Assembly: GCA_030538115.1 (NCBI GenBank)
Contig: JAUNUP010000004.1
Coordinates: 58,888 to 122,887 of the forward strand
DNA length: 64,000 nucleotides
Direction: 5' to 3'
Source: Dermatophilus congolensis
Lineage (GTDB): Bacteria; Actinomycetota; Actinomycetes; Actinomycetales; Dermatophilaceae
The number at the start of each line of letters is the position of its first letter. The stretch's first letter is position 1. Under the pieces are notes generated by a model that did no database searches, was not told the origin of the DNA, and saw nothing but the letters and a program-made list of their open reading frames with translations. Shown piece by piece: positions 1-64,000 of this stretch. A program made the translations under genes and the position numbers.

Positions 1-2
1 TG

Positions 3-788
3 GGCGGACGCACCCTATTTCCGGATTACCGAGTCGTCGGTTTCGCGGGCATCCAGGGCACCGGGCCGGTGCTGGGCAAGCTCGGCGTCGGCGCACTGGA
101 CGACCGGATGCAGGAGGTCGTCGAGATCGGCAAGCCGTACGCGGCGGGCGTCAACAAGGTGCTGCCGGTCGCCGAGTTCATCGCGACGGTCGTGCACGGC
201 ACCCCGGGCAAAGACGGCATGTACCGAGGTCGCGCCACGGATGAGGCTGTGCAGAAGCACCTCGACGCGGTGCGCAAGGTCAACGGTTACCTGCTGCTCG
301 CCATCCAGCCCGGCCGCTCCGATTTCGTCACCGAGACGAAGTACTACGAGAAATTCCTCAAGGAGCCCGACGTAGGTGTGGCCCTCGATCCGGAATGGCG
401 GATGGGGCCCGGCGAGATCCCGATGCGGGTCTTCGGGCACGTCACGGGTAAAGAGCTCAACGACACCGCGGCCTACTTGTCGAAACTGGTCAAAGACAAC
501 GACCTGCCCGAGAAGATCATGCTCTACCACCAGCTCAACCTCAGCGTCGTGCGCCAGGCCGAAGACCTGAAGTACCACGAGGGCCTCGCGCAGATGGTGT
601 CGGTCGACGGCATCGGCTCGCCCGAGATGAAGGTCACGACGTGGAACGCCGTGATGCGGGTCAAGCCGAAGCACGTGTATCCGGGCTTCAAGCTCTTCTA
701 CATGGAGGACGCGGAGTTCGGGCCGATCATGGAGCCGCAGGCCATGCTCGACCTGGTGCCGGAGCCGTTCTACGTGCTCTATGAGTGA
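3..788 (+). CDS. Conserved hypothetical protein, 5' end cut by window edge
   Basis: The frame is open from base 3 and gives 261 residues before TGA, so the N terminus, including any signal peptide, is missing. Visible conserved-looking blocks are LDPEWRMGPGEIP, MLYHQLN, VDGIGSP and YPGFKLFYMED. I recall proteins with these blocks in other actinobacteria, annotated only as conserved hypothetical or secreted; the spaced acidic and aromatic strand ends suggest a TIM-barrel-like fold, which is inference. The stop is 9 bases before the GTG of the aminopeptidase, so the two are probably cotranscribed. No function is assigned. Confidence 0.8.
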   Translation, partial: GGRTLFPDYRVVGFAGIQGTGPVLGKLGVGALDDRMQEVVEIGKPYAAGVNKVLPVAEFIATVVHGTPGKDGMYRGRATDEAVQKHLDAVRKVNGYLLLAIQPGRSDFVTETKYYEKFLKEPDVGVALDPEWRMGPGEIPMRVFGHVTGKELNDTAAYLSKLVKDNDLPEKIMLYHQLNLSVVRQAEDLKYHEGLAQMVSVDGIGSPEMKVTTWNAVMRVKPKHVYPGFKLFYMEDAEFGPIMEPQAMLDLVPEPFYVLYE

Positions 789-797
789 GGAGCGGGC

Positions 798-2192
798 GTG
801 AGTCTTTCGGTGGCCGAACGCGCGCTCGAGCGGTCGCGTGAACTGGGCGCGTTCATCGACGCCTCCCCGAGTCCGTATCACGCGGTCGAATCGTCGGTGA
901 AGCTGCTGGCGGAGGCGGGGTTCACCGTGCTCGACGAAGGGGCGCGCTGGCCGACCGAGCGCGGGCGGTACGCCCTCGTGCGCGGGGGTGCGCTCGTCGC
1001 GTGGAGCACCGAGCGCCTCGACTCCGGCGCCGACGGCTGGGCGCCGGGCAGCGGGTTCACCGTCGTCGGCGGCCACACCGATTCACCGAACCTGCGGCTC
1101 AAACCGCGCCCCGACCACGCGGGCGCCGGCTGGGACATGCTCGGCGTCGAGGTCTACGGCGGCCCGTTGCTGCACACATGGTTCGACCGCGACTTGGGCC
1201 TGTCGGGGCGCGTTGCCGTGCGTGACGACACCCCGGCCGGGTACTCGATGCGCCTCTTCCGTGATGACTCCCCGCTGCTGCGCGTCGCGAACCTCGCCAT
1301 CCACCTCGACCGTTCGAGCGGAGACGGCAGCGCCCCCATCGACCGTCAGCGTCACCTCGCGCCGCTGTGGGGCGCGACGGGCACGGCCTCGTTTCAAGAC
1401 TGGCTCGCCGACACGCTCGACGTGGGTGCGGGCGACGTGCTCGCGTTCGAGGTCATGACACACGACCTCACGCCGTCGGCGGTGCTCGGTCGCACCGGCG
1501 ACCTGCTGGCGGCCCCCCGCCTCGACAACCTCGCCACCGCCTACTCCGCCACGGTCGCGCTGGTGCGGGCCGTGACGGAGCCGTCCGAGACCGGGCCCGC
1601 GCGTGTACCCGGGGCCGGAGCGGCCGGCCGTGCGCCCCGAGTGCCCGTCCTGGCCCTGTTCGACCACGAGGAGATCGGCTCGCTCACCAGCTCGGGCGGT
1701 CAGTCGCAGTTGTTGCCCGCAGTGCTCGAGCGCATCGTGCTCGCGTCGGGCGGCGACCGCGCCGACGTGCTCGCCGCCCTGGCGAGCACCCTGCTCGTCT
1801 CGGCCGACATGGCTCACGCGACCCACCCGAACCACAGCGACCGCCACGAACCCCGCCACACCATCGCGGTCGGCGGTGGGCCGGTGCTCAAGGTCAACGC
1901 CCAGGGGCGCTACGCCTCCGACGCGATCGGGGCGACCGCGTTCGCGCTCGCCTGCGAGCGTGCGGGGGTGCCGATGCAGACGTACGCGCACCGCACAGAT
2001 CTGCCGTGCGGCTCCACGATCGGGCCGATGAGCGCGGCGCTCACCGGGGCCGTCACAGTCGACGTGGGGGCGCCGATGCTTTCGATGCACTCGGCTCGCG
2101 AACTCATGGGCGTGGCCGACGCTCACATGTACGTCGAGGTGCTCTCGGCCGTACTCGGTGCGGACGTGCCCCGCCCCGGAATGCTGGCGTAA
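798..2192 (+). CDS. M18 family aminopeptidase (aspartyl aminopeptidase type)
   Basis: A 464-residue cytosolic metallo-aminopeptidase of the M18 family, which removes N-terminal (typically acidic) residues from peptides using two metal ions. The metal-site motifs are present: GGHTDSPN around residues 91-98 (His93, Asp95), FDHEEIGS with the catalytic Glu pair at 291-292, and SADMAHATHPNHSD near 335. Length matches the family. The start is GTG at 798, preceded by a GAGGAG-like ribosome site overlapping the end of the upstream gene. There is a short family-atypical Ala/Gly/Pro insert at about residues 262-282. Confidence 0.93.
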   Translation: MSLSVAERALERSRELGAFIDASPSPYHAVESSVKLLAEAGFTVLDEGARWPTERGRYALVRGGALVAWSTERLDSGADGWAPGSGFTVVGGHTDSPNLRLKPRPDHAGAGWDMLGVEVYGGPLLHTWFDRDLGLSGRVAVRDDTPAGYSMRLFRDDSPLLRVANLAIHLDRSSGDGSAPIDRQRHLAPLWGATGTASFQDWLADTLDVGAGDVLAFEVMTHDLTPSAVLGRTGDLLAAPRLDNLATAYSATVALVRAVTEPSETGPARVPGAGAAGRAPRVPVLALFDHEEIGSLTSSGGQSQLLPAVLERIVLASGGDRADVLAALASTLLVSADMAHATHPNHSDRHEPRHTIAVGGGPVLKVNAQGRYASDAIGATAFALACERAGVPMQTYAHRTDLPCGSTIGPMSAALTGAVTVDVGAPMLSMHSARELMGVADAHMYVEVLSAVLGADVPRPGMLA

Positions 2193-2355
2193 TTCACGTC
2201 ACAGTTCCACGCGGAAGACCTGATTCGCCGGAGTTTCCCGTGGTTACCGAGCAGGAATTTTCGTCGTGGGGGCAGTGGGGACCTTCCGCCCCTGGCAGGA
2301 TCGAGGCAGGGAACTAGTCTTTGCCAGGTTCCGTGAGGATTCCACAGCCGAATCC

Positions 2356-2367
2356 GTCTGATCAGAC
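2356..2367. promoter_or_regulatory. 12-bp perfect palindrome in the ppdK leader
   Basis: GTCTGATCAGAC lies 34 bases before the chosen ppdK start and downstream of a TAGTCT -10-like hexamer near 2308. It could be an operator or a small hairpin in the 5' leader; no regulator can be named. Confidence 0.3.
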
Positions 2368-2401
2368 TGCCGTCTCGATGAAGCGCCGGAGGAAAGTCGC
2401 C

Positions 2402-5101
<2,700 letters not shown>

Positions 5102-5116
5102 CGCACGTGAAGTGAT

Positions 5117-5155
5117 CGAAGGGGCGGTCCCGGGATTTCCGGGGCCGCCCCTTCG
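5117..5155 (+). terminator. Terminator hairpin after ppdK
   Basis: CGAAGGGGCGG pairs with CCGCCCCTTCG around a partly paired CCCGG/CCGGG inner stem, 15 bases after the ppdK stop. A T-tract is weak (TGCGT follows), as is common in high-GC genomes. Confidence 0.7.
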
Positions 5156-5243
5156 TGCGTCACCACGGGCGTAGGGGCCCGGGGTCAGGGGTTCAGGGGT
5201 CCAGCCAGGGGGTTCCCTCATCGGTGCGGTGCTCGGCCGGGGC

Positions 5244-5249
5244 TACGGT
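5244..5249 (+). promoter_or_regulatory. -10 element TACGGT for leaderless ABC ATPase start
   Basis: TACGGT lies six bases before GTG 5256, the same geometry as the other leaderless starts in this window, and it decides that start. Confidence 0.55.
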
Positions 5250-5255
5250 GGACGT

Positions 5256-6224
5256 GTGGACACCGGAAACAGGGGACCGGGGTTCCGGTCGGGGCGCCAT
5301 GCGTCGGGCGCGGTCGTGCAGACCGCAGGCTTGACAATGGACTTCGGCCGGGTCGTGGCCCTGAACGAACTCGACGTATCGATACCAGCCGGCGTGACCG
5401 GCCTTGTCGGCGCCAACGGTGCGGGCAAGTCGACTCTCATCAAGATTCTGCTCGGACTGCTCGAACCCACCGCGGGCTCGGCGAAGGTGCTGGGGTTCGA
5501 CTCCGGGCGCCAGGCAGCCGAGATCAGGGCGCGGGTCGGCTACATGCCTGAGCACGACTGCCTGCCGCCCGACGTGAGTGCCAGCGAATTCACCGTGCAC
5601 CTCGGCGTCATGTCGGGGCTGCCGCCCGCCGCTGCACGTGAGCGGGCCGCCGACGTGCTGCGGCACGTGGGGCTCGACGAAGAGCGGTACCGGCCGATGG
5701 GCGGGTACTCGACGGGGATGAAGCAGCGGGCCAAACTCGCGCAGGCGCTCGTGCATGACCCTGAACTCGTCTTTCTCGACGAGCCGACCAACGGCCTCGA
5801 CCCGGCGGCGCGCATCGACATGCTGCAGCTCGTGCGACGGATCGGCCACGATTTCGGCATCTCCGTGATCGTCACCTCGCACCTGCTCGGCGAGCTCGAG
5901 CGGGTGAGCGACCACGTCGTCGTACTCGACGGCGGGCACCTGCTCCGCTCCTCCGCGACGGGCGAATTCCTCGGCGCCACAGGCTCGCTGCTCATCGAGG
6001 TGCTCGGGGGAGCGGCCGAGCAGGAGAACATGCGTGCGGCTCTCGAAGCCGCCGGGTTGGGCGCGCAGTCGCGCGGGCAGCTCATCACGATCGACCCGGC
6101 CCCCGAGGGGTTTCCGGTGCACGACCTCATCCGCGACACGGCTCAGCGCCTCGACGTGGGTCTCGTGCGGTTACAGCCCGACCACCACCGGCTCGAGGAC
6201 GTCTTCGAGGAGGCCCAGTCATGA
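5256..6224 (+). CDS. ABC transporter ATP-binding protein (exporter operon gene 1)
   Basis: A 322-residue nucleotide-binding subunit. Walker A is GANGAGKST, the signature segment is YSTGMKQRAKLAQAL, Walker B is LVFLDEPTNGLDP and the switch His is in VTSHLLGELE. About 90 residues follow the ATPase core, as in DrrA/CcmA-type exporters. The start is GTG 5256, six bases after TACGGT; an in-frame codon at 5229 is less likely. Its last four bases (ATGA) overlap the first permease, so the operon is translationally coupled. Adjacent ABC-2 permeases and a facing NarL-type two-component system suggest a stress- or drug-responsive exporter; the substrate is unknown. Confidence 0.92.
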   Translation: MDTGNRGPGFRSGRHASGAVVQTAGLTMDFGRVVALNELDVSIPAGVTGLVGANGAGKSTLIKILLGLLEPTAGSAKVLGFDSGRQAAEIRARVGYMPEHDCLPPDVSASEFTVHLGVMSGLPPAAARERAADVLRHVGLDEERYRPMGGYSTGMKQRAKLAQALVHDPELVFLDEPTNGLDPAARIDMLQLVRRIGHDFGISVIVTSHLLGELERVSDHVVVLDGGHLLRSSATGEFLGATGSLLIEVLGGAAEQENMRAALEAAGLGAQSRGQLITIDPAPEGFPVHDLIRDTAQRLDVGLVRLQPDHHRLEDVFEEAQS

Positions 6225-7132
6225 GCGCGCCCGCACCTTCGACTCCGCCCACCGGTAACGGCGGAGCAACGAGCGTCATCCACGACCTCGGCTACCGCGG
6301 TTACGACGGCCCTCGCCGCAGCAACGGCGCCATTGCGTGGTCGCTGTTCCTCTCCGGGCTCGCGCACAGCTACGGCATCGGGCGGGTCGGCAAGGCCAAG
6401 TTCAGGCCGTTCGCGCTGCTCGGCGCTTACCTCATCCCCGCGATGGTGATGATCGGGGTTCTCAGCTTCGGAGTGATGAACGAGCTGCCTACCCGGCTGG
6501 TCGACTACGCGGCGCAGATGAGCCTGCTCGTCAGCATCTTCGCGGCAGCCCAGGCACCGGTGCTGTTCAGCCGTGATCTGCAGCACCGCTCGATCGTGCT
6601 GTACCTGGCTCGGCCGCTGCCGACCCGGCTGTTCGCGCTCATGCGCTACCTGTCGATGACGGTGGCGGTGTGGCTGTTCATGCTGGCGCCCGTGCTGCTG
6701 CTCTACTTCGGCGGCATGCTCACGGGTGTCGACCCCGCCTCGCTGCACCCGCAGTTGGCGCTGTCGCTGCTGACCACCTTGCTCGCGTCGGCCGCGATCT
6801 CGGCGCTGACCGGAGTCGTGAGTGCCTGGACCGTTCGGCCCGGCCTTGCGGTCGTCGCCTCCATCGGTGTGCTGATCGTCGGCAACGGCCTGGTCAGCAT
6901 CGTGCAGGCGCTCGGCAGCGAGGTATCGCCGGCCATCAGCCAGGTCGCGGGCGTGTTCACGCCGTACATGCTGTCGTCGGGCGTCGGCTACCTCATCGAC
7001 TCGAACACGGCGATGCTCGTGCCGCCGACGATCGGCTGGGTGCAGGCGCTCTTTGTGGCCCTTTCGGTGATCGGACCAGTTGTGGGTGTGCTGCTCATCC
7101 AGTCGCGATTCGCAAAGGCGGTGGCACGATGA
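6221..7132 (+). CDS. ABC-2 type transporter permease (operon gene 2)
   Basis: A 303-residue integral membrane protein with about six hydrophobic segments and the usual cytoplasmic N-terminal region rich in Gly/Tyr (HDLGYRGYDGPRR). The segment VLFSRDLQHRSIVLYLARPL resembles the coupling region of ABC-2 permeases. It overlaps the upstream ATPase by ATGA at 6221 and the downstream ATPase by ATGA at 7129. It probably forms the membrane channel with the 8040-8744 permease or as a homodimer with the first ATPase. Confidence 0.87.
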   Translation: MSAPAPSTPPTGNGGATSVIHDLGYRGYDGPRRSNGAIAWSLFLSGLAHSYGIGRVGKAKFRPFALLGAYLIPAMVMIGVLSFGVMNELPTRLVDYAAQMSLLVSIFAAAQAPVLFSRDLQHRSIVLYLARPLPTRLFALMRYLSMTVAVWLFMLAPVLLLYFGGMLTGVDPASLHPQLALSLLTTLLASAAISALTGVVSAWTVRPGLAVVASIGVLIVGNGLVSIVQALGSEVSPAISQVAGVFTPYMLSSGVGYLIDSNTAMLVPPTIGWVQALFVALSVIGPVVGVLLIQSRFAKAVAR

Positions 7133-8043
7133 CCTCGATCGTGGTCGACAAGGTTTCTCGCTGGTACGGCAATGTCGTCGCCGTCAACGATGTGAGTCTC
7201 GAGTTCTCGCCCGGCGTGACCGGCCTTCTCGGGCCCAACGGCGCGGGGAAGACGACGCTGCTCTCGATGATCTCCGGCTTCCTGCCTCCGTCGAACGGCA
7301 CTGTGACCTGCGGTGGCGAGCCTGTGTGGCGTAACACGAGCGTGTACAGGCGCATCGGGCTCGTGCCCGAGCGGGAGCTGAGCTTTGGGTACCTCACCGG
7401 GCGCAAGTTCGTGCAGGCCAACGCCGAGCTGCAGGGGCTGAGCGACGCCGGGGCGGCGACTTCGCGGGCGATCAACATCGTCGACCTCGCCGATGCTGCG
7501 GACCGACGTATCGGGACGTACTCCAAGGGCATGCGGCAGCGCATCAAGCTGGCCGCCGCCCTCGTGCACGACCCCGAGGTACTGCTGCTCGACGAGCCGT
7601 TCAACGGCGTCGACCCTCGTCAGCGGGCCGTGCTCATGCGGCTCCTGCGCACGATGGGCGACGAAGGCCGGACGGTGGTGTTCAGTTCGCACATCCTCGA
7701 GGAGGTCGAGCAGCTCGCTCGGCACATCGAGGTGCTCGTCGCCGGGCGGCACGCGGCCTCCGGTGACTTTGGGGCCATTCGGCGTCTGATGACCGACCGG
7801 CCCGTGCACTACGCCGTGCGCACGAGTGACGACCGCGCCCTCGCAGCGCACCTCATCTCACAGCCCTGCGTCGCGGGCATCGCAGTGGAGCCGCACGGCG
7901 GCCTCGACCTGCGGGTCAGTGACTTCGGGGCGTTCGCGGCGGGCCTGCCCGGGTGGGCCCGCGATCTAGGAGTGACCGTGTACGAACTCACCCCGACCGA
8001 CGAATCGCTCGAAAGCGTCTTCGCATACCTGGTGGCGTCGTGA
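7129..8043 (+). CDS. ABC transporter ATP-binding protein (operon gene 3)
   Basis: A 304-residue ATPase with Walker A GPNGAGKTT, signature YSKGMRQRIKLAAALVHDP, Walker B VLLLDEPFNGVDP and the switch motif SSHILEEVE. The frame stays open upstream inside the permease gene, but ATG 7129 overlaps the permease stop as ATGA and starts the protein exactly at the conserved MTSIVVDKVSRWYGN segment. It resembles the ATPase at 5256 and probably arose from it by duplication. A C-terminal tail of about 80 residues follows the core. Confidence 0.92.
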   Translation: MTSIVVDKVSRWYGNVVAVNDVSLEFSPGVTGLLGPNGAGKTTLLSMISGFLPPSNGTVTCGGEPVWRNTSVYRRIGLVPERELSFGYLTGRKFVQANAELQGLSDAGAATSRAINIVDLADAADRRIGTYSKGMRQRIKLAAALVHDPEVLLLDEPFNGVDPRQRAVLMRLLRTMGDEGRTVVFSSHILEEVEQLARHIEVLVAGRHAASGDFGAIRRLMTDRPVHYAVRTSDDRALAAHLISQPCVAGIAVEPHGGLDLRVSDFGAFAAGLPGWARDLGVTVYELTPTDESLESVFAYLVAS

Positions 8044-8744
8044 ACGCCACAGTGACCCGACTCGCGGCGGCTGCGCTGCTCGGGCAGAAGCGCGTGTGGG
8101 CGTTGCTGGCGTTTCCGTTGCTGCTCATCGCCATCGCGGTGGTGCTGCGGTTCACCGGGCTGGGCGTAGACGGGTACACGCTCGTCTCGAACGTGGGCTA
8201 CCCGATTCTGTTGCCGCTGGTCGCGCTGCTGGCCACCAGCTCGGTGCTCGGGCCCGAGATGGAGGACGGCTCGGTCGTCTACCTCCTCGCCAAGCCTGTG
8301 AGCAGGTACGTCGTGGCGGTGAGCAAGTTCGTCGTGGCGTGGGCGGCGACCATGGTTGCCGGTGTCGCGCCGATCTACGCGGCAGGCATGATCCTCGACC
8401 CCGCGTTCTCGAACCTGTCGATGGCGTGGTCGCTCGCCGGTGTTCTCGCCGGCACCGCGTACTGCGCGCTGTTCATCGCCCTGTCGGCGTTCACGCGCCA
8501 CGCTGTGGTGGCGGGGTTGCTGTTCGTGCTCGTCTGGGAGGGGATGCTCGGCGGCACCCTCAAGGGCATCGCCTGGGTGAGCATCCGCCAGTGGGGTGCG
8601 AGGCTCGCGTCGGAATTCGACGGCGGCGTGACGGCCCCCGACCTCCCGCTCGTCTACGCCCTCGCTGCGGCCGCGCTGCTGCTGGTCGCGGGCGTCTGGT
8701 TCGCGGGAGACCGCCTCCGCTCCTTCACTCTCACAGGCGACTGA
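8040..8744 (+). CDS. ABC-2 type transporter permease (operon gene 4)
   Basis: A 234-residue membrane protein with about six hydrophobic segments. It contains the permease-typical stretch MEDGSVVYLLAKPVSRY. GTG 8040 overlaps the upstream stop as GTGA, so this start is preferred to an upstream in-frame codon at 7953 that would lie inside the ATPase gene. It is the last gene of the four-gene exporter operon and faces the response regulator gene, 30 bases away. Confidence 0.87.
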   Translation: MNATVTRLAAAALLGQKRVWALLAFPLLLIAIAVVLRFTGLGVDGYTLVSNVGYPILLPLVALLATSSVLGPEMEDGSVVYLLAKPVSRYVVAVSKFVVAWAATMVAGVAPIYAAGMILDPAFSNLSMAWSLAGVLAGTAYCALFIALSAFTRHAVVAGLLFVLVWEGMLGGTLKGIAWVSIRQWGARLASEFDGGVTAPDLPLVYALAAAALLLVAGVWFAGDRLRSFTLTGD

Positions 8745-8772
8745 GCTGCCCGTGGGACACCGCGAAGCCGGT

Positions 8773-8805
8773 CCTCACCCTCGCAGAGCTTTGTAGAGGG
8801 TGAGG
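8773..8805 (-). terminator. Inverted repeat at the 3' end of the response regulator gene
   Basis: CCTCACCCTC and GAGGGTGAGG are perfect 10-base arms with a 13-base loop. They lie across the response regulator's stop codon and could terminate transcripts from either converging operon. No clear T-tract. Confidence 0.4.
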
Positions 8806-9404
8806 GCCAGTTTCGTTCGGTCGGCCTGGCCGAGCTTGGCGAGCAGGTTCGAGACCGTGTTTCGCACGGTCCCCTCCGCCAGATGCAGGGCGGCGGCGAT
8901 CTCGGCGTTCGACTCGCCCTGTGCTACGCGCTCGGCGACCGCGCGCTCGCTCTGGGTGAGCAGGGTCAGCGGGCCTGTTGCGGCAGGGGCTTCGGAGTGG
9001 GAGAAGGCTGCGCGGGCGACCCTAGGGTCGATCACCAGTCCGCCACTGTGAGCTGCACGGATGGCCTCGGCGAGAGCCTCGGGTGCGGAGTCCTTGAGGA
9101 GAAACCCTGCGGCTCCCGCGGAGAGGGCGTCGCGGACGAGTTCGTCGTCGTCGAACGTCGTGAGCACCAGCACCGGCAGGCCCGGGTGGCTCTTCGCGCA
9201 GGCGGCGACGAGCTGCACGCCGTCCATCACCGGCATCCGGGCGTCGGTGAGTACGACGTCGGGTGACATCTTCGCGATCACGGCGAGCGCCTCGCGGCCG
9301 TCCGCGGCCTCACCGATCATCTCGACGTCGTCGATGGTCTCGAAAAGCAGCGAAAGTCCGCGGCGCAGCAACTGCTGGTCGTCGACGACGATGATGCGGA
9401 TCAT
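8775..9404 (-). CDS. NarL/LuxR-family response regulator
   Basis: A 209-residue response regulator. The receiver domain has the acidic pocket (VVDDQ), phosphoacceptor Asp54 in VLTDARMP, and the conserved Lys in LLKDSAPEALAEAI. The C-terminal LuxR HTH is LTQSERAVAERVAQGESNAE followed by the recognition helix region GTVRNTVSNLLAKL. Its ATG overlaps the end of the kinase gene by four bases (ATGA), so kinase and regulator are a coupled pair. The convergent ABC operon is the likeliest local target, by analogy with similar actinobacterial loci. Confidence 0.94.
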   Translation of the reverse strand: MIRIIVVDDQQLLRRGLSLLFETIDDVEMIGEAADGREALAVIAKMSPDVVLTDARMPVMDGVQLVAACAKSHPGLPVLVLTTFDDDELVRDALSAGAAGFLLKDSAPEALAEAIRAAHSGGLVIDPRVARAAFSHSEAPAATGPLTLLTQSERAVAERVAQGESNAEIAAALHLAEGTVRNTVSNLLAKLGQADRTKLALTLYKALRG

Positions 9405-10675
9405 GCGTGTGCTCCGGTGGGCAGCAGTGTCGGCAAGACGGCCGGCACTGGTGCGGGCACCGTTGCCGTGAGCACGAACCCAGTTTCGCCGCGCCGCGCT
9501 TCGAACGTGCCGCCGAGCTGCGCGGCCCGCTCCGCGAGTGAGCGGAGCCCGAACCCCGGCGTGATGGGGGAACCAGGAGGGGTGTGTGCCGCCTGGTCGC
9601 CTCCGTCGTCGGCGAGGGTGATCGTCACGTCGGTGGCGGTGTAGTCGACGCCGATGTCCACGCGGCGGGCTCGTGCGTGGCGGAGCGAATTGGTGAGGCC
9701 CTCCTGCACGAACCGGTGGCAGAACAGCACCGCGCCCGCAGGTAGAGGCCGCTCGTCACCGGTGACGGTGAAACGCACGTCGACGCCCGTGCCCCGGAAT
9801 GCCTGGGCGATGGAGTCGAGCGCCGCGACGCCCTCCGCGCCCTCCACTCGTACAGGGTTGAGGGCCCGCACCCACAGACGCATCTCGCTCATCGCCTCTT
9901 GTACGGTCTGGCGTGCGTCGGCGACCTGCGCCCAAGCCTTCTCTGGGTGATCGGGCTCGCTGCGGCGCCGGCGATCGGCGACATCGAGATACATCCCCGC
10001 CAGTGTGAGGCGGTGCCCGAGCCCGTCGTGGAGTTCTCGCGCGGAGCGGGCTCGCTCTTCGGCGAGCACCAACTCCTTCTCCATCTCGATGCTGCCGCGC
10101 AATGCCTCGTTCGCCTCGGCCAACCGGGTATTCGCGGCGGTGAGTTGCACGTTCGCAGCGTCGCGCTCGCGGATGAGCCCGGCCCGGACCGCGTTCTCCG
10201 CCGCGGAGTGACGCAGAAGCAGCGCGAACGCATAGATGAAGATGAGCACGATCGAGGTTGCGAGGGTCTGGATGGCCGTGTTCGAGGCAGGCGACTGAAC
10301 CACTGTGGTCATCAGCGTGGCCTGTAGTGCGGCGTTGGCGACGATGAACCCGATGCCGACGCTCGGGCCGAAGTCGACGACTATCAGCAGCAGCGCGACG
10401 AGCTCGGGCATCATCGCCAAGAGCGTGTCGCCGGTGTACGAGGCCACCAGGGCCACCAGTACGAACGTCACCGTGACGGCCGTCGAAGCGTGTCGGCGGC
10501 GCACCAGCCACAGCACCACGAGAACCGCGACGGCCACGGCCAAGACCGTGGCACGGAAGATGCCGGTGTCCGGATCGAGGGTCGGCAGGATCAGCGTCGG
10601 CAGCGCACCGGATACGGCTGCGATCCCGAAGAGCCAGTCGAGAAGCCGCTGCTGGTCGATGGAGACGGAACGCAT
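9401..10675 (-). CDS. Sensor histidine kinase (HisKA_3 type)
   Basis: A 424-residue membrane sensor kinase. Residues 10-155 form about six hydrophobic segments, residues 160-205 look like a coiled coil, the phosphoacceptor is His216 in ARELHDGLGHRL, and the ATPase domain has QEGLTNSLRHA and ADDGG. The frame is open upstream to 10990, but I place the start at ATG 10675 because TACGCT lies seven bases before it and the upstream residues are polar and unstructured, running into the divergent promoter region. It has no extracytoplasmic sensor loop of any size, so it may sense within the membrane. Confidence 0.92.
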   Translation of the reverse strand: MRSVSIDQQRLLDWLFGIAAVSGALPTLILPTLDPDTGIFRATVLAVAVAVLVVLWLVRRRHASTAVTVTFVLVALVASYTGDTLLAMMPELVALLLIVVDFGPSVGIGFIVANAALQATLMTTVVQSPASNTAIQTLATSIVLIFIYAFALLLRHSAAENAVRAGLIRERDAANVQLTAANTRLAEANEALRGSIEMEKELVLAEERARSARELHDGLGHRLTLAGMYLDVADRRRRSEPDHPEKAWAQVADARQTVQEAMSEMRLWVRALNPVRVEGAEGVAALDSIAQAFRGTGVDVRFTVTGDERPLPAGAVLFCHRFVQEGLTNSLRHARARRVDIGVDYTATDVTITLADDGGDQAAHTPPGSPITPGFGLRSLAERAAQLGGTFEARRGETGFVLTATVPAPVPAVLPTLLPTGAHA

Positions 10676-10682
10676 GCCTTCC

Positions 10683-10688
10683 AGCGTA
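10683..10688 (-). promoter_or_regulatory. -10 element TACGCT for leaderless kinase start
   Basis: Read on the minus strand, TACGCT is followed by seven bases and then ATG 10675. Confidence 0.55.
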
Positions 10689-10802
10689 GGAGCGCGAATG
10701 CGGGCTGACCCGTGACTGCTGTCATGACCTGCCGGTACTCGTGTCACCCGAGGCTGGTCGTGATCGTGACATTTCACCCGGGCCTCGTTTCTGGCGCGTT
10801 CG

Positions 10803-10808
10803 TAGCGT
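10803..10808 (+). promoter_or_regulatory. -10 element TAGCGT for CPBP protease start
   Basis: TAGCGT, six bases (GGAGAC), then ATG 10815. The GGAG within the gap could also serve as a weak ribosome site, so leaderless initiation is likely but not certain. Confidence 0.45.
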
Positions 10809-10814
10809 GGAGAC

Positions 10815-11708
10815 ATGACCACGACTCCTTCGCAACGACGTTCGCTCGACGTGCGGGTCGGGCCCGAGCCCGCCTCCGTGACACCCTCGCGACGCCTGCC
10901 CGGTTGGGTGCGGGTGCTGTTGGCCGTCCTGATGATGTACGCGTTCGCGTTCGCGCCGGGACTCGCGTTCGTGATTCCGGGTCTCGGCAACTACCTGGAG
11001 AGCCAGGCTCACGATGCCGTGGTCGTCCCGGCTATGTGGGCGATCTACTCGTTGTCGCTGCTCACGGCCATCGCGGTCGTGTGGCTGGCGATGAAGTACG
11101 TCGACCGTCGCCCCTTCCGCGACACCGGCTGGGTGTGGAACGGCCGCAGCCTGCCGGCATTGGGCCTGGGAATCGCGGTGACGGTCGCGATCGCCGTGCC
11201 CGTCGCCCTGGCCGTGCAGGCCACCGGAACACTGCGTCCTTCCCCGGTTCCGGGTGCGGGCTTCCCGATGTGGTCGAACGTGCTCATCGGTCTCGCAATG
11301 GCGTTCATGCTGCAGGGCATTCCCGAGGAGATCGTCTGGCGCGGCTACGTCATGCAGACCCTGCAGACCTCGCCCGTCACTGCCGTGTACATCTCGGCGA
11401 CCGTGTTCGCCGTGTGCCACCTCAGCTCCTCCGGTGGGCAGGAATCGGCCTGGGAGAGGGTCGTGTACCTGTTCATCCCGTTCGGGTTCTCGCTGTTGGC
11501 CGGTGCGCTGCTGCTGTACACGGGCTCACTCTGGGCAGCGATCGGGGTGCACGGCGGCTTCCATGTGGCCAACATGATCAACGTCCTGGGATTCGGCGTC
11601 GGCAACGGCCCTGTCCTGTGGGCGGCCGAGGGCGCGGTTCTCACCGTGGTCGGAGCGATACTCCTGCGCCGCTGGTCGGCGACGGCCTCCGCCTCCGGCA
11701 CGAGCTAG
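10815..11708 (+). CDS. CPBP family intramembrane metalloprotease
   Basis: A 297-residue membrane protein of the CPBP (Abi/Rce1-like) family. The active-site motifs are complete: PEEIVWRG (EExxxR) around residue 175, FAVCHL with a His around 200, and the third motif HGGFHVANM near 250. There are about eight hydrophobic segments. Family members process prenylated or membrane-bound substrates; the substrate here is unknown. It diverges from the two-component operon and shares a 139-base control region with it. Confidence 0.9.
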   Translation: MTTTPSQRRSLDVRVGPEPASVTPSRRLPGWVRVLLAVLMMYAFAFAPGLAFVIPGLGNYLESQAHDAVVVPAMWAIYSLSLLTAIAVVWLAMKYVDRRPFRDTGWVWNGRSLPALGLGIAVTVAIAVPVALAVQATGTLRPSPVPGAGFPMWSNVLIGLAMAFMLQGIPEEIVWRGYVMQTLQTSPVTAVYISATVFAVCHLSSSGGQESAWERVVYLFIPFGFSLLAGALLLYTGSLWAAIGVHGGFHVANMINVLGFGVGNGPVLWAAEGAVLTVVGAILLRRWSATASASGTS

Positions 11709-11718
11709 CGCTTCGGGT

Positions 11719-12057
11719 TCAGTGAGTGCTCGGCCAATGCTGGCCAAGATAGGGATCCGGATTCTCTTCGGCCCAGCGCGCGAGCACGCGTGCGAGACCG
11801 GCCGCCTGCGCTCCACCGGAAGGGAGTGATCGCTTGAGAACGAACACGAGGCCGACATCGGGCTCGGGCGCGAAGTCGGCGACGTTCTCAGTCACCACGA
11901 ACCGGCCCTGTCGCCGCGCCTCTGCGGCGACCTCGATATCTGGGGCGCCACGCAAGCCGATGAGACGCACGTGCACCGCATCAAGCCCGTGTTCACTGCG
12001 CAGCAACTCGGCCGCAGCAGGCGGAAACATCTCGTCGAGCAGGAATGCCGTGCTCAC
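11719..12057 (-). CDS. DUF5615-like PIN-fold toxin
   Basis: A 112-residue protein resembling the short PIN-like DUF5615 family: LLDEMFPP at the N terminus with the acidic residues, DAVHVRLIGLRGAPD in the middle and FVVTENVADFAPE near residue 55, the usual acidic positions of a PIN ribonuclease site. GTG 12057 overlaps the antitoxin stop as GTGA, which fixes the start even though the frame is open upstream. It is the second gene of a toxin-antitoxin operon; RNase activity is inferred from the fold. Confidence 0.8.
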   Translation of the reverse strand: MSTAFLLDEMFPPAAAELLRSEHGLDAVHVRLIGLRGAPDIEVAAEARRQGRFVVTENVADFAPEPDVGLVFVLKRSLPSGGAQAAGLARVLARWAEENPDPYLGQHWPSTH

Positions 12058-12473
12058 GACAACAGCGAAGCGCGGGCACGGGCGGTCGCCTGGCTGCGAG
12101 AGATTTCCGTGTGGTGTCGTTCGATGCGTGCGAGAACCGGCTCGGGGTTCTCTGCCGCGTAGTCCAGTGCTGCTCGTGCTTCGCGGGGTGACAGGTCCGT
12201 CTCGGCGCACAGCGCTGCGATGCGTTCTTCCTCCGAGCCGGTCAGCTCCTGCATCCGCGCGACGACCTCCCATACGTCGGGGCCGGCCGCCAGCCCTGCA
12301 CGCCGGTCGTGCGTCGGCCCCCGGAAGACGATGTCGGGGTGGTCGCGCTGGTCACTGCCTTCGTGGATGAGCTGTTCGAGCAGTGCCGTGGCCGTGACCC
12401 CGAGGCGGGAGGCCTGCCCGGCCAATCGTTCTCGTGCCACCTCCGTGATGCGAAATGACGTGCTGCGCGCCAC
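12054..12473 (-). CDS. Antitoxin with RHH-like head and DUF433-like segment
   Basis: A 139-residue protein. Residues 5-40 (FRITEVARERLAGQASRLGV onward) look like a ribbon-helix-helix DNA-binding segment; HPDIVFRGP and AGPDVWEVV resemble the DUF433 core that often partners DUF5615 toxins; the C terminus (LSPREARAALDYAAENPE) fits the usual DUF433 helix. The start is GTG 12473 with GGAAGGGGG upstream. It probably neutralises the overlapping toxin and represses the operon from the inverted repeat at 12520-12535. Confidence 0.78.
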   Translation of the reverse strand: MARSTSFRITEVARERLAGQASRLGVTATALLEQLIHEGSDQRDHPDIVFRGPTHDRRAGLAAGPDVWEVVARMQELTGSEEERIAALCAETDLSPREARAALDYAAENPEPVLARIERHHTEISRSQATARARASLLS

Positions 12474-12505
12474 CTGCGGCCCCCTTCCTGCGGTCGATGT
12501 AGATC

Positions 12506-12511
12506 ATCGTA
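12506..12511 (-). promoter_or_regulatory. -10 element TACGAT of the DUF433/DUF5615 operon
   Basis: On the minus strand TACGAT ends 32 bases before GTG 12473. The inverted repeat at 12520-12535 lies just upstream and covers the expected -35 position. Confidence 0.45.
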
Positions 12512-12519
12512 CCGTCATG

Positions 12520-12535
12520 TAGCGCACATGCGCTA
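12520..12535. promoter_or_regulatory. Probable antitoxin operator, 7-2-7 inverted repeat
   Basis: TAGCGCA-CA-TGCGCTA is a perfect inverted repeat located 47 bases upstream of the antitoxin start and overlapping the -35 region. This is the expected position for autoregulation by an RHH antitoxin. Confidence 0.55.
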
Positions 12536-12560
12536 TCGGAGTTGGTCGTGCCGGGGCGCA

Positions 12561-12944
12561 TTACAGCGCCGCGAGGCCGCGTTCTTCGGGGGCTCGGCGT
12601 TGGCGGACTCGGTAGCCGTCGGTCTCGAAGTCGGCGATCAGGGCCTCGCTCACGCCCGTGACGTTGAGCCGCACCAGGACGTAGGCGACGGGGTCGGCAT
12701 TGCGGCCGTCGCTCAGGCGATGCTCGACCGCGACCACCGTGGGGCTGGTGTCGAAATACGCGGCGACGTTCTCGCCCATTGATTCGGCGTCGATGCGGTC
12801 TCCGACTCGCGGTAGCGCGACCGCGAAAAGCCCCTGACGGATGAACGTGGCAGCGACCGTTTCGGGAGTCGGGTCGCCGGCGATCCGGTCGTTGGGCTCG
12901 ACCGCGAGCACCACCAGGCGGATTCGGGCTTCACTTCCGTTCAA
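12561..12944 (-). CDS. Hypothetical protein, 127 residues
   Basis: A small mixed alpha/beta protein with no recognised domain. It has no signal peptide or membrane segment and ends with a basic, Arg-rich tail (RVRQRRAPEERGLAAL). The longest frame begins with TTG 12944, preceded by GAGGGTGAG; a downstream GTG could be the true start. Codon use matches the neighbours. It sits between a toxin-antitoxin operon and a quinone oxidoreductase on the same strand, but gaps of about 70-85 bases argue for independent transcription. Confidence 0.6.
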   Translation of the reverse strand: MNGSEARIRLVVLAVEPNDRIAGDPTPETVAATFIRQGLFAVALPRVGDRIDAESMGENVAAYFDTSPTVVAVEHRLSDGRNADPVAYVLVRLNVTGVSEALIADFETDGYRVRQRRAPEERGLAAL

Positions 12945-13011
12945 CGTCTCACCCTCACACTCGGTCGCGGCGCGTGAGCACTGCGCTCGGTGGTTGTCGC
13001 GCCCTATCGCC

Positions 13012-13995
13012 TCATTCGGCGACCGTGAGCACGATCTTTCCGATGTGGCTGCTCTCCTCCATGAGCCGGTGGGCGTCGCCGACCTGCGCGAGCGGGAACG
13101 TGGCGTAGACGAGCGGCTTCACGGCTCCGTCTTCGACCATCGGCCACACGTGCTCGCGCACGGCCGCGACGATGGTGGCCTTCTCGTCGTCGGGGCGGGC
13201 CCGCAGCGACGTAGCGATGACGGCGGCGCGCTTCATGAGCAGCGTGTTGAGGTTCAGTTCGCCCTTCACGCCACCCTGCAGACCGATGACGACGAGGCGC
13301 CCGTTGACGGCGAGGGCCTTGACGTTGCGCTCGAGGTACTTGGCGCCGATGAGGTCGAGGATCACGTCGGCGCCGTGCCCGCCGGTCGCCTCCTTGAGCA
13401 CCTCGACGAAGTCTTGCTCGCGGTAGTTGATGAGGATGTCGGCGCCGAGGTCGCGGCAGGCGTCGAGCTTCTCCTGCGAGCCCGCGGTCACGGCGACGCG
13501 AGCGCCGATGGCCTTGGCGATCTGGATGCCGGTGGTGCCGATGCCGCTGGAGCCGCCGTGGAAGAGCACGACCTCGCCGGGGCGCAGGTTGGCGGAGAGA
13601 AACACGTTCGACCACACCGTCGTCGTGGTCTCGGGCAGGGCCGCGGCCTCCACGAACGAGAGGTTCGTGGGCTTGGGCAGCAGTTGCGCGGCGGGCACGT
13701 TGACCTGCTCGGCGTAACCGCCACCGACCAGCAGGGCGCAGACTTCGTCGCCGACCGACCAACCCTGCACGTCCACTCCGAGAGCGGAGATGCGGCCGCT
13801 CACCTCGAGACCGGGCAGCGGGGAGGAGCCGGGCGGCGGGTCGTAGAAGCCCTTGCGCTGCAGCACGTCGGCGCGGTTGACGCCGGCAGCGACCACGTCG
13901 ACGAGCACCTCGCCGGGGCCGGGCACGGGGGCGTCGACCTCCGTGAGAACGAGTGCGTCGGCGTCGCCGGGGGTGGGGATCGTGATGGCCTGCAT
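13012..13995 (-). CDS. NAD(P)H-quinone oxidoreductase, zinc-independent MDR family
   Basis: A 327-residue medium-chain dehydrogenase/reductase most like the PIG3/QOR group, which reduces quinones with NADPH. The GroES-like N domain contains GVNRADVLQRKG and PLPGLEVSGR; the Rossmann motif is GGSSGIGTTGIQIAKA near residues 146-161. The usual structural zinc cysteines are absent, as expected in this group. ATG 13995 follows TAGGCT by six bases, indicating a leaderless transcript. Confidence 0.92.
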   Translation of the reverse strand: MQAITIPTPGDADALVLTEVDAPVPGPGEVLVDVVAAGVNRADVLQRKGFYDPPPGSSPLPGLEVSGRISALGVDVQGWSVGDEVCALLVGGGYAEQVNVPAAQLLPKPTNLSFVEAAALPETTTTVWSNVFLSANLRPGEVVLFHGGSSGIGTTGIQIAKAIGARVAVTAGSQEKLDACRDLGADILINYREQDFVEVLKEATGGHGADVILDLIGAKYLERNVKALAVNGRLVVIGLQGGVKGELNLNTLLMKRAAVIATSLRARPDDEKATIVAAVREHVWPMVEDGAVKPLVYATFPLAQVGDAHRLMEESSHIGKIVLTVAE

Positions 13996-14001
13996 GCCCC
14001 G

Positions 14002-14007
14002 AGCCTA
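14002..14007 (-). promoter_or_regulatory. -10 element TAGGCT for leaderless oxidoreductase start
   Basis: Minus strand TAGGCT, six bases, ATG 13995. It falls in the 20-base gap after the stop of the upstream MobA-like gene. Confidence 0.6.
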
Positions 14008-14015
14008 TCGACCGG

Positions 14016-14795
14016 CTACAAGCCCTGCCCCTGCAAACGCTCGAGTATCGCGGTGGCGCGGGCCAGGTCATCGGGGTCGTCGACGTCGATCGTGAGGAGT
14101 TCGTCGATGGGCAGCTCGGGGGCCGTGACCTCGATCTTCAGGCCTGTGAGAGTCCGATACACGCCGAGGTCGTCGGAGTCTCGCGGGATGACGCTGTCGA
14201 GCGCCCGCAGTCGGTACACGGCCAGCAGCAGCGCGGGTTCGTCGCGCCCGGGGGATGCCACGGCCATGCCGTCGGGTATCCCGTCGAGCGGCGAGCCGTG
14301 CAGGAGCTGCTCGCCGAGTTCGTCTGCGAGATACGGCACGATCCGGCCCGCGAACGGCTGATCTCCGGCGATGACGGCGACCAGGGGGTCACGGTGTTCC
14401 GCGAGGTGGGGTGGGAAGGGACGGTCGTGGGCCGTGGTCGATGTTGTTGGCTCGGGCGTCTCTGCGGGCCCCATGAGTTGGGTGGGTGCTGTGAACTCAG
14501 TGCATTGAGTGAGCTGGGTGAGTACCGCTTCGAGGCCGGCGCGGATGCCGGCGACGGGCCCGCCTCCGGTGGGGGTCTCCCGAGTCCAGATGAGCTGCCG
14601 GGCGCCGTCGTCGCGTGTGTGCACGGGCCGCGGCTCGCCGACGCACACCACCAGCCCCGGCGGGAGGCCGGTAAGCGCGGAGTCGAGGATCGTCCCCGCT
14701 CCGAACGGTAGGGCCGTCTTGTCGGGCACGTTCATGCGCCGAGACGTGCCGCCGCACAGGGCGATGGTCGCGACGAAGGCAGGTGAGTGGGTCAT
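14016..14795 (-). CDS. MobA-like NTP transferase
   Basis: A 259-residue protein of the molybdenum-cofactor guanylyltransferase superfamily. The nucleotide-binding loop is ALCGGTSRRMNVPDKTALPF at residues 12-31, and TPTGGGPVAGIRAGLEA is the second conserved block. A third block VIAGDQPF carries the metal-binding Asp. A less conserved insertion lies around residues 90-130. ATG 14795 has AGAGGTGAA before it; upstream in-frame codons would overlap the next gene. Guanylyl transfer to molybdopterin is inferred; no other Moco genes are in the window. Confidence 0.78.
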   Translation of the reverse strand: MTHSPAFVATIALCGGTSRRMNVPDKTALPFGAGTILDSALTGLPPGLVVCVGEPRPVHTRDDGARQLIWTRETPTGGGPVAGIRAGLEAVLTQLTQCTEFTAPTQLMGPAETPEPTTSTTAHDRPFPPHLAEHRDPLVAVIAGDQPFAGRIVPYLADELGEQLLHGSPLDGIPDGMAVASPGRDEPALLLAVYRLRALDSVIPRDSDDLGVYRTLTGLKIEVTAPELPIDELLTIDVDDPDDLARATAILERLQGQGL

Positions 14796-14799
14796 CGGT

Positions 14800-15363
14800 T
14801 CACCTCTGCGGGCTGGTCCCGGAGTGCGGAGGGTGTGGAAAGGCTTGCCCGGCCGGGCACGACACCGAGCGCATGAGGAGCCGTGCATTGTGCCGCGCCG
14901 CCGCACTGAACCCGATGAACGCGCAGATCAACCAGACGGCGGGCAGGACGACCCACAGGTTCGCGCCGATGAGGATCGCAGCGAAGATGCCCAGTCCGAA
15001 GGCCCAGGGAAGGTTCGAGTAGAGCAACCCGAGGGGCCCAAGCGCGAACCCGAGGGCAGCGGCGAGGAGGGGGCTCTTCAGGGGCAGTTGCGATGCGTCG
15101 GGAGGCCCGAGAGTGCTGACCCCGGGCCCACCCGGATAGCCGGCACGAGCGTGAAACGGCTCGGACTTCAGGTACCGGGGTTCGTTCTGAGCCGTGGACT
15201 CGGCGCCGGAGTCGCGCCGCGCGGAGTGTGGGCACTGGGGTGCCCCGGAGCGCGCACTAGAGGATCGGGGAGACGATCCATCGGCGAGTTCACCGCGGAT
15301 CACGTGCGAAGACGCCGGGGTGTCGCGAGGAACGTCGTCATCGAAACCGGCTGGTCGTGTCAT
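14800..15363 (-). CDS. Small membrane protein of unknown function
   Basis: A 187-residue protein. Residues 1-95 are polar and probably disordered; two hydrophobic helices follow (LLAAALGFALGPLGLLY and AAILIGANLWVVLPAVWLIC), then a basic Cys-containing tail. The start has GGGAGCC upstream. Its stop is 4 bases before the MobA-like start, so the two are probably cotranscribed. The double-helix part resembles small actinobacterial membrane proteins that carry disordered N-terminal heads, but I cannot name a family. Confidence 0.65.
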   Translation of the reverse strand: MTRPAGFDDDVPRDTPASSHVIRGELADGSSPRSSSARSGAPQCPHSARRDSGAESTAQNEPRYLKSEPFHARAGYPGGPGVSTLGPPDASQLPLKSPLLAAALGFALGPLGLLYSNLPWAFGLGIFAAILIGANLWVVLPAVWLICAFIGFSAAARHNARLLMRSVSCPAGQAFPHPPHSGTSPQR

Positions 15364-15493
15364 GAGGTGGCTCCCTGCGCGCGGCCTGGTCTGTTGGCAT
15401 TATGCGTCGCCTTGACACGACGCGCCGGGCGTGTGCCCGAGTCCGCACGACAGCATCCGAGACATCACCGCACTTGGGGCCGTTGCTACTGCC

Positions 15494-15521
15494 AAGACCA
15501 TCGCCATACCAATGGTCTTGC
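15494..15521. repeat. Inverted repeat in the PIN-toxin downstream gap
   Basis: CAAGACCAT and ATGGTCTTG are perfect 9-base arms separated by 10 bases in the 225-base gap after the PIN gene. This gap is otherwise empty and less GC-rich than its surroundings. The repeat could be a terminator for the toxin gene or a remnant of a mobile end. Confidence 0.35.
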
Positions 15522-15588
15522 CATCAGCATCGGTTCCGAGTTTCTTCGGTCGCCCGCTTCCCGAGAAGGTTTGCGGTGGCGGCGGGTT

Positions 15589-15987
15589 TTATGCACACCG
15601 GCTGCTGAGGGCTCGGCGGGCCAGGCTTTCCGGGAGCAGGTCGCCCTCATCTCGAAGTCGCGCGTCTTCGGTGACGATGACGTCCGCTTCCGCGCACAGT
15701 GCCGCCTGCACGACGCGATGGTCTTTGCGATTGACGACGTGCAGCTGCGTGAACGTCAGGCCGTCCGGCCACGTCACGAGTGCCTCAGGAAAGGCGCTCG
15801 CCATCGCCGCAGCGAGACGCTCCCTGGCGGCAGCATCCATCGACTCAGGCAGGTGCCTATGAAGCTCGTCGAGGATGGGAGCGGACCATAACGGCTCATA
15901 GAGTCCGGCCTCGGCGAGCGTCATCAGTACGTCGCGGATTCGTGCCGGCACCAGCACGTTCGCATCGAGAACAGCCTTGAAGGTCAC
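15589..15987 (-). CDS. PIN-domain toxin (VapC-like), short C terminus
   Basis: A 132-residue PIN ribonuclease-type protein. Acidic site residues are visible: Asp8 in AVLDANVL, Glu in APILDELHRHL, Asp in NRKDHRVVQAAL and Glu/Asp in VIVTEDARL. Many relatives continue for some 40 more residues after the TEN/TED strand; here the protein ends abruptly (RRALSSRCA), so the 3' end may be truncated or frameshifted. It lies 19 bases after its HTH antitoxin partner. Confidence 0.78.
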   Translation of the reverse strand: MTFKAVLDANVLVPARIRDVLMTLAEAGLYEPLWSAPILDELHRHLPESMDAAARERLAAAMASAFPEALVTWPDGLTFTQLHVVNRKDHRVVQAALCAEADVIVTEDARLRDEGDLLPESLARRALSSRCA

Positions 15988-16006
15988 GACGCTCGCTCAT
16001 CTCCGC

Positions 16007-16465
16007 TCAGATGTCGTCGTCGTTGTAGAGGCCGGCTTCGGCGCTGAGCCGCGACAACTCGTCGAGCGCATCGCGACGCCGGCTCTGACGGGTCTCGGCG
16101 TAGTCGAGTACGTCTCGCGTCTTCAGGCGGCGATGCGTGCCGACGTAGTGGCAAGGAATGACGTTCTCGTCGACGAGCGTGCACAGATAGGTACGTGAGA
16201 TCCCCAGCATCCGTGCGGCCTTTCCAGTGGTCACGCTGTCATCCAAAGAGCTGACGAGTACACCATGGCCGGCTGCCAACGCCCCGAATATCTCACCGAG
16301 AAACGCTGCGACTTCGGCGGGCACCAACGAAGTGCGACCGGCGATCGTCACCTCGACTAGTTCGCTTCCCGTGCCCGCTTCTCGCGCTGCTGCTGCGAGG
16401 TTCGTCAGCGACGCCCGCACCGCGCGGTCTTGCGCTGCGACTGTGTGTGGTCTTGTGACGGTCAT
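16007..16465 (-). CDS. Antitoxin with excisionase-type HTH
   Basis: A 152-residue DNA-binding antitoxin. The N-terminal half is a small beta-rich domain ending in SLVPAEVAAFL; residues 78-125 are a MerR/excisionase-type winged HTH (TTGKAARMLGISRTYLC, then VGTHRRLKTRDVLDY). The partner PIN gene follows 19 bases later. ATG 16465 is preceded by GGAGGTGAGG. The same architecture occurs at 37830-38291, without a toxin. Autorepression is expected from the promoter just upstream. Confidence 0.83.
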   Translation of the reverse strand: MTVTRPHTVAAQDRAVRASLTNLAAAAREAGTGSELVEVTIAGRTSLVPAEVAAFLGEIFGALAAGHGVLVSSLDDSVTTGKAARMLGISRTYLCTLVDENVIPCHYVGTHRRLKTRDVLDYAETRQSRRRDALDELSRLSAEAGLYNDDDI

Positions 16466-16487
16466 CCCTCACCTCCGCTGCCTCCCA

Positions 16488-16516
16488 AGACTACGCATCA
16501 AACGACACAAAGCCAA
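16488..16516 (-). promoter_or_regulatory. Promoter of the PIN/HTH toxin-antitoxin operon
   Basis: On the minus strand TTGGCT (16516-16511), a 17-base spacer and TAGTCT (16493-16488) form a good housekeeping-type promoter 23 bases upstream of ATG 16465. Confidence 0.6.
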
Positions 16517-16653
16517 CAGAGTTGCGTTTATGAGATCTGTTCGCGCGAGTTCGATGTCGATGTCGATGTCGTCCGGGGAGGCGTGGGCGGGTCGCTCCCA
16601 CGCAGCCGGGCGCTCCGCGAGCGACAGGAGGCCTCTGAGGCGGAGGGCTGTCC

Positions 16654-18027
16654 TCATGCCAGCATGAGCCAGCGGCCGTGCGGGTCTGCTGTGCCCCAGA
16701 TCAGGGGAGGGAGTTCACGGCCCGCTCTCCAGCGTCTTGCCGCCAGGACCGTCCTGCCCTCTGTCGAAGCGGTGAGTAGCGACTCCGGGAGGTCGTCTAG
16801 GCCGGGCATGCTGCCTGCCGGTTCGGCCGCGCACCAGGTGATCGGTAGGCCCGTCGTCGCGGCGAAACCGGCCAGGGTCTGCGCGATCCGGTCTCGCTGC
16901 GAGCGTTTCACGTACGTCGTCGTCCACGACGACAGCACGACCAGGTGCAGCGCCGGAGTCACGACCGGCATCGCTGCGGCCTCGGCGTGCGGCGCGGGCT
17001 GCGCGAAGGTCACGGCCGTGTGGCCTGCGGCTTCGGCCTGGTTCACCGCGCGCTGGAGTGCCTTCGTCAGGGTCATCGGGTCGGTGATGTCCCCCGTGAG
17101 CAGTTCCACCTCGCCCGGGGATGCCTGGCGCTGCGCCACCGCTGCTGCGAAACGCTCTACACGGCCTTCAACGTCGGGCCACAGGCATGCTTCGAGCCAG
17201 CGGAGCTCATCGTCGTCGTCGGGGTGAACGGGCGACAGATCCAGACCGACACGAGCGACGATCGGAGGAGGGGTGACCTTCCGTTCGGCCAAGGGCATCG
17301 TCCCGGCGGGTGTGCGGTCCTCGCCGCGCAGATGCACTGAGTCGGTGTCGCCCCAGGCGAGAGCGTCGCCCGACCGGGAGCGCGCCGCTGACGACGCCGT
17401 GACGTCTGATGTTCTCGGGCTGGTAATCCGCACGTCGTAGCGGTCAGGCGTGAGCAACAGGCCCGCGCTGCAGCCGAGTTCGACCAGCGCGATCGGCAGC
17501 GGCGGTACGTCTGGACCCGACCCGGCAGAGGCACCGTTCGCGCCCGCCTGCAGCGTCGCCGCCGCATCCGCTCCGGCCAGAGCCAACATCGCCAGCACGT
17601 AGACGCTGCGGTTGACCTCGTTGGTCTGCGTCGAGCGGGAGGCGATGACCGCCGTGATCTCGTCGCGGTGCCGTAGCAGGGTGCTCCGTACGTCGGGCCA
17701 CGGCCCGGGGGTGGCCCACTCGGTGGCGGCCGGCAGCGCCTCGCGCCCGACGACCGACGCGTACCACCGCGCCGCCGGGCACCCTTCGGGGCCCAGGCGC
17801 AGCACGAGGTCGTGCAGCGCGGCCAGCAACAGCACCGGCCGCTCCTGGCCCGGCGCCGCGGCGAGAAGCGCACTCGCCACCTCGGTGTCGCCCGCAGCTC
17901 CTTCGCAGATCGCGCTGTACAGCGGCAGGTCGGGGTACGCGGCGGCGAACTTCTCGAACCGGCCCACGATCGTCGCGAGGCGCTCGTCGTCAGGTGCCGG
18001 AGGTGAGGCGTTGGTCACCTTCACCAC
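16654..18027 (-). CDS. DUF2332 family protein
   Basis: A 457-residue cytosolic protein matching the actinobacterial DUF2332 family: N-terminal helical blocks (FAAAYPDLPLYSAICEG, RPVLLLAALHDLVL), the ALVELGCSAGLLL block resembling an S-adenosylmethionine-binding loop near residue 183, and WLEACLWPD further on. The last third diverges, with an Ala-rich insert. The loop suggests methyltransferase ancestry; activity is unknown. The start is a pair of GTG codons at 18027/18024; which is used cannot be decided. Confidence 0.82.
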   Translation of the reverse strand: MVKVTNASPPAPDDERLATIVGRFEKFAAAYPDLPLYSAICEGAAGDTEVASALLAAAPGQERPVLLLAALHDLVLRLGPEGCPAARWYASVVGREALPAATEWATPGPWPDVRSTLLRHRDEITAVIASRSTQTNEVNRSVYVLAMLALAGADAAATLQAGANGASAGSGPDVPPLPIALVELGCSAGLLLTPDRYDVRITSPRTSDVTASSAARSRSGDALAWGDTDSVHLRGEDRTPAGTMPLAERKVTPPPIVARVGLDLSPVHPDDDDELRWLEACLWPDVEGRVERFAAAVAQRQASPGEVELLTGDITDPMTLTKALQRAVNQAEAAGHTAVTFAQPAPHAEAAAMPVVTPALHLVVLSSWTTTYVKRSQRDRIAQTLAGFAATTGLPITWCAAEPAGSMPGLDDLPESLLTASTEGRTVLAARRWRAGRELPPLIWGTADPHGRWLMLA

Positions 18028-18100
18028 CCTAAGCCGCTGATTATCACGAGATTCGCCGGGATAAAGCGCTCAGGCGCAGGGGGACCGCCTGGGGTTTGCC

Positions 18101-18106
18101 TAAGCT
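18101..18106 (+). promoter_or_regulatory. -10 element TAAGCT for leaderless radical SAM start
   Basis: TAAGCT, seven bases, ATG 18114; no ribosome site is visible before that ATG. Confidence 0.55.
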
Positions 18107-18113
18107 ATGCCGC

Positions 18114-19433
18114 ATGGCCGACTCGACCCCGCAGCACCCGCACAACGCTCAGCAGCCCCAGCACCCCCACGCCGCCCGCCGCCAGCACGGGCATGGTCAC
18201 GGGCATGGCAGCAACGGGAGCGCGGGCGGCCCCCCTCCGATGGACTTCGACAAGGCGCCCTTCGTCGTCATCTGGGAGACGACCCAGAGCTGTGACCTCG
18301 CGTGCAAGCACTGCCGGGCCGAGGCGCAGCCGCTGCGTCACCCCGACGAGCTGACCACCGACGAGGCGAAGGCGATGATGACCCGCATCCGCGAGTTCGG
18401 GCGCGTCATCTTCGTGTTCAGCGGTGGCGACTGCCTCAAGCGCCCCGACATCGTCGAACTCGTGCGCCACGGCACCGAGCTGGGCATGCGGGTCGCGATC
18501 ACGCCCGCGACGACCCCGCTGTGCACCAAGGAGATCATGGCCGAGCTGAAGGAGGCCGGTCTGGTGCGCCTCGCGGTCAGCCTCGACGGCTCGAACCCGG
18601 CCATCCACGACACGTTCCGACAGGTCGACGGCAGCTTCGACCACGGCCTCCGCATCCTGCGCGAGGCCCGCGAGGTCGGCCTCTCGACGCAGGTCAACAC
18701 GGTCGTGCGTCGCGACAACGTCGACGACATGGAGGCGATGGCCCTCCTGCTCGCCGAGGTGGGCATCGTTTTCTGGGAGGTTTTCTTCCTCGTGCCGATG
18801 GGCCGCGCGAAGGCCGAAGACGTCGCCGGTGCCGACGAATTCGAAGAGGTCTTCGACCTCATGTACGACATGAGCAAGCGAGTGCCCTACGACATCAAGG
18901 CCACCGCCGCGCCGCAGTACAGCCGGGTCGTCGTGCAGCACAAGCGCGAGGAGAACGCCGAACAGCCCCGCGTCGCCAACGCCGGCCCGGTGCAGATCGA
19001 CGTGCTCACCAGCGGCAAGCACCACTCCGACTCCGACGGCATCGGCCGCGCCCGCAACGTCAACGACGGCGACGGATTCATGTTCATCAGCCACACCGGC
19101 GACATCTTCCCCAGCGGCTTTCTGCCCATCAAGGCAGGCAACGTCCGCGACGAAGACCTGGTCGACGTCTACCGCAACGCCCCGCTGTTCGTTCAGCTCC
19201 GCGACCGCGAGAACATCAAGGGCAAGTGCGGCGTCTGCAACTACAAGGGCATGTGCGGAGGCAGCCGCGCCCGCGCGTACGCGATGACCGGCGACGCGTT
19301 CGAGGCCGAGCCGTTCTGCTCATACATTCCGCCGCGCTGGGCGAAGGCGATCGAGGAGGGCGAAGCACAGCCCGACTCCGAGTACTTCGCCGAGCGCGAC
19401 ATCTGGGCCAAGAAGGCCCTGCCGTTGGCGTAA
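18114..19433 (+). CDS. Radical SAM/SPASM protein (TIGR04053-like) with His-rich head
   Basis: A 439-residue radical SAM enzyme. The cluster motif CDLACKHC (Cys60, Cys64, Cys67) follows FVVIWETTQS; the SPASM region near the C terminus has CGVCNYKGMCGG and a later Cys in AEPFCSY, suiting auxiliary iron-sulfur binding. The overall layout, including the GDIFPSGFLPIKAGNV block, fits the TIGR04053 group, related to haem-modifying radical SAM proteins; substrate is unknown. Residues 8-32 are unusually rich in His (HPHN, HPH, HGHGHGHG). I chose ATG 18114 over TTG 18096 because of the TAAGCT element. Confidence 0.9.
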   Translation: MADSTPQHPHNAQQPQHPHAARRQHGHGHGHGSNGSAGGPPPMDFDKAPFVVIWETTQSCDLACKHCRAEAQPLRHPDELTTDEAKAMMTRIREFGRVIFVFSGGDCLKRPDIVELVRHGTELGMRVAITPATTPLCTKEIMAELKEAGLVRLAVSLDGSNPAIHDTFRQVDGSFDHGLRILREAREVGLSTQVNTVVRRDNVDDMEAMALLLAEVGIVFWEVFFLVPMGRAKAEDVAGADEFEEVFDLMYDMSKRVPYDIKATAAPQYSRVVVQHKREENAEQPRVANAGPVQIDVLTSGKHHSDSDGIGRARNVNDGDGFMFISHTGDIFPSGFLPIKAGNVRDEDLVDVYRNAPLFVQLRDRENIKGKCGVCNYKGMCGGSRARAYAMTGDAFEAEPFCSYIPPRWAKAIEEGEAQPDSEYFAERDIWAKKALPLA

Positions 19434-19465
19434 TCCGCGCGTATCCGCGCGATGCCGAAACCCCT

Positions 19466-19508
19466 GATCACGCCCCGTGTGCCAAAAAGTTGCGCACGGG
19501 GCGTGATC
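19466..19508 (+). terminator. Terminator after the radical SAM gene
   Basis: GATCACGCCCCGTG and CACGGGGCGTGATC are perfect 14-base arms around a 15-base loop, followed by GTTTCGTG, 32 bases after the stop. Confidence 0.85.
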
Positions 19509-19630
19509 GTTTCGTGAGAATTCCCCGTGGTGCATCTGGTGGCCCGCCGAGGGCGGCGTTTACGCTCACGACGCGTCGATACGACTGGGGGTCGGCGTTC
19601 GTCGCGAATGGATGTTCGGGGGAATACCAC

Positions 19631-20773
19631 ATGCGATCAACCCCTTCTGCCGGGGGCGCTTCGTCGGCGCCCACGAAGTCCGGCGCGCCTCGTCTGGTCT
19701 GGGTCGACATGGCTCGAGGGGCCTGCGTACTCGCGGTCGTCGTGCTGCACGTCTCTGTCTTTCACCTCGACCCGCTGCTGGCCGACGTGGCGGGTGACCC
19801 TCTCGTGCGCGGAGCCCGCGTGGTGGACGAGTCGCTGCTCGCCGAGCTGCGGATGCCGTTGCTCCTGTTCATCTCGGGCTGGCTGGCCTCGTCGAAGATC
19901 CGTAGCGGCCTCGGCTCCGCCCGCACCCGTGTCGCCATCGCGAGCAACCTGTACCTGTTCGTCGTGTGGAGTCTGATCTTCGCGGCGATGGAGGTGCTGA
20001 TCGCTCCCGGCGCCGAGCGGATGTTCGTCTCCGACAGCGAAACCGTGCCGCAGCTCGCGGGGCACCTGCTCTACCCGGGCTTCGGGCCGTTGTGGTTCGT
20101 CTGGGTGCTCGCGCTCGCCACGTACGTGCTCGCGCTGCTGCGGCACTGGCCGAACTGGCTGGTCATCGCACTGTTCACAGTCGCCGGATACGCGGTGCTG
20201 TTCGCCACCGACGAGATCGCCGGGGCCCCGCGTGCCGTCTTCTTCGCCCTCGGCGCGATCGCCGGCGGCAAGGTGATCGAGGCGCTCGACCGGCCGCGCG
20301 TCGTCGCCGCGGCCGCTGTCGTGACGATCCTCGGCGTACCGGTCGTGGCGGCATTTCCGCACCAGGTGACGTACCTCGGCTCGGTCGCCCTGGCGTTGCC
20401 GGTCGCGCTTGCGGGGCTGGCGTTCATGCGCTGGTGCTCGCGGTGGGCCCTCGTGCGCGTGCTGCTCGAATGGGTAGGGCGCCGCACCGTGGGTGTCTAC
20501 ATCCTGCACTGGCCCCTGGTCGGCGCCCTCGCCCTGGCCGGAGCCGCGGCCCCGCAACGCTTCGCGTGGTTGCATGCCGAGCCCGTGGCGCTGGCCTATC
20601 CGTTCGTCATGGCCGCGCTCATCGCTGCCGTGAGCATCGGCCTGCACATGCTGGCCGAGCGGGCGGGCATGCGCTGGCTTTTCGCCCTCCCGACACGGCT
20701 GCGGCGCCGAGTCGAGGACTCGGCGCCGCAGCGTGACGTGGTGAAGCAGGTTCAGCCACAGGCGATCACATGA
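19631..20773 (+). CDS. Acyltransferase family 3 membrane protein
   Basis: A 380-residue integral membrane protein with about ten hydrophobic segments. The family-typical start RLVWVDMARGACVLAVVVLH places the conserved Arg and His in the first helix; WFVWVLALATYVLALL and TVGVYILHWPLVGALA are also typical of O-acyltransferase-type proteins that modify cell-surface glycans or lipids. ATG 19631 has GGGGGA eight bases upstream; the frame is open far upstream but overlaps the radical SAM gene. Its last 8 bases overlap the convergent symporter gene. Confidence 0.83.
   Translation: MRSTPSAGGASSAPTKSGAPRLVWVDMARGACVLAVVVLHVSVFHLDPLLADVAGDPLVRGARVVDESLLAELRMPLLLFISGWLASSKIRSGLGSARTRVAIASNLYLFVVWSLIFAAMEVLIAPGAERMFVSDSETVPQLAGHLLYPGFGPLWFVWVLALATYVLALLRHWPNWLVIALFTVAGYAVLFATDEIAGAPRAVFFALGAIAGGKVIEALDRPRVVAAAAVVTILGVPVVAAFPHQVTYLGSVALALPVALAGLAFMRWCSRWALVRVLLEWVGRRTVGVYILHWPLVGALALAGAAAPQRFAWLHAEPVALAYPFVMAALIAAVSIGLHMLAERAGMRWLFALPTRLRRRVEDSAPQRDVVKQVQPQAIT
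20701..20729 (-). terminator. Strong hairpin inside the acyltransferase 3' end
   Basis: GCGGCGCCGAGTC, GAG loop, GACTCGGCGCCGC: perfect 13-base arms. It lies 37 bases downstream of the symporter stop on the minus strand while encoding an Arg-rich tail on the plus strand, so it could terminate symporter transcripts from within the opposing gene. No T-tract. Confidence 0.45.
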
Positions 20774-22064
20774 CCGCTTCGTCCTCCATGGCCTCGACGC
20801 GACCTCGTTTGTCGGAGTCGTAGGTGACGCCGTAGTTGGCCCAGATGCCGGCGAGGATGATCGCCGCCAGGAGGGCGGCGCCACCGAACATGATGTAGTT
20901 CGAGCCGACCCCGAGGCCCCAGCCAAGCAGCAGGCCACCGAGCTGCGGCGCGGCGACGGCGCCGATACGGCCCATACCGAGACCGAAGCCGAGCGCGGTG
21001 CCGCGCAGGTTGTCGGGGAAGTACGTCGCGATGGCCGCGATGATGAGGCACTGGGTACCGTGCGTGCCGACACCAGCGAGGATGAGGATCACGTAGACGA
21101 CCGCGATCGGCGGCTTGAGCAGCAGCACGAGCAGCGCGATACCGGCCAGGCCTGCAGCGGCGACGGCGGTGGGGATGGTGCCGACCTTGTCACCCGCCCA
21201 GGCGGTGACGACCGAGCCGATCACGGCTCCCATGTTCAGCGCGAGGGCGAAGAGCAGGGCGTTCTCGAACGAGTAGCCGTCTTCGACCATGAGCTTCGGC
21301 AGCCAGGTGCCCAGGCCGTACCAGGCCATGAGGGTGACGACGGTGGCGACGGCGAACAGGATGCCGATGCCGCGGTACGGAGGACGCAGCAGTGCGCCGT
21401 AGCCCTCGTGCTTGGCCACGTTGGGGTTGGCGGTGCGGTCGACGGGGCCCATCTTGTCTTTGGGGAAGAAGATGAGGCCGAGCGGGATGAGCACGACGAG
21501 GGCGATGATCGCGAAGGCGAACATCGGGCGCCAGCCCATCGCTGGGATGACCGGGATACCGATGAGCGCGGCAGCCGAGCCACCGATCGGCACGCCCGAC
21601 ATCATCAGCGTGGCCACGGAGGCGCGCCAGCGCACTGGCACCACGTCGGCGGCCAGGGCGTTGGCCGAGGGCACCAGACCGCCGAGACCGAGGCCGGCGA
21701 GTAGGCGCAGGATGCCGAACATCCAGGGGCCGGTGGCCACTGCGCACAGGCCGGTGAAGACCGAGAGGATGACGCCGCACGCGAGGATGGTCTTGCGACG
21801 GCCGATCGCGTCGGAGACGCGGCCGGCGACGAGCGCCCCGATCATCATGCCGACGAAGGCAGAAGAACCGATGGTCCCGGCCTGGCCTGGGGTGAGGTTC
21901 CACTCCTGCATCAAGGCGCCCGTCACGGTGCCGTAGACGATGAGGTCGTAACCGTCGAAGACGACGAACAGCCAGGCGACGAGTACCGCCATGACCTGCT
22001 TCGTCGTCATGGTCGACGGGGTGGATGTAGTCGTATGTTGCGCTTGGCTGGGCGACGCTGCCAT
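20766..22064 (-). CDS. MFS aromatic acid:H+ symporter (AAHS family)
   Basis: A 432-residue, twelve-helix importer. The family signature DGYDLIVYGTVTGALM is in helix 1 and the loop 2-3 motif is GRVSDAIGRRKT. These features match BenK/PcaK-type uptake of benzoate-like compounds; the exact substrate is unknown and no catabolic genes are adjacent. ATG 22064 is preceded by CGGAG; in-frame codons up to 22256 precede it but give non-transporter sequence. Its tail overlaps the acyltransferase tail by 8 bases. Confidence 0.9.
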   Translation of the reverse strand: MAASPSQAQHTTTSTPSTMTTKQVMAVLVAWLFVVFDGYDLIVYGTVTGALMQEWNLTPGQAGTIGSSAFVGMMIGALVAGRVSDAIGRRKTILACGVILSVFTGLCAVATGPWMFGILRLLAGLGLGGLVPSANALAADVVPVRWRASVATLMMSGVPIGGSAAALIGIPVIPAMGWRPMFAFAIIALVVLIPLGLIFFPKDKMGPVDRTANPNVAKHEGYGALLRPPYRGIGILFAVATVVTLMAWYGLGTWLPKLMVEDGYSFENALLFALALNMGAVIGSVVTAWAGDKVGTIPTAVAAAGLAGIALLVLLLKPPIAVVYVILILAGVGTHGTQCLIIAAIATYFPDNLRGTALGFGLGMGRIGAVAAPQLGGLLLGWGLGVGSNYIMFGGAALLAAIILAGIWANYGVTYDSDKRGRVEAMEDEAVM

Positions 22065-22423
22065 CGAATCTCCGAAGGGATGTGCCGGGCCCGTAGCTGG
22101 GCCGCTCGGCGGGTGTGAGGAGAACCCTGTGCGGGCCGATGCCCCCCAGGGTCTCGCGGAGCACCGGAGACAGCCTAGGACCTGACATCCGATTTTGTTG
22201 AATGCAGAACCATGTTTCGCGACTCTGCGTTCCGCAGGGCGGCATCGCGGTGTCACGCCGGCAGCGGAAACGGCCTCGCGGAGTAGTGCGAATCACATTG
22301 GGGGTCAACGAGAACGACCATTCCGCGACGTGGAGAACGAGCGCCTGTGCCTTTGTCGAGAATGGGGCTTGCGCGCCGGTGTCGGCCGGGGCGTGAAGAC
22401 GGCCGGTATGACACGATCGATGT
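22065..22423. other. Divergent intergenic region, symporter / NmrA-like gene
   Basis: This 359-base gap has no convincing gene. A minus-strand TAGGCT at 22177-22172 is a plausible -10 for the symporter, giving a leader of about 100 bases. CTGCG-TTC-CGCAG is a small inverted repeat around 22225. CACGAT at 22412-22417 lies six bases before GTG 22424. Confidence 0.4.
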
Positions 22424-23440
22424 GTGCGTGTTGCTGTGCTGGGCGGAACTGGCCTCCTCGGACAACGATCGAGCGCCGAACTCGTCGCGCGCGGCCACGA
22501 GGTCGTGTCGCTGTCCCGCCGCCCCATGCCGGCCGACGCGCCTCTTCTCGGAGTCGTCGAGCAGCGGCTCCTCGACGTGTTCAGCGCAGACGAGACCCAA
22601 CTCCAGCGAGCGTTCGCCGGCTGCGACGTGCTCGTTTACGCTCTCGGCCCCGATGATCGCGAGGAGGTCGAGGGCGACCCCGCCGCCTATTTCCAGACCC
22701 GTCTCGTCGAGACCACGGAGAGGGTGGTGCGCGCAGCCTGCCGTGTCGGGGTACGCAAGGTCGTGGTGCTCGGCTCGTACTTCACGGCGTGGGACCGCAT
22801 GCACCCCGACCGTGGCTTCGCTTCCCGCCACCCCTATGTCGCGGCACGCTTAGCCCAGAGCGAACGCGCTATCGACGCAGGTCAGGAGTTCGGCGCGTCG
22901 GTCTGTGTGCTGGAGATCCCGTACGTCTTCGGCACGATCCGCGGTGAGGGCAGGCGCTGGAAAAAGATACTTCTCGACCGGTTTCGCGGTCCGCTGGTGT
23001 TCTTTCCGACAGGAGGTACATCGGTCGTCACATCGGTGCAGGTCGGGCAGGCCGTGGCGGGTGCGGTCGAGCGGGGTGCGCACGGTGCTCGGTATCCGCT
23101 GAGCGACATCGACCTCACGTGGCGCGAGCTGATCGCCCACGTGCAGGAGGCGCTGGGTCGCCGCGCCCCGATCATCGGCGTGCCCGGTTGGGTCGCGGAG
23201 TTCGCGGCCCGCCGCATGGGCAGGTCACTCAAGGCGCGCGGCCTGTCCTCCGGTATCGACCCGGCCTGGGTCATCCGCGACATCATGACCCAGCACATGT
23301 ACGTCGACGCGGTCGAGAGCCGCGAGGTGCTGCGTTACCGGCCGGGCGGTGTGCCGCAGGCGATCTGGGCCGTTGTGCGTGAGTCGTACGGCATCACCGA
23401 TCACGTCGAGCCTGGCTCCTCTTCCAGCCTGCGCCGCTGA
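22424..23440 (+). CDS. NAD(P)-dependent epimerase/dehydratase-like (NmrA/extended SDR) protein
   Basis: A 338-residue Rossmann-fold protein. MRVAVLGGTGLLG is the nucleotide-binding N terminus; KVVVLGSYFTAW is the following strand with a Ser and Tyr near the normal SDR catalytic positions, and the rest fits the atypical/extended SDR group. A catalytic YxxxK is not clear, so it may bind dinucleotide without classical SDR catalysis. The start GTG 22424 follows CACGAT by six bases, a variant of the leaderless signal. It converges with the AI-2E family gene. Confidence 0.82.
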   Translation: MRVAVLGGTGLLGQRSSAELVARGHEVVSLSRRPMPADAPLLGVVEQRLLDVFSADETQLQRAFAGCDVLVYALGPDDREEVEGDPAAYFQTRLVETTERVVRAACRVGVRKVVVLGSYFTAWDRMHPDRGFASRHPYVAARLAQSERAIDAGQEFGASVCVLEIPYVFGTIRGEGRRWKKILLDRFRGPLVFFPTGGTSVVTSVQVGQAVAGAVERGAHGARYPLSDIDLTWRELIAHVQEALGRRAPIIGVPGWVAEFAARRMGRSLKARGLSSGIDPAWVIRDIMTQHMYVDAVESREVLRYRPGGVPQAIWAVVRESYGITDHVEPGSSSSLRR

Positions 23441-23481
23441 ACGGTTCGTCGCTCCGGCTCCGGTGAGCCGGTCAGACCGGG

Positions 23482-24864
23482 TCAGTAATCCCGGGTCACG
23501 GAGGTCGATTCGTCCGCGTCGTCGTGCGGAGCCTCGCCGGTGGCCGCAGGGGCCGCAGCGGCCTTGGCGTCTGTGGCGTCGTGAGCATCGCCGCCGTTCG
23601 TGACCTCGCCGCTGACGCGCTCGGCGGGTGGCAGCGGAGCCTGTTCGGCCGTGACTCGGTCTCCGCCGGGCACGGGGGTCTCGCCTAGAGCCGGGAACTG
23701 GTCGTGCCCCTTCAGGTAGAGCATGACGGTGTTGGTGACGGCCATCAGCGGCACGGCGAACACGGCGCCGACGATGCCGAGCAGGAACGACCCGATCGCC
23801 ACACCCAGCAGGGTGGCGAGGGGGTGCAGCGACACCGACTTGCTCATGAGAATCGGCTGCAGCACGTTGCTCTCGATCTGCTGCACGAGCAGGACGACAC
23901 CGAGCATGAGCAGAGCCGTGAGCGGACCCTTCACGACCAGCGCGAGCACCACGGCCAGGGCACCCGAGAGGATCGCGCCGACCATCGGCACGAACGACGC
24001 GAAGAAGACGATGAGACCCAGCGGCACCACGAGCGGCAGGCCGAGAAGCATGGCGCCCAATGCGATACCGACAGCGTCGATGGCCGCGACCAGCATCTGA
24101 GTGCGCACGTACGAGCCGAGCGTCACCCAGCCGCGACGGAAGGCGTTGTGCACCGGGCGGCGCGTCTCGGCGGGGAGCAGGCGCACGCACCAGCCCCAGA
24201 TGTTGGCGCCGTCGCCGAGCAGAAACAGCGTCACGACAAGGGCGATCACCAGGCCGGCGATGAAATTGGTGGCCGAGCTGCCGACTGCCATCGCTCCGCT
24301 CGTCAGCGACGATGCGTTGGAGGAGAGCCACTGGCGGCCCTGCGTGATCGCCTCGCTGATCTGGTCGCCACCGATCTGCAGGGGGCCGGTGCTCAGCCAG
24401 TTCTGAATCTGGGTGACACCCACCGAGACCTGCTGCCCCAGCTCGGAGAACCCCGAGACCATTTGGCCACCCGCGAGCACCAACGCCGCTACGACGACCA
24501 CGATGCCGAACACCAGGGCCAGGGCTGCTGCGAGGTAGCGCGGAAAGCGCAACCGGTTCGACAACACCCCGACCACGGGGCCCAGCAGGGCGGTGATGAG
24601 CAGCGCGACCGCCACCGGGATGGCGACGCTGCTCACCTGCATGAGGACGTACGCGATGATCGCCAGACCGATGAGCACGGCGACCGACCGCCAGGCGACC
24701 TCACTGGCGACGCGCAATCCCATCGGCACGACAGCCGAGACGGGCTGTACCTGTGCGGGCATCGGAGCCGAGGCGCGGCCGCGCGTTCGCGCATCGCCCC
24801 GCGCGTCACGCCGCGGGAGACGGGGTATCAGTCGCGGGCGCCTGGAGTTCTCGGAATCGGCCAC
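23482..24864 (-). CDS. AI-2E family transporter (PerM-like)
   Basis: A 460-residue membrane protein of the AI-2E/PerM family, with about eight hydrophobic segments from residue 45 to 385 and the typical FASFVPMVGAILSGALAVVLAL block. Family members export small molecules or ions; naming after autoinducer-2 does not prove that substrate. The last 75 residues are polar, Ala/Asp-rich and probably cytosolic and disordered. GTG 24864 follows CAGACT by seven bases. Confidence 0.88.
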   Translation of the reverse strand: MADSENSRRPRLIPRLPRRDARGDARTRGRASAPMPAQVQPVSAVVPMGLRVASEVAWRSVAVLIGLAIIAYVLMQVSSVAIPVAVALLITALLGPVVGVLSNRLRFPRYLAAALALVFGIVVVVAALVLAGGQMVSGFSELGQQVSVGVTQIQNWLSTGPLQIGGDQISEAITQGRQWLSSNASSLTSGAMAVGSSATNFIAGLVIALVVTLFLLGDGANIWGWCVRLLPAETRRPVHNAFRRGWVTLGSYVRTQMLVAAIDAVGIALGAMLLGLPLVVPLGLIVFFASFVPMVGAILSGALAVVLALVVKGPLTALLMLGVVLLVQQIESNVLQPILMSKSVSLHPLATLLGVAIGSFLLGIVGAVFAVPLMAVTNTVMLYLKGHDQFPALGETPVPGGDRVTAEQAPLPPAERVSGEVTNGGDAHDATDAKAAAAPAATGEAPHDDADESTSVTRDY

Positions 24865-24912
24865 GGTTTCGAGTCTGTCACAGGGGTCCGACGGCGGCCC
24901 GACACGGGCGGG

Positions 24913-25791
24913 TCACTGGCACGCCGCGAGCGGTTCGAACGAATACCCCTGGGTCTCAAGGGTGGCCAAGACACCGTCGAGAGCGGCGACGGTCTGGGTG
25001 CGGTCGCCGCCTCCGTCATGCATGAGGATCGTGCCGCCTGGGGAGACGTTGTCCATGATGTTGCGGGTGATGGCTTGGACGCCCGGCTGCTGCCAGTCGC
25101 GGGAATCGGCGGTCCAGCCGACCGGGGTCAGGCCGAGGGCCGCGGCCTCCCGCTTCACCGCGTCGTTCTCGAGTCCGCCCGGTGATCGCATACACGTGCT
25201 TCCGCCGATCACCTGCTCGGTGCGGCTCAACTCGCTGCGCACTCCCGCGGGGCTGAGCTTGGTCAGCCACGGATGCGTCCACGTGTGATTGCCGATCGTG
25301 TGCCCCTCCGCCCTGATCCGCTTCACGAGGTCGGGGTGCTCAGCGGCATGCTCACCGATCACGAAGAACGTGGCGCGCACGCCGTGCCGGGCGAGGATGT
25401 CGAGCACCTGGGGCGTCGACTCCTCGGGCCCGTCGTCGAAGGTCAGGTGAACGATCTTGCGCCCGGAGGCGGGCCGCCCCGACGCCGCCGCGGAAGACCT
25501 CCCGGTCGGTGCGGCGGTGGGCGCCGCAGGCTCAGTAGACACTGCCGCCTCGGTGGGCTCGTCGGCATTCGCGGAAGCCTCCGGGGTGAGCTCCGCCGCC
25601 TCCGCGGTCTGCGCGGGAGTCTCCGAGGAGACCGTGGCGACGGAGCCCCCCGGCACGGAGATGGCATCCGAGCGAGTCGCGCCGAGAGCGGTGCTGTTGC
25701 CCTTGGCAAGCTCTGCGTCCACTGCTGGAACCACGACGAGGGCCACAGTCACTGCGGCCATCACCGCAGTGACAAGTCGTCCTGACGTCAT
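24913..25791 (-). CDS. Secreted or anchored polysaccharide deacetylase (NodB domain)
   Basis: A 292-residue protein with an N-terminal hydrophobic signal/anchor (residues 5-24), a Thr/Ala/Glu-rich linker to about residue 105, then a carbohydrate esterase 4 domain. Motifs: HLTFDDGPEE (catalytic and metal Asp), GNHTWTHPWL (metal His pair), MRSPGG, and ILMHDGG. It probably removes N-acetyl groups from peptidoglycan or another surface glycan. ATG 25791 is preceded by TAGGAGGTGG. It ends 48 bases before the AI-2E gene on the same strand. Confidence 0.92.
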   Translation of the reverse strand: MTSGRLVTAVMAAVTVALVVVPAVDAELAKGNSTALGATRSDAISVPGGSVATVSSETPAQTAEAAELTPEASANADEPTEAAVSTEPAAPTAAPTGRSSAAASGRPASGRKIVHLTFDDGPEESTPQVLDILARHGVRATFFVIGEHAAEHPDLVKRIRAEGHTIGNHTWTHPWLTKLSPAGVRSELSRTEQVIGGSTCMRSPGGLENDAVKREAAALGLTPVGWTADSRDWQQPGVQAITRNIMDNVSPGGTILMHDGGGDRTQTVAALDGVLATLETQGYSFEPLAACQ

Positions 25792-25923
25792 GTGGGTACC
25801 ACCTCCTACGCACCATTCGGCAGCGAGGAGTCATGTCTTGAGCCGTTTTTCGCGCTTGACGCGAAGTGACGGGAGGCCGGATGGCCGTTTGGTGGTTGCC
25901 CGCGGCACCGCAGGGCACGAGAA

Positions 25924-25957
25924 AGGGCCGGTCCCGTGTCGCCACAGAACCGGCCCT
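25924..25957 (-). terminator. Terminator after the peptidase-E-like gene
   Basis: AGGGCCGGT and ACCGGCCCT, 16-base loop; on the minus strand it is followed by TTTCTCG, 18 bases after the stop at 25976. Confidence 0.75.
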
Positions 25958-25975
25958 GACGTCAATAGGTGCAGC

Positions 25976-26686
25976 TCAGGTGAGCGGAGTCGTCTCCTGC
26001 CGAGTGACGGTCGCGCCGTTCTCGTCTTGCTCGACCCGGTAGACAGCGGCACCGTCGGTCTCAGACCAGTAGCCCTCGACCTTGCCGTCCACGAAGTGGA
26101 TTCCGGCGCCGTCGTCGGCACCCCAACCGCTGGGCAGCGCTGAGGTGTCGACGTATTCCTTGAACTGCGGGGCGCGCTGGGCCTCGGAGCTGTAGTGCGG
26201 GCAGAAGCTGCCGGGCACCAGGCCGAGACCGAACGGGAGCGGGGCGACGCCGTTGCCGTAACCGTCGGTCGCGCATCCCTCGAAGAACGCGGCCGCACCG
26301 GCGGCCATACCGCCGATGACGAGGCTCTTGCCCGAGTCGGCGAGCGCCTTGAATTTGTCGCCCACACCGTGAGCGGCCCACAGCGCCAACAGGTTCACGG
26401 TGTTGCCGCCACCGATGACGAAGATGTCTGCCTCTTCCATCCGCTTGATGGCGTCGGCAGCGCCCGACCACAACGTCAGCACGGAGGTGCGCACGGACAG
26501 CGCGCTGTAGGCATTGAAGAACTGAGAGACATACAGGCCATCGTCCGCAGAAGCGGTCGGCACGAAGCAGACCAGCGGATTGGTCGCGTCGGTCAGCGAG
26601 AGCAGGTAGCGATCCGCAGCAGTGGCCCGGTGGTCGGCAGCCATGGAGAAGCCGCCGCCTCCGGTCGCGACGATGTGTGTGGTCAT
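25976..26686 (-). CDS. Peptidase E (S51)-like protein lacking the catalytic serine
   Basis: A 236-residue protein of the S51 peptidase E-like group. Recognisable blocks are IFVIGGGNTVNLLALW (residues 88-103) and GSFCPHYSSE (His164). The nucleophile motif, normally G-x-S-A-G, reads G126-M-A-A-G-A, with Ala128 in place of serine; the codon is GCC, not a one-base sequencing slip to a Ser codon in this frame without a further look. The peptidase is therefore probably inactive or does something else. The start ATG 26686 follows TACGGT by seven bases; the open frame further upstream is not used. Confidence 0.86.
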   Translation of the reverse strand: MTTHIVATGGGGFSMAADHRATAADRYLLSLTDATNPLVCFVPTASADDGLYVSQFFNAYSALSVRTSVLTLWSGAADAIKRMEEADIFVIGGGNTVNLLALWAAHGVGDKFKALADSGKSLVIGGMAAGAAAFFEGCATDGYGNGVAPLPFGLGLVPGSFCPHYSSEAQRAPQFKEYVDTSALPSGWGADDGAGIHFVDGKVEGYWSETDGAAVYRVEQDENGATVTRQETTPLT

Positions 26687-26693
26687 ACCAGAG

Positions 26694-26699
26694 ACCGTA
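26694..26699 (-). promoter_or_regulatory. -10 element TACGGT for leaderless peptidase-E-like start
   Basis: Minus strand TACGGT, seven bases, ATG 26686. Confidence 0.5.
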
Positions 26700-26725
26700 T
26701 CGGTTTTCAGGGGTCTGTGACGCCG

Positions 26726-26775
26726 ACCGGCCTGTTCAGTCCGAGGCGAATTCGCCACGGTCCACACAGGCCGGT
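26726..26775 (-). repeat. Nested 50-bp palindromic hairpin
   Basis: Outer arms ACCGGCCTGT and ACAGGCCGGT are perfect; inside sits CCG/CGG plus the perfect palindrome GGCGAATTCGCC (26745-26756). It lies after the DUF4235 gene on the minus strand and may act as a terminator or extrude as a cruciform. Confidence 0.55.
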
Positions 26776-26795
26776 TCACGTCTGTCTGCGGCTGC

Positions 26796-26821
26796 GTTGG
26801 AGGTCGAATGCGCCCTCCAAC
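26796..26821 (-). terminator. Hairpin directly after the DUF4235 gene
   Basis: GTTGGAGG and CCTCCAAC arms with a 10-base loop, starting 12 bases past the minus-strand stop. No T-tract. It and the 26726-26775 structure form tandem hairpins. Confidence 0.5.
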
Positions 26822-26832
26822 AGGCGCGTCGG

Positions 26833-27126
26833 CTACGCCTTGGAGGCCTCGTATTTGTCTTCTTCGACCTCGGGGTTCTTGCCCGTGGCATCGGCGTAGT
26901 ACCTGGTCCACTGGCGGGTGGTGAGCAGCTTCGCCACGGCGATGACCATGCCGGAGGCGACGGCCCAACTCACGGCCTGCCCCACCGAGACCTCGGGATC
27001 TTCAGGGTTTGCGGGCGGGTCGTCGTTCATGACGACCTTCCACATCATCTCGATGAGCTTTTGAGCCGCGAAGCCGGCACCGATGGCCAGCAACGCCCCG
27101 ATCGCGTTGTAGAGCTTGGCGCTCAT
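26833..27126 (-). CDS. DUF4235 membrane protein
   Basis: A 97-residue protein with two hydrophobic segments: AIGALLAIGAGFAAQKLIE near the N terminus and SWAVASGMVIAVAKLLT near residue 60, and a charged tail (NPEVEEDKYEASKA). This matches the actinobacterial DUF4235 family, whose function is unknown. ATG 27126 is used because GGAAGGTG ends six bases before it; the GTG at 27135 lies inside that ribosome site. Confidence 0.85.
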   Translation of the reverse strand: MSAKLYNAIGALLAIGAGFAAQKLIEMMWKVVMNDDPPANPEDPEVSVGQAVSWAVASGMVIAVAKLLTTRQWTRYYADATGKNPEVEEDKYEASKA

Positions 27127-27249
27127 GGGGATCACCTTCCGGACGTGTGTGACAGGCGCGAGTGGTGCACCTGTTTCGGGCGTCTTTCGTCCATCAGGCT
27201 AGGGGACGACCGGGGAGTGCGGCACGCCCGCCCTCCCCGGTTCGACGCA

Positions 27250-28101
27250 TCAGAAGTTGAACACGCCGCGAGCAACCTCGCGGGTACGCCCACCGACCAG
27301 GATGTTGCCCTCGGCCTTGACCTGGAGGTCGACGAACGAGCGGCGCTGCATCGGGCGACCCTGGATGATGCGGCGGCGGATGCCGGTGCGGCCGTGAGCA
27401 GCGAACCAGGAGCCGAGGTTGGCGGCACCCGAACCGGTGGCCGCGACCTCGAGAACACCGCCGCGGGGGCCGTAGAACATACGCGACATGATCGTGTTCT
27501 CGTCTTCGTCGCTGGTCGCCCACACGTACACGGCAGGCTCGGTGTTGAGCAGCATCGCGTAGGAGTGCAGCAGGCGCGCGTCGAGGTTGGTCTCACGCAC
27601 GTCGTCGACGTTGCGAACCGGGAGGATGATGCCGCCCGCGCCGGAGTCGACCGTCATCGGCTCACCGTCGATGGCCTCGACCGGCAGGCCCACGAGGCTC
27701 GCGAGAATCTGCGGTGACGTGGCGAGCGGCTTCGAGGTGCGCGGCTTGGCCTTGAACACCCACAGGTCGTCTTCGCGACCGATGAGGTAGTCGCCGTAGT
27801 TCACCTCACGCAGGCGCACGTCGCCTTCGCCGCCCTGCAAATCGCGTACGACGTGCGCGGTGGCCAGCGAGGCAGAGCCGGCGAAGCCGGTCTCCTTCTG
27901 CGGGGAGAAGAAGCGCACCTGTGCATCGGGCGCTTCCTGGGTCGGGAAGAGGAACACCGTCTCCTGGTTGACCTCCCGGGAGAGGGCCTGCATCTGGTAA
28001 GTCGACAGGTCAGACCCGTCCTCGAAGACGCAGACGGCGTTGCCCGAGAAGGGGTCGTCTCCGTCGGTGAAGACGTTGACGAGACGGTACGTGATCTCCA
28101 T
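27250..28101 (-). CDS. PhzF-family protein with substituted active-site residues
   Basis: A 283-residue protein with the two-lobed diaminopimelate-epimerase-like PhzF fold. Family blocks are FSGNAVCVFEDG, EVNQETVFLFP (with the conserved Glu47) and ATGSGAANLGSW. Two canonical positions differ: the GHP motif containing the catalytic His reads G75-S-A, and the E-D-P-x-T-G-S motif reads E218-V-A-A-T-G-S, so the catalytic Asp is Val. Isomerase activity is doubtful. ATG 28101 follows TAGGCT by six bases; it diverges from the CPBP gene, also leaderless. Confidence 0.88.
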   Translation of the reverse strand: MEITYRLVNVFTDGDDPFSGNAVCVFEDGSDLSTYQMQALSREVNQETVFLFPTQEAPDAQVRFFSPQKETGFAGSASLATAHVVRDLQGGEGDVRLREVNYGDYLIGREDDLWVFKAKPRTSKPLATSPQILASLVGLPVEAIDGEPMTVDSGAGGIILPVRNVDDVRETNLDARLLHSYAMLLNTEPAVYVWATSDEDENTIMSRMFYGPRGGVLEVAATGSGAANLGSWFAAHGRTGIRRRIIQGRPMQRRSFVDLQVKAEGNILVGGRTREVARGVFNF

Positions 28102-28107
28102 TCCGCC

Positions 28108-28113
28108 AGCCTA
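28108..28113 (-). promoter_or_regulatory. -10 element TAGGCT for PhzF-like start
   Basis: Minus strand TAGGCT, six bases, ATG 28101. Confidence 0.6.
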
Positions 28114-28193
28114 GCGTTTGCCATCGCTCCTCGGACCTGGTCGCGGGAGCTGACCTGACCGTCTTGGTCGAACGGCTCGCGGCGGGACTCGGT

Positions 28194-28199
28194 TACCGT
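28194..28199 (+). promoter_or_regulatory. -10 element TACCGT for second CPBP start
   Basis: TACCGT, six bases, GTG 28206. Back-to-back with the PhzF promoter, 80 bases apart. Confidence 0.6.
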
Positions 28200-28205
28200 G
28201 CCTGA

Positions 28206-29036
28206 GTGAGCCGCACGCGAGCGGCCGGAGGCGAGAACCCGGCTGAAGACACAGGTGCCGAACCGGACCCCAGGCTGCCGCGCACCCCCTGGCCCCGGCG
28301 TGTGCTCGTGGCCGAGTCGCTGCTCGTCATCGGCGTCGGGCTGGGCGCCTCCGCGGTCTATGCCGTGCTCAACATCGTCAACCGGCTCACGGTGGGTGTG
28401 GCTCTGGGCGAGCAGTCGTCGTCGCTGAACAACGCCGTCACACCCGACCGACCTTGGCTCGACCTGGCCTACCAGCTCGCGGGCATCGGCCTGCCCGTGA
28501 TCCCCGCCCTCCTGGCCGTTCACCTGCTCACCCGCGACGACGTGCGTGCACGTCTGCTCATCGGGTGGGACCTGCGCCGTCCCTGGCACGACCTCGGCGT
28601 TGGCGCGGCCCTAGCGGCCGCCATCGGCATCCCGGGCCTCGGCTTCTACCTGCTCGCCCGCGAACTCGGTGTCAACACGACGGTCTCGGCCGCCGGTCTC
28701 GCCGACGTGTGGTGGGCCATACCGGTACTCGTGCTCGCCTCCCTCGGCAACGCCGTGCTGGAGGAGGTGACGATGCTGGCCTACCTGTTCACCCGGTGGC
28801 GGCAGGCCGGCTACGGAGTCGTCGGCATCGTCGTCACATCGGCGCTACTGCGGGGCAGCTACCACCTCTACCAGGGCTTCGGCGGGTTCGTCGGCAACAT
28901 CGCGATGGGCCTGTTGCTCGGAGCCGTCTACGCCCGCACTCGCCGGGTGATGCCGATGGTCGTGGCGCACACCCTCATCGACGTGGTCGCGTTCGTCGGT
29001 TACACCCTGGTCGCCCCACACGTCGACTGGCTGTGA
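28206..29036 (+). CDS. CPBP family intramembrane metalloprotease, variant motif 1
   Basis: A 276-residue protein with about eight hydrophobic segments after a polar 35-residue head. Motif 1 reads EEVTMLAYLFTR, keeping the Glu pair but not the Arg of the usual EExxxR; motif 2 is RGSYHLYQGFGG and the third His is in VVAHTLIDVVAF. I recall this variant as common in an actinobacterial CPBP subgroup, so it need not be inactive. The substrate is unknown. GTG 28206 is leaderless by its TACCGT spacing. Confidence 0.86.
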   Translation: MSRTRAAGGENPAEDTGAEPDPRLPRTPWPRRVLVAESLLVIGVGLGASAVYAVLNIVNRLTVGVALGEQSSSLNNAVTPDRPWLDLAYQLAGIGLPVIPALLAVHLLTRDDVRARLLIGWDLRRPWHDLGVGAALAAAIGIPGLGFYLLARELGVNTTVSAAGLADVWWAIPVLVLASLGNAVLEEVTMLAYLFTRWRQAGYGVVGIVVTSALLRGSYHLYQGFGGFVGNIAMGLLLGAVYARTRRVMPMVVAHTLIDVVAFVGYTLVAPHVDWL

Positions 29037-29097
29037 GGCGGCAGCCCGCGTTCACGCATCGGCCGCGCACGGACCCGCCGCAACGACGCGGTCGAGC

Positions 29098-30444
29098 TCA
29101 GTGCAGGTGCGGGTTGTAGAGAAGCGAATTCGGGCGGCACTCGCAGTCCATCGCGATGCGCAGGTCGGAGGCGATCGTGCCCTCGCGGCGCAGTTCGAAC
29201 AGCCGAGGCACGATGCGGTCGCGGATCATCCACGGGTCGAGGGTGTTGAGGTAGATCTTGGTGCCGCCCTCGAACCCGGCCAGGTTGCTCACCCGCCACT
29301 TGAGCACGATGCGCCACGGCATCGGCAGGTCGAAATCGGGCGGCTGGTGGTGCCATTCCTCGTTGCACGGCACGTCGGGGCCGGTGGCGGCGTGCAGGGC
29401 GTGCAACACGTCGGAGATGCCGCGCACCTCCTCATCGGTGTGCTCCCACGGGCGGGTGTGCGCGCTCTTGCTGAAGATCTCGAGGCTCGGGTACCGGTGT
29501 CCGAAACCGGCGAACGCGACGGCGTAATCGTTCTCGGCGACAACGAGGTTCTGCCGGGCCGCGTAGTCGACGGCCAACTCGTTATAGACGTTGAGGTTCG
29601 CGCGCAGCCGCTGCGCCTCCAGTTCGGTCTGCACGCTGTGACTGTCGATGGCGACGACCTGCTTGTGCAGGTGGTCGAACGACGCTCCGGCCGGCTTGAG
29701 CCAGTTCTGAAAGGCGGAGACGTAGCGCGCGTACCGGATGTTGGCGTACAGATCGCGCATCGTCTCGACGGTGAGGTCGACGAACCGGTAGTGCTCTTCG
29801 GGCGTGAGCGTGCCCGCGGAGGCGAGCTCGTCGTCACGCACGGCGCCGTCGACCACGTGGCGCCGGGCGACGATCACGTCGTGTCCGCCCGCGAAGAACC
29901 CGGTGGCGGCCTCGAGCCGTTCGGCAGCGGTGAGCCGGCTGATCTGGGCGGCCGACTTGCCCTGTGCCAGCATCCGCTGCCGCACCACGGCGTCGACGTG
30001 CCGCTTGCCGCGGGTGGTCGAGATGTACGTGTCGCGGCGCTCGATGATGTGCGCCGGCGGCTCGTACCCGTAGTTCTCGTGCCAGAAGTCGTACGACACG
30101 ATCTCGAACAGGTTCGGGATACGCCGGAATTCGGCCACGCTCGATTCGCGGTCTTCGGCGCTGACACCGGGTAGGGTCACCCACTCGTCGCCCTGGTCGC
30201 CCTGCCTGACCACCCGCGCCTTCTCGGGCGGGGTCTGGGCGTACCGCTGCTCGCAGAACGCGCACAGGTTGCGGTGCTCGCCGCGCGCGAGCTCCTTGCT
30301 GGCGGCCGCGACCAGGCCGAGAGGGCGGTGGCCGCGACCGGGCACAGTCCACACCTCGGTGCCGGTGAACGGGTTGAACTGCTTCACGGTGCCGTCGGGC
30401 ATCCGCATCAGCGGCTCCCGACCGGGGGCGTTGGGGTAGAGCAC
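29098..30444 (-). CDS. DUF4921 family protein (GalT-like HIT superfamily)
   Basis: A 448-residue protein resembling galactose-1-phosphate uridylyltransferase in arrangement. A CAFC zinc-type motif lies near residue 63, a histidine-rich HIT-like motif FDHLHKQVVAID near 257, and EWHHQPP near 366 may bind metal. These fit the actinobacterial DUF4921 family; nucleotidyl transfer is plausible but unproven. The start is GTG 30444, six bases after TAGGCT. It faces the CPBP gene and follows a small hypothetical gene on the same strand. Confidence 0.85.
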   Translation of the reverse strand: MLYPNAPGREPLMRMPDGTVKQFNPFTGTEVWTVPGRGHRPLGLVAAASKELARGEHRNLCAFCEQRYAQTPPEKARVVRQGDQGDEWVTLPGVSAEDRESSVAEFRRIPNLFEIVSYDFWHENYGYEPPAHIIERRDTYISTTRGKRHVDAVVRQRMLAQGKSAAQISRLTAAERLEAATGFFAGGHDVIVARRHVVDGAVRDDELASAGTLTPEEHYRFVDLTVETMRDLYANIRYARYVSAFQNWLKPAGASFDHLHKQVVAIDSHSVQTELEAQRLRANLNVYNELAVDYAARQNLVVAENDYAVAFAGFGHRYPSLEIFSKSAHTRPWEHTDEEVRGISDVLHALHAATGPDVPCNEEWHHQPPDFDLPMPWRIVLKWRVSNLAGFEGGTKIYLNTLDPWMIRDRIVPRLFELRREGTIASDLRIAMDCECRPNSLLYNPHLH

Positions 30445-30450
30445 CTGCCC

Positions 30451-30456
30451 AGCCTA
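30451..30456 (-). promoter_or_regulatory. -10 element TAGGCT for DUF4921 start
   Basis: Minus strand TAGGCT, six bases, GTG 30444. Confidence 0.6.
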
Positions 30457-30514
30457 GGCCGGGCAGGTGGTCACGACGTGGGGGACAGGCCAGCGTGGGG
30501 CCGTGAGATCGCGC

Positions 30515-30928
30515 CTAGAGCCGGATGTCGGCGCGGCCCCGCCCGATCGACTCCAGGTAGCTCACGGCCTTGTCCATGGCCGGGCCAGAGTACGGGTTCG
30601 TGAATCCCTTTCGGCCCGCGTTCTGCTCGTCGATGCGAGCGGCCGCGTTGCGCAGGTAGACCGCGGTGACGTCTTGGTGCGGTGCCAATTCGCCGGTGCG
30701 CCGGTCGAGAGCCAACTGCTGCGCGAACTGGCTCGACGGCTCCTTGGCCTCGAGGGCTTCGCCGGTGGCGGCGCGCAGCAACTGCGAATCGGTCTCGGTG
30801 AGGTACCTGAAGTCGTTGAGCACGCCGTAGCGGCGTGCGGTCGCACGTTGCGCGGTCGCGGCCTCGGTGGCCTCGATGGCGGCGGTGGACCGGACATTGG
30901 TGAGGTCCGAAGAGCTCGAGATACGCAT
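30515..30928 (-). CDS. Hypothetical protein, 137 residues
   Basis: A polar, helix-rich protein with no signal peptide, membrane segment or recognised domain. A central segment YGVLNDFRYLTETDSQLLRA and the C-terminal YSGPAMDKAVSYLESIGRG look conserved-like. ATG 30928 is preceded by TGGAGCG; the frame is open upstream to 31348 but that part is low-complexity and overlaps the divergent exporter. Sequence style resembles small actinobacterial structural or regulatory proteins, without a name. Confidence 0.65.
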   Translation of the reverse strand: MRISSSSDLTNVRSTAAIEATEAATAQRATARRYGVLNDFRYLTETDSQLLRAATGEALEAKEPSSQFAQQLALDRRTGELAPHQDVTAVYLRNAAARIDEQNAGRKGFTNPYSGPAMDKAVSYLESIGRGRADIRL

Positions 30929-31103
30929 GGCGCTCCAGTCGCGGGGGGATAACGAAGGGCGGAGTCCATTCCTTGCCGCCCTATCGGCCGTAATCCCGCG
31001 ACCGTGAATCCTTTTCGTCTCGCCGTCCGTCTCCCGCGCCGCCGCCGATGCTGTCCGAGGCGGATTCGAGCCGCCGACATCGGTACCGGATACTGGAGGG
31101 GAC

Positions 31104-32342
31104 ATGTCGAGCACACCTCTTTCCGGCGGGCCGCACGAGCCCGAAGCCGTTCGCATCCCCCGTGAGATCTGGATCCTCGTCGCCGCCGCGTTCTGCGTGG
31201 CCATCGGGTACGGCATCGTCGCCCCCGTGCTGCCGCAGTACGCAGCCGGATTCGGGGTCGGAGTACAGGCTGCGAGCGCCATCGTCAGCGTCTTCGCGTT
31301 CGCGCGGCTCGTCTCGGCTCCCGGAGGCGGCGCGCTCGTCGACCGCATCGGCGAACGACGCGTCTACATGACCGGGTTGTTCATCGTGGCCCTCTCGACC
31401 GGCGCCGCCGCGTTCGCGAACTCCTACCTGCAGCTCGTCGTGTTTCGCGGGCTCGGCGGTATCGGGTCGGCAATGTTCACTGTGTCGTCGGCGGCGCTGC
31501 TGGTGCGGCTCGCGCCGCCCGCGATCCGGGGACGCTGCTCCTCGGCCTACGGGTCGGCGTTTCTCATCGGCAACATCGCCGGGCCGGTGCTCGGCGGCCT
31601 CACCGCCGGGCTCGGTTACCGCGTGCCGTTTCTCATCTACGCGGTGATGCTGCTGGTCGCGACGGCTGTCGTGGCGCTATTCCTGCGTGAATCGCAGCCG
31701 TTCAGCCGTGCCGCGGCCGCTGCGCGCGACGTGATGACGTTCGGTGAAGCCGTCACGGTCGGCGCCTACCGCAGTGCTCTGATCAGCGGATTCGCCAACG
31801 GGTGGGCCAACTTCGGTATCCGCATCGCGCTCATCCCGCTGTTCGCCGCCGCCGTGCCAGGGCTGGGTGTCGCCTGGGCGGGCGTCGCGCTCACCGTGTT
31901 CGCGGTCGGCAATGCGGCGGCGCTCGCGGTCGCCGGGCGAGCGGTGGACAGGTTCGGTCGGCGGCCGTTCCTCATCTCCGGGTTCCTCATCAACGGCATC
32001 GCCACGGCGGCCCTCGGGCTCTCGCGCTCGATCACCGCCCTGGTCGTCACCTCGCTCATCGCCGGCGCCGGTTCTGGCATGGCCAATCCCGCCCAGCAGG
32101 CCGCAGTCGCCGACATCGTCGGCTCGGGCCGTAACGGCGGCAAGGTGCTCGCCGGGTTCCAGATGGCCCAAGACTTCGGCACGATCACCGGCCCCCTCGT
32201 CGCGGGAGGCATCGCCGCCGCAGCCGGGTACTCGGGCGCGTTCGCGCTCACCGGAGCGGTGGTCGTGCTCGGCGCCCTGGCCTGGGTGCCGGTCGCCGAG
32301 ACCATGCCCGCCCGGCGCGCCTCGCCGCAGGGCAGTGTCTGA
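31104..32342 (+). CDS. MFS transporter (drug-exporter type)
   Basis: A 412-residue major facilitator with twelve predicted helices. The loop 2-3 motif is GGGALVDRIGERRVY and the second-half equivalent is GRAVDRFGRRPF. The helix-5 segment GSAFLIGNIAGPVLGG resembles motif C of proton-driven exporters. The substrate is unknown and no regulator is adjacent. ATG 31104 has GGAGGGG before it. Its 3' end converges with the beta-propeller protein gene. Confidence 0.88.
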   Translation: MSSTPLSGGPHEPEAVRIPREIWILVAAAFCVAIGYGIVAPVLPQYAAGFGVGVQAASAIVSVFAFARLVSAPGGGALVDRIGERRVYMTGLFIVALSTGAAAFANSYLQLVVFRGLGGIGSAMFTVSSAALLVRLAPPAIRGRCSSAYGSAFLIGNIAGPVLGGLTAGLGYRVPFLIYAVMLLVATAVVALFLRESQPFSRAAAAARDVMTFGEAVTVGAYRSALISGFANGWANFGIRIALIPLFAAAVPGLGVAWAGVALTVFAVGNAAALAVAGRAVDRFGRRPFLISGFLINGIATAALGLSRSITALVVTSLIAGAGSGMANPAQQAAVADIVGSGRNGGKVLAGFQMAQDFGTITGPLVAGGIAAAAGYSGAFALTGAVVVLGALAWVPVAETMPARRASPQGSV

Positions 32343-32371
32343 CGCATCGGTTCAAACGTGACCTGCTGCCA

Positions 32372-32387
32372 GGCCCGAAGTCGGGCC
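32372..32387. terminator. Bidirectional terminator between convergent genes
   Basis: GGCCCGA-AG-TCGGGCC, 30 bases after the exporter stop and 62 before the minus-strand gene end; a run of nine Gs follows. Confidence 0.5.
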
Positions 32388-32449
32388 GCAGGGGGGGGCT
32401 CGTGTCCGGGCCGTGCTAGGCCCGTGTTAGGCCGAGTGTTCAGCCGGCA

Positions 32450-34432
32450 TCACGCCTCCGGCAGAACGATGAACCCTGCCTCCGAGCCGTCGGGCAGCAC
32501 AACCTCCCCGGTGTCGTCGACGATGGGGCCGCGCAGGCGGATGACCGCGCCGTCGGGAGTGGTGGTCTCGGGAGGATGCGTGTCGTCGGGCAGCACGCCG
32601 CGCTGCACGGTCGGCCCCGTCTCCACGGCTTGTTCTCCGACCAGGCCGAACGCGCGATCGGCGGTGACGGATTGCGTGGTCCAGGCGCCGAGGTCGGCCA
32701 CTGCCCCCGCCCGGATGTCGACGAGTGTGCGGCCCAGCACTCCCCACGTGCCCGCGGGGGAGGCGACCCAGCCGACCTCCGTACCAGCTGCGAGGGCGGG
32801 GCCCCGGAAGCTGGCCCGCACGTCGGAGGCCCGGTCGGTGTGCACCACGACCTCCGGCGGCTTGTTACGGAAGGCCGGGTACGTGAGGATGATCGATTCG
32901 CCGGAGTAGCCGGTCACCGACGGGTGGCTGTCGGCAGGGCGGGCGTCGGCACCCGGGTTCTCCCAGGGCCGGGCTTTGCCCGCGGGGCGGCCGGCCCGCA
33001 GATGCCACCAACCGGCCGCAGAGGCAGCCGTGACCGTTCTGTCCGCACGTGCCGCCAGCGCGTAGGCGCCCTCGGGCACGGCGATCTCGGTGAGGCCATC
33101 GGAGTCGATCACGGCCACCGTCTCCGGCCCGACCCCGATGAGGGGCGCCACGCCGAGGTAGGTGACCTGCGCGTTCGTCGGCAGGTCGGCCGCGGCTACC
33201 GGTTTGCCGGCGTCGACCGACCAGGCGAGCAATCGATCGCCCACATGCAGGGCCAGGGCATCGGTCTGCGCCAACTGCGTGCGCGAGAGGTGACCGCGCA
33301 CGGGGCCGGTCGGCAACGTCACCCGCCACCGGGGTTCGCCGGTGGCTATGTCTGCCACGACGACCTCCCGATCTGTTGTGACGTAGGCGACGGCGTCGTT
33401 CAACCCGACGACGGGGCCTGCATCCGCGGTGAGGGGGCCCGTCGACCAGGTGGCCTCGCGGGCCCAGCCAGGAGGCGGGGACACCGGTAGCGCCGCAGCG
33501 AGCGAGCCGGGCCCGGAACCCGATCCGAGTTGGTGGGCCACGAGCGTGATCGCGAGAACCACCGTCACTGCTGCGGTGACGATCAGTGCCAACGACCTGC
33601 CCATCCGGCGGGGAGTGGACGTTCCGCCTTGCTGCTCCTGCGTGGTTCTGCGCCGCGCCTCGTCCATGAGTCGCTGTCGCCGAGCCGCCCGATCCTCAAC
33701 GGTGGGGCCTGATGCCTCCACGCGGCGAGAGCGAGGTGTCGGCGGCGCAGGCTCGGGAGGCGCTTCGAGCGAATCGCCTGATCGGACAGGGACCTTCGAC
33801 GCTTGAGCCGCAGCACGCCGCCCAGTTCGCTCGCGGCGAGACGACGGCGCCGAACCCCGCAGGAGTGCCCGCGGTCCAGCGGGTGCGCTCGGCTGGACAG
33901 GCACAGCCGCAGTGGCATTTCCAGGCTCAGTCGCAGCAGGAAGTGGATCGGCGTTGGCCGAAGTCGGCCGGTTCAGCAGTACCTCGGCTGCCTTGCCGAG
34001 TTCGCCGTCGAGTGGGGTCTCGGGCTGAGACCTGCTGTGTGCCAGCGTGCTGGGCACCGAGTCGGGCACAGGGTCGGGAGCGGGGTCGTCGAACGAGACG
34101 AACAGCCGGCCGTCGCGGTGGATCACCACCGAGCGCCGCTCGACATCTCCGACGACCTTGGCGCGGAGGTAGCGGTACGGCCTCCCGAACGCATCGATGC
34201 CCGCGACCCTGTCGACCATGGCGGCGACGGCGCGGATCGCGGCGTCGCGAGCGTCCTCGCCGGGCAGCGGAATGACGTCGACGCCCTCGACCACCGCTAT
34301 CTGATTGCCGACCGCGTCGACATCGAAGGCGATCTCGACGATTGTGTGCGGCGGGATCTCGTCGGGAGTGGGCGGGCTGTTCAGGTCGCGCGGGTCGAGC
34401 GGGCGCGGTACCAACGGTTGGTCGCCGCTCAT
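32450..34432 (-). CDS. Single-pass membrane protein with extracellular PQQ-like beta-propeller
   Basis: A 660-residue protein. Residues 28-120 form a compact alpha/beta domain (VEIAFDVDAVGNQIAVVEG, VVIHRDGRLFVSF) predicted cytosolic; 121-278 are Pro/Arg/Ser-rich and disordered; 281-300 is the only membrane helix; 301-660 contain repeated beta-strand units such as VVVADIATGEPRWRV and LAWSVDAGKPVAAADL, like PQQ-type propeller blades. Its ATG overlaps the stop of the large upstream gene (TGATG), so the two are translationally coupled and probably form one surface assembly. I do not recognise the whole protein. Confidence 0.78.
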   Translation of the reverse strand: MSGDQPLVPRPLDPRDLNSPPTPDEIPPHTIVEIAFDVDAVGNQIAVVEGVDVIPLPGEDARDAAIRAVAAMVDRVAGIDAFGRPYRYLRAKVVGDVERRSVVIHRDGRLFVSFDDPAPDPVPDSVPSTLAHSRSQPETPLDGELGKAAEVLLNRPTSANADPLPAATEPGNATAAVPVQPSAPAGPRALLRGSAPSSRRERTGRRAAAQASKVPVRSGDSLEAPPEPAPPTPRSRRVEASGPTVEDRAARRQRLMDEARRRTTQEQQGGTSTPRRMGRSLALIVTAAVTVVLAITLVAHQLGSGSGPGSLAAALPVSPPPGWAREATWSTGPLTADAGPVVGLNDAVAYVTTDREVVVADIATGEPRWRVTLPTGPVRGHLSRTQLAQTDALALHVGDRLLAWSVDAGKPVAAADLPTNAQVTYLGVAPLIGVGPETVAVIDSDGLTEIAVPEGAYALAARADRTVTAASAAGWWHLRAGRPAGKARPWENPGADARPADSHPSVTGYSGESIILTYPAFRNKPPEVVVHTDRASDVRASFRGPALAAGTEVGWVASPAGTWGVLGRTLVDIRAGAVADLGAWTTQSVTADRAFGLVGEQAVETGPTVQRGVLPDDTHPPETTTPDGAVIRLRGPIVDDTGEVVLPDGSEAGFIVLPEA

Positions 34433-37365
34433 CAGAACAGTGCTCGATAGACGTTGGCGGCGGATCCACCGCGTGAGGCCGACGGCTCCGAGTACAGGTC
34501 ATACGCGAGCAGACCGCGCCGGGCCATCCTCGACAGCCAGTCGTGCACATTCTGTACGTACGCGCCATTGCCCGCGGAGGCCGCCGAGCCTGGGGCGGGG
34601 CCCCATCCGCTCAGCGCGATGCGGGCCTTGCGGTCGCTGGCGAAGTCGCTCCACCAGTTCAACCCGCCTTCTCCGTTGACGGTCTTGCTCCAGTTGTCAC
34701 CGGTGTCGAGGGAGTCGATGCCGAGGATGTCGACCACGCCGTCGCCAGGCCAGGCCACCATCAGGTCGGTGGGGCTGGTCGGGCCGCCGGCGCCACGGGG
34801 ACTGCTGGGGTTCATGGCGGTGCGGTCGACGGTCCATTGCATCCGAGCCTTGGGCAGCACGCCGCGTACCGCTGCGGCCACCTGCCGGTAGCAGGCTGCG
34901 AACGCCTCCGGTTGTGTTGCCGCACCTGGGTCGCCGAGGTCGAGCACCGGCGAGGCGATCCCTGCGTCGGCGAGCGCTCGCGCGAACCCCTCCCACTGGG
35001 TGCGGTAGTCGCCCTTGCTGCAGGCCGTCAGTGTGGCGCCGCGTGTCGGCAGCAGGGGAGCGCTGATGACCTTCGTCGTCACCGACCCGCGCAGGGCGGC
35101 CTTCACGGCCGACGTCGGTGCAAGCTCTGTCCACGTCTTCGGCGCCAACGTCACGGCCGCGACAGACACCTTGGCCCGCCTCGCGGACCGCACCGTGTCG
35201 GCGTGAGCCCGTTCCGCGGCGGTGCCCGCAGCGGCTACGACTCCGCTGGCCCAGGTCGGCGTGCTCTCCGGAACGATGGGATACGACGAGACCGTCCGCC
35301 CCGCCGACCCGGTCGGCGTGGCACGGGGCGGTCGTGAACGCATGGGCGCGGGCATTGTCGGCCCGGCCACCGGCGGCCTCTTCGGGCGGATCAGGGCTGA
35401 CGGCGGAGTCGCCGGGGCGCGGCTCGGCCCGGAGTCCCGGGAGGGTGTCGTCGAGGTCGCGTCGGGACGCGGGTGCGTGGGTTGCCCTGGATTCGTCGAC
35501 TCGCCCGGTGCCTCGGATGTGCTCGGACTCGTGGTTGGAGCCGTCGTTGGAGCCGTGGTGCGAACCGAGGTTGGAGCCGGGCTCGCCTTCGGGTTCTCGG
35601 TCGAGGTCGGGCTCTCGGTTGAGGTCGGGCTCGCGGCCTCGCCCCGGTTCGCCGGCGCGGCAGGGCTCGTGAACTCGGTGCGACGCGCGGTCGGCACCGG
35701 TTGCTCGCCTCGGCGCTCCCGGGTGCGCGCATCTTCGGCGCGAGTGGCGCTACGTTCCGCGCGAACTCCGCTGTCATCAGGCTTGGCGGGTTGATCCCTC
35801 GACGTGGTCGGGCTCGGTTCCGTTCGACGTGGAGGGAACAGGCTCGGCAGGGTCGAGCGCGCCGAGCCGCCCCGCAACACGCGCGGGACTCCTTGGCGCT
35901 GAGGCAACGTCGCCCGAGCCGTCGGCCGAGCGACGGAGGGTTCGGGTGTCTTCTTCTGATCTGGCGCGACCTGCGCGACCTTTGTGCCGGTCGTGTTCGC
36001 CTTGATCGCTACCTTCCCTCCCTTGTCTTCCTTCATCGGAGGGGCCAGCTTCATTGGATTCGCAGGAAAGGCTTTCGTCGATGGTCTCGCCGGAGGGACC
36101 GCCTTCGATGGATTCACCGGACGGGTCGCCTGCGTGGCCTTCGGCTGCTCGCGAGGCTCCGTGGACTTCTCGATCTGGCCGCTGCCGTCGTCGCTGTCGC
36201 GGCGGTTCTCTTGCGCTCGCTCGCGTGCGGCCTTGGCGGCGAGCCCCCTGGCCAGCGCCGCCTTCACCTCTGAGGCGGTCTTCGCGCTCAGCGCGCTACC
36301 CCCGTTCCCGTTGGTCCGAGGCGCTGCCCGGCCAGGAACGACGGGTGCAGCGGTCGCCGTGGTCCTCGGCCCGCCCATGCCGTTGCCACCAGGTGCGGGG
36401 GCGTTCGGTTTGTCGGTTTCGTTGCGCTGTCCACCTCGGCCTACCGATCGCTGCGGAGCGTGGTCACCGGGCGTGCTCTGATCGCCTGAGTCGCGGGGCT
36501 CGGCAGCAGACGGTGCGGCTGCAGGTGGGGCGGCAGCCGGCGCGGCACCGTTGGCGAGAATCCGCCACGACCATTCGACCCGCGACGCCTCGACCGTCAC
36601 GGTCGGAGAAGGGGCCTGCGTCGGCGGAGCCGCATTGGTCGATGGAACTGGATTGGTCGGTAGAGCCGCGCTGGTTGCTGGAGGCGCACTGACCGACGAC
36701 TTTGAGGACGGATCACCTGATGCCGTGATGACCGACTCAGGTGAGGGAGAAGACGAAGTGGGCGAGACAGCCTCGGCGTTGAGCGTTTCGGCCGTCTCCG
36801 CAGCCGGAGTCTCCGTGACCTCCTGCGCCGGTGGCGAATACGACGCAGTCACCTCCGGCTGGAGCGATGGCGGCGACGTCGTTGACGATGTCGCTGATGA
36901 CTGTGCTGAAGATGGCTGTGGAGCCGATGAAGGAGCCTCCGATGACGGTTCTGCATGAAGCGTTTCCGGCTCTCGCGTGCGATCGGCCTCGGGCGCGCGG
37001 TGCGGTTGTGGCGCTTCCGTCTCGGGTGCGTGAGTCGCCTCCGGTTCGGGCGAGTGAGTCGCCTCTGGCTCGCGTCTCGGCTCCGCGGGGGCGGAGCTCA
37101 CGGAGTGGTCGTGGCTGGACTCTGCGGACGTGTGGCTCGCCGACGGCTGAGCGCTCGAGTCCGCCCTGAACTCCGCCCTCGATCCTGCGGGTGGGCCGGC
37201 CGGCTCGGGAGTGCTGCCGCTGCCGGCCGCGTCCGGCGGAGGTTCGATCGCCCGTGGTGGCTCGTCAGCCGCGGCGGTCGGGGCTGCGACGAGCCAGACC
37301 GCCAATGCTGCTCCGACCGTTCGCAGGGGCGTGCGTCGCCGATCGGCAAGGTTGTCGTGCTGCAC
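34432..37365 (-). CDS. Secreted PAST-rich stalk protein with degenerate GH26-like domain
   Basis: A 977-residue protein. Residues 1-33 are a Sec signal (cleavage likely before DEPP). Residues about 35-690 are one long Pro/Ala/Ser/Thr/Glu-rich low-complexity stalk with many short imperfect repeats. Residues about 695-977 align by eye with the GH26-like enzyme at 46030-47106: FAACYRQVAAAVRGVLP with FRAAYRRVVTVMRKVSP, GVVDILGIDSLD with DVVDLIGVDVYD, and LLAYDLYSEP with LVAELYFNEP. Both catalytic positions differ: Glu173 of the enzyme aligns with Pro813 here, and Glu292 (PEWG) with Gly920 (SGWG). It is probably a non-catalytic glycan binder. GTG 37365 follows GAAAGGTGG. Confidence 0.8.
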   Translation of the reverse strand: MQHDNLADRRRTPLRTVGAALAVWLVAAPTAAADEPPRAIEPPPDAAGSGSTPEPAGPPAGSRAEFRADSSAQPSASHTSAESSHDHSVSSAPAEPRREPEATHSPEPEATHAPETEAPQPHRAPEADRTREPETLHAEPSSEAPSSAPQPSSAQSSATSSTTSPPSLQPEVTASYSPPAQEVTETPAAETAETLNAEAVSPTSSSPSPESVITASGDPSSKSSVSAPPATSAALPTNPVPSTNAAPPTQAPSPTVTVEASRVEWSWRILANGAAPAAAPPAAAPSAAEPRDSGDQSTPGDHAPQRSVGRGGQRNETDKPNAPAPGGNGMGGPRTTATAAPVVPGRAAPRTNGNGGSALSAKTASEVKAALARGLAAKAARERAQENRRDSDDGSGQIEKSTEPREQPKATQATRPVNPSKAVPPARPSTKAFPANPMKLAPPMKEDKGGKVAIKANTTGTKVAQVAPDQKKTPEPSVARPTARATLPQRQGVPRVLRGGSARSTLPSLFPPRRTEPSPTTSRDQPAKPDDSGVRAERSATRAEDARTRERRGEQPVPTARRTEFTSPAAPANRGEAASPTSTESPTSTENPKASPAPTSVRTTAPTTAPTTSPSTSEAPGESTNPGQPTHPRPDATSTTPSRDSGPSRAPATPPSALIRPKRPPVAGPTMPAPMRSRPPRATPTGSAGRTVSSYPIVPESTPTWASGVVAAAGTAAERAHADTVRSARRAKVSVAAVTLAPKTWTELAPTSAVKAALRGSVTTKVISAPLLPTRGATLTACSKGDYRTQWEGFARALADAGIASPVLDLGDPGAATQPEAFAACYRQVAAAVRGVLPKARMQWTVDRTAMNPSSPRGAGGPTSPTDLMVAWPGDGVVDILGIDSLDTGDNWSKTVNGEGGLNWWSDFASDRKARIALSGWGPAPGSAASAGNGAYVQNVHDWLSRMARRGLLAYDLYSEPSASRGGSAANVYRALF

Positions 37366-37829
37366 GGCGTGCCACCTTTCGGGTCGCTGAGGGGTAAGGC
37401 GAGCGGGCGGATACGAGGGAAACTAGCGCCTGCAGCGCCCCGCCGTGAGTCGCTGTAAGAGTCATCCACACGCCTCTGACCTGCGAATACGAGGTAATTC
37501 AACGATATGGAGCAGGGCTTCACCTGTGGATGAGTGCTCGGTTGCCGACCGCCGCCTGTGGGCGTTGAGTCCGAGAAGGCCCGGCGCGTCCGTGAGCGAT
37601 GCAAGCGGGAAGGCATGGAGGCATTGCAGGTTCGTTTACGGGCCGGTTACCGCCCCGTAAACGACCCGGCTGAGACACGTGAACTTGCCCACGAACTTTC
37701 TGTGGTCGGTTGCGGATCCAAGTGCAACCCCTGACAGTGACAAGTGTTCGTGGCCGTAGAGCCGTCGAATCGTTGCTTGGTCGTGACCCGCGACGGGCGT
37801 TGTCGGTGTACAAGACCCAGGAGGCAGGG
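37366..37829. other. Intergenic region with palindrome and DnaA-box-like pair
   Basis: This 464-base gap separates the stalk protein from the orphan HTH gene. It contains an inverted pair of TCATCCACA (37462-37470 and, on the other strand, 37525-37533), the 33-bp near-palindrome at 37632-37664 and, just before the HTH gene, CAGGAGG as ribosome site. No gene is convincing. Confidence 0.5.
37632..37664. repeat. 33-bp near-perfect palindrome
   Basis: Outer arms TCGTTTACGGG and CCCGTAAACGA are perfect; the core is C-CGGT-T-ACCG-C, so only one opposed pair (C/C) and the central base break symmetry. It lies 166 bases before the orphan antitoxin-like gene. Likely roles are an operator, a partition or a resolution site. 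Confidence 0.6.
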
Positions 37830-38291
37830 ATGCCGCGCAAGTCCGCTCCGGTGGCCGAAAGTAAGCGTGCTGTCGTGCACGTGAGTGCCCGTGAGGTCGA
37901 GGCATGTCACAGGTCGCTGCAAGAGGCGCGAGGCAAGGGCAGGGCGCTCTATTTCGTCACGGAGAGGGGCACGCGCGTAGCAGTGCCGCCGGAGGTTTCC
38001 GACCTGCTGGAACGCGTGATGTTGGGTGCTGTGACGGGCAAGCCGCTACGGGTCGAGCCGCTCCCCGAGCAACTCACCACGACGCAGGCCGCTGACCTGC
38101 TGGGTATTTCGCGTCCGACGCTGATGAAGCGGATTCGCGAGGGGGAGTTCGTGGCCACGAAAGTCGGTACGCATCACCGGTTGGCCACCAGAGACGTCAT
38201 CGCCGCCCGCATTCGCGCGGAGCAACGCGAACGTCGAGCGGCGGTACAGGTTCTTCAGCGGGGTGCTGGGGCCATCGTCAACAGGCCCTGA
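37830..38291 (+). CDS. Orphan antitoxin-like protein with excisionase-type HTH
   Basis: A 153-residue protein with the same architecture as the antitoxin at 16007-16465: an N-terminal beta domain ending in RVAVPPEVSDLL, then the HTH TTTQAADLLGISRPTLMK followed by KVGTHHRLATRDVIAA. Unlike that gene, no PIN toxin follows; the next gene is on the opposite strand. ATG 37830 is preceded by GGAGG; the frame is open upstream to 37710 but contains no domain. It could regulate neighbours through the upstream palindrome or be a stranded antitoxin. Confidence 0.8.
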   Translation: MPRKSAPVAESKRAVVHVSAREVEACHRSLQEARGKGRALYFVTERGTRVAVPPEVSDLLERVMLGAVTGKPLRVEPLPEQLTTTQAADLLGISRPTLMKRIREGEFVATKVGTHHRLATRDVIAARIRAEQRERRAAVQVLQRGAGAIVNRP

Positions 38292-38348
38292 TCCCCGGTC
38301 GAGCGGAATCGAAACGGTGAGAACCGAATCGGGTCGAGCTGTCGAGGC

Positions 38349-38819
38349 TCAGATGTAGGGACCGAAGCGGCTGCGCACGGCCTCGCGGGTGGGGTGGTGG
38401 TCGCCGTTCTTGACCATGATCGCGTCGGCGATCTGCTGAAACGACAGGCCGCGGCGGTAGGCGTTACGAACGCCCTGCTTAAGGCGGGCATCGTTGCCGG
38501 TGGCGCGAGCCTGCTCGTCGAGTGACGTGAGGTTGCGCTGGATCTGACGTACGACGGAGCGGGGCACGTGCTTGGCCTCGCGTTCCTTGAGCCATTCGCC
38601 GATTTCGTCGGCGTCCCACAGGATTCGGCGACCCCATTTGAGGCCGGTCGGGCTGGGCATCTGTTCGCGGCTGGCCATGCCGCGGATGGTCGACGCGGGG
38701 ACCGACTTCTTGCCGGTGATCTTCGCCAGCGCCGCGGCGATCATCTCCGCAGTCATGTAGCCCTCAGGTGCGCCGCTGGCTGACCCGACGGTGTCGGGTA
38801 GACCCTTGGTGGTGGTCAT
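38349..38819 (-). CDS. Putative HTH (AlpA/excisionase-like) DNA-binding protein
   Basis: A 156-residue protein. Residues 22-77 contain a helix-turn-helix of the phage-regulator type, with SVPASTIRGMASREQMPSP and RRILWDADEIGEWLKEREAK. The second half (LSFQQIADAIMVKNGDHHPT) is a second helix-turn-helix-like segment. Such proteins are common on plasmids and integrative elements. The start ATG 38819 lies on the edge of the AT-richer region shared with the WhiB-like gene. Identity beyond DNA binding is not certain. Confidence 0.68.
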   Translation of the reverse strand: MTTTKGLPDTVGSASGAPEGYMTAEMIAAALAKITGKKSVPASTIRGMASREQMPSPTGLKWGRRILWDADEIGEWLKEREAKHVPRSVVRQIQRNLTSLDEQARATGNDARLKQGVRNAYRRGLSFQQIADAIMVKNGDHHPTREAVRSRFGPYI

Positions 38820-39326
38820 GCCTGGTGGCCTCGCTTTCCGTGCTCAAGTCCGCTCACTGTAGGAGCGGCCACTGGTCGCGGCAACAGACCCACACGCCCC
38901 AGGTGCCCTCGAGGAGTCGTTGCCGTCTCAATTAATGGAATTTCGAATGTGACCCACGTCACACAGGTATGGGTATGTACTGAACGAACGTCCAGAACAC
39001 GGGACTGTATAGACAAAATCCTTCTCCGATTGCGGATGACATCTCGCCACCGGCAGCGTTATTGAATCTATCGTCTTGATCGTCTGTCCAACAAGTGAAT
39101 TCAATCGACCGTCCAACTTTGTCGCTCCTGTTCCAAGGTGCCTTCGGGCGCTGCTTCCCCATCACGGGGATCTCGGGACGCGGGGCGTTGGGAGCCCTTC
39201 ATGACTTCATCGAGCCGTGTCCATCTGGACGGTTGTATGGAAACTCATGTTGACGACGGCAGCGCAGAATCCCCAGACTCGACATCGTTGATGCGAGACG
39301 AACGACGCACGTTCTTGGGGGGACAG
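38820..39326. other. AT-richer divergent control region with CRP/GlxR site
   Basis: A 507-base non-coding stretch, markedly less GC-rich than the window between about 38930 and 39130. It holds the TGTGA-N6-TCACA site at 38948-38963, two GTCCAAC repeats near 39087 and 39110, and probably the promoters of the WhiB-like and HTH genes. The long leader before the WhiB-like start is typical of whiB genes. Confidence 0.5.
38948..38963. promoter_or_regulatory. Perfect CRP/GlxR-type operator
   Basis: TGTGA-CCCACG-TCACA is a full match to the CRP/GlxR consensus TGTGA-N6-TCACA, centred between the divergent HTH and WhiB-like genes. Confidence 0.6.
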
Positions 39327-39854
39327 ATGCGCACCATGACTGAAGACCGCTCTGCGGCGACTCTGACCGAGCCCAGTGGCACGACTGGGCTCTCGATGAA
39401 CTCGATCAAGGCTCGCCTGGAGAGTGACCCGCTGCGCCTCGAAGAGGCCGCGGCCTGCCGCCAGTCGTCCACCGGAATCTCGGCGAACGACTGGACTCCG
39501 GAGTACGAAGAAGACCGCGTGCCGCGCCACCTGCGCTCCATCTGCGATTCTTGCGCGCTGTGGGAGGCGTGCCTGGTCGCGGCCCTGCGCATGGACGACA
39601 TCGGCTACCGCGCTTCGATGACCACGCGTCAGCGCCGCGAGCGTTTCCCGGAGCTGATCGCGGCCTCGCGGCCCACCGCGCGTTCGGTCTCGGTGCCGAT
39701 CCGTCGCGGCGGCACCGACCGCGACCGCACGCCGACGCACCCGAAGGGCGCCGGCTCGTTGAACACCTACCGGCGGGGTTGCCGGTGCGACGAGTGCCGC
39801 GGCCACAACGCGGCTGCACGTCGTCGCGAGCGCGCTCGCGCCTCCGCCTCCTGA
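39327..39854 (+). CDS. WhiB-like iron-sulfur protein with extra C-terminal Cys motif
   Basis: A 175-residue Wbl protein. The four cluster cysteines are Cys44, Cys73, Cys76 and Cys82 (CDSCALWEAC), with normal spacing. The usual GVWGG turn is replaced by DIGYRAS, so DNA binding may differ. The C terminus carries a second motif, GCRCDECRGHN, seen in some phage and actinobacterial proteins, plus an Arg-rich tail. ATG 39327 is chosen because GGGGGGA precedes it; ATG 39336 and upstream codons are possible. The ParA-like gene follows 9 bases later. Confidence 0.85.
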   Translation: MRTMTEDRSAATLTEPSGTTGLSMNSIKARLESDPLRLEEAAACRQSSTGISANDWTPEYEEDRVPRHLRSICDSCALWEACLVAALRMDDIGYRASMTTRQRRERFPELIAASRPTARSVSVPIRRGGTDRDRTPTHPKGAGSLNTYRRGCRCDECRGHNAAARRRERARASAS

Positions 39855-39863
39855 GCCGGGGCC

Positions 39864-40982
39864 GTGACCCGCAGTGAGGGGAGCCCCGTGAGCTCCCCGG
39901 GATCGGCTGACGGCGCGGCGTCGATACAGCGCATGCTCACCGACGCCCCGCCCGACAAGCTCGACCAGCGCAAACCCGCTTCTGCGAGCGCTGCCGACCG
40001 GACTGACCCCTCACAGTCCGCAGATTCGGCAGGGCCGCCAGATTCGGGGGCGGGGCAGGTTTCGGCCGACTGGCTGCCGCCTGAAATCGACCTGCCGATG
40101 CTGAAGCCGCCTGTGCCCCGGCCTCGTTCAGGGTGGCGCAGCCTCGCCTACGACGTGACCGCGGGCCGCTGGAACCCGGGCCCGTCGCCGAGGGAAGTCC
40201 GAGAACGCGACCGTGAGGAGCAGATCGCGCGGCAACTGCAGCGCAGGCACGTCACGGCGTTCTTCTGCCTCAAAGGCGGCATCAGCAAGACCTCGACCAC
40301 GGCGGCGACATCGCTGGCGCTCGCCGACCTGCGGCCCGACCCGGTGTTCGCGATCGACGCGAACCCCGACGCCGGTGACCTGGTCGAGCGGCTGGTCGGT
40401 AGTTCGCACTCCGGCATCACGTCGCTGGCACGCAACATCGATTCGATCCGCAGCCTCGAAGACCTGTCGCGGTACACCGTGACGACGGGGCGCCTGACGA
40501 TGCTGCCGGGCGAGCCGAATCCGGTGCTCGGCGATTCGCTGCAGGCTGGGGATTTCGAGCGCGTCCTCGATGTCGTCGGTACGTATTACTCACTCGTGCA
40601 GGTCGATTGCGGCACGGGGGTGACGCATCCGCTGATGCGGGGCATCCTCGCGCACACCGACACAGCCGTCATCCCGGCGGGCTGGTCGATCACGGGTGCG
40701 CGTCGTGCTGCCGACACGATCGACTGGCTCGCGGCCAACGGATTCGAGTCGCTCGCAGAGACGAGCATCGTCGTGCTCACGGCCAAGGACATCGTGAGCC
40801 GCAACGTCGATCGCGACGCGGTTCTGCACCACCTCCGCAGGGCGGCAGACCTCGTCGTCGTGCCGGCCGACCCGCATGTCGCCGACGGCGCGCGCCTGCG
40901 CTGGGAGCAGCTCCAACGACCCACACAGGAGGCGTACCTCGATATCGCCGCAGCAATCACGCGGCGGTTCGAGGCCGAATGA
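39864..40982 (+). CDS. EspI/ParA-like MinD-family ATPase with altered Walker A
   Basis: A 372-residue protein: a Pro/Ser-rich head to about residue 85, then a segment (RSLAYDVTAGRWNPGPSPRE) like the linker of ESX-associated EspI ATPases, then the ATPase. The deviant Walker A is K137-G-G-I-S-K-T, with Ser141 where a Gly is normal; VFAIDANPDAGDL and LVQVDCGTG are the later motifs. These proteins bind ATP and often position plasmids or secretion machines. No type VII secretion genes are in the window. GTG 39864 follows the WhiB stop by 9 bases, making a small operon. Confidence 0.85.
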   Translation: MTRSEGSPVSSPGSADGAASIQRMLTDAPPDKLDQRKPASASAADRTDPSQSADSAGPPDSGAGQVSADWLPPEIDLPMLKPPVPRPRSGWRSLAYDVTAGRWNPGPSPREVRERDREEQIARQLQRRHVTAFFCLKGGISKTSTTAATSLALADLRPDPVFAIDANPDAGDLVERLVGSSHSGITSLARNIDSIRSLEDLSRYTVTTGRLTMLPGEPNPVLGDSLQAGDFERVLDVVGTYYSLVQVDCGTGVTHPLMRGILAHTDTAVIPAGWSITGARRAADTIDWLAANGFESLAETSIVVLTAKDIVSRNVDRDAVLHHLRRAADLVVVPADPHVADGARLRWEQLQRPTQEAYLDIAAAITRRFEAE

Positions 40983-41155
40983 CGTACAAGGCGAACGGGA
41001 TTCGAGGCTTCGAAGGGAACGGCGGCGTGGGGGGTTCGGCACCGGATGCGGTGGTCGTGACCTGTCGCCTATCGTCCCTGAGGAGTCGTGACCCTGCCTC
41101 TGACCAGGTGGTATCCGCCACGACACCATCTTTGACAACAACATCGGGAGGAACG

Positions 41156-41554
41156 ATGTCGAACGTGCGCGAACCGCGCCGGGACGAAGCGCTGCCCGGT
41201 GAACTCAAGCCCCTCGACTGGTTCGACGGCCGCGGGCCGATCACACCGGAAGAGGCGCTGGGCGTCATGCGACGACGCCGCCGCGTAGAACTCGCTGGGG
41301 TACCGAAGTCCCGGGGAAAGCGGGCAGGGGTTCCCGACGAATTGCCGCCGATCGGCGGCCCGAAAAAGGCATCGGTCTTCCGGTTGCCCGAGCGGACGAT
41401 GGCTTTCGCCCACGCCCGCGCCGAGATGGAGGGCGTGCCCCTCACCACGGTGATCGAAGAGATGCTCCGCGACTACGCCGACGGCGCGCCGCACGAGCCG
41501 ACAGAGGTCGAACGTCGCTTGGCCCTCAAGGGCATCAAGTGGCAGCGCCGCTGA
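41156..41554 (+). CDS. Small protein with CopG/RHH-like segment
   Basis: A 132-residue basic protein. The part KKASVFRLPERTMAFAHARA followed by EGVPLTTVIEEMLRDYADG has the length and pattern of a ribbon-helix-helix DNA-binding unit, so it may serve as the DNA-binding partner of the ParA-like ATPase 173 bases upstream. ATG 41156 has GGGAGG before it; a TTGACA hexamer lies at about 41132. The frame extends upstream over the ATPase gene but that part is not used. Confidence 0.7.
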   Translation: MSNVREPRRDEALPGELKPLDWFDGRGPITPEEALGVMRRRRRVELAGVPKSRGKRAGVPDELPPIGGPKKASVFRLPERTMAFAHARAEMEGVPLTTVIEEMLRDYADGAPHEPTEVERRLALKGIKWQRR

Positions 41555-41603
41555 ACGAGTAAGGCATACCCCGCCGGACAGCTCGCTCGCCTCAGAACTA
41601 CGC

Positions 41604-41650
41604 GAAAGCCGGTGTTCAGGCCCTCTTCCAGGGTCCGAGCACCGGCTTTC
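41604..41650. terminator. Bidirectional terminator
   Basis: GAAAGCCGGTG and CACCGGCTTTC, 11-base arms, with a second small stem (GGCCCT/AGGGTCC) in the loop. It serves the CopG-like and lipoprotein genes, which converge here. Confidence 0.8.
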
Positions 41651-41660
41651 AGGTGTCGCG

Positions 41661-43073
41661 TTACTGAGCGAGGAGGTTCGCGGCGTCCTGCGTGGCGGCG
41701 ATGAACGTGTTCTCGTCGACCGGGGCGTTGCCCCGACCCATCATCACGAGCACCTGCCTCGGGGCGTTCTCGCCCTCGCCGGCGCGCGCGTAGAACGACA
41801 GGGCGATCACGCCCACGTTGCTGCCGCCCTTGAAAGCGGTGCTGGTCCAGCGCTCCACCGGGATGCCGGAGTTCTCGGTGAGGATGGCCGTGATCGGCTC
41901 ACCGGTCGGTGCCGCGGCAAGCTTCTGCAGGTAGACGTGTACGTCGACGATGTCGCGAGCGGAGACGAACCACTCGATCCCGTTGGGCCACTGCACGTTG
42001 TTCGGGTCGAAGGTCGGGCCCGGCTCGGGCATTGCCACCGCGGCGAGCAGTTCGCGGCGCTTCTCGGCGGAGGCGTCGCGCCACTGATCGCGCGCGGCCT
42101 TCGCCTCGGCCGATTCGCCTCCGCTGAGCCAGAACATCTGCTTGGGGGTGAGGAACGGGGTGATGCCGTCGAGGTGGTCGTTGCCCGCCCGTTTCGCGGC
42201 GTCGAGCACGGCCTGCTCGCCCACCACGCGCTGCAGCAGGTCGGTGGCGGTGTTGTCGCTGATCGAGATCATCCGCGTGGCCGCGTCCTGCACCGTGACC
42301 TGGGTGCCGTCGGGTTCGTTCTGCAGGGTGCCGGAGGGCAGGGTCTTGTCGCCCGCCTCCAGCGTCAGCTTCTGCTCCCAGGCGAGGTCGCCCGCCGCCA
42401 CCTTCTCGGCGACGGCGGCGAGTACGAAGAGCTTGAACATCGATCCGACCGGATGCGGGGTGTCGGCGTCTTGCTCGAACGCGGGGGTGAGGGTGCCGGC
42501 CGTGTCGACGGTGCCGGCGAGCACGGAAACCTCCGGGGCGCCCAACTCGGCCCGCTCCACGACGCCCTGCCACGTGGTGGCGGGGGTGCCCTTGGCCGCG
42601 GAGTTGATGAGCGCCCCCGCGATAAGGCCGTCGTTGTCGAGCTGCATCGACAGCGTGAACCGCATGCCCTTACCGGAGACGAGCGTCGCGACCCCGTTGG
42701 ACCCCTGCGTGTTCACGTTCTCGGTCACCCACGGCCCCTGCATCCGCAGCTCTCCGAAGAGCACGATGAGCTGCTCGGGTGGCATCTGCTCGGTGAACTC
42801 ACTCGTAAAGCGCTTGCCGAGGTCGGCCTCGACGGGGTCGGAGCCCATCTGGCCGACGAACCACTTCATCGCCGCTCCGACGCGGTCAGTGGGGTAGGTG
42901 GCGGTCGCCGTCGGGGTGACCGAGGGCTGGGCGGGCTGCGTCGCCGAAGCGTTGGACGGGCTGGTCGGGTCGCTCGCGCCCGTCGCTGCGGGATCGGGTG
43001 TGCCCGAGCAGGCGGCCAGCCCCAGAGAGAGTGAGATCGCGAGAACGGTGGCGAGGGGGCTGCGGCGACTCAT
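41661..43073 (-). CDS. LpqF-like lipoprotein with class A beta-lactamase-type domain
   Basis: A 470-residue lipoprotein: signal peptide with lipobox ending in Cys22, a Ser/Thr/Pro linker to about residue 60, a small domain to 170, then a serine-hydrolase domain with S211-M-F-K214 (SxxK), S272-D-N and K415-G-G. These positions match class A beta-lactamases and the mycobacterial LpqF group; hydrolysis of beta-lactams is not implied. ATG 43073 is preferred to GTG 43079 two codons upstream; TAGTCA lies six bases before it, a weaker -10. Confidence 0.86.
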   Translation of the reverse strand: MSRRSPLATVLAISLSLGLAACSGTPDPAATGASDPTSPSNASATQPAQPSVTPTATATYPTDRVGAAMKWFVGQMGSDPVEADLGKRFTSEFTEQMPPEQLIVLFGELRMQGPWVTENVNTQGSNGVATLVSGKGMRFTLSMQLDNDGLIAGALINSAAKGTPATTWQGVVERAELGAPEVSVLAGTVDTAGTLTPAFEQDADTPHPVGSMFKLFVLAAVAEKVAAGDLAWEQKLTLEAGDKTLPSGTLQNEPDGTQVTVQDAATRMISISDNTATDLLQRVVGEQAVLDAAKRAGNDHLDGITPFLTPKQMFWLSGGESAEAKAARDQWRDASAEKRRELLAAVAMPEPGPTFDPNNVQWPNGIEWFVSARDIVDVHVYLQKLAAAPTGEPITAILTENSGIPVERWTSTAFKGGSNVGVIALSFYARAGEGENAPRQVLVMMGRGNAPVDENTFIAATQDAANLLAQ

Positions 43074-43142
43074 GTGCACTGACTACCCGAACGAGCGCGC
43101 GCGAGCAAGGCGCCCCGCTCCGGGTACGGCTAGGGCACCGGC

Positions 43143-43148
43143 TACCGT
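43143..43148 (+). promoter_or_regulatory. -10 element TACCGT for leaderless NUDIX start
   Basis: TACCGT, six bases, GTG 43155. Confidence 0.6.
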
Positions 43149-43154
43149 GGCGCC

Positions 43155-43730
43155 GTGAGTGACGACGACGTGCCCCGCACCTTCCAGCCGGTCGCCCCGG
43201 AGGAGCGGCCGCACAGGCGCCGCCGGGCCTCGCGTGTGGTGGTGGTCTCGGAGGCGGGGGTGCTGCTCTTCCGCGACACCGACCCCGGGCTCCCGGGCAC
43301 GGCCTGGTGGGTCACCCCAGGCGGCGGGATCGACCCCGGCGAGACCCCTGCGCAGGCGGCGGTGCGCGAGCTGTACGAGGAGACGGGCCTGGTCGTTTCG
43401 CAGGCAGACTTCGTCGGCCCGGTCGCCGAGCGCGTGGTGCTGCACGGCTACAGCGACCAGGTGCTCGAACAGCACGAGACGTTCTACGTGCTGCGCACAG
43501 ACCGCTACGAGGTCGACACGTCGGGTCACACGGTCGGCGAGCAGATCACCCTGCTGGGCAGCCGGTGGTGGCCGATGGACGAGCTCACGGCCTCCGGTGA
43601 GCAGGTCTGGCCCGCGTACCTCGGCGAGATTCTCGACCTCGCAGACACGCCCGCCCAGTGGCCGCGCGACTACGGCAGGCACGCCGACGAGTCGACGGTC
43701 GCGGTCGGCGAGGCGTACCTGCGCGAATAA
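43155..43730 (+). CDS. NUDIX hydrolase
   Basis: A 191-residue hydrolase of nucleoside-diphosphate-linked substrates. The Nudix box is complete: GGIDPGETPAQAAVRELYEE with TGL following, giving G-x5-E-x7-REUxEExGU. The C-terminal part contains LLGSRWWPMDEL. The substrate cannot be predicted. GTG 43155 follows TACCGT by six bases. It is divergent from the lipoprotein gene and 41 bases upstream of the CNNM/CBS gene. Confidence 0.93.
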   Translation: MSDDDVPRTFQPVAPEERPHRRRRASRVVVVSEAGVLLFRDTDPGLPGTAWWVTPGGGIDPGETPAQAAVRELYEETGLVVSQADFVGPVAERVVLHGYSDQVLEQHETFYVLRTDRYEVDTSGHTVGEQITLLGSRWWPMDELTASGEQVWPAYLGEILDLADTPAQWPRDYGRHADESTVAVGEAYLRE

Positions 43731-43771
43731 CGCGCTGGGCGCTCGACCGGCGATCGGGGCACGATGGAGTC

Positions 43772-45040
43772 GTGGCCGAACTCCTGCTCAACCTTGCCCT
43801 CGTACTGCTGTTCGTGTTGATCGGCGGCGTCTTCGCGGCCTCCGAGACCGCGCTCGTCACCCTGCGCGAATCGCAGGTCGAGGCCATGGCGGGGCGAGGC
43901 AAGTCGGGAGAGAGGGTCAAACGGCTCACCTCCGATTCCAACCGGTTTCTCTCGTCCGTGCAGATCGGAGTGACTCTGGCCGGGTTCTTCTCGGCCTCGT
44001 ACGGTGCTGCGACGATTGCACCGCTGCTGTCTCCGACACTCGCCGGCTGGGGCCTGCCGCAAGGGGCGGCGGCGACGATCGCGTTCGTCGGTACTACGGT
44101 GGCGATCGCGTACCTCTCGCTCGTGCTCGGTGAACTCGTGCCCAAGCGGCTCGCGATGCAGGACTCCGAGCGCGTCTCCGCCCTCGTCGCGGGCCCGCTC
44201 GACGCAGTGGCCACGGTCTTGCGGCCGGTCATCTGGCTGCTCGGCGCGAGTACCGACCTGGTGCTGCGGCTGCTGCGTCTCGACCCCGACGCCCAGAGGG
44301 TCGACATGAACGCCGAAGAGCTGCGCGCGATCGTCTCCTCCCATGGCGAACTGCTCGGGGAGGAGCGCGACATGGTGGTCGACCTGCTCGAGGCCGGAGA
44401 ACGATCGGTGGCCGAGATCATGACCCCCCGAACCGAAGTCACCTTTCTCGACGCCGCCGTGCCGGTGCCGACGGCGCGGGCGCTCGTGCACGAATTCGAG
44501 CACTCCAGGTACCCGGTGTGTCGTGTCGACCACGACGACGTCATCGGATTCGTGCACGTCCGAGACCTTTTCGCCCCGGAGGTGGACGACAAGGTGGTCG
44601 GGCAGCTCGTCAGGGAGGTCGTCTACCTGCCCTCCAGCAAGTCGGCCCTCTCCGCGCTGACCGAACTGCGGGCGCGGCAGGCGCACCTGGCGGTCGTGCT
44701 CGACGAGTACGGCGGCACCGACGGCGTGGTCACGATGGAAGACGTGATCGAGGAGTTCGTCGGCGAGATCGAAGACGAATACGACCAGGGCAGCCCCTAT
44801 GCCCCCGCGCCGGGCCTGGTCGAGGGCCTCACCGGCCGCGGCGACATCGTCAAGCTTCTCGGAACCGAACTGCCCGACGGCGAATTCGACACCCTCGGCG
44901 GCTTCATCATGGCCGAGCTCGGCCGCGTGCCCCAGGTCGGAGACAGGGTGGTGCTGGGCGACTACGCGTTCATCGTCGACACCATGGACGCGCGACGCGT
45001 CGATGCCGTGCGGGTGCGACGGATCGTGCCGATCTCCTGA
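43772..45040 (+). CDS. CNNM/CBS-domain membrane protein (hemolysin C-like)
   Basis: A 422-residue protein with an N-terminal DUF21 transmembrane domain (three to four helices, residues 1-165; GELVPKRLAMQDSERVS is typical), a CBS pair (residues about 200-325, with FVHVRDLFAPEV and LDEYGGTDGVVTMEDVIEEF) and a C-terminal CorC/HlyC domain. Related proteins export Mg/Co ions or regulate cation efflux. The start is GTG 43772; CACGAT lies six bases before it and GGAG four bases before it. Upstream in-frame codons lie inside the NUDIX gene. Confidence 0.9.
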   Translation: MAELLLNLALVLLFVLIGGVFAASETALVTLRESQVEAMAGRGKSGERVKRLTSDSNRFLSSVQIGVTLAGFFSASYGAATIAPLLSPTLAGWGLPQGAAATIAFVGTTVAIAYLSLVLGELVPKRLAMQDSERVSALVAGPLDAVATVLRPVIWLLGASTDLVLRLLRLDPDAQRVDMNAEELRAIVSSHGELLGEERDMVVDLLEAGERSVAEIMTPRTEVTFLDAAVPVPTARALVHEFEHSRYPVCRVDHDDVIGFVHVRDLFAPEVDDKVVGQLVREVVYLPSSKSALSALTELRARQAHLAVVLDEYGGTDGVVTMEDVIEEFVGEIEDEYDQGSPYAPAPGLVEGLTGRGDIVKLLGTELPDGEFDTLGGFIMAELGRVPQVGDRVVLGDYAFIVDTMDARRVDAVRVRRIVPIS

Positions 45041-45045
45041 GGCGC

Positions 45046-45612
45046 TCAGCCCTCGCCCGAAGCGTCCCGGTCGCCGCTCGACACCCCGGACGCCGGTTGG
45101 CCGGTGAGTTCGGTCAGCTCCGTGCGCAGGTACTGCTGAAACGATTCGGCGATGCCGACCTGGGCCCGCAGCGTTTCGAGCCGCCGCTCGACGTCTGTGA
45201 GTACCTCGCCGAGCTTCTGTGCCGCCGCGTTGCCGTCTGCGTTTTCGGCGCCCCCCTGAGCCTCAGTGGCGCCGGGCTCGTCCAGCGTGTCGAGCGCGTC
45301 GAGCGCGAGCAGCACGTCGCGCATTTCGTCGAGCGAGAACCCAAGGGGCTTCATCTGCATGATGAGCAGCAGCCGGTTGACGTCGGGTTCGGTGTACAGC
45401 CGAAAGCCGCCCTGGGTGCGGGCGCTCGGGGCGACGAGCCCGGACTCCTCGTAGTACCGGATGCTGCGCAGGCTCAGCCCCAGCCGATCGGCGACCTCTC
45501 CGATGCGCATCGTCGGTGCCGAGGGGACCGCGGGGGCCGACGTGCGAAGTTCGGCGTGAGTCTTGGCCCGCTCGGGCGGTACCAGCCAAGGGCCGTCGTT
45601 CTTCTCGGGCAT
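45046..45612 (-). CDS. MerR family transcriptional regulator
   Basis: A 188-residue regulator. After a 33-residue polar head, the MerR DNA-binding domain reads MRIGEVADRLGLSLRSIRYY followed by ARTQGGFRLY; a dimerisation helix with LLLIMQMKPLGFSLDEMRDVL follows. The C-terminal third is Ala/Glu-rich and lacks cysteines, so metal or redox sensing is unlikely. The start ATG 45612 has GAGGAA upstream. It is divergent from the GH26 gene and converges with the CNNM/CBS gene, 5 bases apart. Confidence 0.92.
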   Translation of the reverse strand: MPEKNDGPWLVPPERAKTHAELRTSAPAVPSAPTMRIGEVADRLGLSLRSIRYYEESGLVAPSARTQGGFRLYTEPDVNRLLLIMQMKPLGFSLDEMRDVLLALDALDTLDEPGATEAQGGAENADGNAAAQKLGEVLTDVERRLETLRAQVGIAESFQQYLRTELTELTGQPASGVSSGDRDASGEG

Positions 45613-46029
45613 CGTTCCTCGAATCTGCGGCTCACGGGCGGTGGCCGGTCGGCCGGTCGTGCAGGCCAGTGTAAGCAGCCGAGAGTGGGCGGGGGGCGCA
45701 CTCGGATCTCCCGTATCCGGACCTCCGTATGTGCGCTTGTCTCGTTATTAGAGACGAAAAGGTCCGAATAATGATATTCGCCGATCCCTGCAGTGTGGCG
45801 TATCGGGGGAGTCGTGTGCCGGAGGAGGGGCAATCACCCATGCGAGCAGGTTGATTCATGTTCACAAGCGGTGGAATGCCCCGAGGCGGGCAGTGGGTCA
45901 CGCGCGCCACACCCGGTGCCGGCCCACGTCACGGTCGGGTTACGTTGCCGACAGCGCGGCGGGGGCCGCGCGACGTCGGGGGCAGGCCCGTTCGGGGCCG
46001 TCGGGACGATCGAGACCTCAGGGGATCAG
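45613..46029. other. Divergent region, MerR regulator / GH26 enzyme
   Basis: A 417-base non-coding gap. The left-central part, around 45735-45780, is AT-rich: GTCTC-N7-GAGAC and the 6-4-6 inverted repeat at 45765-45780. Farther right there is a GC-rich stretch with several short inverted repeats (near 45955-45990) that could fold as a leader. AGGGGA before ATG 46030 is the ribosome site. No gene seen. Confidence 0.4.
45765..45780. promoter_or_regulatory. Inverted repeat CGAATA-N4-TATTCG
   Basis: A perfect 6-4-6 repeat (CGAATA-ATGA-TATTCG) in an AT-rich island upstream of the GH26 gene and the MerR gene. Its AATGATATTC core loosely resembles Fur/Zur-family boxes; the owner is unknown. Confidence 0.45.
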
Positions 46030-47106
46030 ATGAAACGCACTCGCCTGGCCGTTGCGACAACAGCGGCCGCCACCATCACTGCGCTCGCGCTCACCTCGGT
46101 GCCGGCTGACGCCGCACCCGCGCCTGCTGCGGCTGGAGCCGCCGCCAAGGCTGCTGCGATGCCGGCCGCGAAGCCCGGCTCCGCGAAGCTGCGGGCGCTG
46201 CCGCGCAAGCTGTCGAACAAGCCGTGGCGCTCGGGCGCGTGGACCGGCGGCACGCTTAGTGGCACCCGCACCGCGGCCTTCGGCACATGGCGAGGCACGC
46301 CCACCGACGTGGCGATGACCTACCCCGAGCGCGACACCTGGCGCGACATGCAGACCTCGATCTGGCACATCGACACCTACAAGAACTTCCGCGGCACCCT
46401 CATGTACGGACTGCCGCTGCTGCCCGAGCAGGGCGGGGCCACCCTCGCCGACGTGGCCGCAGGCAAGCACGACGCCACGTTCAACAAGATCGCCCGCGAC
46501 CTCAAATCGCGCGGACGCGGCAACGCGATCATCCGCGTGGGCTGGGAGGCGAACGGCGACTGGTACCCGTGGCACGGCACCGCCGCCAACGCGGCCGACT
46601 TCAGGGCCGCCTACCGTCGCGTCGTCACAGTGATGCGCAAGGTGTCGCCGCAGTTCGTCATGGCGTTCGACGTGAGTGCCGGGTACGGCATCAAGGGCCA
46701 GACGCATCGCCTCGACAGCCTCACCAAGCTCTACCCGGGCAACGACGTGGTCGACCTCATCGGCGTCGACGTGTACGACTGGCACAACACCGGCGCACGC
46801 AACATGACCGAATGGCGCCGCGCCATCCGCCCCGCCCGCGGTCCGGGCATCGCCGACGTCGCCGCCTTCGCTCGCGCCAAGGGCAAGGGATTCGTCGTGC
46901 CCGAATGGGGCGTCGCGAACCACTCCTCCGGCGGTCACGGCGACAACCCCTACTTCGTTCGGATGATGTACACGTTCTTCTCGCAGAACCGCGACATCCT
47001 TGTCGCCGAGCTCTACTTCAACGAGCCCGACCCGTACATCAGCAGCGGCATCTGGGAGTCGAACGCGAACCCGCGGTCCGCAGCCGCCTACCGGCAGCTC
47101 TGGTAG
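46030..47106 (+). CDS. Secreted GH26-like glycoside hydrolase
   Basis: A 358-residue secreted enzyme. Residues 1-28 are a Sec signal; 29-65 a Pro/Ala/Lys linker; the rest a GH26-type barrel. Putative acid/base Glu173 is in RVGWEANGDWYPW (compare HEMNGDWYPW in mannanases) and putative nucleophile Glu292 in FVVPEWGVA. GH26 enzymes mostly cleave beta-mannans. ATG 46030 is preceded by AGGGGA. manA follows after 121 bases, suggesting mannose use. The C-terminal domain of the 34432-37365 protein is its degenerate relative. Confidence 0.85.
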   Translation: MKRTRLAVATTAAATITALALTSVPADAAPAPAAAGAAAKAAAMPAAKPGSAKLRALPRKLSNKPWRSGAWTGGTLSGTRTAAFGTWRGTPTDVAMTYPERDTWRDMQTSIWHIDTYKNFRGTLMYGLPLLPEQGGATLADVAAGKHDATFNKIARDLKSRGRGNAIIRVGWEANGDWYPWHGTAANAADFRAAYRRVVTVMRKVSPQFVMAFDVSAGYGIKGQTHRLDSLTKLYPGNDVVDLIGVDVYDWHNTGARNMTEWRRAIRPARGPGIADVAAFARAKGKGFVVPEWGVANHSSGGHGDNPYFVRMMYTFFSQNRDILVAELYFNEPDPYISSGIWESNANPRSAAAYRQLW

Positions 47107-47227
47107 GCGCCCGCTGTTGGGCACATCTGAATCCTGGAGTGTCCCAACGGGTCTGATCAGCGCGGCGACCTGGGCTGGGGTCCACAACGTGGCCGCCGAT
47201 GCCCGGGTCGCCTAGCCTTGAAGCGCT

Positions 47228-48469
47228 ATGGATCTCATATTTCCGCGTGTGAAGGCGTACGACTGGGGGTCTCGTACAGTCATCGCACAGCTTCAGGGGC
47301 GTGTCAGTCCGAGCGAAGGTCCCGAGGCGGAGCTGTGGATGGGTGCCCACCCGTCCGGCCCCGCCGGGATCGTGCGCGAGGGCGAGACACGAACACTAGA
47401 CAGGCTCATCGCCGACGACCCGATATCCATGCTCGGGGCCGACGTGACCGAGCGCTTCGGAGGCCGCCTGCCGTTCCTGCTCAAGGTGCTGGCGGCCGAG
47501 AACGCTCTCTCGATTCAGGTACACCCCGACCGAGCCCAGGCCGAGCTCGGTTACGCGGCCGAAGAAGCCGCCGGTGTGGACCCAGCAGACCCGACACGCT
47601 CCTACGTCGACAACTGGCCCAAGCCCGAGGTGCTCTGCGCTCTCACCGAATTCGAGGTGCTCGCCGGGTTCCGTGAGGCCCGCGACTCCGCGCGCATGCT
47701 CCGTGCGCTCGAGATACCGGCGCTCGAACCGATCATCGCCGAGCTCGAGTGCGACGGCCCGCCCGACGGCTCTTCCGGCAGTTCTCGCGAGGGCGACGCG
47801 GCCGGTGCAGACTGCCGCCGGTCGGCGCTTCAGCACATCCTCGAACTCCCGGCCGACGAGGCCACCGCCCTTGCCGAGGCCACCGCCGTCGCCGCGCAGC
47901 GCCTGGCAGGCACCGACACCGACGACGCCCAGTCGTACGCGGCCGTCGTGCGCATGGCCGAAGACCACCCCGGAGACGTGGGAGCCGTCGCCTCACTGCT
48001 GCTGCACCACGCGACACTCGCCCCCGGCGAGGGGCTCTACATGCCCGCCGCGGGGCCGCACGCCTATCTGCGCGGAGCCGGCATCGAGATCATGGCCAAC
48101 TCCGACAACGTGCTGCGCGCAGGCCTGACGCACAAGCACATCGACGTGCCCGAACTGCTCCGGATCATCGACCCGACCGTGCAAGTGCCGGTACTTCGGC
48201 CCGAGCCCGACGAACACGGCATCCGCACCTACCACGCGCCCGTGCCCGAATTCAGGCTCTACCTCGCCGACCTCAACGGCCGAGCCGTGCCTGTTCCCGG
48301 AACCGGACCGCGCATCGTCTTCGTCGCCTCCGGCGAAGTGAGCCTGACCAGCGACGGCAAGCACCTGGCCCTCGACCAGGGCGAAGCCGCATTCCTGCCC
48401 GCAGGCACACAAGCCCGCTTCGAAGCAGGACCAGGCGGCAAGGTCTTCATCGCCTCCCCAGGCGAATAA
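47228..48469 (+). CDS. manA: Mannose-6-phosphate isomerase, class I
   Basis: A 413-residue zinc enzyme interconverting mannose-6-phosphate and fructose-6-phosphate. The N terminus YDWGSRTVIAQLQG and the zinc ligands Q97 and H99 (SIQVHPDRAQAE) are normal; GLYMPAAGPHAYLRGAGIEI holds the later His/Glu sites. A Ser/Gly/Asp-rich insertion lies around residues 178-195. TAGCCT lies nine bases before ATG 47228, slightly longer than the leaderless spacing seen elsewhere. It links mannose units to glycolysis and to GDP-mannose synthesis. Confidence 0.94.
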   Translation: MDLIFPRVKAYDWGSRTVIAQLQGRVSPSEGPEAELWMGAHPSGPAGIVREGETRTLDRLIADDPISMLGADVTERFGGRLPFLLKVLAAENALSIQVHPDRAQAELGYAAEEAAGVDPADPTRSYVDNWPKPEVLCALTEFEVLAGFREARDSARMLRALEIPALEPIIAELECDGPPDGSSGSSREGDAAGADCRRSALQHILELPADEATALAEATAVAAQRLAGTDTDDAQSYAAVVRMAEDHPGDVGAVASLLLHHATLAPGEGLYMPAAGPHAYLRGAGIEIMANSDNVLRAGLTHKHIDVPELLRIIDPTVQVPVLRPEPDEHGIRTYHAPVPEFRLYLADLNGRAVPVPGTGPRIVFVASGEVSLTSDGKHLALDQGEAAFLPAGTQARFEAGPGGKVFIASPGE

Positions 48470-48485
48470 CCCGACAACAGAAAAA

Positions 48486-48519
48486 CGATGGCCCCGCAGG
48501 AATCCCTGCGGGGCCATCG
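48486..48519. terminator. Strong terminator between manA and sodA
   Basis: CGATGGCCCCGCAGG and CCTGCGGGGCCATCG are perfect 15-base arms with loop AATC. On the minus strand it is followed by TTTTTCTG, so it best terminates sodA; it also lies 17 bases after the manA stop. Confidence 0.9.
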
Positions 48520-48534
48520 CTATGTCTTGGAGCT

Positions 48535-48558
48535 CAGACTCAGACTCAAACTCAGACT
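48535..48558. repeat. Four tandem CAGACT hexamers
   Basis: CAGACT, CAGACT, CAAACT, CAGACT in a row in the manA-sodA gap, between the terminator and the larger inverted repeat. Confidence 0.85.
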
Positions 48559-48567
48559 GTGCTTTCT

Positions 48568-48665
48568 CTCGTCTGAGCCGAACCGCTCGGTCCGAGCCTC
48601 CCGGCCCGCGTGCTCGCTTCGCTCGCGGGCGGGCCGCTCGATTCTCCCTCGCTGGCTCAGACGAG
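48568..48665. repeat. Long nested inverted repeat at the sodA 3' end
   Basis: CTCGTCTGAGCC (48568-48579) and GGCTCAGACGAG (48654-48665) are perfect arms 74 bases apart; the right arm covers the sodA stop codon. Inside, two further stems are possible (CGGCCCGC/GCGGGCGGGCCG-like, and CCGAACCGCTCGGTCCGAGC). The transcript could fold as a branched structure protecting or terminating sodA mRNA. Confidence 0.65.
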
Positions 48666-49268
48666 CTTGACGCCCTTGGCGGCCTTCAGACGCGCCTCCA
48701 CGTCGTTCCAGTCGACGAGGTTCCACCACGCCTTGACGAAGTCGGGCTTGACGTTCTTGTACTGCAGGTAGAACGCGTGCTCCCACATGTCGAGCATGAG
48801 CAGCGGCGTCTGACCGGTGGGGAACTGGCCCTGGTGGTCGTACTGCTGACCGATGGTCGGGCGCTGTGCCAGGGAGTCCCAGGCGAGAACCGACCAGCCG
48901 GAGCCCTGGATGCCCAGCGCGTTGGCGGTGAACAGGTCACGGAACTTGTCGAAGCCACCGAAGTGCTCGTCGAGCAGAGTCGCGGTGTCGCCGACCGGCT
49001 TGTCGCCGCCGTCGGGCGACATGTTGCTCCAGAAGATGGAGTGGTTGATGTGGCCACCAAGGTTGAACGCGAGGTTCTTGGCGACGAGGTTGATCTTGGA
49101 TGCGTCTCCGGACTTACCCAGCTCCTCGAGCTGCTCGATCGCGGTGTTCGCGCCGGCCACGTAGGTGGCGTGGTGCTTGCCGTGGTGGAGCTCGAGAATC
49201 TGGCCGCTCAGGTGGGGCTCGAGGGCGCCGTAGTCGTAGCTCAGGTCGGGCAGGACGTAGTCGCTCAT
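48657..49268 (-). CDS. sodA: Superoxide dismutase (Fe/Mn family)
   Basis: A 203-residue enzyme that dismutates superoxide. Metal ligands sit in the expected blocks: [27 protein letters not shown], and [11 protein letters not shown]. Features such as GGDKPVG and the DVWEH-type motif suit manganese or cambialistic use; the metal cannot be decided by eye. ATG 49268 is preceded by AAGGAG. A hairpin at 49292-49312 lies in its 5' leader. It ends at a large inverted repeat and strong terminator. Confidence 0.96.
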
Positions 49269-49291
49269 GCGTACTCCTTCGTCGAAATCTC

Positions 49292-49312
49292 CACGCCCAA
49301 CAAGTGGGCGTG
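49292..49312. promoter_or_regulatory. Hairpin/operator in the sodA leader
   Basis: CACGCCCA-ACAAG-TGGGCGTG, perfect 8-base arms, 24 bases upstream of the sodA ATG. It could be a protein site or a 5' stabilising hairpin. Confidence 0.45.
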
Positions 49313-49412
49313 TCTGACCTCACTCTATTGGCACCTGGTCGCCGGTCGCGATCTGGGCCCGTACGCATCGGGTATCGATGCGTGCCCGCAGGCGCATGAA
49401 CGACATATGAAA

Positions 49413-49442
49413 CTGCCCGTCACCTGGTCAGGTGACGGGCAG
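49413..49442 (-). terminator. Terminator after ptsI
   Basis: CTGCCCGTCACCTG and CAGGTGACGGGCAG with a 2-base centre; minus-strand continuation is TTTCATATG, 18 bases after the ptsI stop. Confidence 0.85.
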
Positions 49443-49460
49443 TGACCGGTGTTGCGGTAC

Positions 49461-51170
49461 TCAGCGGGCGAGGGCCTGGGCGGCGAGTTCTTTCGCCTGT
49501 GCCACGTCTTCGGCGCCCTTCACGGCCTCGGCGGCGGCGCGGCACTGCTCGCGCGTCACCGTGGCGAGCTTCGCGCCGACCGGGGCGATGGCGGACGCGG
49601 CCATCGACAGCGACGTCACGCCCATGCCGACCAGAACGCACGCCAGCAGCGGGTCGGCGGCCGCCTCGCCGCAGACGCCGACGGGCTTGCCCGCCTCCGC
49701 GCCGGCCGCCGCGGTCATCGCGACGAGCGAGAGCACGCCCGGCTGCCACGGATCGGTGAGGCTGGCGAGCTGCGGGGCCATGCGGTCGGCCGCCATCGTG
49801 TACTGGGTGAGGTCGTTGGTGCCGATCGAGAGGAAGTCGACGTATTGCAGGAACTGCTTGGCCAGCAGCGCTACGGCCGGAACCTCGACCATGATGCCGG
49901 GGACGATGCCGCGGGAACGGCACGCCTCTCCGAAGGTCTTGGCCTCGTCGACGGTGGCGACCATCGGCGCCATCACCCACACGGTCGGCGAGCCGCCCTC
50001 GCCCTTGGCCTTGCGGATGCTCGCCGCGATGCCGTCGAGCTGCCGCGTGAGCAGGCCCATGTCGCGGGTCATCGCGATGCGGATGCCGCGCACACCGAGG
50101 GCCGGGTTCTCCTCGTCGGGCATGGAGGCGTACTTCAGCGGCTTGTCGGAGCCCGCGTCGAGGGTGCGGATGACGACCTTGCGCTCTCCGAACGCGTCGA
50201 TGATCTCGGAGTAGATCTCGGCCTGGTCGTCGACGCTCGGTTCGCTGTCGGCGTGGAAGAAGGCGAGCTCGGTGCGGAACAGGCCGACGCCCTCGGCCTG
50301 GGTGGTCGCGGCGCGGCGAGCGCCGGCTCCGTCCTGGATGTTGGCGAGCAACTGGATCGCCTCGCCGTCGGCGGTCTGGCCTGGGCCGCGCCACGACTTG
50401 ATCGCCTCGCGACGCTGCGCCTCGGCCTCGACGAGGCCCTTGGCCTGCTCGGGGTCGGCGCCCAAGGTGAGCGTGCCAGCTTCGCCGTCGACGAGCACGA
50501 GCTCGCCCTGCGGCACCGAAGAGGGCGAGAGCTCGCTCGCCGCGACGATGCACGGGATGCCGAGCTGGCGGCAGATGATCGCAGTGTGGCTGGTGGGGCC
50601 GCCGAGGGTGGTGACGAGGCCGACGATCAGCTCGGGGTCGAGCCCGGCGGTGTCGGCGGGGGCGAGGTCGTCGGCGAGCAGCACTGCAGGGGCGGTGGGC
50701 ACGGGAACGCCGGGCTCCGGGTAGCCGAGGATCTGGGCGACCACGCGGTCGCGCACGTCGCGCAGGTCGGTGGCGCGCTCGGCCATGAGACCGCCGAGCT
50801 TTTCGAATTTCTCGACGAACCCGTCGATCGCAGTGGTGGTCGCGCGGGCGGCGGGAACGCCTTCTTTACGGATGAGGTTGAGAGCGGTCTTGCGCCAGCC
50901 GCGGTCACGGGCGAGGGAGGCGGTGGCGGCGAGAACCTCGCTGGCCACACCGGTGGCGGCACCCGCGCGCTGCTCGAGCCGCTCTCCGACGACGCCGGCT
51001 GCGGAGACGACCTTCTCGGCCTCCGCCTCGCGTGCGTCTTCTGCGATGGTCTCGGTGGGTCCGAGGTCCTGCACGCGCTCGCGCTTCCAGGCTGCGGGGG
51101 CGTAGCCGATGCCCGGCACCACGCCGGTGCCGCGCAGAGTGCGCTCCTGGATGGGGGAGACGGACGTCAT
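49461..51170 (-). CDS. ptsI: PTS enzyme I
   Basis: A 569-residue phosphoenolpyruvate-protein phosphotransferase, which moves phosphate from PEP to its own His and on to HPr. The active His is in LGGPTSHTAIICRQLGIP; the PEP-binding barrel has GVGLFRTELAFF, GIRIAMTRDMG and the C-terminal VCGEAAADP with the catalytic Cys. ATG 51170 is preceded by CAGGAGGAC. It is divergent from fruK-fruA-ptsH, the gene order often seen in actinobacterial fructose PTS loci. Confidence 0.96.
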   Translation of the reverse strand: MTSVSPIQERTLRGTGVVPGIGYAPAAWKRERVQDLGPTETIAEDAREAEAEKVVSAAGVVGERLEQRAGAATGVASEVLAATASLARDRGWRKTALNLIRKEGVPAARATTTAIDGFVEKFEKLGGLMAERATDLRDVRDRVVAQILGYPEPGVPVPTAPAVLLADDLAPADTAGLDPELIVGLVTTLGGPTSHTAIICRQLGIPCIVAASELSPSSVPQGELVLVDGEAGTLTLGADPEQAKGLVEAEAQRREAIKSWRGPGQTADGEAIQLLANIQDGAGARRAATTQAEGVGLFRTELAFFHADSEPSVDDQAEIYSEIIDAFGERKVVIRTLDAGSDKPLKYASMPDEENPALGVRGIRIAMTRDMGLLTRQLDGIAASIRKAKGEGGSPTVWVMAPMVATVDEAKTFGEACRSRGIVPGIMVEVPAVALLAKQFLQYVDFLSIGTNDLTQYTMAADRMAPQLASLTDPWQPGVLSLVAMTAAAGAEAGKPVGVCGEAAADPLLACVLVGMGVTSLSMAASAIAPVGAKLATVTREQCRAAAEAVKGAEDVAQAKELAAQALAR

Positions 51171-51281
51171 TGGTCCTCCTGATGCTGCGTCGTTGCCGGC
51201 AGTGGGATGAGTGAGGCGAGCGTATCGCACCACCTGCGCGAACGCCACAGAATCAGATCAAAACAAAGAAATGCGCAAAGG

Positions 51282-51310
51282 CTGACAACGTTGCCAATGT
51301 CCGTTAGAGT
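51282..51310 (+). promoter_or_regulatory. Promoter of the fruK-fruA-ptsH operon
   Basis: CTGACA, 17-base spacer, TAGAGT, 148 bases upstream of fruK. A CAACGTTG palindrome lies in the spacer (51287-51294), a possible regulator site. No DeoR-type FruR gene is present in the window. Confidence 0.65.
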
Positions 51311-51458
51311 CTGTTTAAGCAACGAAGCAGACGCTGTCCGGAGAAATTCGGACTCAAAGTGACACGCGGGTTGCTCTCAAGCGATACCCTCCCGGCAGGA
51401 CTACCGGGAATGGGCGCGAACCGCACCGGCGCGCCGAACACGAGAAAGGGCGCGAACC

Positions 51459-52418
51459 ATGATCGTCACCCTCACCGCCAACCCCAGCCTCGACCGCACC
51501 GCGGCACTGGGCAGCCCCCTGCAGCGCGGCGCGCTGCACCGCCTCGGGGAGGTGACGATCGAGCCCGGCGGCAAGGGCGTCAACGTGGCGCGCTGCATCC
51601 AACTCGCCGACCAGCCGGTTCTGGCTGTGCTTCCGGCCGCACCCCGCGACCAGATGCTCACCCTGCTCGAGATGCGCGGCATCCCGTTCAGCGCCGTCGA
51701 CGTCGCGCCCGCCGTGCGCACCAACCTCACCCTCACCGAGCCCGACGGCACCACGACCAAGCTCAACGAGCCCGGTGGCGAGCTCTCCGCGCACGAGTGC
51801 AACGCCCTTCGCGGAGCCCTGCTCGTGGCTGCTCAGCGAGCGTCGTGGGTCGTGCTCTCCGGTTCGCTGCCGCCCGGCGCCCCCGTCGACTTCTATGTCG
51901 ACCTCGTGCGCGCCCTGCGGCCCATGAACGTCAAGATTGCCGTCGACACCTCCGATGCGCCGCTGCTTGCCATCGCGCGCGGCCTTCCGGCTGCGGCTCC
52001 CGACCTGCTCAAGCCCAACTCCGACGAGCTCGCGCAGCTCACGGGTACCGACGCCAAAGAACTGGAGGAGCGCGCCGAAGCCGGCGACCTCGCCCCGGTT
52101 CTGGAGGCCGGCCGCCGTCTCGTCGAGCGCGGAGTCGGCTCGGTGCTCGCGACCCTGGGCGCAGCCGGTGCCGTGCTCGTCACCGCCGACGGAGCCTGGA
52201 ATGCCACGCCTCCGCAGATCACGCCCCGCAGCACCGTCGGTGCCGGCGACTCGTCGGTCGCCGGGTTCGTGCTCGCCGAGGTCGCGGGCGGGTCACCGGC
52301 CGACTGCCTCCGCCGAGCCGTCGCCTACGGGGCAGGCGCCACCGCACTCGCAGGCACCACCGTGCCCGCCCCGCAGCAGACCGACCCCGACGGGGTCGTC
52401 ATCACCCAGCTCACCTGA
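51459..52418 (+). CDS. fruK: 1-Phosphofructokinase
   Basis: A 319-residue PfkB-family kinase converting fructose-1-phosphate to fructose-1,6-bisphosphate. The N terminus IVTLTANPSLDRT, the sugar-site GGKGVNVARC, and GAGDSSVAGFV with the catalytic Asp near residue 264 are all present. ATG 51459 is preceded by AAAGGGCG. fruA follows 57 bases later, so fructose entering by the PTS is used directly. Confidence 0.95.
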   Translation: MIVTLTANPSLDRTAALGSPLQRGALHRLGEVTIEPGGKGVNVARCIQLADQPVLAVLPAAPRDQMLTLLEMRGIPFSAVDVAPAVRTNLTLTEPDGTTTKLNEPGGELSAHECNALRGALLVAAQRASWVVLSGSLPPGAPVDFYVDLVRALRPMNVKIAVDTSDAPLLAIARGLPAAAPDLLKPNSDELAQLTGTDAKELEERAEAGDLAPVLEAGRRLVERGVGSVLATLGAAGAVLVTADGAWNATPPQITPRSTVGAGDSSVAGFVLAEVAGGSPADCLRRAVAYGAGATALAGTTVPAPQQTDPDGVVITQLT

Positions 52419-52475
52419 GCAGTACCCCCTCACCCTCCCGTGGCACAGCCGCCGCGGGACACAGGAAGGAAAGCA

Positions 52476-54545
52476 ATGAGCGAATCCTCATCGGCTCCCC
52501 TCATCACACGGGAGATGGTCGCGCTCGACGCCGACCTCGGATCCACCAAGGCCGAGGTCATCGCGAGCCTGGCAAGCCTTGTGGCTGCCACAGGACGCGC
52601 CGAGGCCGAGGGCCTCACACGTGACGCGATGGACCGCGAAGGCAAGTCGGCCACCGGCCTGCCCGGAGGGTTCGCGATCCCGCACTGTCGCAGCGCCGCC
52701 GTCAACACCGGCTCGCTGGGCTTCGCGCGCCTTTCCAACCCTGTCGACTTCGGAGCCAAGGACGGCCCTGCCGACCTGGTCTTTCTCATCGCTGCCGCCG
52801 AGGGTGGCGGTGCCGACCACATGAAGCTGCTCACCAAGCTCGCTCGCGCGCTGGTGAAGAAGGACTTCCTCGCCTCGCTCCGCTCTGCGAAGAGCGAGGA
52901 CGAGATCGTGGAGCTCGTCACCAACGTGGTCGAGCCCCCCACAAGCGCCGCGGGTGCGGAGGCGGGCGCAGCCGCAACCGCATCCGCGGCTTCCGCCGCG
53001 CCTGCTGCGACATCGGAGTCGGCCGCCCCGGCCGCAACACCGGCGTCGGGCAAGCGCAAGGTCATCGCGATCACTGCATGCCCCACGGGTATCGCACACA
53101 CGTACATGGCAGCCGACTCGCTGGTGCAGGCCGGCGAGGAGGAGGGCATCGACGTACAGGTCGAGACCCAGGGGTCCTCGGCCACGACGCCGTTCTCGCC
53201 CGAGACCATCGCGGCCGCCGACGCCGTCATCTTCGCCACCGACGTGGGCGTCAAGGGCCGTGAGCGGTTCGCGGGCAAGCCCGTCATCGAGTCGGGGGTC
53301 AAGCGTGCGATCAACGAGCCCAAGGTCATGCTTGCCGAGGCCATCGCGGCCGCCGACGACCCGAACTCCCGCAAGGTCGGAGGCGACGCGTCCGCTGCCA
53401 CGACCGCTACGGCAGGCGCTGGGGGTGGGCTGAGCTTCGGCTCCAAGCTCAAGCAGGTGCTGCTGACCGGTGTGAGCTACATGGTGCCGTTCGTCGCCGC
53501 CGGTGGTCTGCTCATCGCGCTCGCGTTCCTGTTCGGCGGGTACAACGTCACCGATGTCTCCGCAGACGTGGTGCTGAACAACTCCCTGTTCAACCTGCCC
53601 GACGCGCTCGACGGCCGCGCCCCGATCCTGGTCTACCTCGGCTCGCTGCTGCACCAACTCGGTGCCGCCGCGTTCTCGTTCCTCGTGCCCGCGCTCGCCG
53701 GCTACATCGCGTTCGGCATCGCCGACCGGCCCGGCATCGTGCCCGGCTTCACCGCAGGAGCGGTGGCCGTACTCGTGGGCGCCGGCTTCATCGGCGGTCT
53801 CATCGGTGGTCTGCTCGCCGGTGTCGCGGCGTACTGGATCGCGAGCTTCAACGTGCCCCGCTGGCTGCGCGGCCTCATGCCGGTGGTGATCATCCCGCTG
53901 CTGGCCACGCTGTTCGCGGGCGGTCTGCTCATCCTGTTCGGTCAGCCTCTCGCGGCGATCACCACGGGCCTGCAGGACACCCTCTCCGGCATGTCGGGCA
54001 CCTCGGCCGTCATGCTCGGCGTGATCCTCGGCCTGATGATGTGCTTCGACCTCGGCGGCCCGGTCAACAAGGCGGCGTACGCGTTCGCCTCCGCCGGACT
54101 GAACGTCGACGACCCCGCCACGCTGAAGATCATGGCCGCCGTCATGGCTGCCGGTATGGTTCCGCCGCTGGCGCTCTCGCTGGCCACGGTGGTTCGTAAG
54201 AAGCTGTTCACCGAGGCCGAGATCGAGAACGGCCGCGCCGGCTGGCTGCTGGGTGCTTCGTTCATCTCGGAGGGCGCGATCCCGTTCGCCGCGGGCGACC
54301 CGCTGCGCGTCATCCCGTCGATGATGCTCGGTGGAGCCGTGACCGGTGGCCTGTCGATGGCGCTCGGCTCTACCGTGATGGCCCCCCACGGCGGTATCTT
54401 CGTGGCCTTCGCGATGGGCAGCCCCCTCGCCTTCGTCGCCAGCATCGTGGCGGGCATGATCGTCGCGGCCATCGCGGTGATCGCGCTCAAGTCGATGGCT
54501 GCGAGCAAGAAGACGGCGGAGCTGGAGCAGTCTGCCGCGGTCTGA
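52476..54545 (+). CDS. fruA: PTS fructose transporter subunit IIABC
   Basis: A 689-residue fused transporter. Domain order: IIA (residues 1-150, phospho-His in GGFAIPHCRS), an Ala/Glu/Pro linker, IIB (about 195-295, phospho-Cys in ITACPTGIAHTYMAA), an Ala/Thr linker, then IIC with about nine membrane helices (VSYMVPFVAAGGLLIALAFL onward; GGPVNKAAYAFA and ISEGAIPFAAGDP are typical). It imports and phosphorylates fructose at C1. ATG 52476 has AGGAAGGA upstream. The HPr gene follows 138 bases later. Confidence 0.96.
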   Translation: MSESSSAPLITREMVALDADLGSTKAEVIASLASLVAATGRAEAEGLTRDAMDREGKSATGLPGGFAIPHCRSAAVNTGSLGFARLSNPVDFGAKDGPADLVFLIAAAEGGGADHMKLLTKLARALVKKDFLASLRSAKSEDEIVELVTNVVEPPTSAAGAEAGAAATASAASAAPAATSESAAPAATPASGKRKVIAITACPTGIAHTYMAADSLVQAGEEEGIDVQVETQGSSATTPFSPETIAAADAVIFATDVGVKGRERFAGKPVIESGVKRAINEPKVMLAEAIAAADDPNSRKVGGDASAATTATAGAGGGLSFGSKLKQVLLTGVSYMVPFVAAGGLLIALAFLFGGYNVTDVSADVVLNNSLFNLPDALDGRAPILVYLGSLLHQLGAAAFSFLVPALAGYIAFGIADRPGIVPGFTAGAVAVLVGAGFIGGLIGGLLAGVAAYWIASFNVPRWLRGLMPVVIIPLLATLFAGGLLILFGQPLAAITTGLQDTLSGMSGTSAVMLGVILGLMMCFDLGGPVNKAAYAFASAGLNVDDPATLKIMAAVMAAGMVPPLALSLATVVRKKLFTEAEIENGRAGWLLGASFISEGAIPFAAGDPLRVIPSMMLGGAVTGGLSMALGSTVMAPHGGIFVAFAMGSPLAFVASIVAGMIVAAIAVIALKSMAASKKTAELEQSAAV

Positions 54546-54652
54546 GCCGGTGTGGCAGGCTCTGACCTCGAAGCATGGGGGATGGTCGCCTCCCGAGGCC
54601 CTATGCGACGCCGTTCTCGGTGAGAATTCGGGCTACGACCACGGCAAGGTAG

Positions 54653-54672
54653 AGATCAACGCAGATCAACGA
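54653..54672 (+). repeat. Tandem 10-bp repeat before ptsH
   Basis: AGATCAACGC followed by AGATCAACGA, ending 11 bases before the HPr start; its second copy abuts the GAAAGG ribosome site. Confidence 0.8.
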
Positions 54673-54683
54673 AAGGCACCAAC

Positions 54684-54941
54684 ATGGCCAGCAAGACCGT
54701 GACCGTCGGTTCGACCGTCGGACTGCACGCCCGCCCCGCCGCGATCGTCGCGGAGGCTGCGGAGAAGTACGACGACGACATCGAGCTGTCGGTGGATGGC
54801 GAAGACCCGGTCGACGCCGCTTCGTCGCTGATGATCATGACCCTCGGCGCCGAGTGCGGTGCCCAGGTGACCGTCACCTCCGACAACGAGGCGGCAGTGG
54901 AGGAGATCGCGGCCCTCATCGCCTCCAACCTGGACGCCTGA
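54684..54941 (+). CDS. ptsH: Phosphocarrier protein HPr
   Basis: An 85-residue carrier between enzyme I and IIA. Phospho-His15 is in GLHARPAA. The regulatory Ser region is AASSLMIMTLGA, around residue 46. Size and motifs are normal. ATG 54684 follows GAAAGG. The stop codon is formed in the first unit of a three-copy ACGCCTG repeat. It completes the divergent fructose PTS set. Confidence 0.96.
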   Translation: MASKTVTVGSTVGLHARPAAIVAEAAEKYDDDIELSVDGEDPVDAASSLMIMTLGAECGAQVTVTSDNEAAVEEIAALIASNLDA

Positions 54942-54954
54942 CGCCTGACGCCTG
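54934..54954 (+). repeat. Three tandem ACGCCTG units across the ptsH stop
   Basis: ACGCCTG at 54934, 54941 and 54948. The TGA stop spans the first and second units, so further slippage would not alter the protein much. Confidence 0.85.
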
Positions 54955-54961
54955 ACGAAAC

Positions 54962-55000
54962 AACGAGGCCCCGACCGCGGTGAGCGGACGGGGCCTCGTT
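54962..55000 (+). terminator. Terminator after ptsH
   Basis: AACGAGGCCCCG and CGGGGCCTCGTT, 12-base arms, 15-base loop, followed by CTGTCTG. It also lies just past the minus-strand acyltransferase end. Confidence 0.85.
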
Positions 55001-55030
55001 CTGTCTGCAGTCAGCGACGATTCACTGCGG

Positions 55031-56182
55031 TCAGGGGCGCTTGAAGGCGTTCTTCATTGCGAGGGCTCGCTTCTCGACGAGGTGCCAGGAGGCGTACGCC
55101 GCCACGCCCGCGCAGAGCACCGACACGGTGACGTAGATCGGGGCGGGCAGCGCCGAGACTCCCGCGAGTACCAGCAGTACCTGGATGGGCCAGTGGTAGA
55201 CGTACATGCCGTAGCTGAGGTCGGTGGGTAGGCGGCGGCGCAGCCGTGGTGTCGCGACGACGGCGACGAGGCACAGGTACGCGAACGCAAGGCCGCCGAG
55301 CGGGCGGTAGTCGGTGAGCAGCAGCGCTGACGCGAGCGTGAGGGCGGCGGCGCCGATGGTGAGTCCGCGGGTGATCGGGATGCGGTCGCGGTGCACGTAG
55401 GCGAGAGCGCCGAGCGTGAAGACGAAGAAGAAGCGCCAGAACAGTTCTCCGCGCACGTCGATGCCGAGCAGGGGCAGCGTGAGCATGAGGCCGCTGACCG
55501 CGACGACGAGGTGCGTCATCCACGTGCGCCGGGTCAGCGCACCGGCGACGCCGAGCACGAGAACGAGTCCGTAGCAGACGGCCTCGTAGAACAGGGTCCA
55601 CAGGGCACCGTTGACGACGCCGGGCTGCGCGGTGCCGCTGGGCAGCCCCGCTACCCCGAAGCTGTTCATGTACAGCAGCGCGTTGTCGGTGACGTAACGC
55701 CAGGCCGGTTCGGCGCCCGCGAACACGGAGAGCGCCGGGCGGCCTTCGAGCAGCGCGATGAGCGGGGCGACGACGAAGGCTGTGAGGGCGAGGCACAGCC
55801 AGAAGGCGGGCATGATCCGCAAGAACCGGTGCCACACGTACCGTCCGGGGCTCAGCCGCAGAAAGCTGCTGGTGATGAGAAATCCGCTGAGCACGAAGAA
55901 CCCGTCGACCGCGAAGGCGGAGACGTCGGTGCCGCCGATCGACGGCTGCCATCCCGAGGCGATGGCCGACGCGTGAGCGACCGCGACCGTCGTGGCGAGG
56001 ATCAGCCGGATGACGTCGAGGCTGTTCGACCGCGGGTTGTAGGCGACCTCGAGAGTCGTGGCGCGCGAACGTGTTCTCCCGGCGCCAAGGGTGCCGAGGC
56101 CGCTGCGGGATGGCGTGCCCGAAGTCGAGACGGTTGATGACAGGTGTGAGTCGGCGTGCTCTGGGCGCGCTGTGGTGGCCAT
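55031..56182 (-). CDS. OafA/YrhL-type acyltransferase
   Basis: A 383-residue membrane protein with about ten hydrophobic segments. The N terminus has a 50-residue polar head, then SLDVIRLILATTVAVAHASA (conserved Arg and His of the family), FFVLSGFLITSSFL and RYVWHRFLRIMPAFW. It lacks a fused SGNH domain. It probably O-acylates a surface glycan. ATG 56182 is preceded by AGGGGG; the frame is open to 56269. It is the second surface acyltransferase in the window, but belongs to a different subgroup from 19631-20773. Confidence 0.88.
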   Translation of the reverse strand: MATTARPEHADSHLSSTVSTSGTPSRSGLGTLGAGRTRSRATTLEVAYNPRSNSLDVIRLILATTVAVAHASAIASGWQPSIGGTDVSAFAVDGFFVLSGFLITSSFLRLSPGRYVWHRFLRIMPAFWLCLALTAFVVAPLIALLEGRPALSVFAGAEPAWRYVTDNALLYMNSFGVAGLPSGTAQPGVVNGALWTLFYEAVCYGLVLVLGVAGALTRRTWMTHLVVAVSGLMLTLPLLGIDVRGELFWRFFFVFTLGALAYVHRDRIPITRGLTIGAAALTLASALLLTDYRPLGGLAFAYLCLVAVVATPRLRRRLPTDLSYGMYVYHWPIQVLLVLAGVSALPAPIYVTVSVLCAGVAAYASWHLVEKRALAMKNAFKRP

Positions 56183-56521
56183 GGATCCCCCTGGCGAGTC
56201 GTCTTCCGGGAGGCTCCCCAAGCCTCCCGGTGATGCCATTCGACGGGCGGTGGCGCCGCCCTGATGCAACTCTTACGTCGCGTTAGATTCAAACTCTCAC
56301 GCCACGTCAGGGTCGCGCAAGTGGAGGATGTGAAGAGTGCGCAAAGTTGACGTGTGCAGCGTCAGAACCGAGGGTGTCGGCGACTGTCTCGTGCGTGGAG
56401 AACAGGGCTCACTGCAGGTCTTCGGTGTCACTCGTAGCTCTGCGTCTAGACATGCTGCGTGGCCCGGACGCGCTGGAGCCGCGCGCCCGGGCCACTGTTT
56501 CAGGAGGCCGGAAAGTCGTTG
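56183..56521. other. Intergenic region, acyltransferase / secreted protein
   Basis: A 339-base gap holding the acyltransferase promoter area (a TAAGAG hexamer near 56275 on the minus strand is a weak candidate) and the terminator at 56459-56495. Nothing else supported. Confidence 0.4.
56459..56495 (-). terminator. Terminator after the secreted GQ-rich protein gene
   Basis: GTGGCCCGG and CCGGGCCAC arms with an inner GCGC/GCGC stem, 27 bases past the minus-strand stop at 56522. Confidence 0.65.
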
Positions 56522-57166
56522 TTACGAGGCGGTGCCCGAGGCAGACGGGGTCTCCGACTCGGTGCCGCTGTCGGCGTCGTTCGAGTTGTTGGAGTCGCTC
56601 GAGTCGCCGCGCTTGCCGGGGCGCTCGCCGGGGGTGCGGTCGAGCATCTCGGTGAGGCGCTCCTTGAGGTCTGCCGTCGCGGTCTTCTCCATCGCGGAGA
56701 CGAGGGAGTCGCGGCTCACGCCCGCCGCGTCGGCGATCTGACCGAGTGACTGGGTCTGCAGTTTGGTGCGCAGTTCGTCTTGCGAGAGCTTGAGGGTGGT
56801 GGCCGCGGTGTCGAGCATGTCGCCTCCGCCCATGCGTCCCATGCCGCCACCCATGCCTCCGTGGCCGCCGCGGCCTTCATGCCCGTCGCCGTCCTTCATC
56901 CGGGCGGGGCGGTCGGCTTCGAGCTGGGATGTGATTGTGTCGGCCTGGGCCTGCGTGATCGTGCCGTCGGCGACGAGCTTGTCGAGGGCCGCCTTGTGGG
57001 GAGCGACGCGGTTCGCGTCCTTGGCGCCCGGGGTGGCGGTGCTGCTGGAACTGGAGTTGCTGTCGCCCGTGTCGCCGGTGGCTGCGAACGCGGGAACTGC
57101 CACGGCTGCTCCGCCTGCGAGGGCCGCGACCGCGACTGCGGTGATGACGGCGTTCTGCTTCTTCAT
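56522..57166 (-). CDS. Secreted Gly/Met-rich hypothetical protein
   Basis: A 214-residue exported protein. Residues 1-29 are a Sec signal (VAVPAFA cleavage). The segment LDKLVADGTITQAQADTITS is a helical unit common in actinobacterial secreted proteins; a second related unit, LKLSQDELRTKLQTQSLGQIA, follows a His/Gly/Met-rich linker (GRGGHGGMGGGMGRMGGG) that might bind metal. The tail is Ser/Asp/Asn-rich. ATG 57166 has AGGAG upstream. Function unknown. Confidence 0.82.
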   Translation of the reverse strand: MKKQNAVITAVAVAALAGGAAVAVPAFAATGDTGDSNSSSSSTATPGAKDANRVAPHKAALDKLVADGTITQAQADTITSQLEADRPARMKDGDGHEGRGGHGGMGGGMGRMGGGDMLDTAATTLKLSQDELRTKLQTQSLGQIADAAGVSRDSLVSAMEKTATADLKERLTEMLDRTPGERPGKRGDSSDSNNSNDADSGTESETPSASGTAS

Positions 57167-57354
57167 GGTGTGGCTCCTGTGATCGAGGGTCTTCGGTGGG
57201 GGAGCGCGACCGTCTGGACTTCGCTCATGACCCCACGTTGACCGCCAACGCCAAGCGGGCACTGTCGCGCCGTTGTGACCCTCCTGTGCATGCCTGTGGA
57301 TGCATCCATGGACGACGAGCGAGCGCCCGGGGTGCGTGTGTCGAGGGGGCGTGT

Positions 57355-57412
57355 GGCGCGGTGACCGGCGGAGCGTGGCGAGATCGCCTCCGGCGCGGTG
57401 ACCGGCGGGGCG
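57355..57412. repeat. Direct repeat pair, 21 bases, 37-base period
   Basis: Units begin GGCGCGGTGACCGGCGG at 57355 and 57392 and differ by one base over 21. The spacer is unique. Confidence 0.75.
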
Positions 57413-57714
57413 CGCGTGGCCGCTCACCAGTACCGCGGTGGTCGCACAACAGCTCGTTGACGCGTACGCCTGATCGGCGCTCGCCTTGACCGCGGTACAT
57501 AGGTCGTCGGGGTGTCGGGGGCGGCGCTGACGGCGGCCTTCTGGTGGTGGAGATCACTTTGCGATGAGCGCAGCCGTGATGGTCAATTCCATTTCGTCGC
57601 AGGGAGTTTCGTGAGGCGTTGAGCGGATTTCCGCAGGTTCGAGAACCGTTGCGACTCAGTCGGTTTCGCGCCTCAAAAGTGCTGGTGAGTGTCGTAATCC
57701 GAATAGGTGAACGG

Positions 57715-57720
57715 TAGAAT
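57715..57720 (+). promoter_or_regulatory. -10 element TAGAAT for leaderless HNH start
   Basis: TAGAAT, six bases, ATG 57727. Closest to the sigma-70 consensus of the set. Confidence 0.65.
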
Positions 57721-57726
57721 TCTGGC

Positions 57727-59355
57727 ATGACGGATACCCCGGTGATCGACTCCCGCGAGGCGGGTGGCGACGGCTGGGGTGCGCCGGTCGATCAGGCTGT
57801 TGAGGGGTATGTGTGGGGGCGTTGCGCCTCTGATTTCGATGCGGATTTCTGGGCGTCCGTGCCGGCCGAGTGCAGCGAGTTCACCCCTCAGTCGATGAGC
57901 GGCGTCGGTGCGGGGCTGCTGGCGCAGTTCGCCTCTGTGCGGCGCGTTCTCGCTGACATTGCGGCGGAGCTGACCGCGGTCGGGTCGGTCGATCTTGCGC
58001 GTCTGGCGGCCGAGGCGTCGGCCGTTGTCGCTGTGGCCGAGGCTGCGCGGGCGGCGGTGGTTCTTGAGGCCGATGCGCGTGGCGTGATCGCGTCGAGCGA
58101 CAACCCGCGGGTGGATCGGTTCGTCGAGCAGGCCTGCCGTGACGCTGGGGTGCCGGTGTCGACGCGACAGGCGGCTGCGCTCAAAGACATCTCTGCTGCG
58201 TGCGAGGGCCGCGACATCACGCCGCTGCGCGACGCCGTCACCGCGGGGCGGGTGGGAGTCGACTCCGCTGCTCTGGCAGCCAGGTTCTACCGCAAGATCA
58301 AGTCCGCGATCGGGCCGGGCAACTGGGGCCCGGTGCTGGGGGCCATCATCGACACGGTCGCGAACGGTGCCACTGCGCGTGACCTCGACGGGTGCGCTGA
58401 CCAGATCATCGGCCAGTACGGCGACCCGGGCGTCCTGGACCTGGATCACGAGACGAAGCATGTGCAGCGCGACGTGACGGCGTTCCGTCGCGACAAGTCG
58501 GGGATGCTGACCGCCACGATGCGCCTCGACCCGGCCTCCGAGGCGGTCGTCACAGCTGCCCTCACTGCGATGTCGGTGCCTGCGCCCGCCCCCGACGGCA
58601 CCCGCGACCTCCGCACGATCGGCCAGCGCCGCGCTGACGCCCTCGTCACCCTCGCAGGGCTCGCGGCCCAGCGCCACGACAGCGCTGCCGGTACGGGAGC
58701 GAAGGCGAAGGTGTACGTGACGATCAGCCACGACGCGCTCACCACCGACCTGTCCGCCGAAGGTATCAACCCCTACAGCGGCCACCGCCACGACTGTCCG
58801 TTCACCACCACGATGCGCGCCCCGGAGGCCGCCGCCCGCGCCGCCTCCGGCCCGCACCCACTGCTCGAAGACCTCGGCATGGCCCGGATGAACCACGGCA
58901 TCGATGCGAGCCTGGCGTGCACGTGTGGCGCGATCGCCCGAGGCGTCGGGCTTACCGAGCACGGGCAGGTGCTCACTCCCGCCGAGGTGCGGATGCTCGC
59001 CTGCGATGCCGGGATCATCCCGATCGTTCTGGGTGGTCGTGGCGAAGTCCTCGATGTCGGTCGCCAAGAACGGTGGGTAACTGCAGCTCAACGGGCCGCC
59101 TTGGTGATCCGGGACGGCGGCTGTAGCTTCCCGGGATGTGATGCCCCGCCCTCATGGTGTGACGGTCATCACCTGACCAAATGGGAGCATGGCGGGCCGA
59201 GCGACATGACCAACCTCGCCCTGCTCTGCCGCCACCACCATCGAGAAGCCCACATCAAGGGCCACGCCGGCACGGCCACGACCCTCGGCGTGACCTGGAC
59301 CCGCTCCGACGGCACCCCTCTCGGCAACACCCCACGCCCCGAACGCTGCCACTGA
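57727..59355 (+). CDS. DUF222 and HNH endonuclease domain protein
   Basis: A 542-residue protein. Residues about 60-420 form the helical DUF222 domain (RVDRFVEQACRDAG, TATMRLDPASEAVV); the C terminus is an HNH nuclease unit with CSFPGCDAPPSWCDGHH and NLALLCRHHHREAH, including the zinc cysteines and catalytic His. This is the actinobacterial 13E12-type family, often multicopy and linked to recombination. Its biological role is not established. Leaderless start by TAGAAT spacing. Confidence 0.93.
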   Translation: MTDTPVIDSREAGGDGWGAPVDQAVEGYVWGRCASDFDADFWASVPAECSEFTPQSMSGVGAGLLAQFASVRRVLADIAAELTAVGSVDLARLAAEASAVVAVAEAARAAVVLEADARGVIASSDNPRVDRFVEQACRDAGVPVSTRQAAALKDISAACEGRDITPLRDAVTAGRVGVDSAALAARFYRKIKSAIGPGNWGPVLGAIIDTVANGATARDLDGCADQIIGQYGDPGVLDLDHETKHVQRDVTAFRRDKSGMLTATMRLDPASEAVVTAALTAMSVPAPAPDGTRDLRTIGQRRADALVTLAGLAAQRHDSAAGTGAKAKVYVTISHDALTTDLSAEGINPYSGHRHDCPFTTTMRAPEAAARAASGPHPLLEDLGMARMNHGIDASLACTCGAIARGVGLTEHGQVLTPAEVRMLACDAGIIPIVLGGRGEVLDVGRQERWVTAAQRAALVIRDGGCSFPGCDAPPSWCDGHHLTKWEHGGPSDMTNLALLCRHHHREAHIKGHAGTATTLGVTWTRSDGTPLGNTPRPERCH

Positions 59356-59439
59356 CCCCTCCGACGACCTCGCGCCTGATGCACGCATCGGAGCCGTGGA
59401 GTGCTAGGGCTGGGGAGCCGGGAGTCGCACGCTGGTGCC

Positions 59440-60036
59440 ATGACTCGGAAGCGTCCTCCTTCGGTGCTCCACGCAGTTGTCGCTGCGTCGGCCGTCATTG
59501 CTGTGCTGGGTCTGTCTGTGGTCGCCGGTGCGAAAGCGCCGGCGGATGAGGGGCCCCAGCAGCACCTCCTCACCGCGTTTCTCCAGGCTGTCAGTGCGAG
59601 CGAGCAGCGCCCGGACCAGTTCGTGGGCATGGGGGTGGAGGTTGCGCCCGCGCCGGGTTCGCTGCACCTGTACTGGGCCGGCGCTCCCGCGGGCGCTCGA
59701 CAAGCGCAGCGAGCCGCGAACGAGCACGGCGTGACAATGCATGTAGTGCCTCGGAAGCACTCGGTACGCGAACTCGAGTCAGCCTCGCGTGCGATCACCC
59801 ATCATCAGCAAGCGATCGAGGCGCTCGGCTACAGGCCGGTGAGCTGGGGTGGGGTCTCCACCGAAGAGGACGGGTTCATCGTCTCCTTGCGCCCTGTCGA
59901 CGCGACGGCCGAAGATCCGCAGTCGAGGTCTGAATCACTCGCGTTGGTCACGAGGTTCATCCGTCTCATCGCGCTACCGGATGCGCAGGTGCGCGTGACC
60001 GAATCCGACACCGACTCGTGGGTGCTCGTGAACTGA
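59440..60036 (+). CDS. Secreted or anchored hypothetical protein
   Basis: A 198-residue protein with an N-terminal hydrophobic signal/anchor (VLHAVVAASAVIAVLGLSVV) and a compact C-terminal part of about 160 residues rich in alternating beta strands (VGMGVEVAPAPGSLHLYWAG, YRPVSWGGVS). No family recognised. The start ATG 59440 follows CACGCT by six bases; the frame also has GTG 59401. It precedes the asparagine-synthase-like gene. Confidence 0.7.
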   Translation: MTRKRPPSVLHAVVAASAVIAVLGLSVVAGAKAPADEGPQQHLLTAFLQAVSASEQRPDQFVGMGVEVAPAPGSLHLYWAGAPAGARQAQRAANEHGVTMHVVPRKHSVRELESASRAITHHQQAIEALGYRPVSWGGVSTEEDGFIVSLRPVDATAEDPQSRSESLALVTRFIRLIALPDAQVRVTESDTDSWVLVN

Positions 60037-60266
60037 CCTGCCCCGTTATGCCTGGCACCAGGGTTGCCGTGGAGGGTCCCGTCGGGCTCGAACCGTGGCC
60101 GCAAGACGCGCGGCCTCGGGTGCGCCGAAGGCATGGAGTGCGTCTGGTGGCCAGCGGAATTCGTCGGAATCTGAGCCGTCGAACGGCTGCATGTCGGCGG
60201 AGTTGGTGCCGATGGGAGGGGTGGCCCCGTTCGACTCGGGGCACCCCCTCCCAGTTCAGGAACGAC
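60037..60266. other. Gap before the asparagine-synthase-like gene
   Basis: 230 bases, dominated by the hairpin at 60214-60252. On the minus strand a 48-codon frame starting MQPFDGSDSDEFRWPP (about 60194 to 60049) looks protein-like, but it has no ribosome site and may be a gene remnant. Confidence 0.35.
60214..60252 (+). promoter_or_regulatory. Long hairpin with a tRNA T-loop sequence
   Basis: Arms GGGAGGGGTGGCCCCG and CGGGGCACCCCCTCCC pair in 14 of 16 positions around loop TTCGACT. The loop and its closing pair read GTTCGACTC, matching the tRNA T-loop consensus GTTCRANYC, and GGAGGGG/CCCCTCC mimics an acceptor stem. It ends 14 bases before ATG 60267. No D or anticodon arm is present, so it is not a tRNA gene. 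Likely an attenuator/terminator or a tRNA-like mRNA element. Confidence 0.65.
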
Positions 60267-62519
60267 ATGCAGACCCTCATCGCCTATGCCTTCGCGGCCG
60301 GCTACGCCCCTCTTCAGGGCGCGGCTCGCGATGCCTGGCAGCGGGAGGCCGTAGCGCGGGTCGACGCGCTCGATTCGGGTCGGTGGGCGCACGGACCTCG
60401 GTTCGAGCAGGCCCACTCGCGCGCCGCCGGGGTGCTGCTGTGGGAGTCGGAGGCATCGCCCTCCCTGTGGCCCGCCTGGTGCGCGGCCCCCAGGCCGACC
60501 GGGACCGCCCGCGCCCACGGTGGAACCGGCAGCGGTGCAGGCCAGGGCAGCCGCCGTGGCCACGGCCCCGACAACGGCGGTGGGGTTGGCGCCGGCCCAG
60601 AGGCCACCGAGCACGCCGGCACAGTCGTGGCCAGCATCTACGCTCCGCTCGGGTACAGCGCGGTGACCGGATCCGCGCCCATCGAGCGGGCCCCGCTGAT
60701 GCTCGGTGATGCCCTCGTCGCCGACCCGACCCGCATGTTCGACATCACCCCTCCGTTCGTGCTCACCCGCCTCGACGCGCACGCGGAGACGCTCGACATC
60801 TTCACCGACGTGCTCGGCGTCGGGCGCTTGTTCGAGTTGGCGACGCCGTGGGGCTGGGTGTGGTCGAACCGGGCGATCGCGGCGCTGCGGTTCGCCGACC
60901 GTGCCGCCGTGGCCGACGAGGTGGGCTGGGCGCAGTCGGCGGTCGCCGACGAATTCTTCGGCGCGCTCACCCCGTACGAGGGGGTACGCGTGATCGACGC
61001 TGCGACCCGCATCCACATCGACGGCCTTACGGGCACACGCCTCGACACGGTCGTCGACACGGTCGCCACCTGGTCGCAGGCCGCGACCTCCACCCCTGAC
61101 CTGCGCCAGGCACTCGCCGAGCAGGCCGCCGACTCGCTGCGTGTGGCCGTGGCGTCGATGTCGAAGCTGTACGGCGTCGCGCCGACCGTCGACCTCTCCG
61201 GAGGCCGTGACTCACGCCTCGTGGCCTCGGCCTTCGTCGCCGCGGGCGCGGACTTCGCGCTCAACTCGCACGACGCCGTGCCGGGCGACCTGTCCACGGC
61301 CATCGAGCTCGTCGCCCTGCTCGGGGAGCAGGCGCCCGAGCACCTCGTCCGCCACCGGCCCACCGGCGGCGCCGTGGAGCCTCCGCCGCTGTACGCACTC
61401 GAATCTGCCCGCCGCTGGCACGAGTACGCCGACGGGCTGCGTCCGTGCACGTTCATCGCCCACTCCGCTCCGGCGCATTTCGACGCCCACACGGGTCTCG
61501 TCGTGGGAGGCGTGGGCGGCGAGCTGGCGCACGGGTTCTTCTACCCCGGCAACGTCGCCGCCCTCGACCTGCTGCCGCTACCGCAACGCCTCGGCCGCTA
61601 CGCCTCCAGCGTGCTGAGCAGACAGGGTCCCGTGCCCGGTGCCGGAGTGGCTGCCCGCAACGACCTGCTCGCCCACATCCGCGCGGTGCTCGGCGGCATC
61701 GCCGACCGCGGGTTCACCGACGCGCGTGCCCTCGACGTGTACTACATGCGCGAACGCCTGCGCCGCTGGGGATCGACGGGGGAGCGGATCGGCACGGTGT
61801 CGCCTCTGCTGTCGCCGTCGTTCGTGGCCGCGGCGCTGGCGCTCACCCCGGAGGCGAGGCGCGCGAACTCGCTGCACCGCGACATCGTGCGCCGGCTCGT
61901 GCCCCAGTGGGCCGACGTGCCGTTCTTCCCCGGCGAAACGCCTGCCGTCGCGGCCGTCGCGCCCACCGCAGCCACGGCACCGAAGCCGCAGGTCGCCTCA
62001 CGGGTGATGCGGCTGGCCGACGCCGCCGACGCCGACGACGTGGCGTCGCTCCTGGCCGACCCGAGCACGTGGGGAACCGGCTTCGACGTGCCGACCGTGC
62101 ACCGGTACTGGCATGCCTCCCGCGAGGGCACGACCACGGGACGGGAGGAACGCGTGCTGCGCAGCGCCGTGTGGCGGGCCGCGTTCGAAGACGTGCTCGC
62201 CGACGCCGACGGAACACCGCGCAACGCCTACGCCGCGGCGGAGCCCCCGAAACCCGCTCCCGCGCCGGTGGCCGGGCCCGCGTCGGCGCAGGCTCCAGGC
62301 GTGACGGAGGTGTCGGCCGGCTCGCGCGGCCGCCATGGCTCAGCAGCGGGCGACGCCCCGAGACAGAACCCCAAGGCCACCGCAGCCGCCGCCCGCCGGG
62401 CCGCGGTCACCGGTCTGCGACGCAACCCCCTCGTGCGGAGGGTGGCGCGTTCGCAGGCGTGGATCGCCCTGCGTAACACGCCGGTCGGCGACCGCGTGCG
62501 CAGGTCGCTGCGCGGCTGA
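60267..62519 (+). CDS. Asparagine-synthase-like protein
   Basis: A 750-residue protein. The central part has the PP-loop DLSGGRDSRLVA near residues 310-321, which would adenylate a carboxylate; GVGGELAHGF is the following conserved block. Residues before 210 only faintly resemble an N-terminal glutaminase and lack an initial catalytic Cys, and the tail is basic and Ala/Pro-rich. Similar proteins occur in actinobacterial surface-polysaccharide loci. ATG 60267 is preceded by AGGAA and immediately by the long hairpin; upstream in-frame codons run through the hairpin. Confidence 0.8.
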   Translation: MQTLIAYAFAAGYAPLQGAARDAWQREAVARVDALDSGRWAHGPRFEQAHSRAAGVLLWESEASPSLWPAWCAAPRPTGTARAHGGTGSGAGQGSRRGHGPDNGGGVGAGPEATEHAGTVVASIYAPLGYSAVTGSAPIERAPLMLGDALVADPTRMFDITPPFVLTRLDAHAETLDIFTDVLGVGRLFELATPWGWVWSNRAIAALRFADRAAVADEVGWAQSAVADEFFGALTPYEGVRVIDAATRIHIDGLTGTRLDTVVDTVATWSQAATSTPDLRQALAEQAADSLRVAVASMSKLYGVAPTVDLSGGRDSRLVASAFVAAGADFALNSHDAVPGDLSTAIELVALLGEQAPEHLVRHRPTGGAVEPPPLYALESARRWHEYADGLRPCTFIAHSAPAHFDAHTGLVVGGVGGELAHGFFYPGNVAALDLLPLPQRLGRYASSVLSRQGPVPGAGVAARNDLLAHIRAVLGGIADRGFTDARALDVYYMRERLRRWGSTGERIGTVSPLLSPSFVAAALALTPEARRANSLHRDIVRRLVPQWADVPFFPGETPAVAAVAPTAATAPKPQVASRVMRLADAADADDVASLLADPSTWGTGFDVPTVHRYWHASREGTTTGREERVLRSAVWRAAFEDVLADADGTPRNAYAAAEPPKPAPAPVAGPASAQAPGVTEVSAGSRGRHGSAAGDAPRQNPKATAAAARRAAVTGLRRNPLVRRVARSQAWIALRNTPVGDRVRRSLRG

Positions 62520-62578
62520 CGGCGGCCGGAGCGGTCGCGGGCGGCGGCGCTTCCCTCCCCTAGGTCGCATTTGCGCAC

Positions 62579-62584
62579 TACGCT
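62579..62584 (+). promoter_or_regulatory. -10 element TACGCT for leaderless fprA start
   Basis: TACGCT, six bases, ATG 62591. Confidence 0.6.
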
Positions 62585-62590
62585 CGGCCT

Positions 62591-64000
62591 ATGGCTAGCA
62601 ACAGTGGTGCGGATCACACGGCACTCTCGGCTTCATCGGCCGAAGGGGGGCGCGCCGATGATGCCGCCCGGGTGGCCATCGTGGGGGCCGGGCCGTCGGG
62701 CATCTTCCTCGCCCAGGCTCTGCGCGCGCAGCAGCGCGTGCCGGTGACGGTCGACGTGTACGACCGCATGCCGTCTCCGTACGGTCTGCTGCGGTACGGC
62801 GTGGCACCCGACCACACGAGCATCAAGTCGGTGGCCACGTCGTTGGCCGCTGTGTTCGCCGACCAGGGCATCGCGTTTCACGGGCTGGTCGAGTTCGGCG
62901 CCGATGTCACGCGCGATGAATTGCTGGCCGCCTACGACGCCGTGGTCTACGCGGCCGGCGCGAGCGAGGAGCTGCGCCTGAACATCCCCGGCGAGAACCT
63001 GCCCGGCAACAGCTCGGCGCGGGACTTCGTCGCCTGGTACTCGGGCCACCCCGATGCGCAGGAGGTCGACCTCAAGGGCGTGAAGGCCGTGGCTGCGGTC
63101 GGTGTCGGCAACGTCGCGGTCGACGTGGCGCGCGTGCTGGCCAAGGACGCCGCCGACCTCGAATGGACCGACATGCCCCGACGCGTGCTCGACGCCCTCG
63201 GCCGGCACACCGTGGGTGACGTGTGGGTGATCGGCCGCCGCGGGCCCCACCACGCCAGCTTCACCACCAAGGAACTGCGCGAGCTGTGCGAGCTCGAAGA
63301 CGTCAACGTCACCGTCTCCGCGGGGGCGTTCGACAACATCGACGAAGCCGATCTCGACCGCCGCACCCGCAACAACGTCGCCACCCTCAAGGCGGCCGCG
63401 GAGCGTGAGGTGCCCGAGGCGCGCGCCCGCCTGCACTTCTTGTTCTGGCGCCGGCCCGTCGAGGTCACCGGCAACGGGCGGGCCGAGCACGTGGTTCTCG
63501 AAGAGACGAAGCTCGACGCGTCGGGCCGCGTGGTCGGTACCGGTAACCGCAGCACCCTCGACGTTCAGCTCGTACTGCGTGCGATCGGCTACCGGGGTGC
63601 CCCGCTCGCCGACGTGCCGTTCGACACCGAGCGCGGCATCGTGCCCAACCACGAGGGGCGCGTCACCACCGACGACGGTCACGAGCTGCCGCGCGAATAC
63701 GTCGTCGGTTGGATCAAGCGCGGGCCCATCGGCGTGATCGGCACCAACAAGTCCGACGCCGCGGCGACGGCAGCCCACCTCGTCGACGACCTCGTGCAGG
63801 CACGCGACGAGAACGGCCCGGCAGGCTACTTCGCGAACCATGAGCGTCTCGACCTGCTCGCTCTCATGGCCTCGCGCGGGTTCCGCCCCACCTCATTCGC
63901 CGACTGGGAGCGTATCGACGCCGCGGAGGGGGGGGGGGGGGCGCCCGCCCCCGGCCCGCCGGGGGCCGGGGGGGGCGGGGGGGGGGGGGGCGCCACACCC
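62591..64000 (+). CDS. fprA: Ferredoxin-NADP reductase (FprA-type), 3' end missing
   Basis: The N-terminal ~446 residues of a glutathione-reductase-fold ferredoxin reductase passing electrons between NADPH and ferredoxin. The FAD motif is AIVGAGPSGIFLAQAL; the NADP motif is GVGNVAVDVARVL; VIGRRGPHHASFTTKELREL and GWIKRGPIGVIGTNKSD are typical of the FprA/adrenodoxin reductase group. Sequence is credible to about 63927; the remaining codons are a homopolymer artefact (Gly/Pro/Ala only), so the true C terminus is not seen. Leaderless start by TACGCT spacing. Confidence 0.9.
   Translation, partial: MASNSGADHTALSASSAEGGRADDAARVAIVGAGPSGIFLAQALRAQQRVPVTVDVYDRMPSPYGLLRYGVAPDHTSIKSVATSLAAVFADQGIAFHGLVEFGADVTRDELLAAYDAVVYAAGASEELRLNIPGENLPGNSSARDFVAWYSGHPDAQEVDLKGVKAVAAVGVGNVAVDVARVLAKDAADLEWTDMPRRVLDALGRHTVGDVWVIGRRGPHHASFTTKELRELCELEDVNVTVSAGAFDNIDEADLDRRTRNNVATLKAAAEREVPEARARLHFLFWRRPVEVTGNGRAEHVVLEETKLDASGRVVGTGNRSTLDVQLVLRAIGYRGAPLADVPFDTERGIVPNHEGRVTTDDGHELPREYVVGWIKRGPIGVIGTNKSDAAATAAHLVDDLVQARDENGPAGYFANHERLDLLALMASRGFRPTSFADWERIDAAEGGGGAPAPGPPGAGGGGGGGGATP

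Follow-up and report, generated by a model that had tools for sequence, protein, structure and literature searches.

A secreted pseudo-GH26 protein of Dermatophilus congolensis and its probable membrane propeller partner

The window analysed here, a stretch of 64,000 nucleotides from Dermatophilus congolensis, encodes P0002, a protein in which a long stalk ends in a GH26-like domain devoid of both catalytic glutamates (Table 1). The locus raises the question of what a glycosidase fold that has lost its active site does at the end of such a stalk, and with which partner. An earlier note on P0002 had read the domain as a non-catalytic glycan-binding or adhesion head on a cell-wall-spanning stalk; the propeller protein encoded with it, P0003, and the secretion and plasmid loci of its paralogues did not figure there. 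Our analysis suggests that P0002 is probably a secreted pseudoglycosidase that works with the membrane propeller P0003 as a cell-envelope module.

Table 1. Features of the locus, with positions counted from the first letter of the window.
Feature	Position	Strand	Basis or remark
P0003, partner membrane protein, 660 aa	32450..34432	-	start overlaps P0002 stop by one base (TGATG)
P0003 beta-propeller, residues 345-660, presumed extracytoplasmic	32453..33400	-	model; fold comparison
P0003 putative transmembrane helix, residues 279-303	33524..33598	-	sequence; helix in model
P0003 small N-terminal domain, about residues 30-115, presumed cytosolic	34088..34345	-	similar stretch in L030/L044 and L067
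P0002, secreted stalk and C-terminal pseudo-GH26 head, 977 aa	34432..37365	-	translation; relative P0004
Predicted pseudo-GH26 (beta/alpha)8 head, P0002 residues 703-977	34435..35259	-	AlphaFold2; Foldseek/VIA; tree
Gly920 at the nucleophile position (Glu in GH26)	34606..34608	-	alignment
Cys782-Cys825 span	34891..35022	-	alignment
Asp809, end of strand 4, beside the lost acid/base loop	34939..34941	-	alignment
P0002 Pro/Ala/Ser/Thr-rich stalk, residues 35-690	35296..37263	-	composition
EWSWRIL mid-stalk Trp motif, P0002 residues 264-270	36556..36576	-	stalk sequence
P0002 signal peptide, residues 1-34, AxA site	37264..37365	-	by eye
P0005, HTH-like (by eye; no Pfam match), upstream of the pair	38349..38819	-	74-80% identical in four syntenic loci
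P0006, WhiB-like	39138..39854	+	Pfam Whib 20.3 bits, cut-off 23.6
P0007, MinD/ParA-like ATPase	39864..40982	+	adjoins the pair in four other loci
P0001, GH26-like enzyme encoded elsewhere in the window, catalytic Glu E173 and E292 present	46030..47106	+	comparison protein

The frame of P0002 runs on the minus strand from a GTG start at 37365, preceded by AAAGGTGG, to a stop codon at 34434-34432. It was supported as coding by the full-length relative P0004 (926 aa), which has a signal peptide (by eye), a stalk and a head 67% identical to that of P0002, and which was the only match at E≤0.001 among 7,995 candidates scored. Both the signal peptide and the Pro/Ala/Ser/Thr-rich stalk of about 655 residues described in the earlier note were recovered. 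The AxA site was assigned by eye, as was the similarity to the N-termini of the Mobilicoccus relatives, and residues 41-690 contained 17% P, 16.5% A, 13% S and 11% T. From this composition the stalk is presumed to be disordered, and it diverges fast. The EWSWRIL motif holds the only two Trp residues of the P0002 stalk. Paired stalk Trp residues were found in five of eight stalks (EWSWRIL in P0002 and P0004, SWSW in L068, WWTALF in L040 and L042) and were absent from those of L041, L044 and P0014, the last of which is partial. A search of P0002 for an LPXTG-like anchor (LPxT[GAS]) found none, and the chain ends with NVYRALF immediately after the barrel, so any tether would have to come from elsewhere. 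The stalk itself was confirmed, but its proposed spanning of the cell wall was not borne out by this C-terminus.

The kinship of the head with GH26 was assessed against P0001. The two domains aligned with a Smith-Waterman score of 151, far above that of shuffled heads (45.6 ± 7.5, maximum 79, n=500), and the alignment formerly made by eye was thereby upheld. P0001 itself scored above the Pfam cut-off for GH26 (PF02156), and its E173 and E292 aligned with the Glu residues of the HEANGDWYPW and AEF motifs of the lichenase CtLic26, which we take to be the catalytic pair. Searches with P0002 in Pfam and NCBIfam gave no family at E≤1, PF02156 included, and the PDB sequences contained no relative (three weak matches, E about 0.5); the link to GH26 is therefore drawn from the alignment with P0001 and from the predicted fold. 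Structure prediction and structural comparison supported a GH26-type (beta/alpha)8 barrel for the head, as the earlier note had expected, and not a barrel of another type. Compared with GH26 enzymes (CtLic26, PDB 2v3g/2bvd; AlXyn26A, 7xjr), the head has neither catalytic Glu, its acid/base loop is shortened, and a conserved Cys pair has been gained.

The loss of the glutamates extended to the whole head family. An alignment of 33 domains was composed of 14 comparison GH26-like domains, 14 window-type heads and five secretion/plasmid-type heads. The comparison domains were P0001, one from L041 and one each from 12 of 22 loci, with L012, L017, L019-L023 and L025-L027 contributing none; P0008, which is 99% identical to the window head, stood outside the alignment, and the L068 head was compared separately and is absent from both the entropy count and the tree. 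Glu was present at both catalytic columns in all 14 comparison domains and at neither column in any of the 15 window-type heads (14 aligned plus L068) or the five secretion/plasmid-type heads, in line with the non-catalytic head claimed before. In P0002, Gly920 stands opposite Glu292 of P0001, as had been stated, but the other position needs correction: Glu173 faces a gap beside Asp812-Pro813 and not Pro813 itself, with the WEANGDWYPW loop absent and Asp812 one column beyond the acid/base column.

The nucleophile column of the window-type heads is occupied by Gly (as in the window), Ala, Arg (L040-L043 and L068) or, in the distant relative L044, Asp. The heads of L040-L042, all from Mobilicoccus, retain part of the acid/base loop (MNxxGxPW). 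At the acid/base column L046 carries Asp, and in P0009 and P0010 a Glu lies one column away. Of the 14 aligned window-type heads, 13 have no carboxylate within two columns of the nucleophile position, L044 being the exception. The earlier note had named an alignment that restores two active-site carboxylates as contrary to its reading; among the 33 domains none was found for the window, and Asp occupies both catalytic columns in L044 only. Since both glutamates are gone family-wide, catalysis by the GH26 mechanism appears very unlikely for P0002. With an enzyme fold kept and the catalytic residues lost across a conserved family, the head classes as a pseudoglycosidase. In the unrooted tree, which contains two long rows, a branch with 100/98 support separated the pseudo-heads from the enzymes, which fits one loss of the active site.

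Some 30 positions were conserved among the heads yet different in the enzymes. Asp809 was present in 13 of 14 heads, where all 14 comparison domains have Arg, and Glu960, located after strand 8 in the model, in 12 of 14. Cys782 and Cys825 occurred in all 14 heads and, at each position, in one of 14 comparison domains; a disulfide between them is possible. The near-invariant residues also included the aromatic and polar W207, N212 and W220 (model numbering). Mean entropy over the 14 heads was 1.64 bits in the loops on the side of the former active site, 1.47 in the bottom loops, 1.35 in the helices and 1.15 in the strands. Since the active-site-face loops were the least conserved class, one shared sugar pocket is not favoured. 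Glycan binding by the head is possible, although conservation does not point to the old active-site face; of the glycan-binding or adhesion head proposed earlier, the GH26-type fold and the lost glutamates stood, and the binding or adhesion is conjectural. Crude dN/dS of the head was 0.27-0.59 within Mobilicoccus and 0.60-0.84 between genera in the unsaturated pairs without L067, suggesting modest constraint. Three pairs were saturated, and three between-genus pairs with L067 gave about 0.23 at a dS near 3; all unsaturated pairs were below 1 by this crude measure.

The gene directly downstream encodes the candidate partner. In the predicted model of P0003, with a pLDDT of 54.6 overall, weak outside the propeller and with a low-confidence linker after the N-terminal domain, the C-terminal part adopts a propeller fold. 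No family in Pfam or NCBIfam scored above cut-off (PQQ_2 reached 19.2 bits against a cut-off of 27.6). The C-terminal part belongs to the same fold class as BamB/PQQ and WD40-type propellers, and no single propeller type stood out when an assignment was attempted; P0003 differs from these proteins in its extra N-terminal domain and putative membrane helix. At least 11 relatives were found among 7,997 candidates scored, one of which is named, as a hypothetical protein of Kineosphaera limosa. Among genomes and plasmids, P0003 was searched in G001-G008 and three plasmid records, and G009-G046 were reached only through the head search.

The two genes stay together. The head-then-propeller order was found in all eight other genomes in which both genes were visible (L040-L044, L046, L067 and L068); the contig of G007 starts inside the propeller. 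A head-profile match occurred in 6 of 40 genomes of the family, a draw that includes G001 and G002, and a window-type head in four of them (G001, G002, G014 and G021). An initial scan of genome contigs found no relative, and neither megablast of the P0002-P0003 pair nor tblastn of the head against plasmids gave a match. The pair has the ParA, WhiB-like and HTH genes as neighbours in the window and in L041, L042, L044 and L067 but not in L040 (G001) or L068 (G014); in L043, L045 and L046 the contig ends within the locus. In L045, from a Dermatophilus MAG, six flanking genes matched those of the window, five at 74-82% identity and one at 55%. Strong matches to P0007 (E<1e-120) were found in 9 of 46 genomes, namely the eight with the pair and G007; these nine genomes look like one clade, so this co-occurrence is not independent evidence of function.

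P0007 relatives on plasmids (186 records) raised the possibility that the window locus came from a mobile element, but the synteny shared with L041, L042, L044 and L067 favours a settled chromosomal locus. A second P0007 paralogue, followed in five genomes, had as tested neighbours a REase-domain protein, a NAGPA-domain protein or helicase pieces, not propellers. By eye, P0006 has the Cys pattern C..CxxCx5C together with an additional tail that contains Cys; its gene adjoins the pair in other loci. Between P0002 and P0005, the plus-strand frame 37710-38291 encodes an excisionase-type DNA-binding domain (TIGR01764, 37.7 bits, cut-off 28.8), and the minus-strand frame 24913-25791 a polysaccharide deacetylase domain (PF01522, 127.9 bits) in a protein that looks secreted by eye. 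In L067 (7790-10091) of G021, the signal peptide and part of the stalk lie in a frame other than that of the head, and P0014, encoded by this genome, begins inside the stalk.

Paralogues of both proteins were found directly behind eccC in type VII secretion loci. In four Mobilicoccus genomes the gene order is two WXG100 genes, an EccD-like gene, eccC, a propeller, a stalked GH26 that keeps both glutamates, a dead head and an alpha/beta hydrolase. The EccD-like gene scored just below the Pfam cut-off in L011 and L016 and was matched by blast in L015 and L088; eccC was above both NCBIfam cut-offs in L011, and EccCa above cut-off in G001-G004. The hydrolase had a Pfam match in L011 and similar frames in the other eccC loci. 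The frame is split in the dead head of L009 and in eccC of L015. EccC scored above cut-off in 11 of 46 genomes and EccB in 6 of the 14 searched out of these 46, with no EccB match in the four Mobilicoccus genomes. This absence makes the propeller a candidate to stand in for EccB, judged only by where its gene lies and by its presumed topology. EccB absence is not unique to propeller genomes: G017 likewise has EccC but gave no match to EccB, and the 18 kb surrounding its eccC contain no gene labelled as a propeller. We also observed two adjacent divergent GH26-like genes in L010 (3345-5657), with a similar divergent pair in L072 (4999-8072), and in L085 (1341-2240) a divergent secreted-looking protein beside WXG100 genes, with an HVHVSF motif that is M15-like by eye and no Pfam match at E≤0.05.

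In contrast to these loci, tblastn with Mobilicoccus queries found no EccC, EccD or WXG100 gene in the window. EccC above cut-off was likewise absent where the pair (G006, G008, G014 and G021) or its propeller (G007) occurs, although G007 and G008 are fragmentary genomes and G006 has an EccC-like match of 284 bits, below the 509-bit cut-off. The pair thus seems not to need type VII secretion, and what the secretion loci of the paralogues suggest may not hold for it. Other paralogues lie in plasmid-like surroundings. An 86-kb contig of Mobilicoccus caccae carries the propeller, GH26 and dead-head set with an SSB protein and an AAA_10 ATPase (56.4 bits), presumably VirB4-like; two near-identical sets (L024, L025) were seen on this contig. 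Distant propellers on Cellulosimicrobium and Curtobacterium plasmids adjoin an annotated M15 peptidase, with SCO6880 and TraM-recognition/conjugative-transfer genes nearby.

Glycosidase folds without catalytic residues have long been kept in evolution in the pseudoglycosidases YKL-39 and klotho (PMC7828330); both are animal proteins, YKL-39 being of GH18, whereas the P0002 head, alike in fold and loss, is bacterial, GH26-derived, stalked and paired with a membrane propeller. The same source gives YKL-39 as a glycan-binding pseudoglycosidase, a precedent for a lectin-like adhesin whose sugar pocket is kept for a glycan on its own surface, another cell or a host, the propeller aiding export or anchoring. 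W207, N212 and W220 would suit such a head, but its pocket-face beta-to-alpha loops are the least conserved and P0002 has no LPXTG-like anchor of its own, and we consider this possible though somewhat unlikely. Propellers often bind peptides, and the window-type head adjoins a propeller gene wherever both are visible, as might be expected if the head were a protein receptor similar to klotho, its pseudo-active site or another face binding a peptide or a disordered tail that might belong to the propeller or to some secreted partner. The klotho precedent (PMC12665127 and PMC7828330) and the positions at which heads and enzymes differ agree with such a receptor, which we nevertheless judge unlikely.

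A new catalytic activity through other carboxylates, such as Asp809 or Glu960, seems very improbable. The conservation of these two residues, the two Asp of L044 and the displaced Glu of P0009 and P0010 could be read in its favour, but 13 of the 14 aligned window-type heads have no carboxylate near the nucleophile position, L068 has Arg, and Glu960 follows strand 8. Signs of a decaying gene without function might be seen in the split frame in G021, the fast divergence of the stalk and a between-genus dN/dS that is not low; yet the frame is intact in the window and in P0004, adjacency is conserved, the unsaturated crude dN/dS values stay below 1 and the dead heads form one old clade, which makes decay extremely improbable. 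That related pairs are encoded at a type VII secretion locus and on a contig resembling a plasmid also argues for a part of an envelope machine rather than a decayed enzyme.

For the cell-envelope module that we favour, we infer the following arrangement. The head, a GH26-derived barrel unable to cut by the GH26 mechanism, would form the tip of a long flexible stalk, and the propeller of P0003, outside the membrane, would serve as a membrane-side dock that holds or docks this stalk, possibly through the Trp motif as a candidate docking site. The stalk would give the reach to bring the head into or through the wall, where its ligand may be a polymer of the wall or surface or a second envelope protein, and it would thereby position an envelope machine.

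What recurs is most likely a membrane propeller combined with a secreted hydrolase that acts on the wall or on glycans, or with the dead form of such a hydrolase. That a P0003-type propeller replaces EccB in a reduced Mobilicoccus type VII system, where the stalked GH26 and the dead head next to it would be subunits for wall crossing and the window pair a freestanding relative of the module, is rather unlikely; if true, a propeller with a wall-directed hydrolase, or its dead form, would be a wall-crossing device common to type VII secretion, conjugative-type plasmids and the window locus. To our knowledge, how secretion and conjugation machines cross the wall of thick-walled Gram-positive bacteria is poorly known. 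Among the papers listed in the literature searches, mainly as titles and the starts of abstracts, none described this cassette or the head family. The heads would represent a family of GH26 pseudoenzymes whose sister group is clearly active, and the pair of a propeller and a stalked dead glycosidase offers concrete proteins to test for wall crossing.
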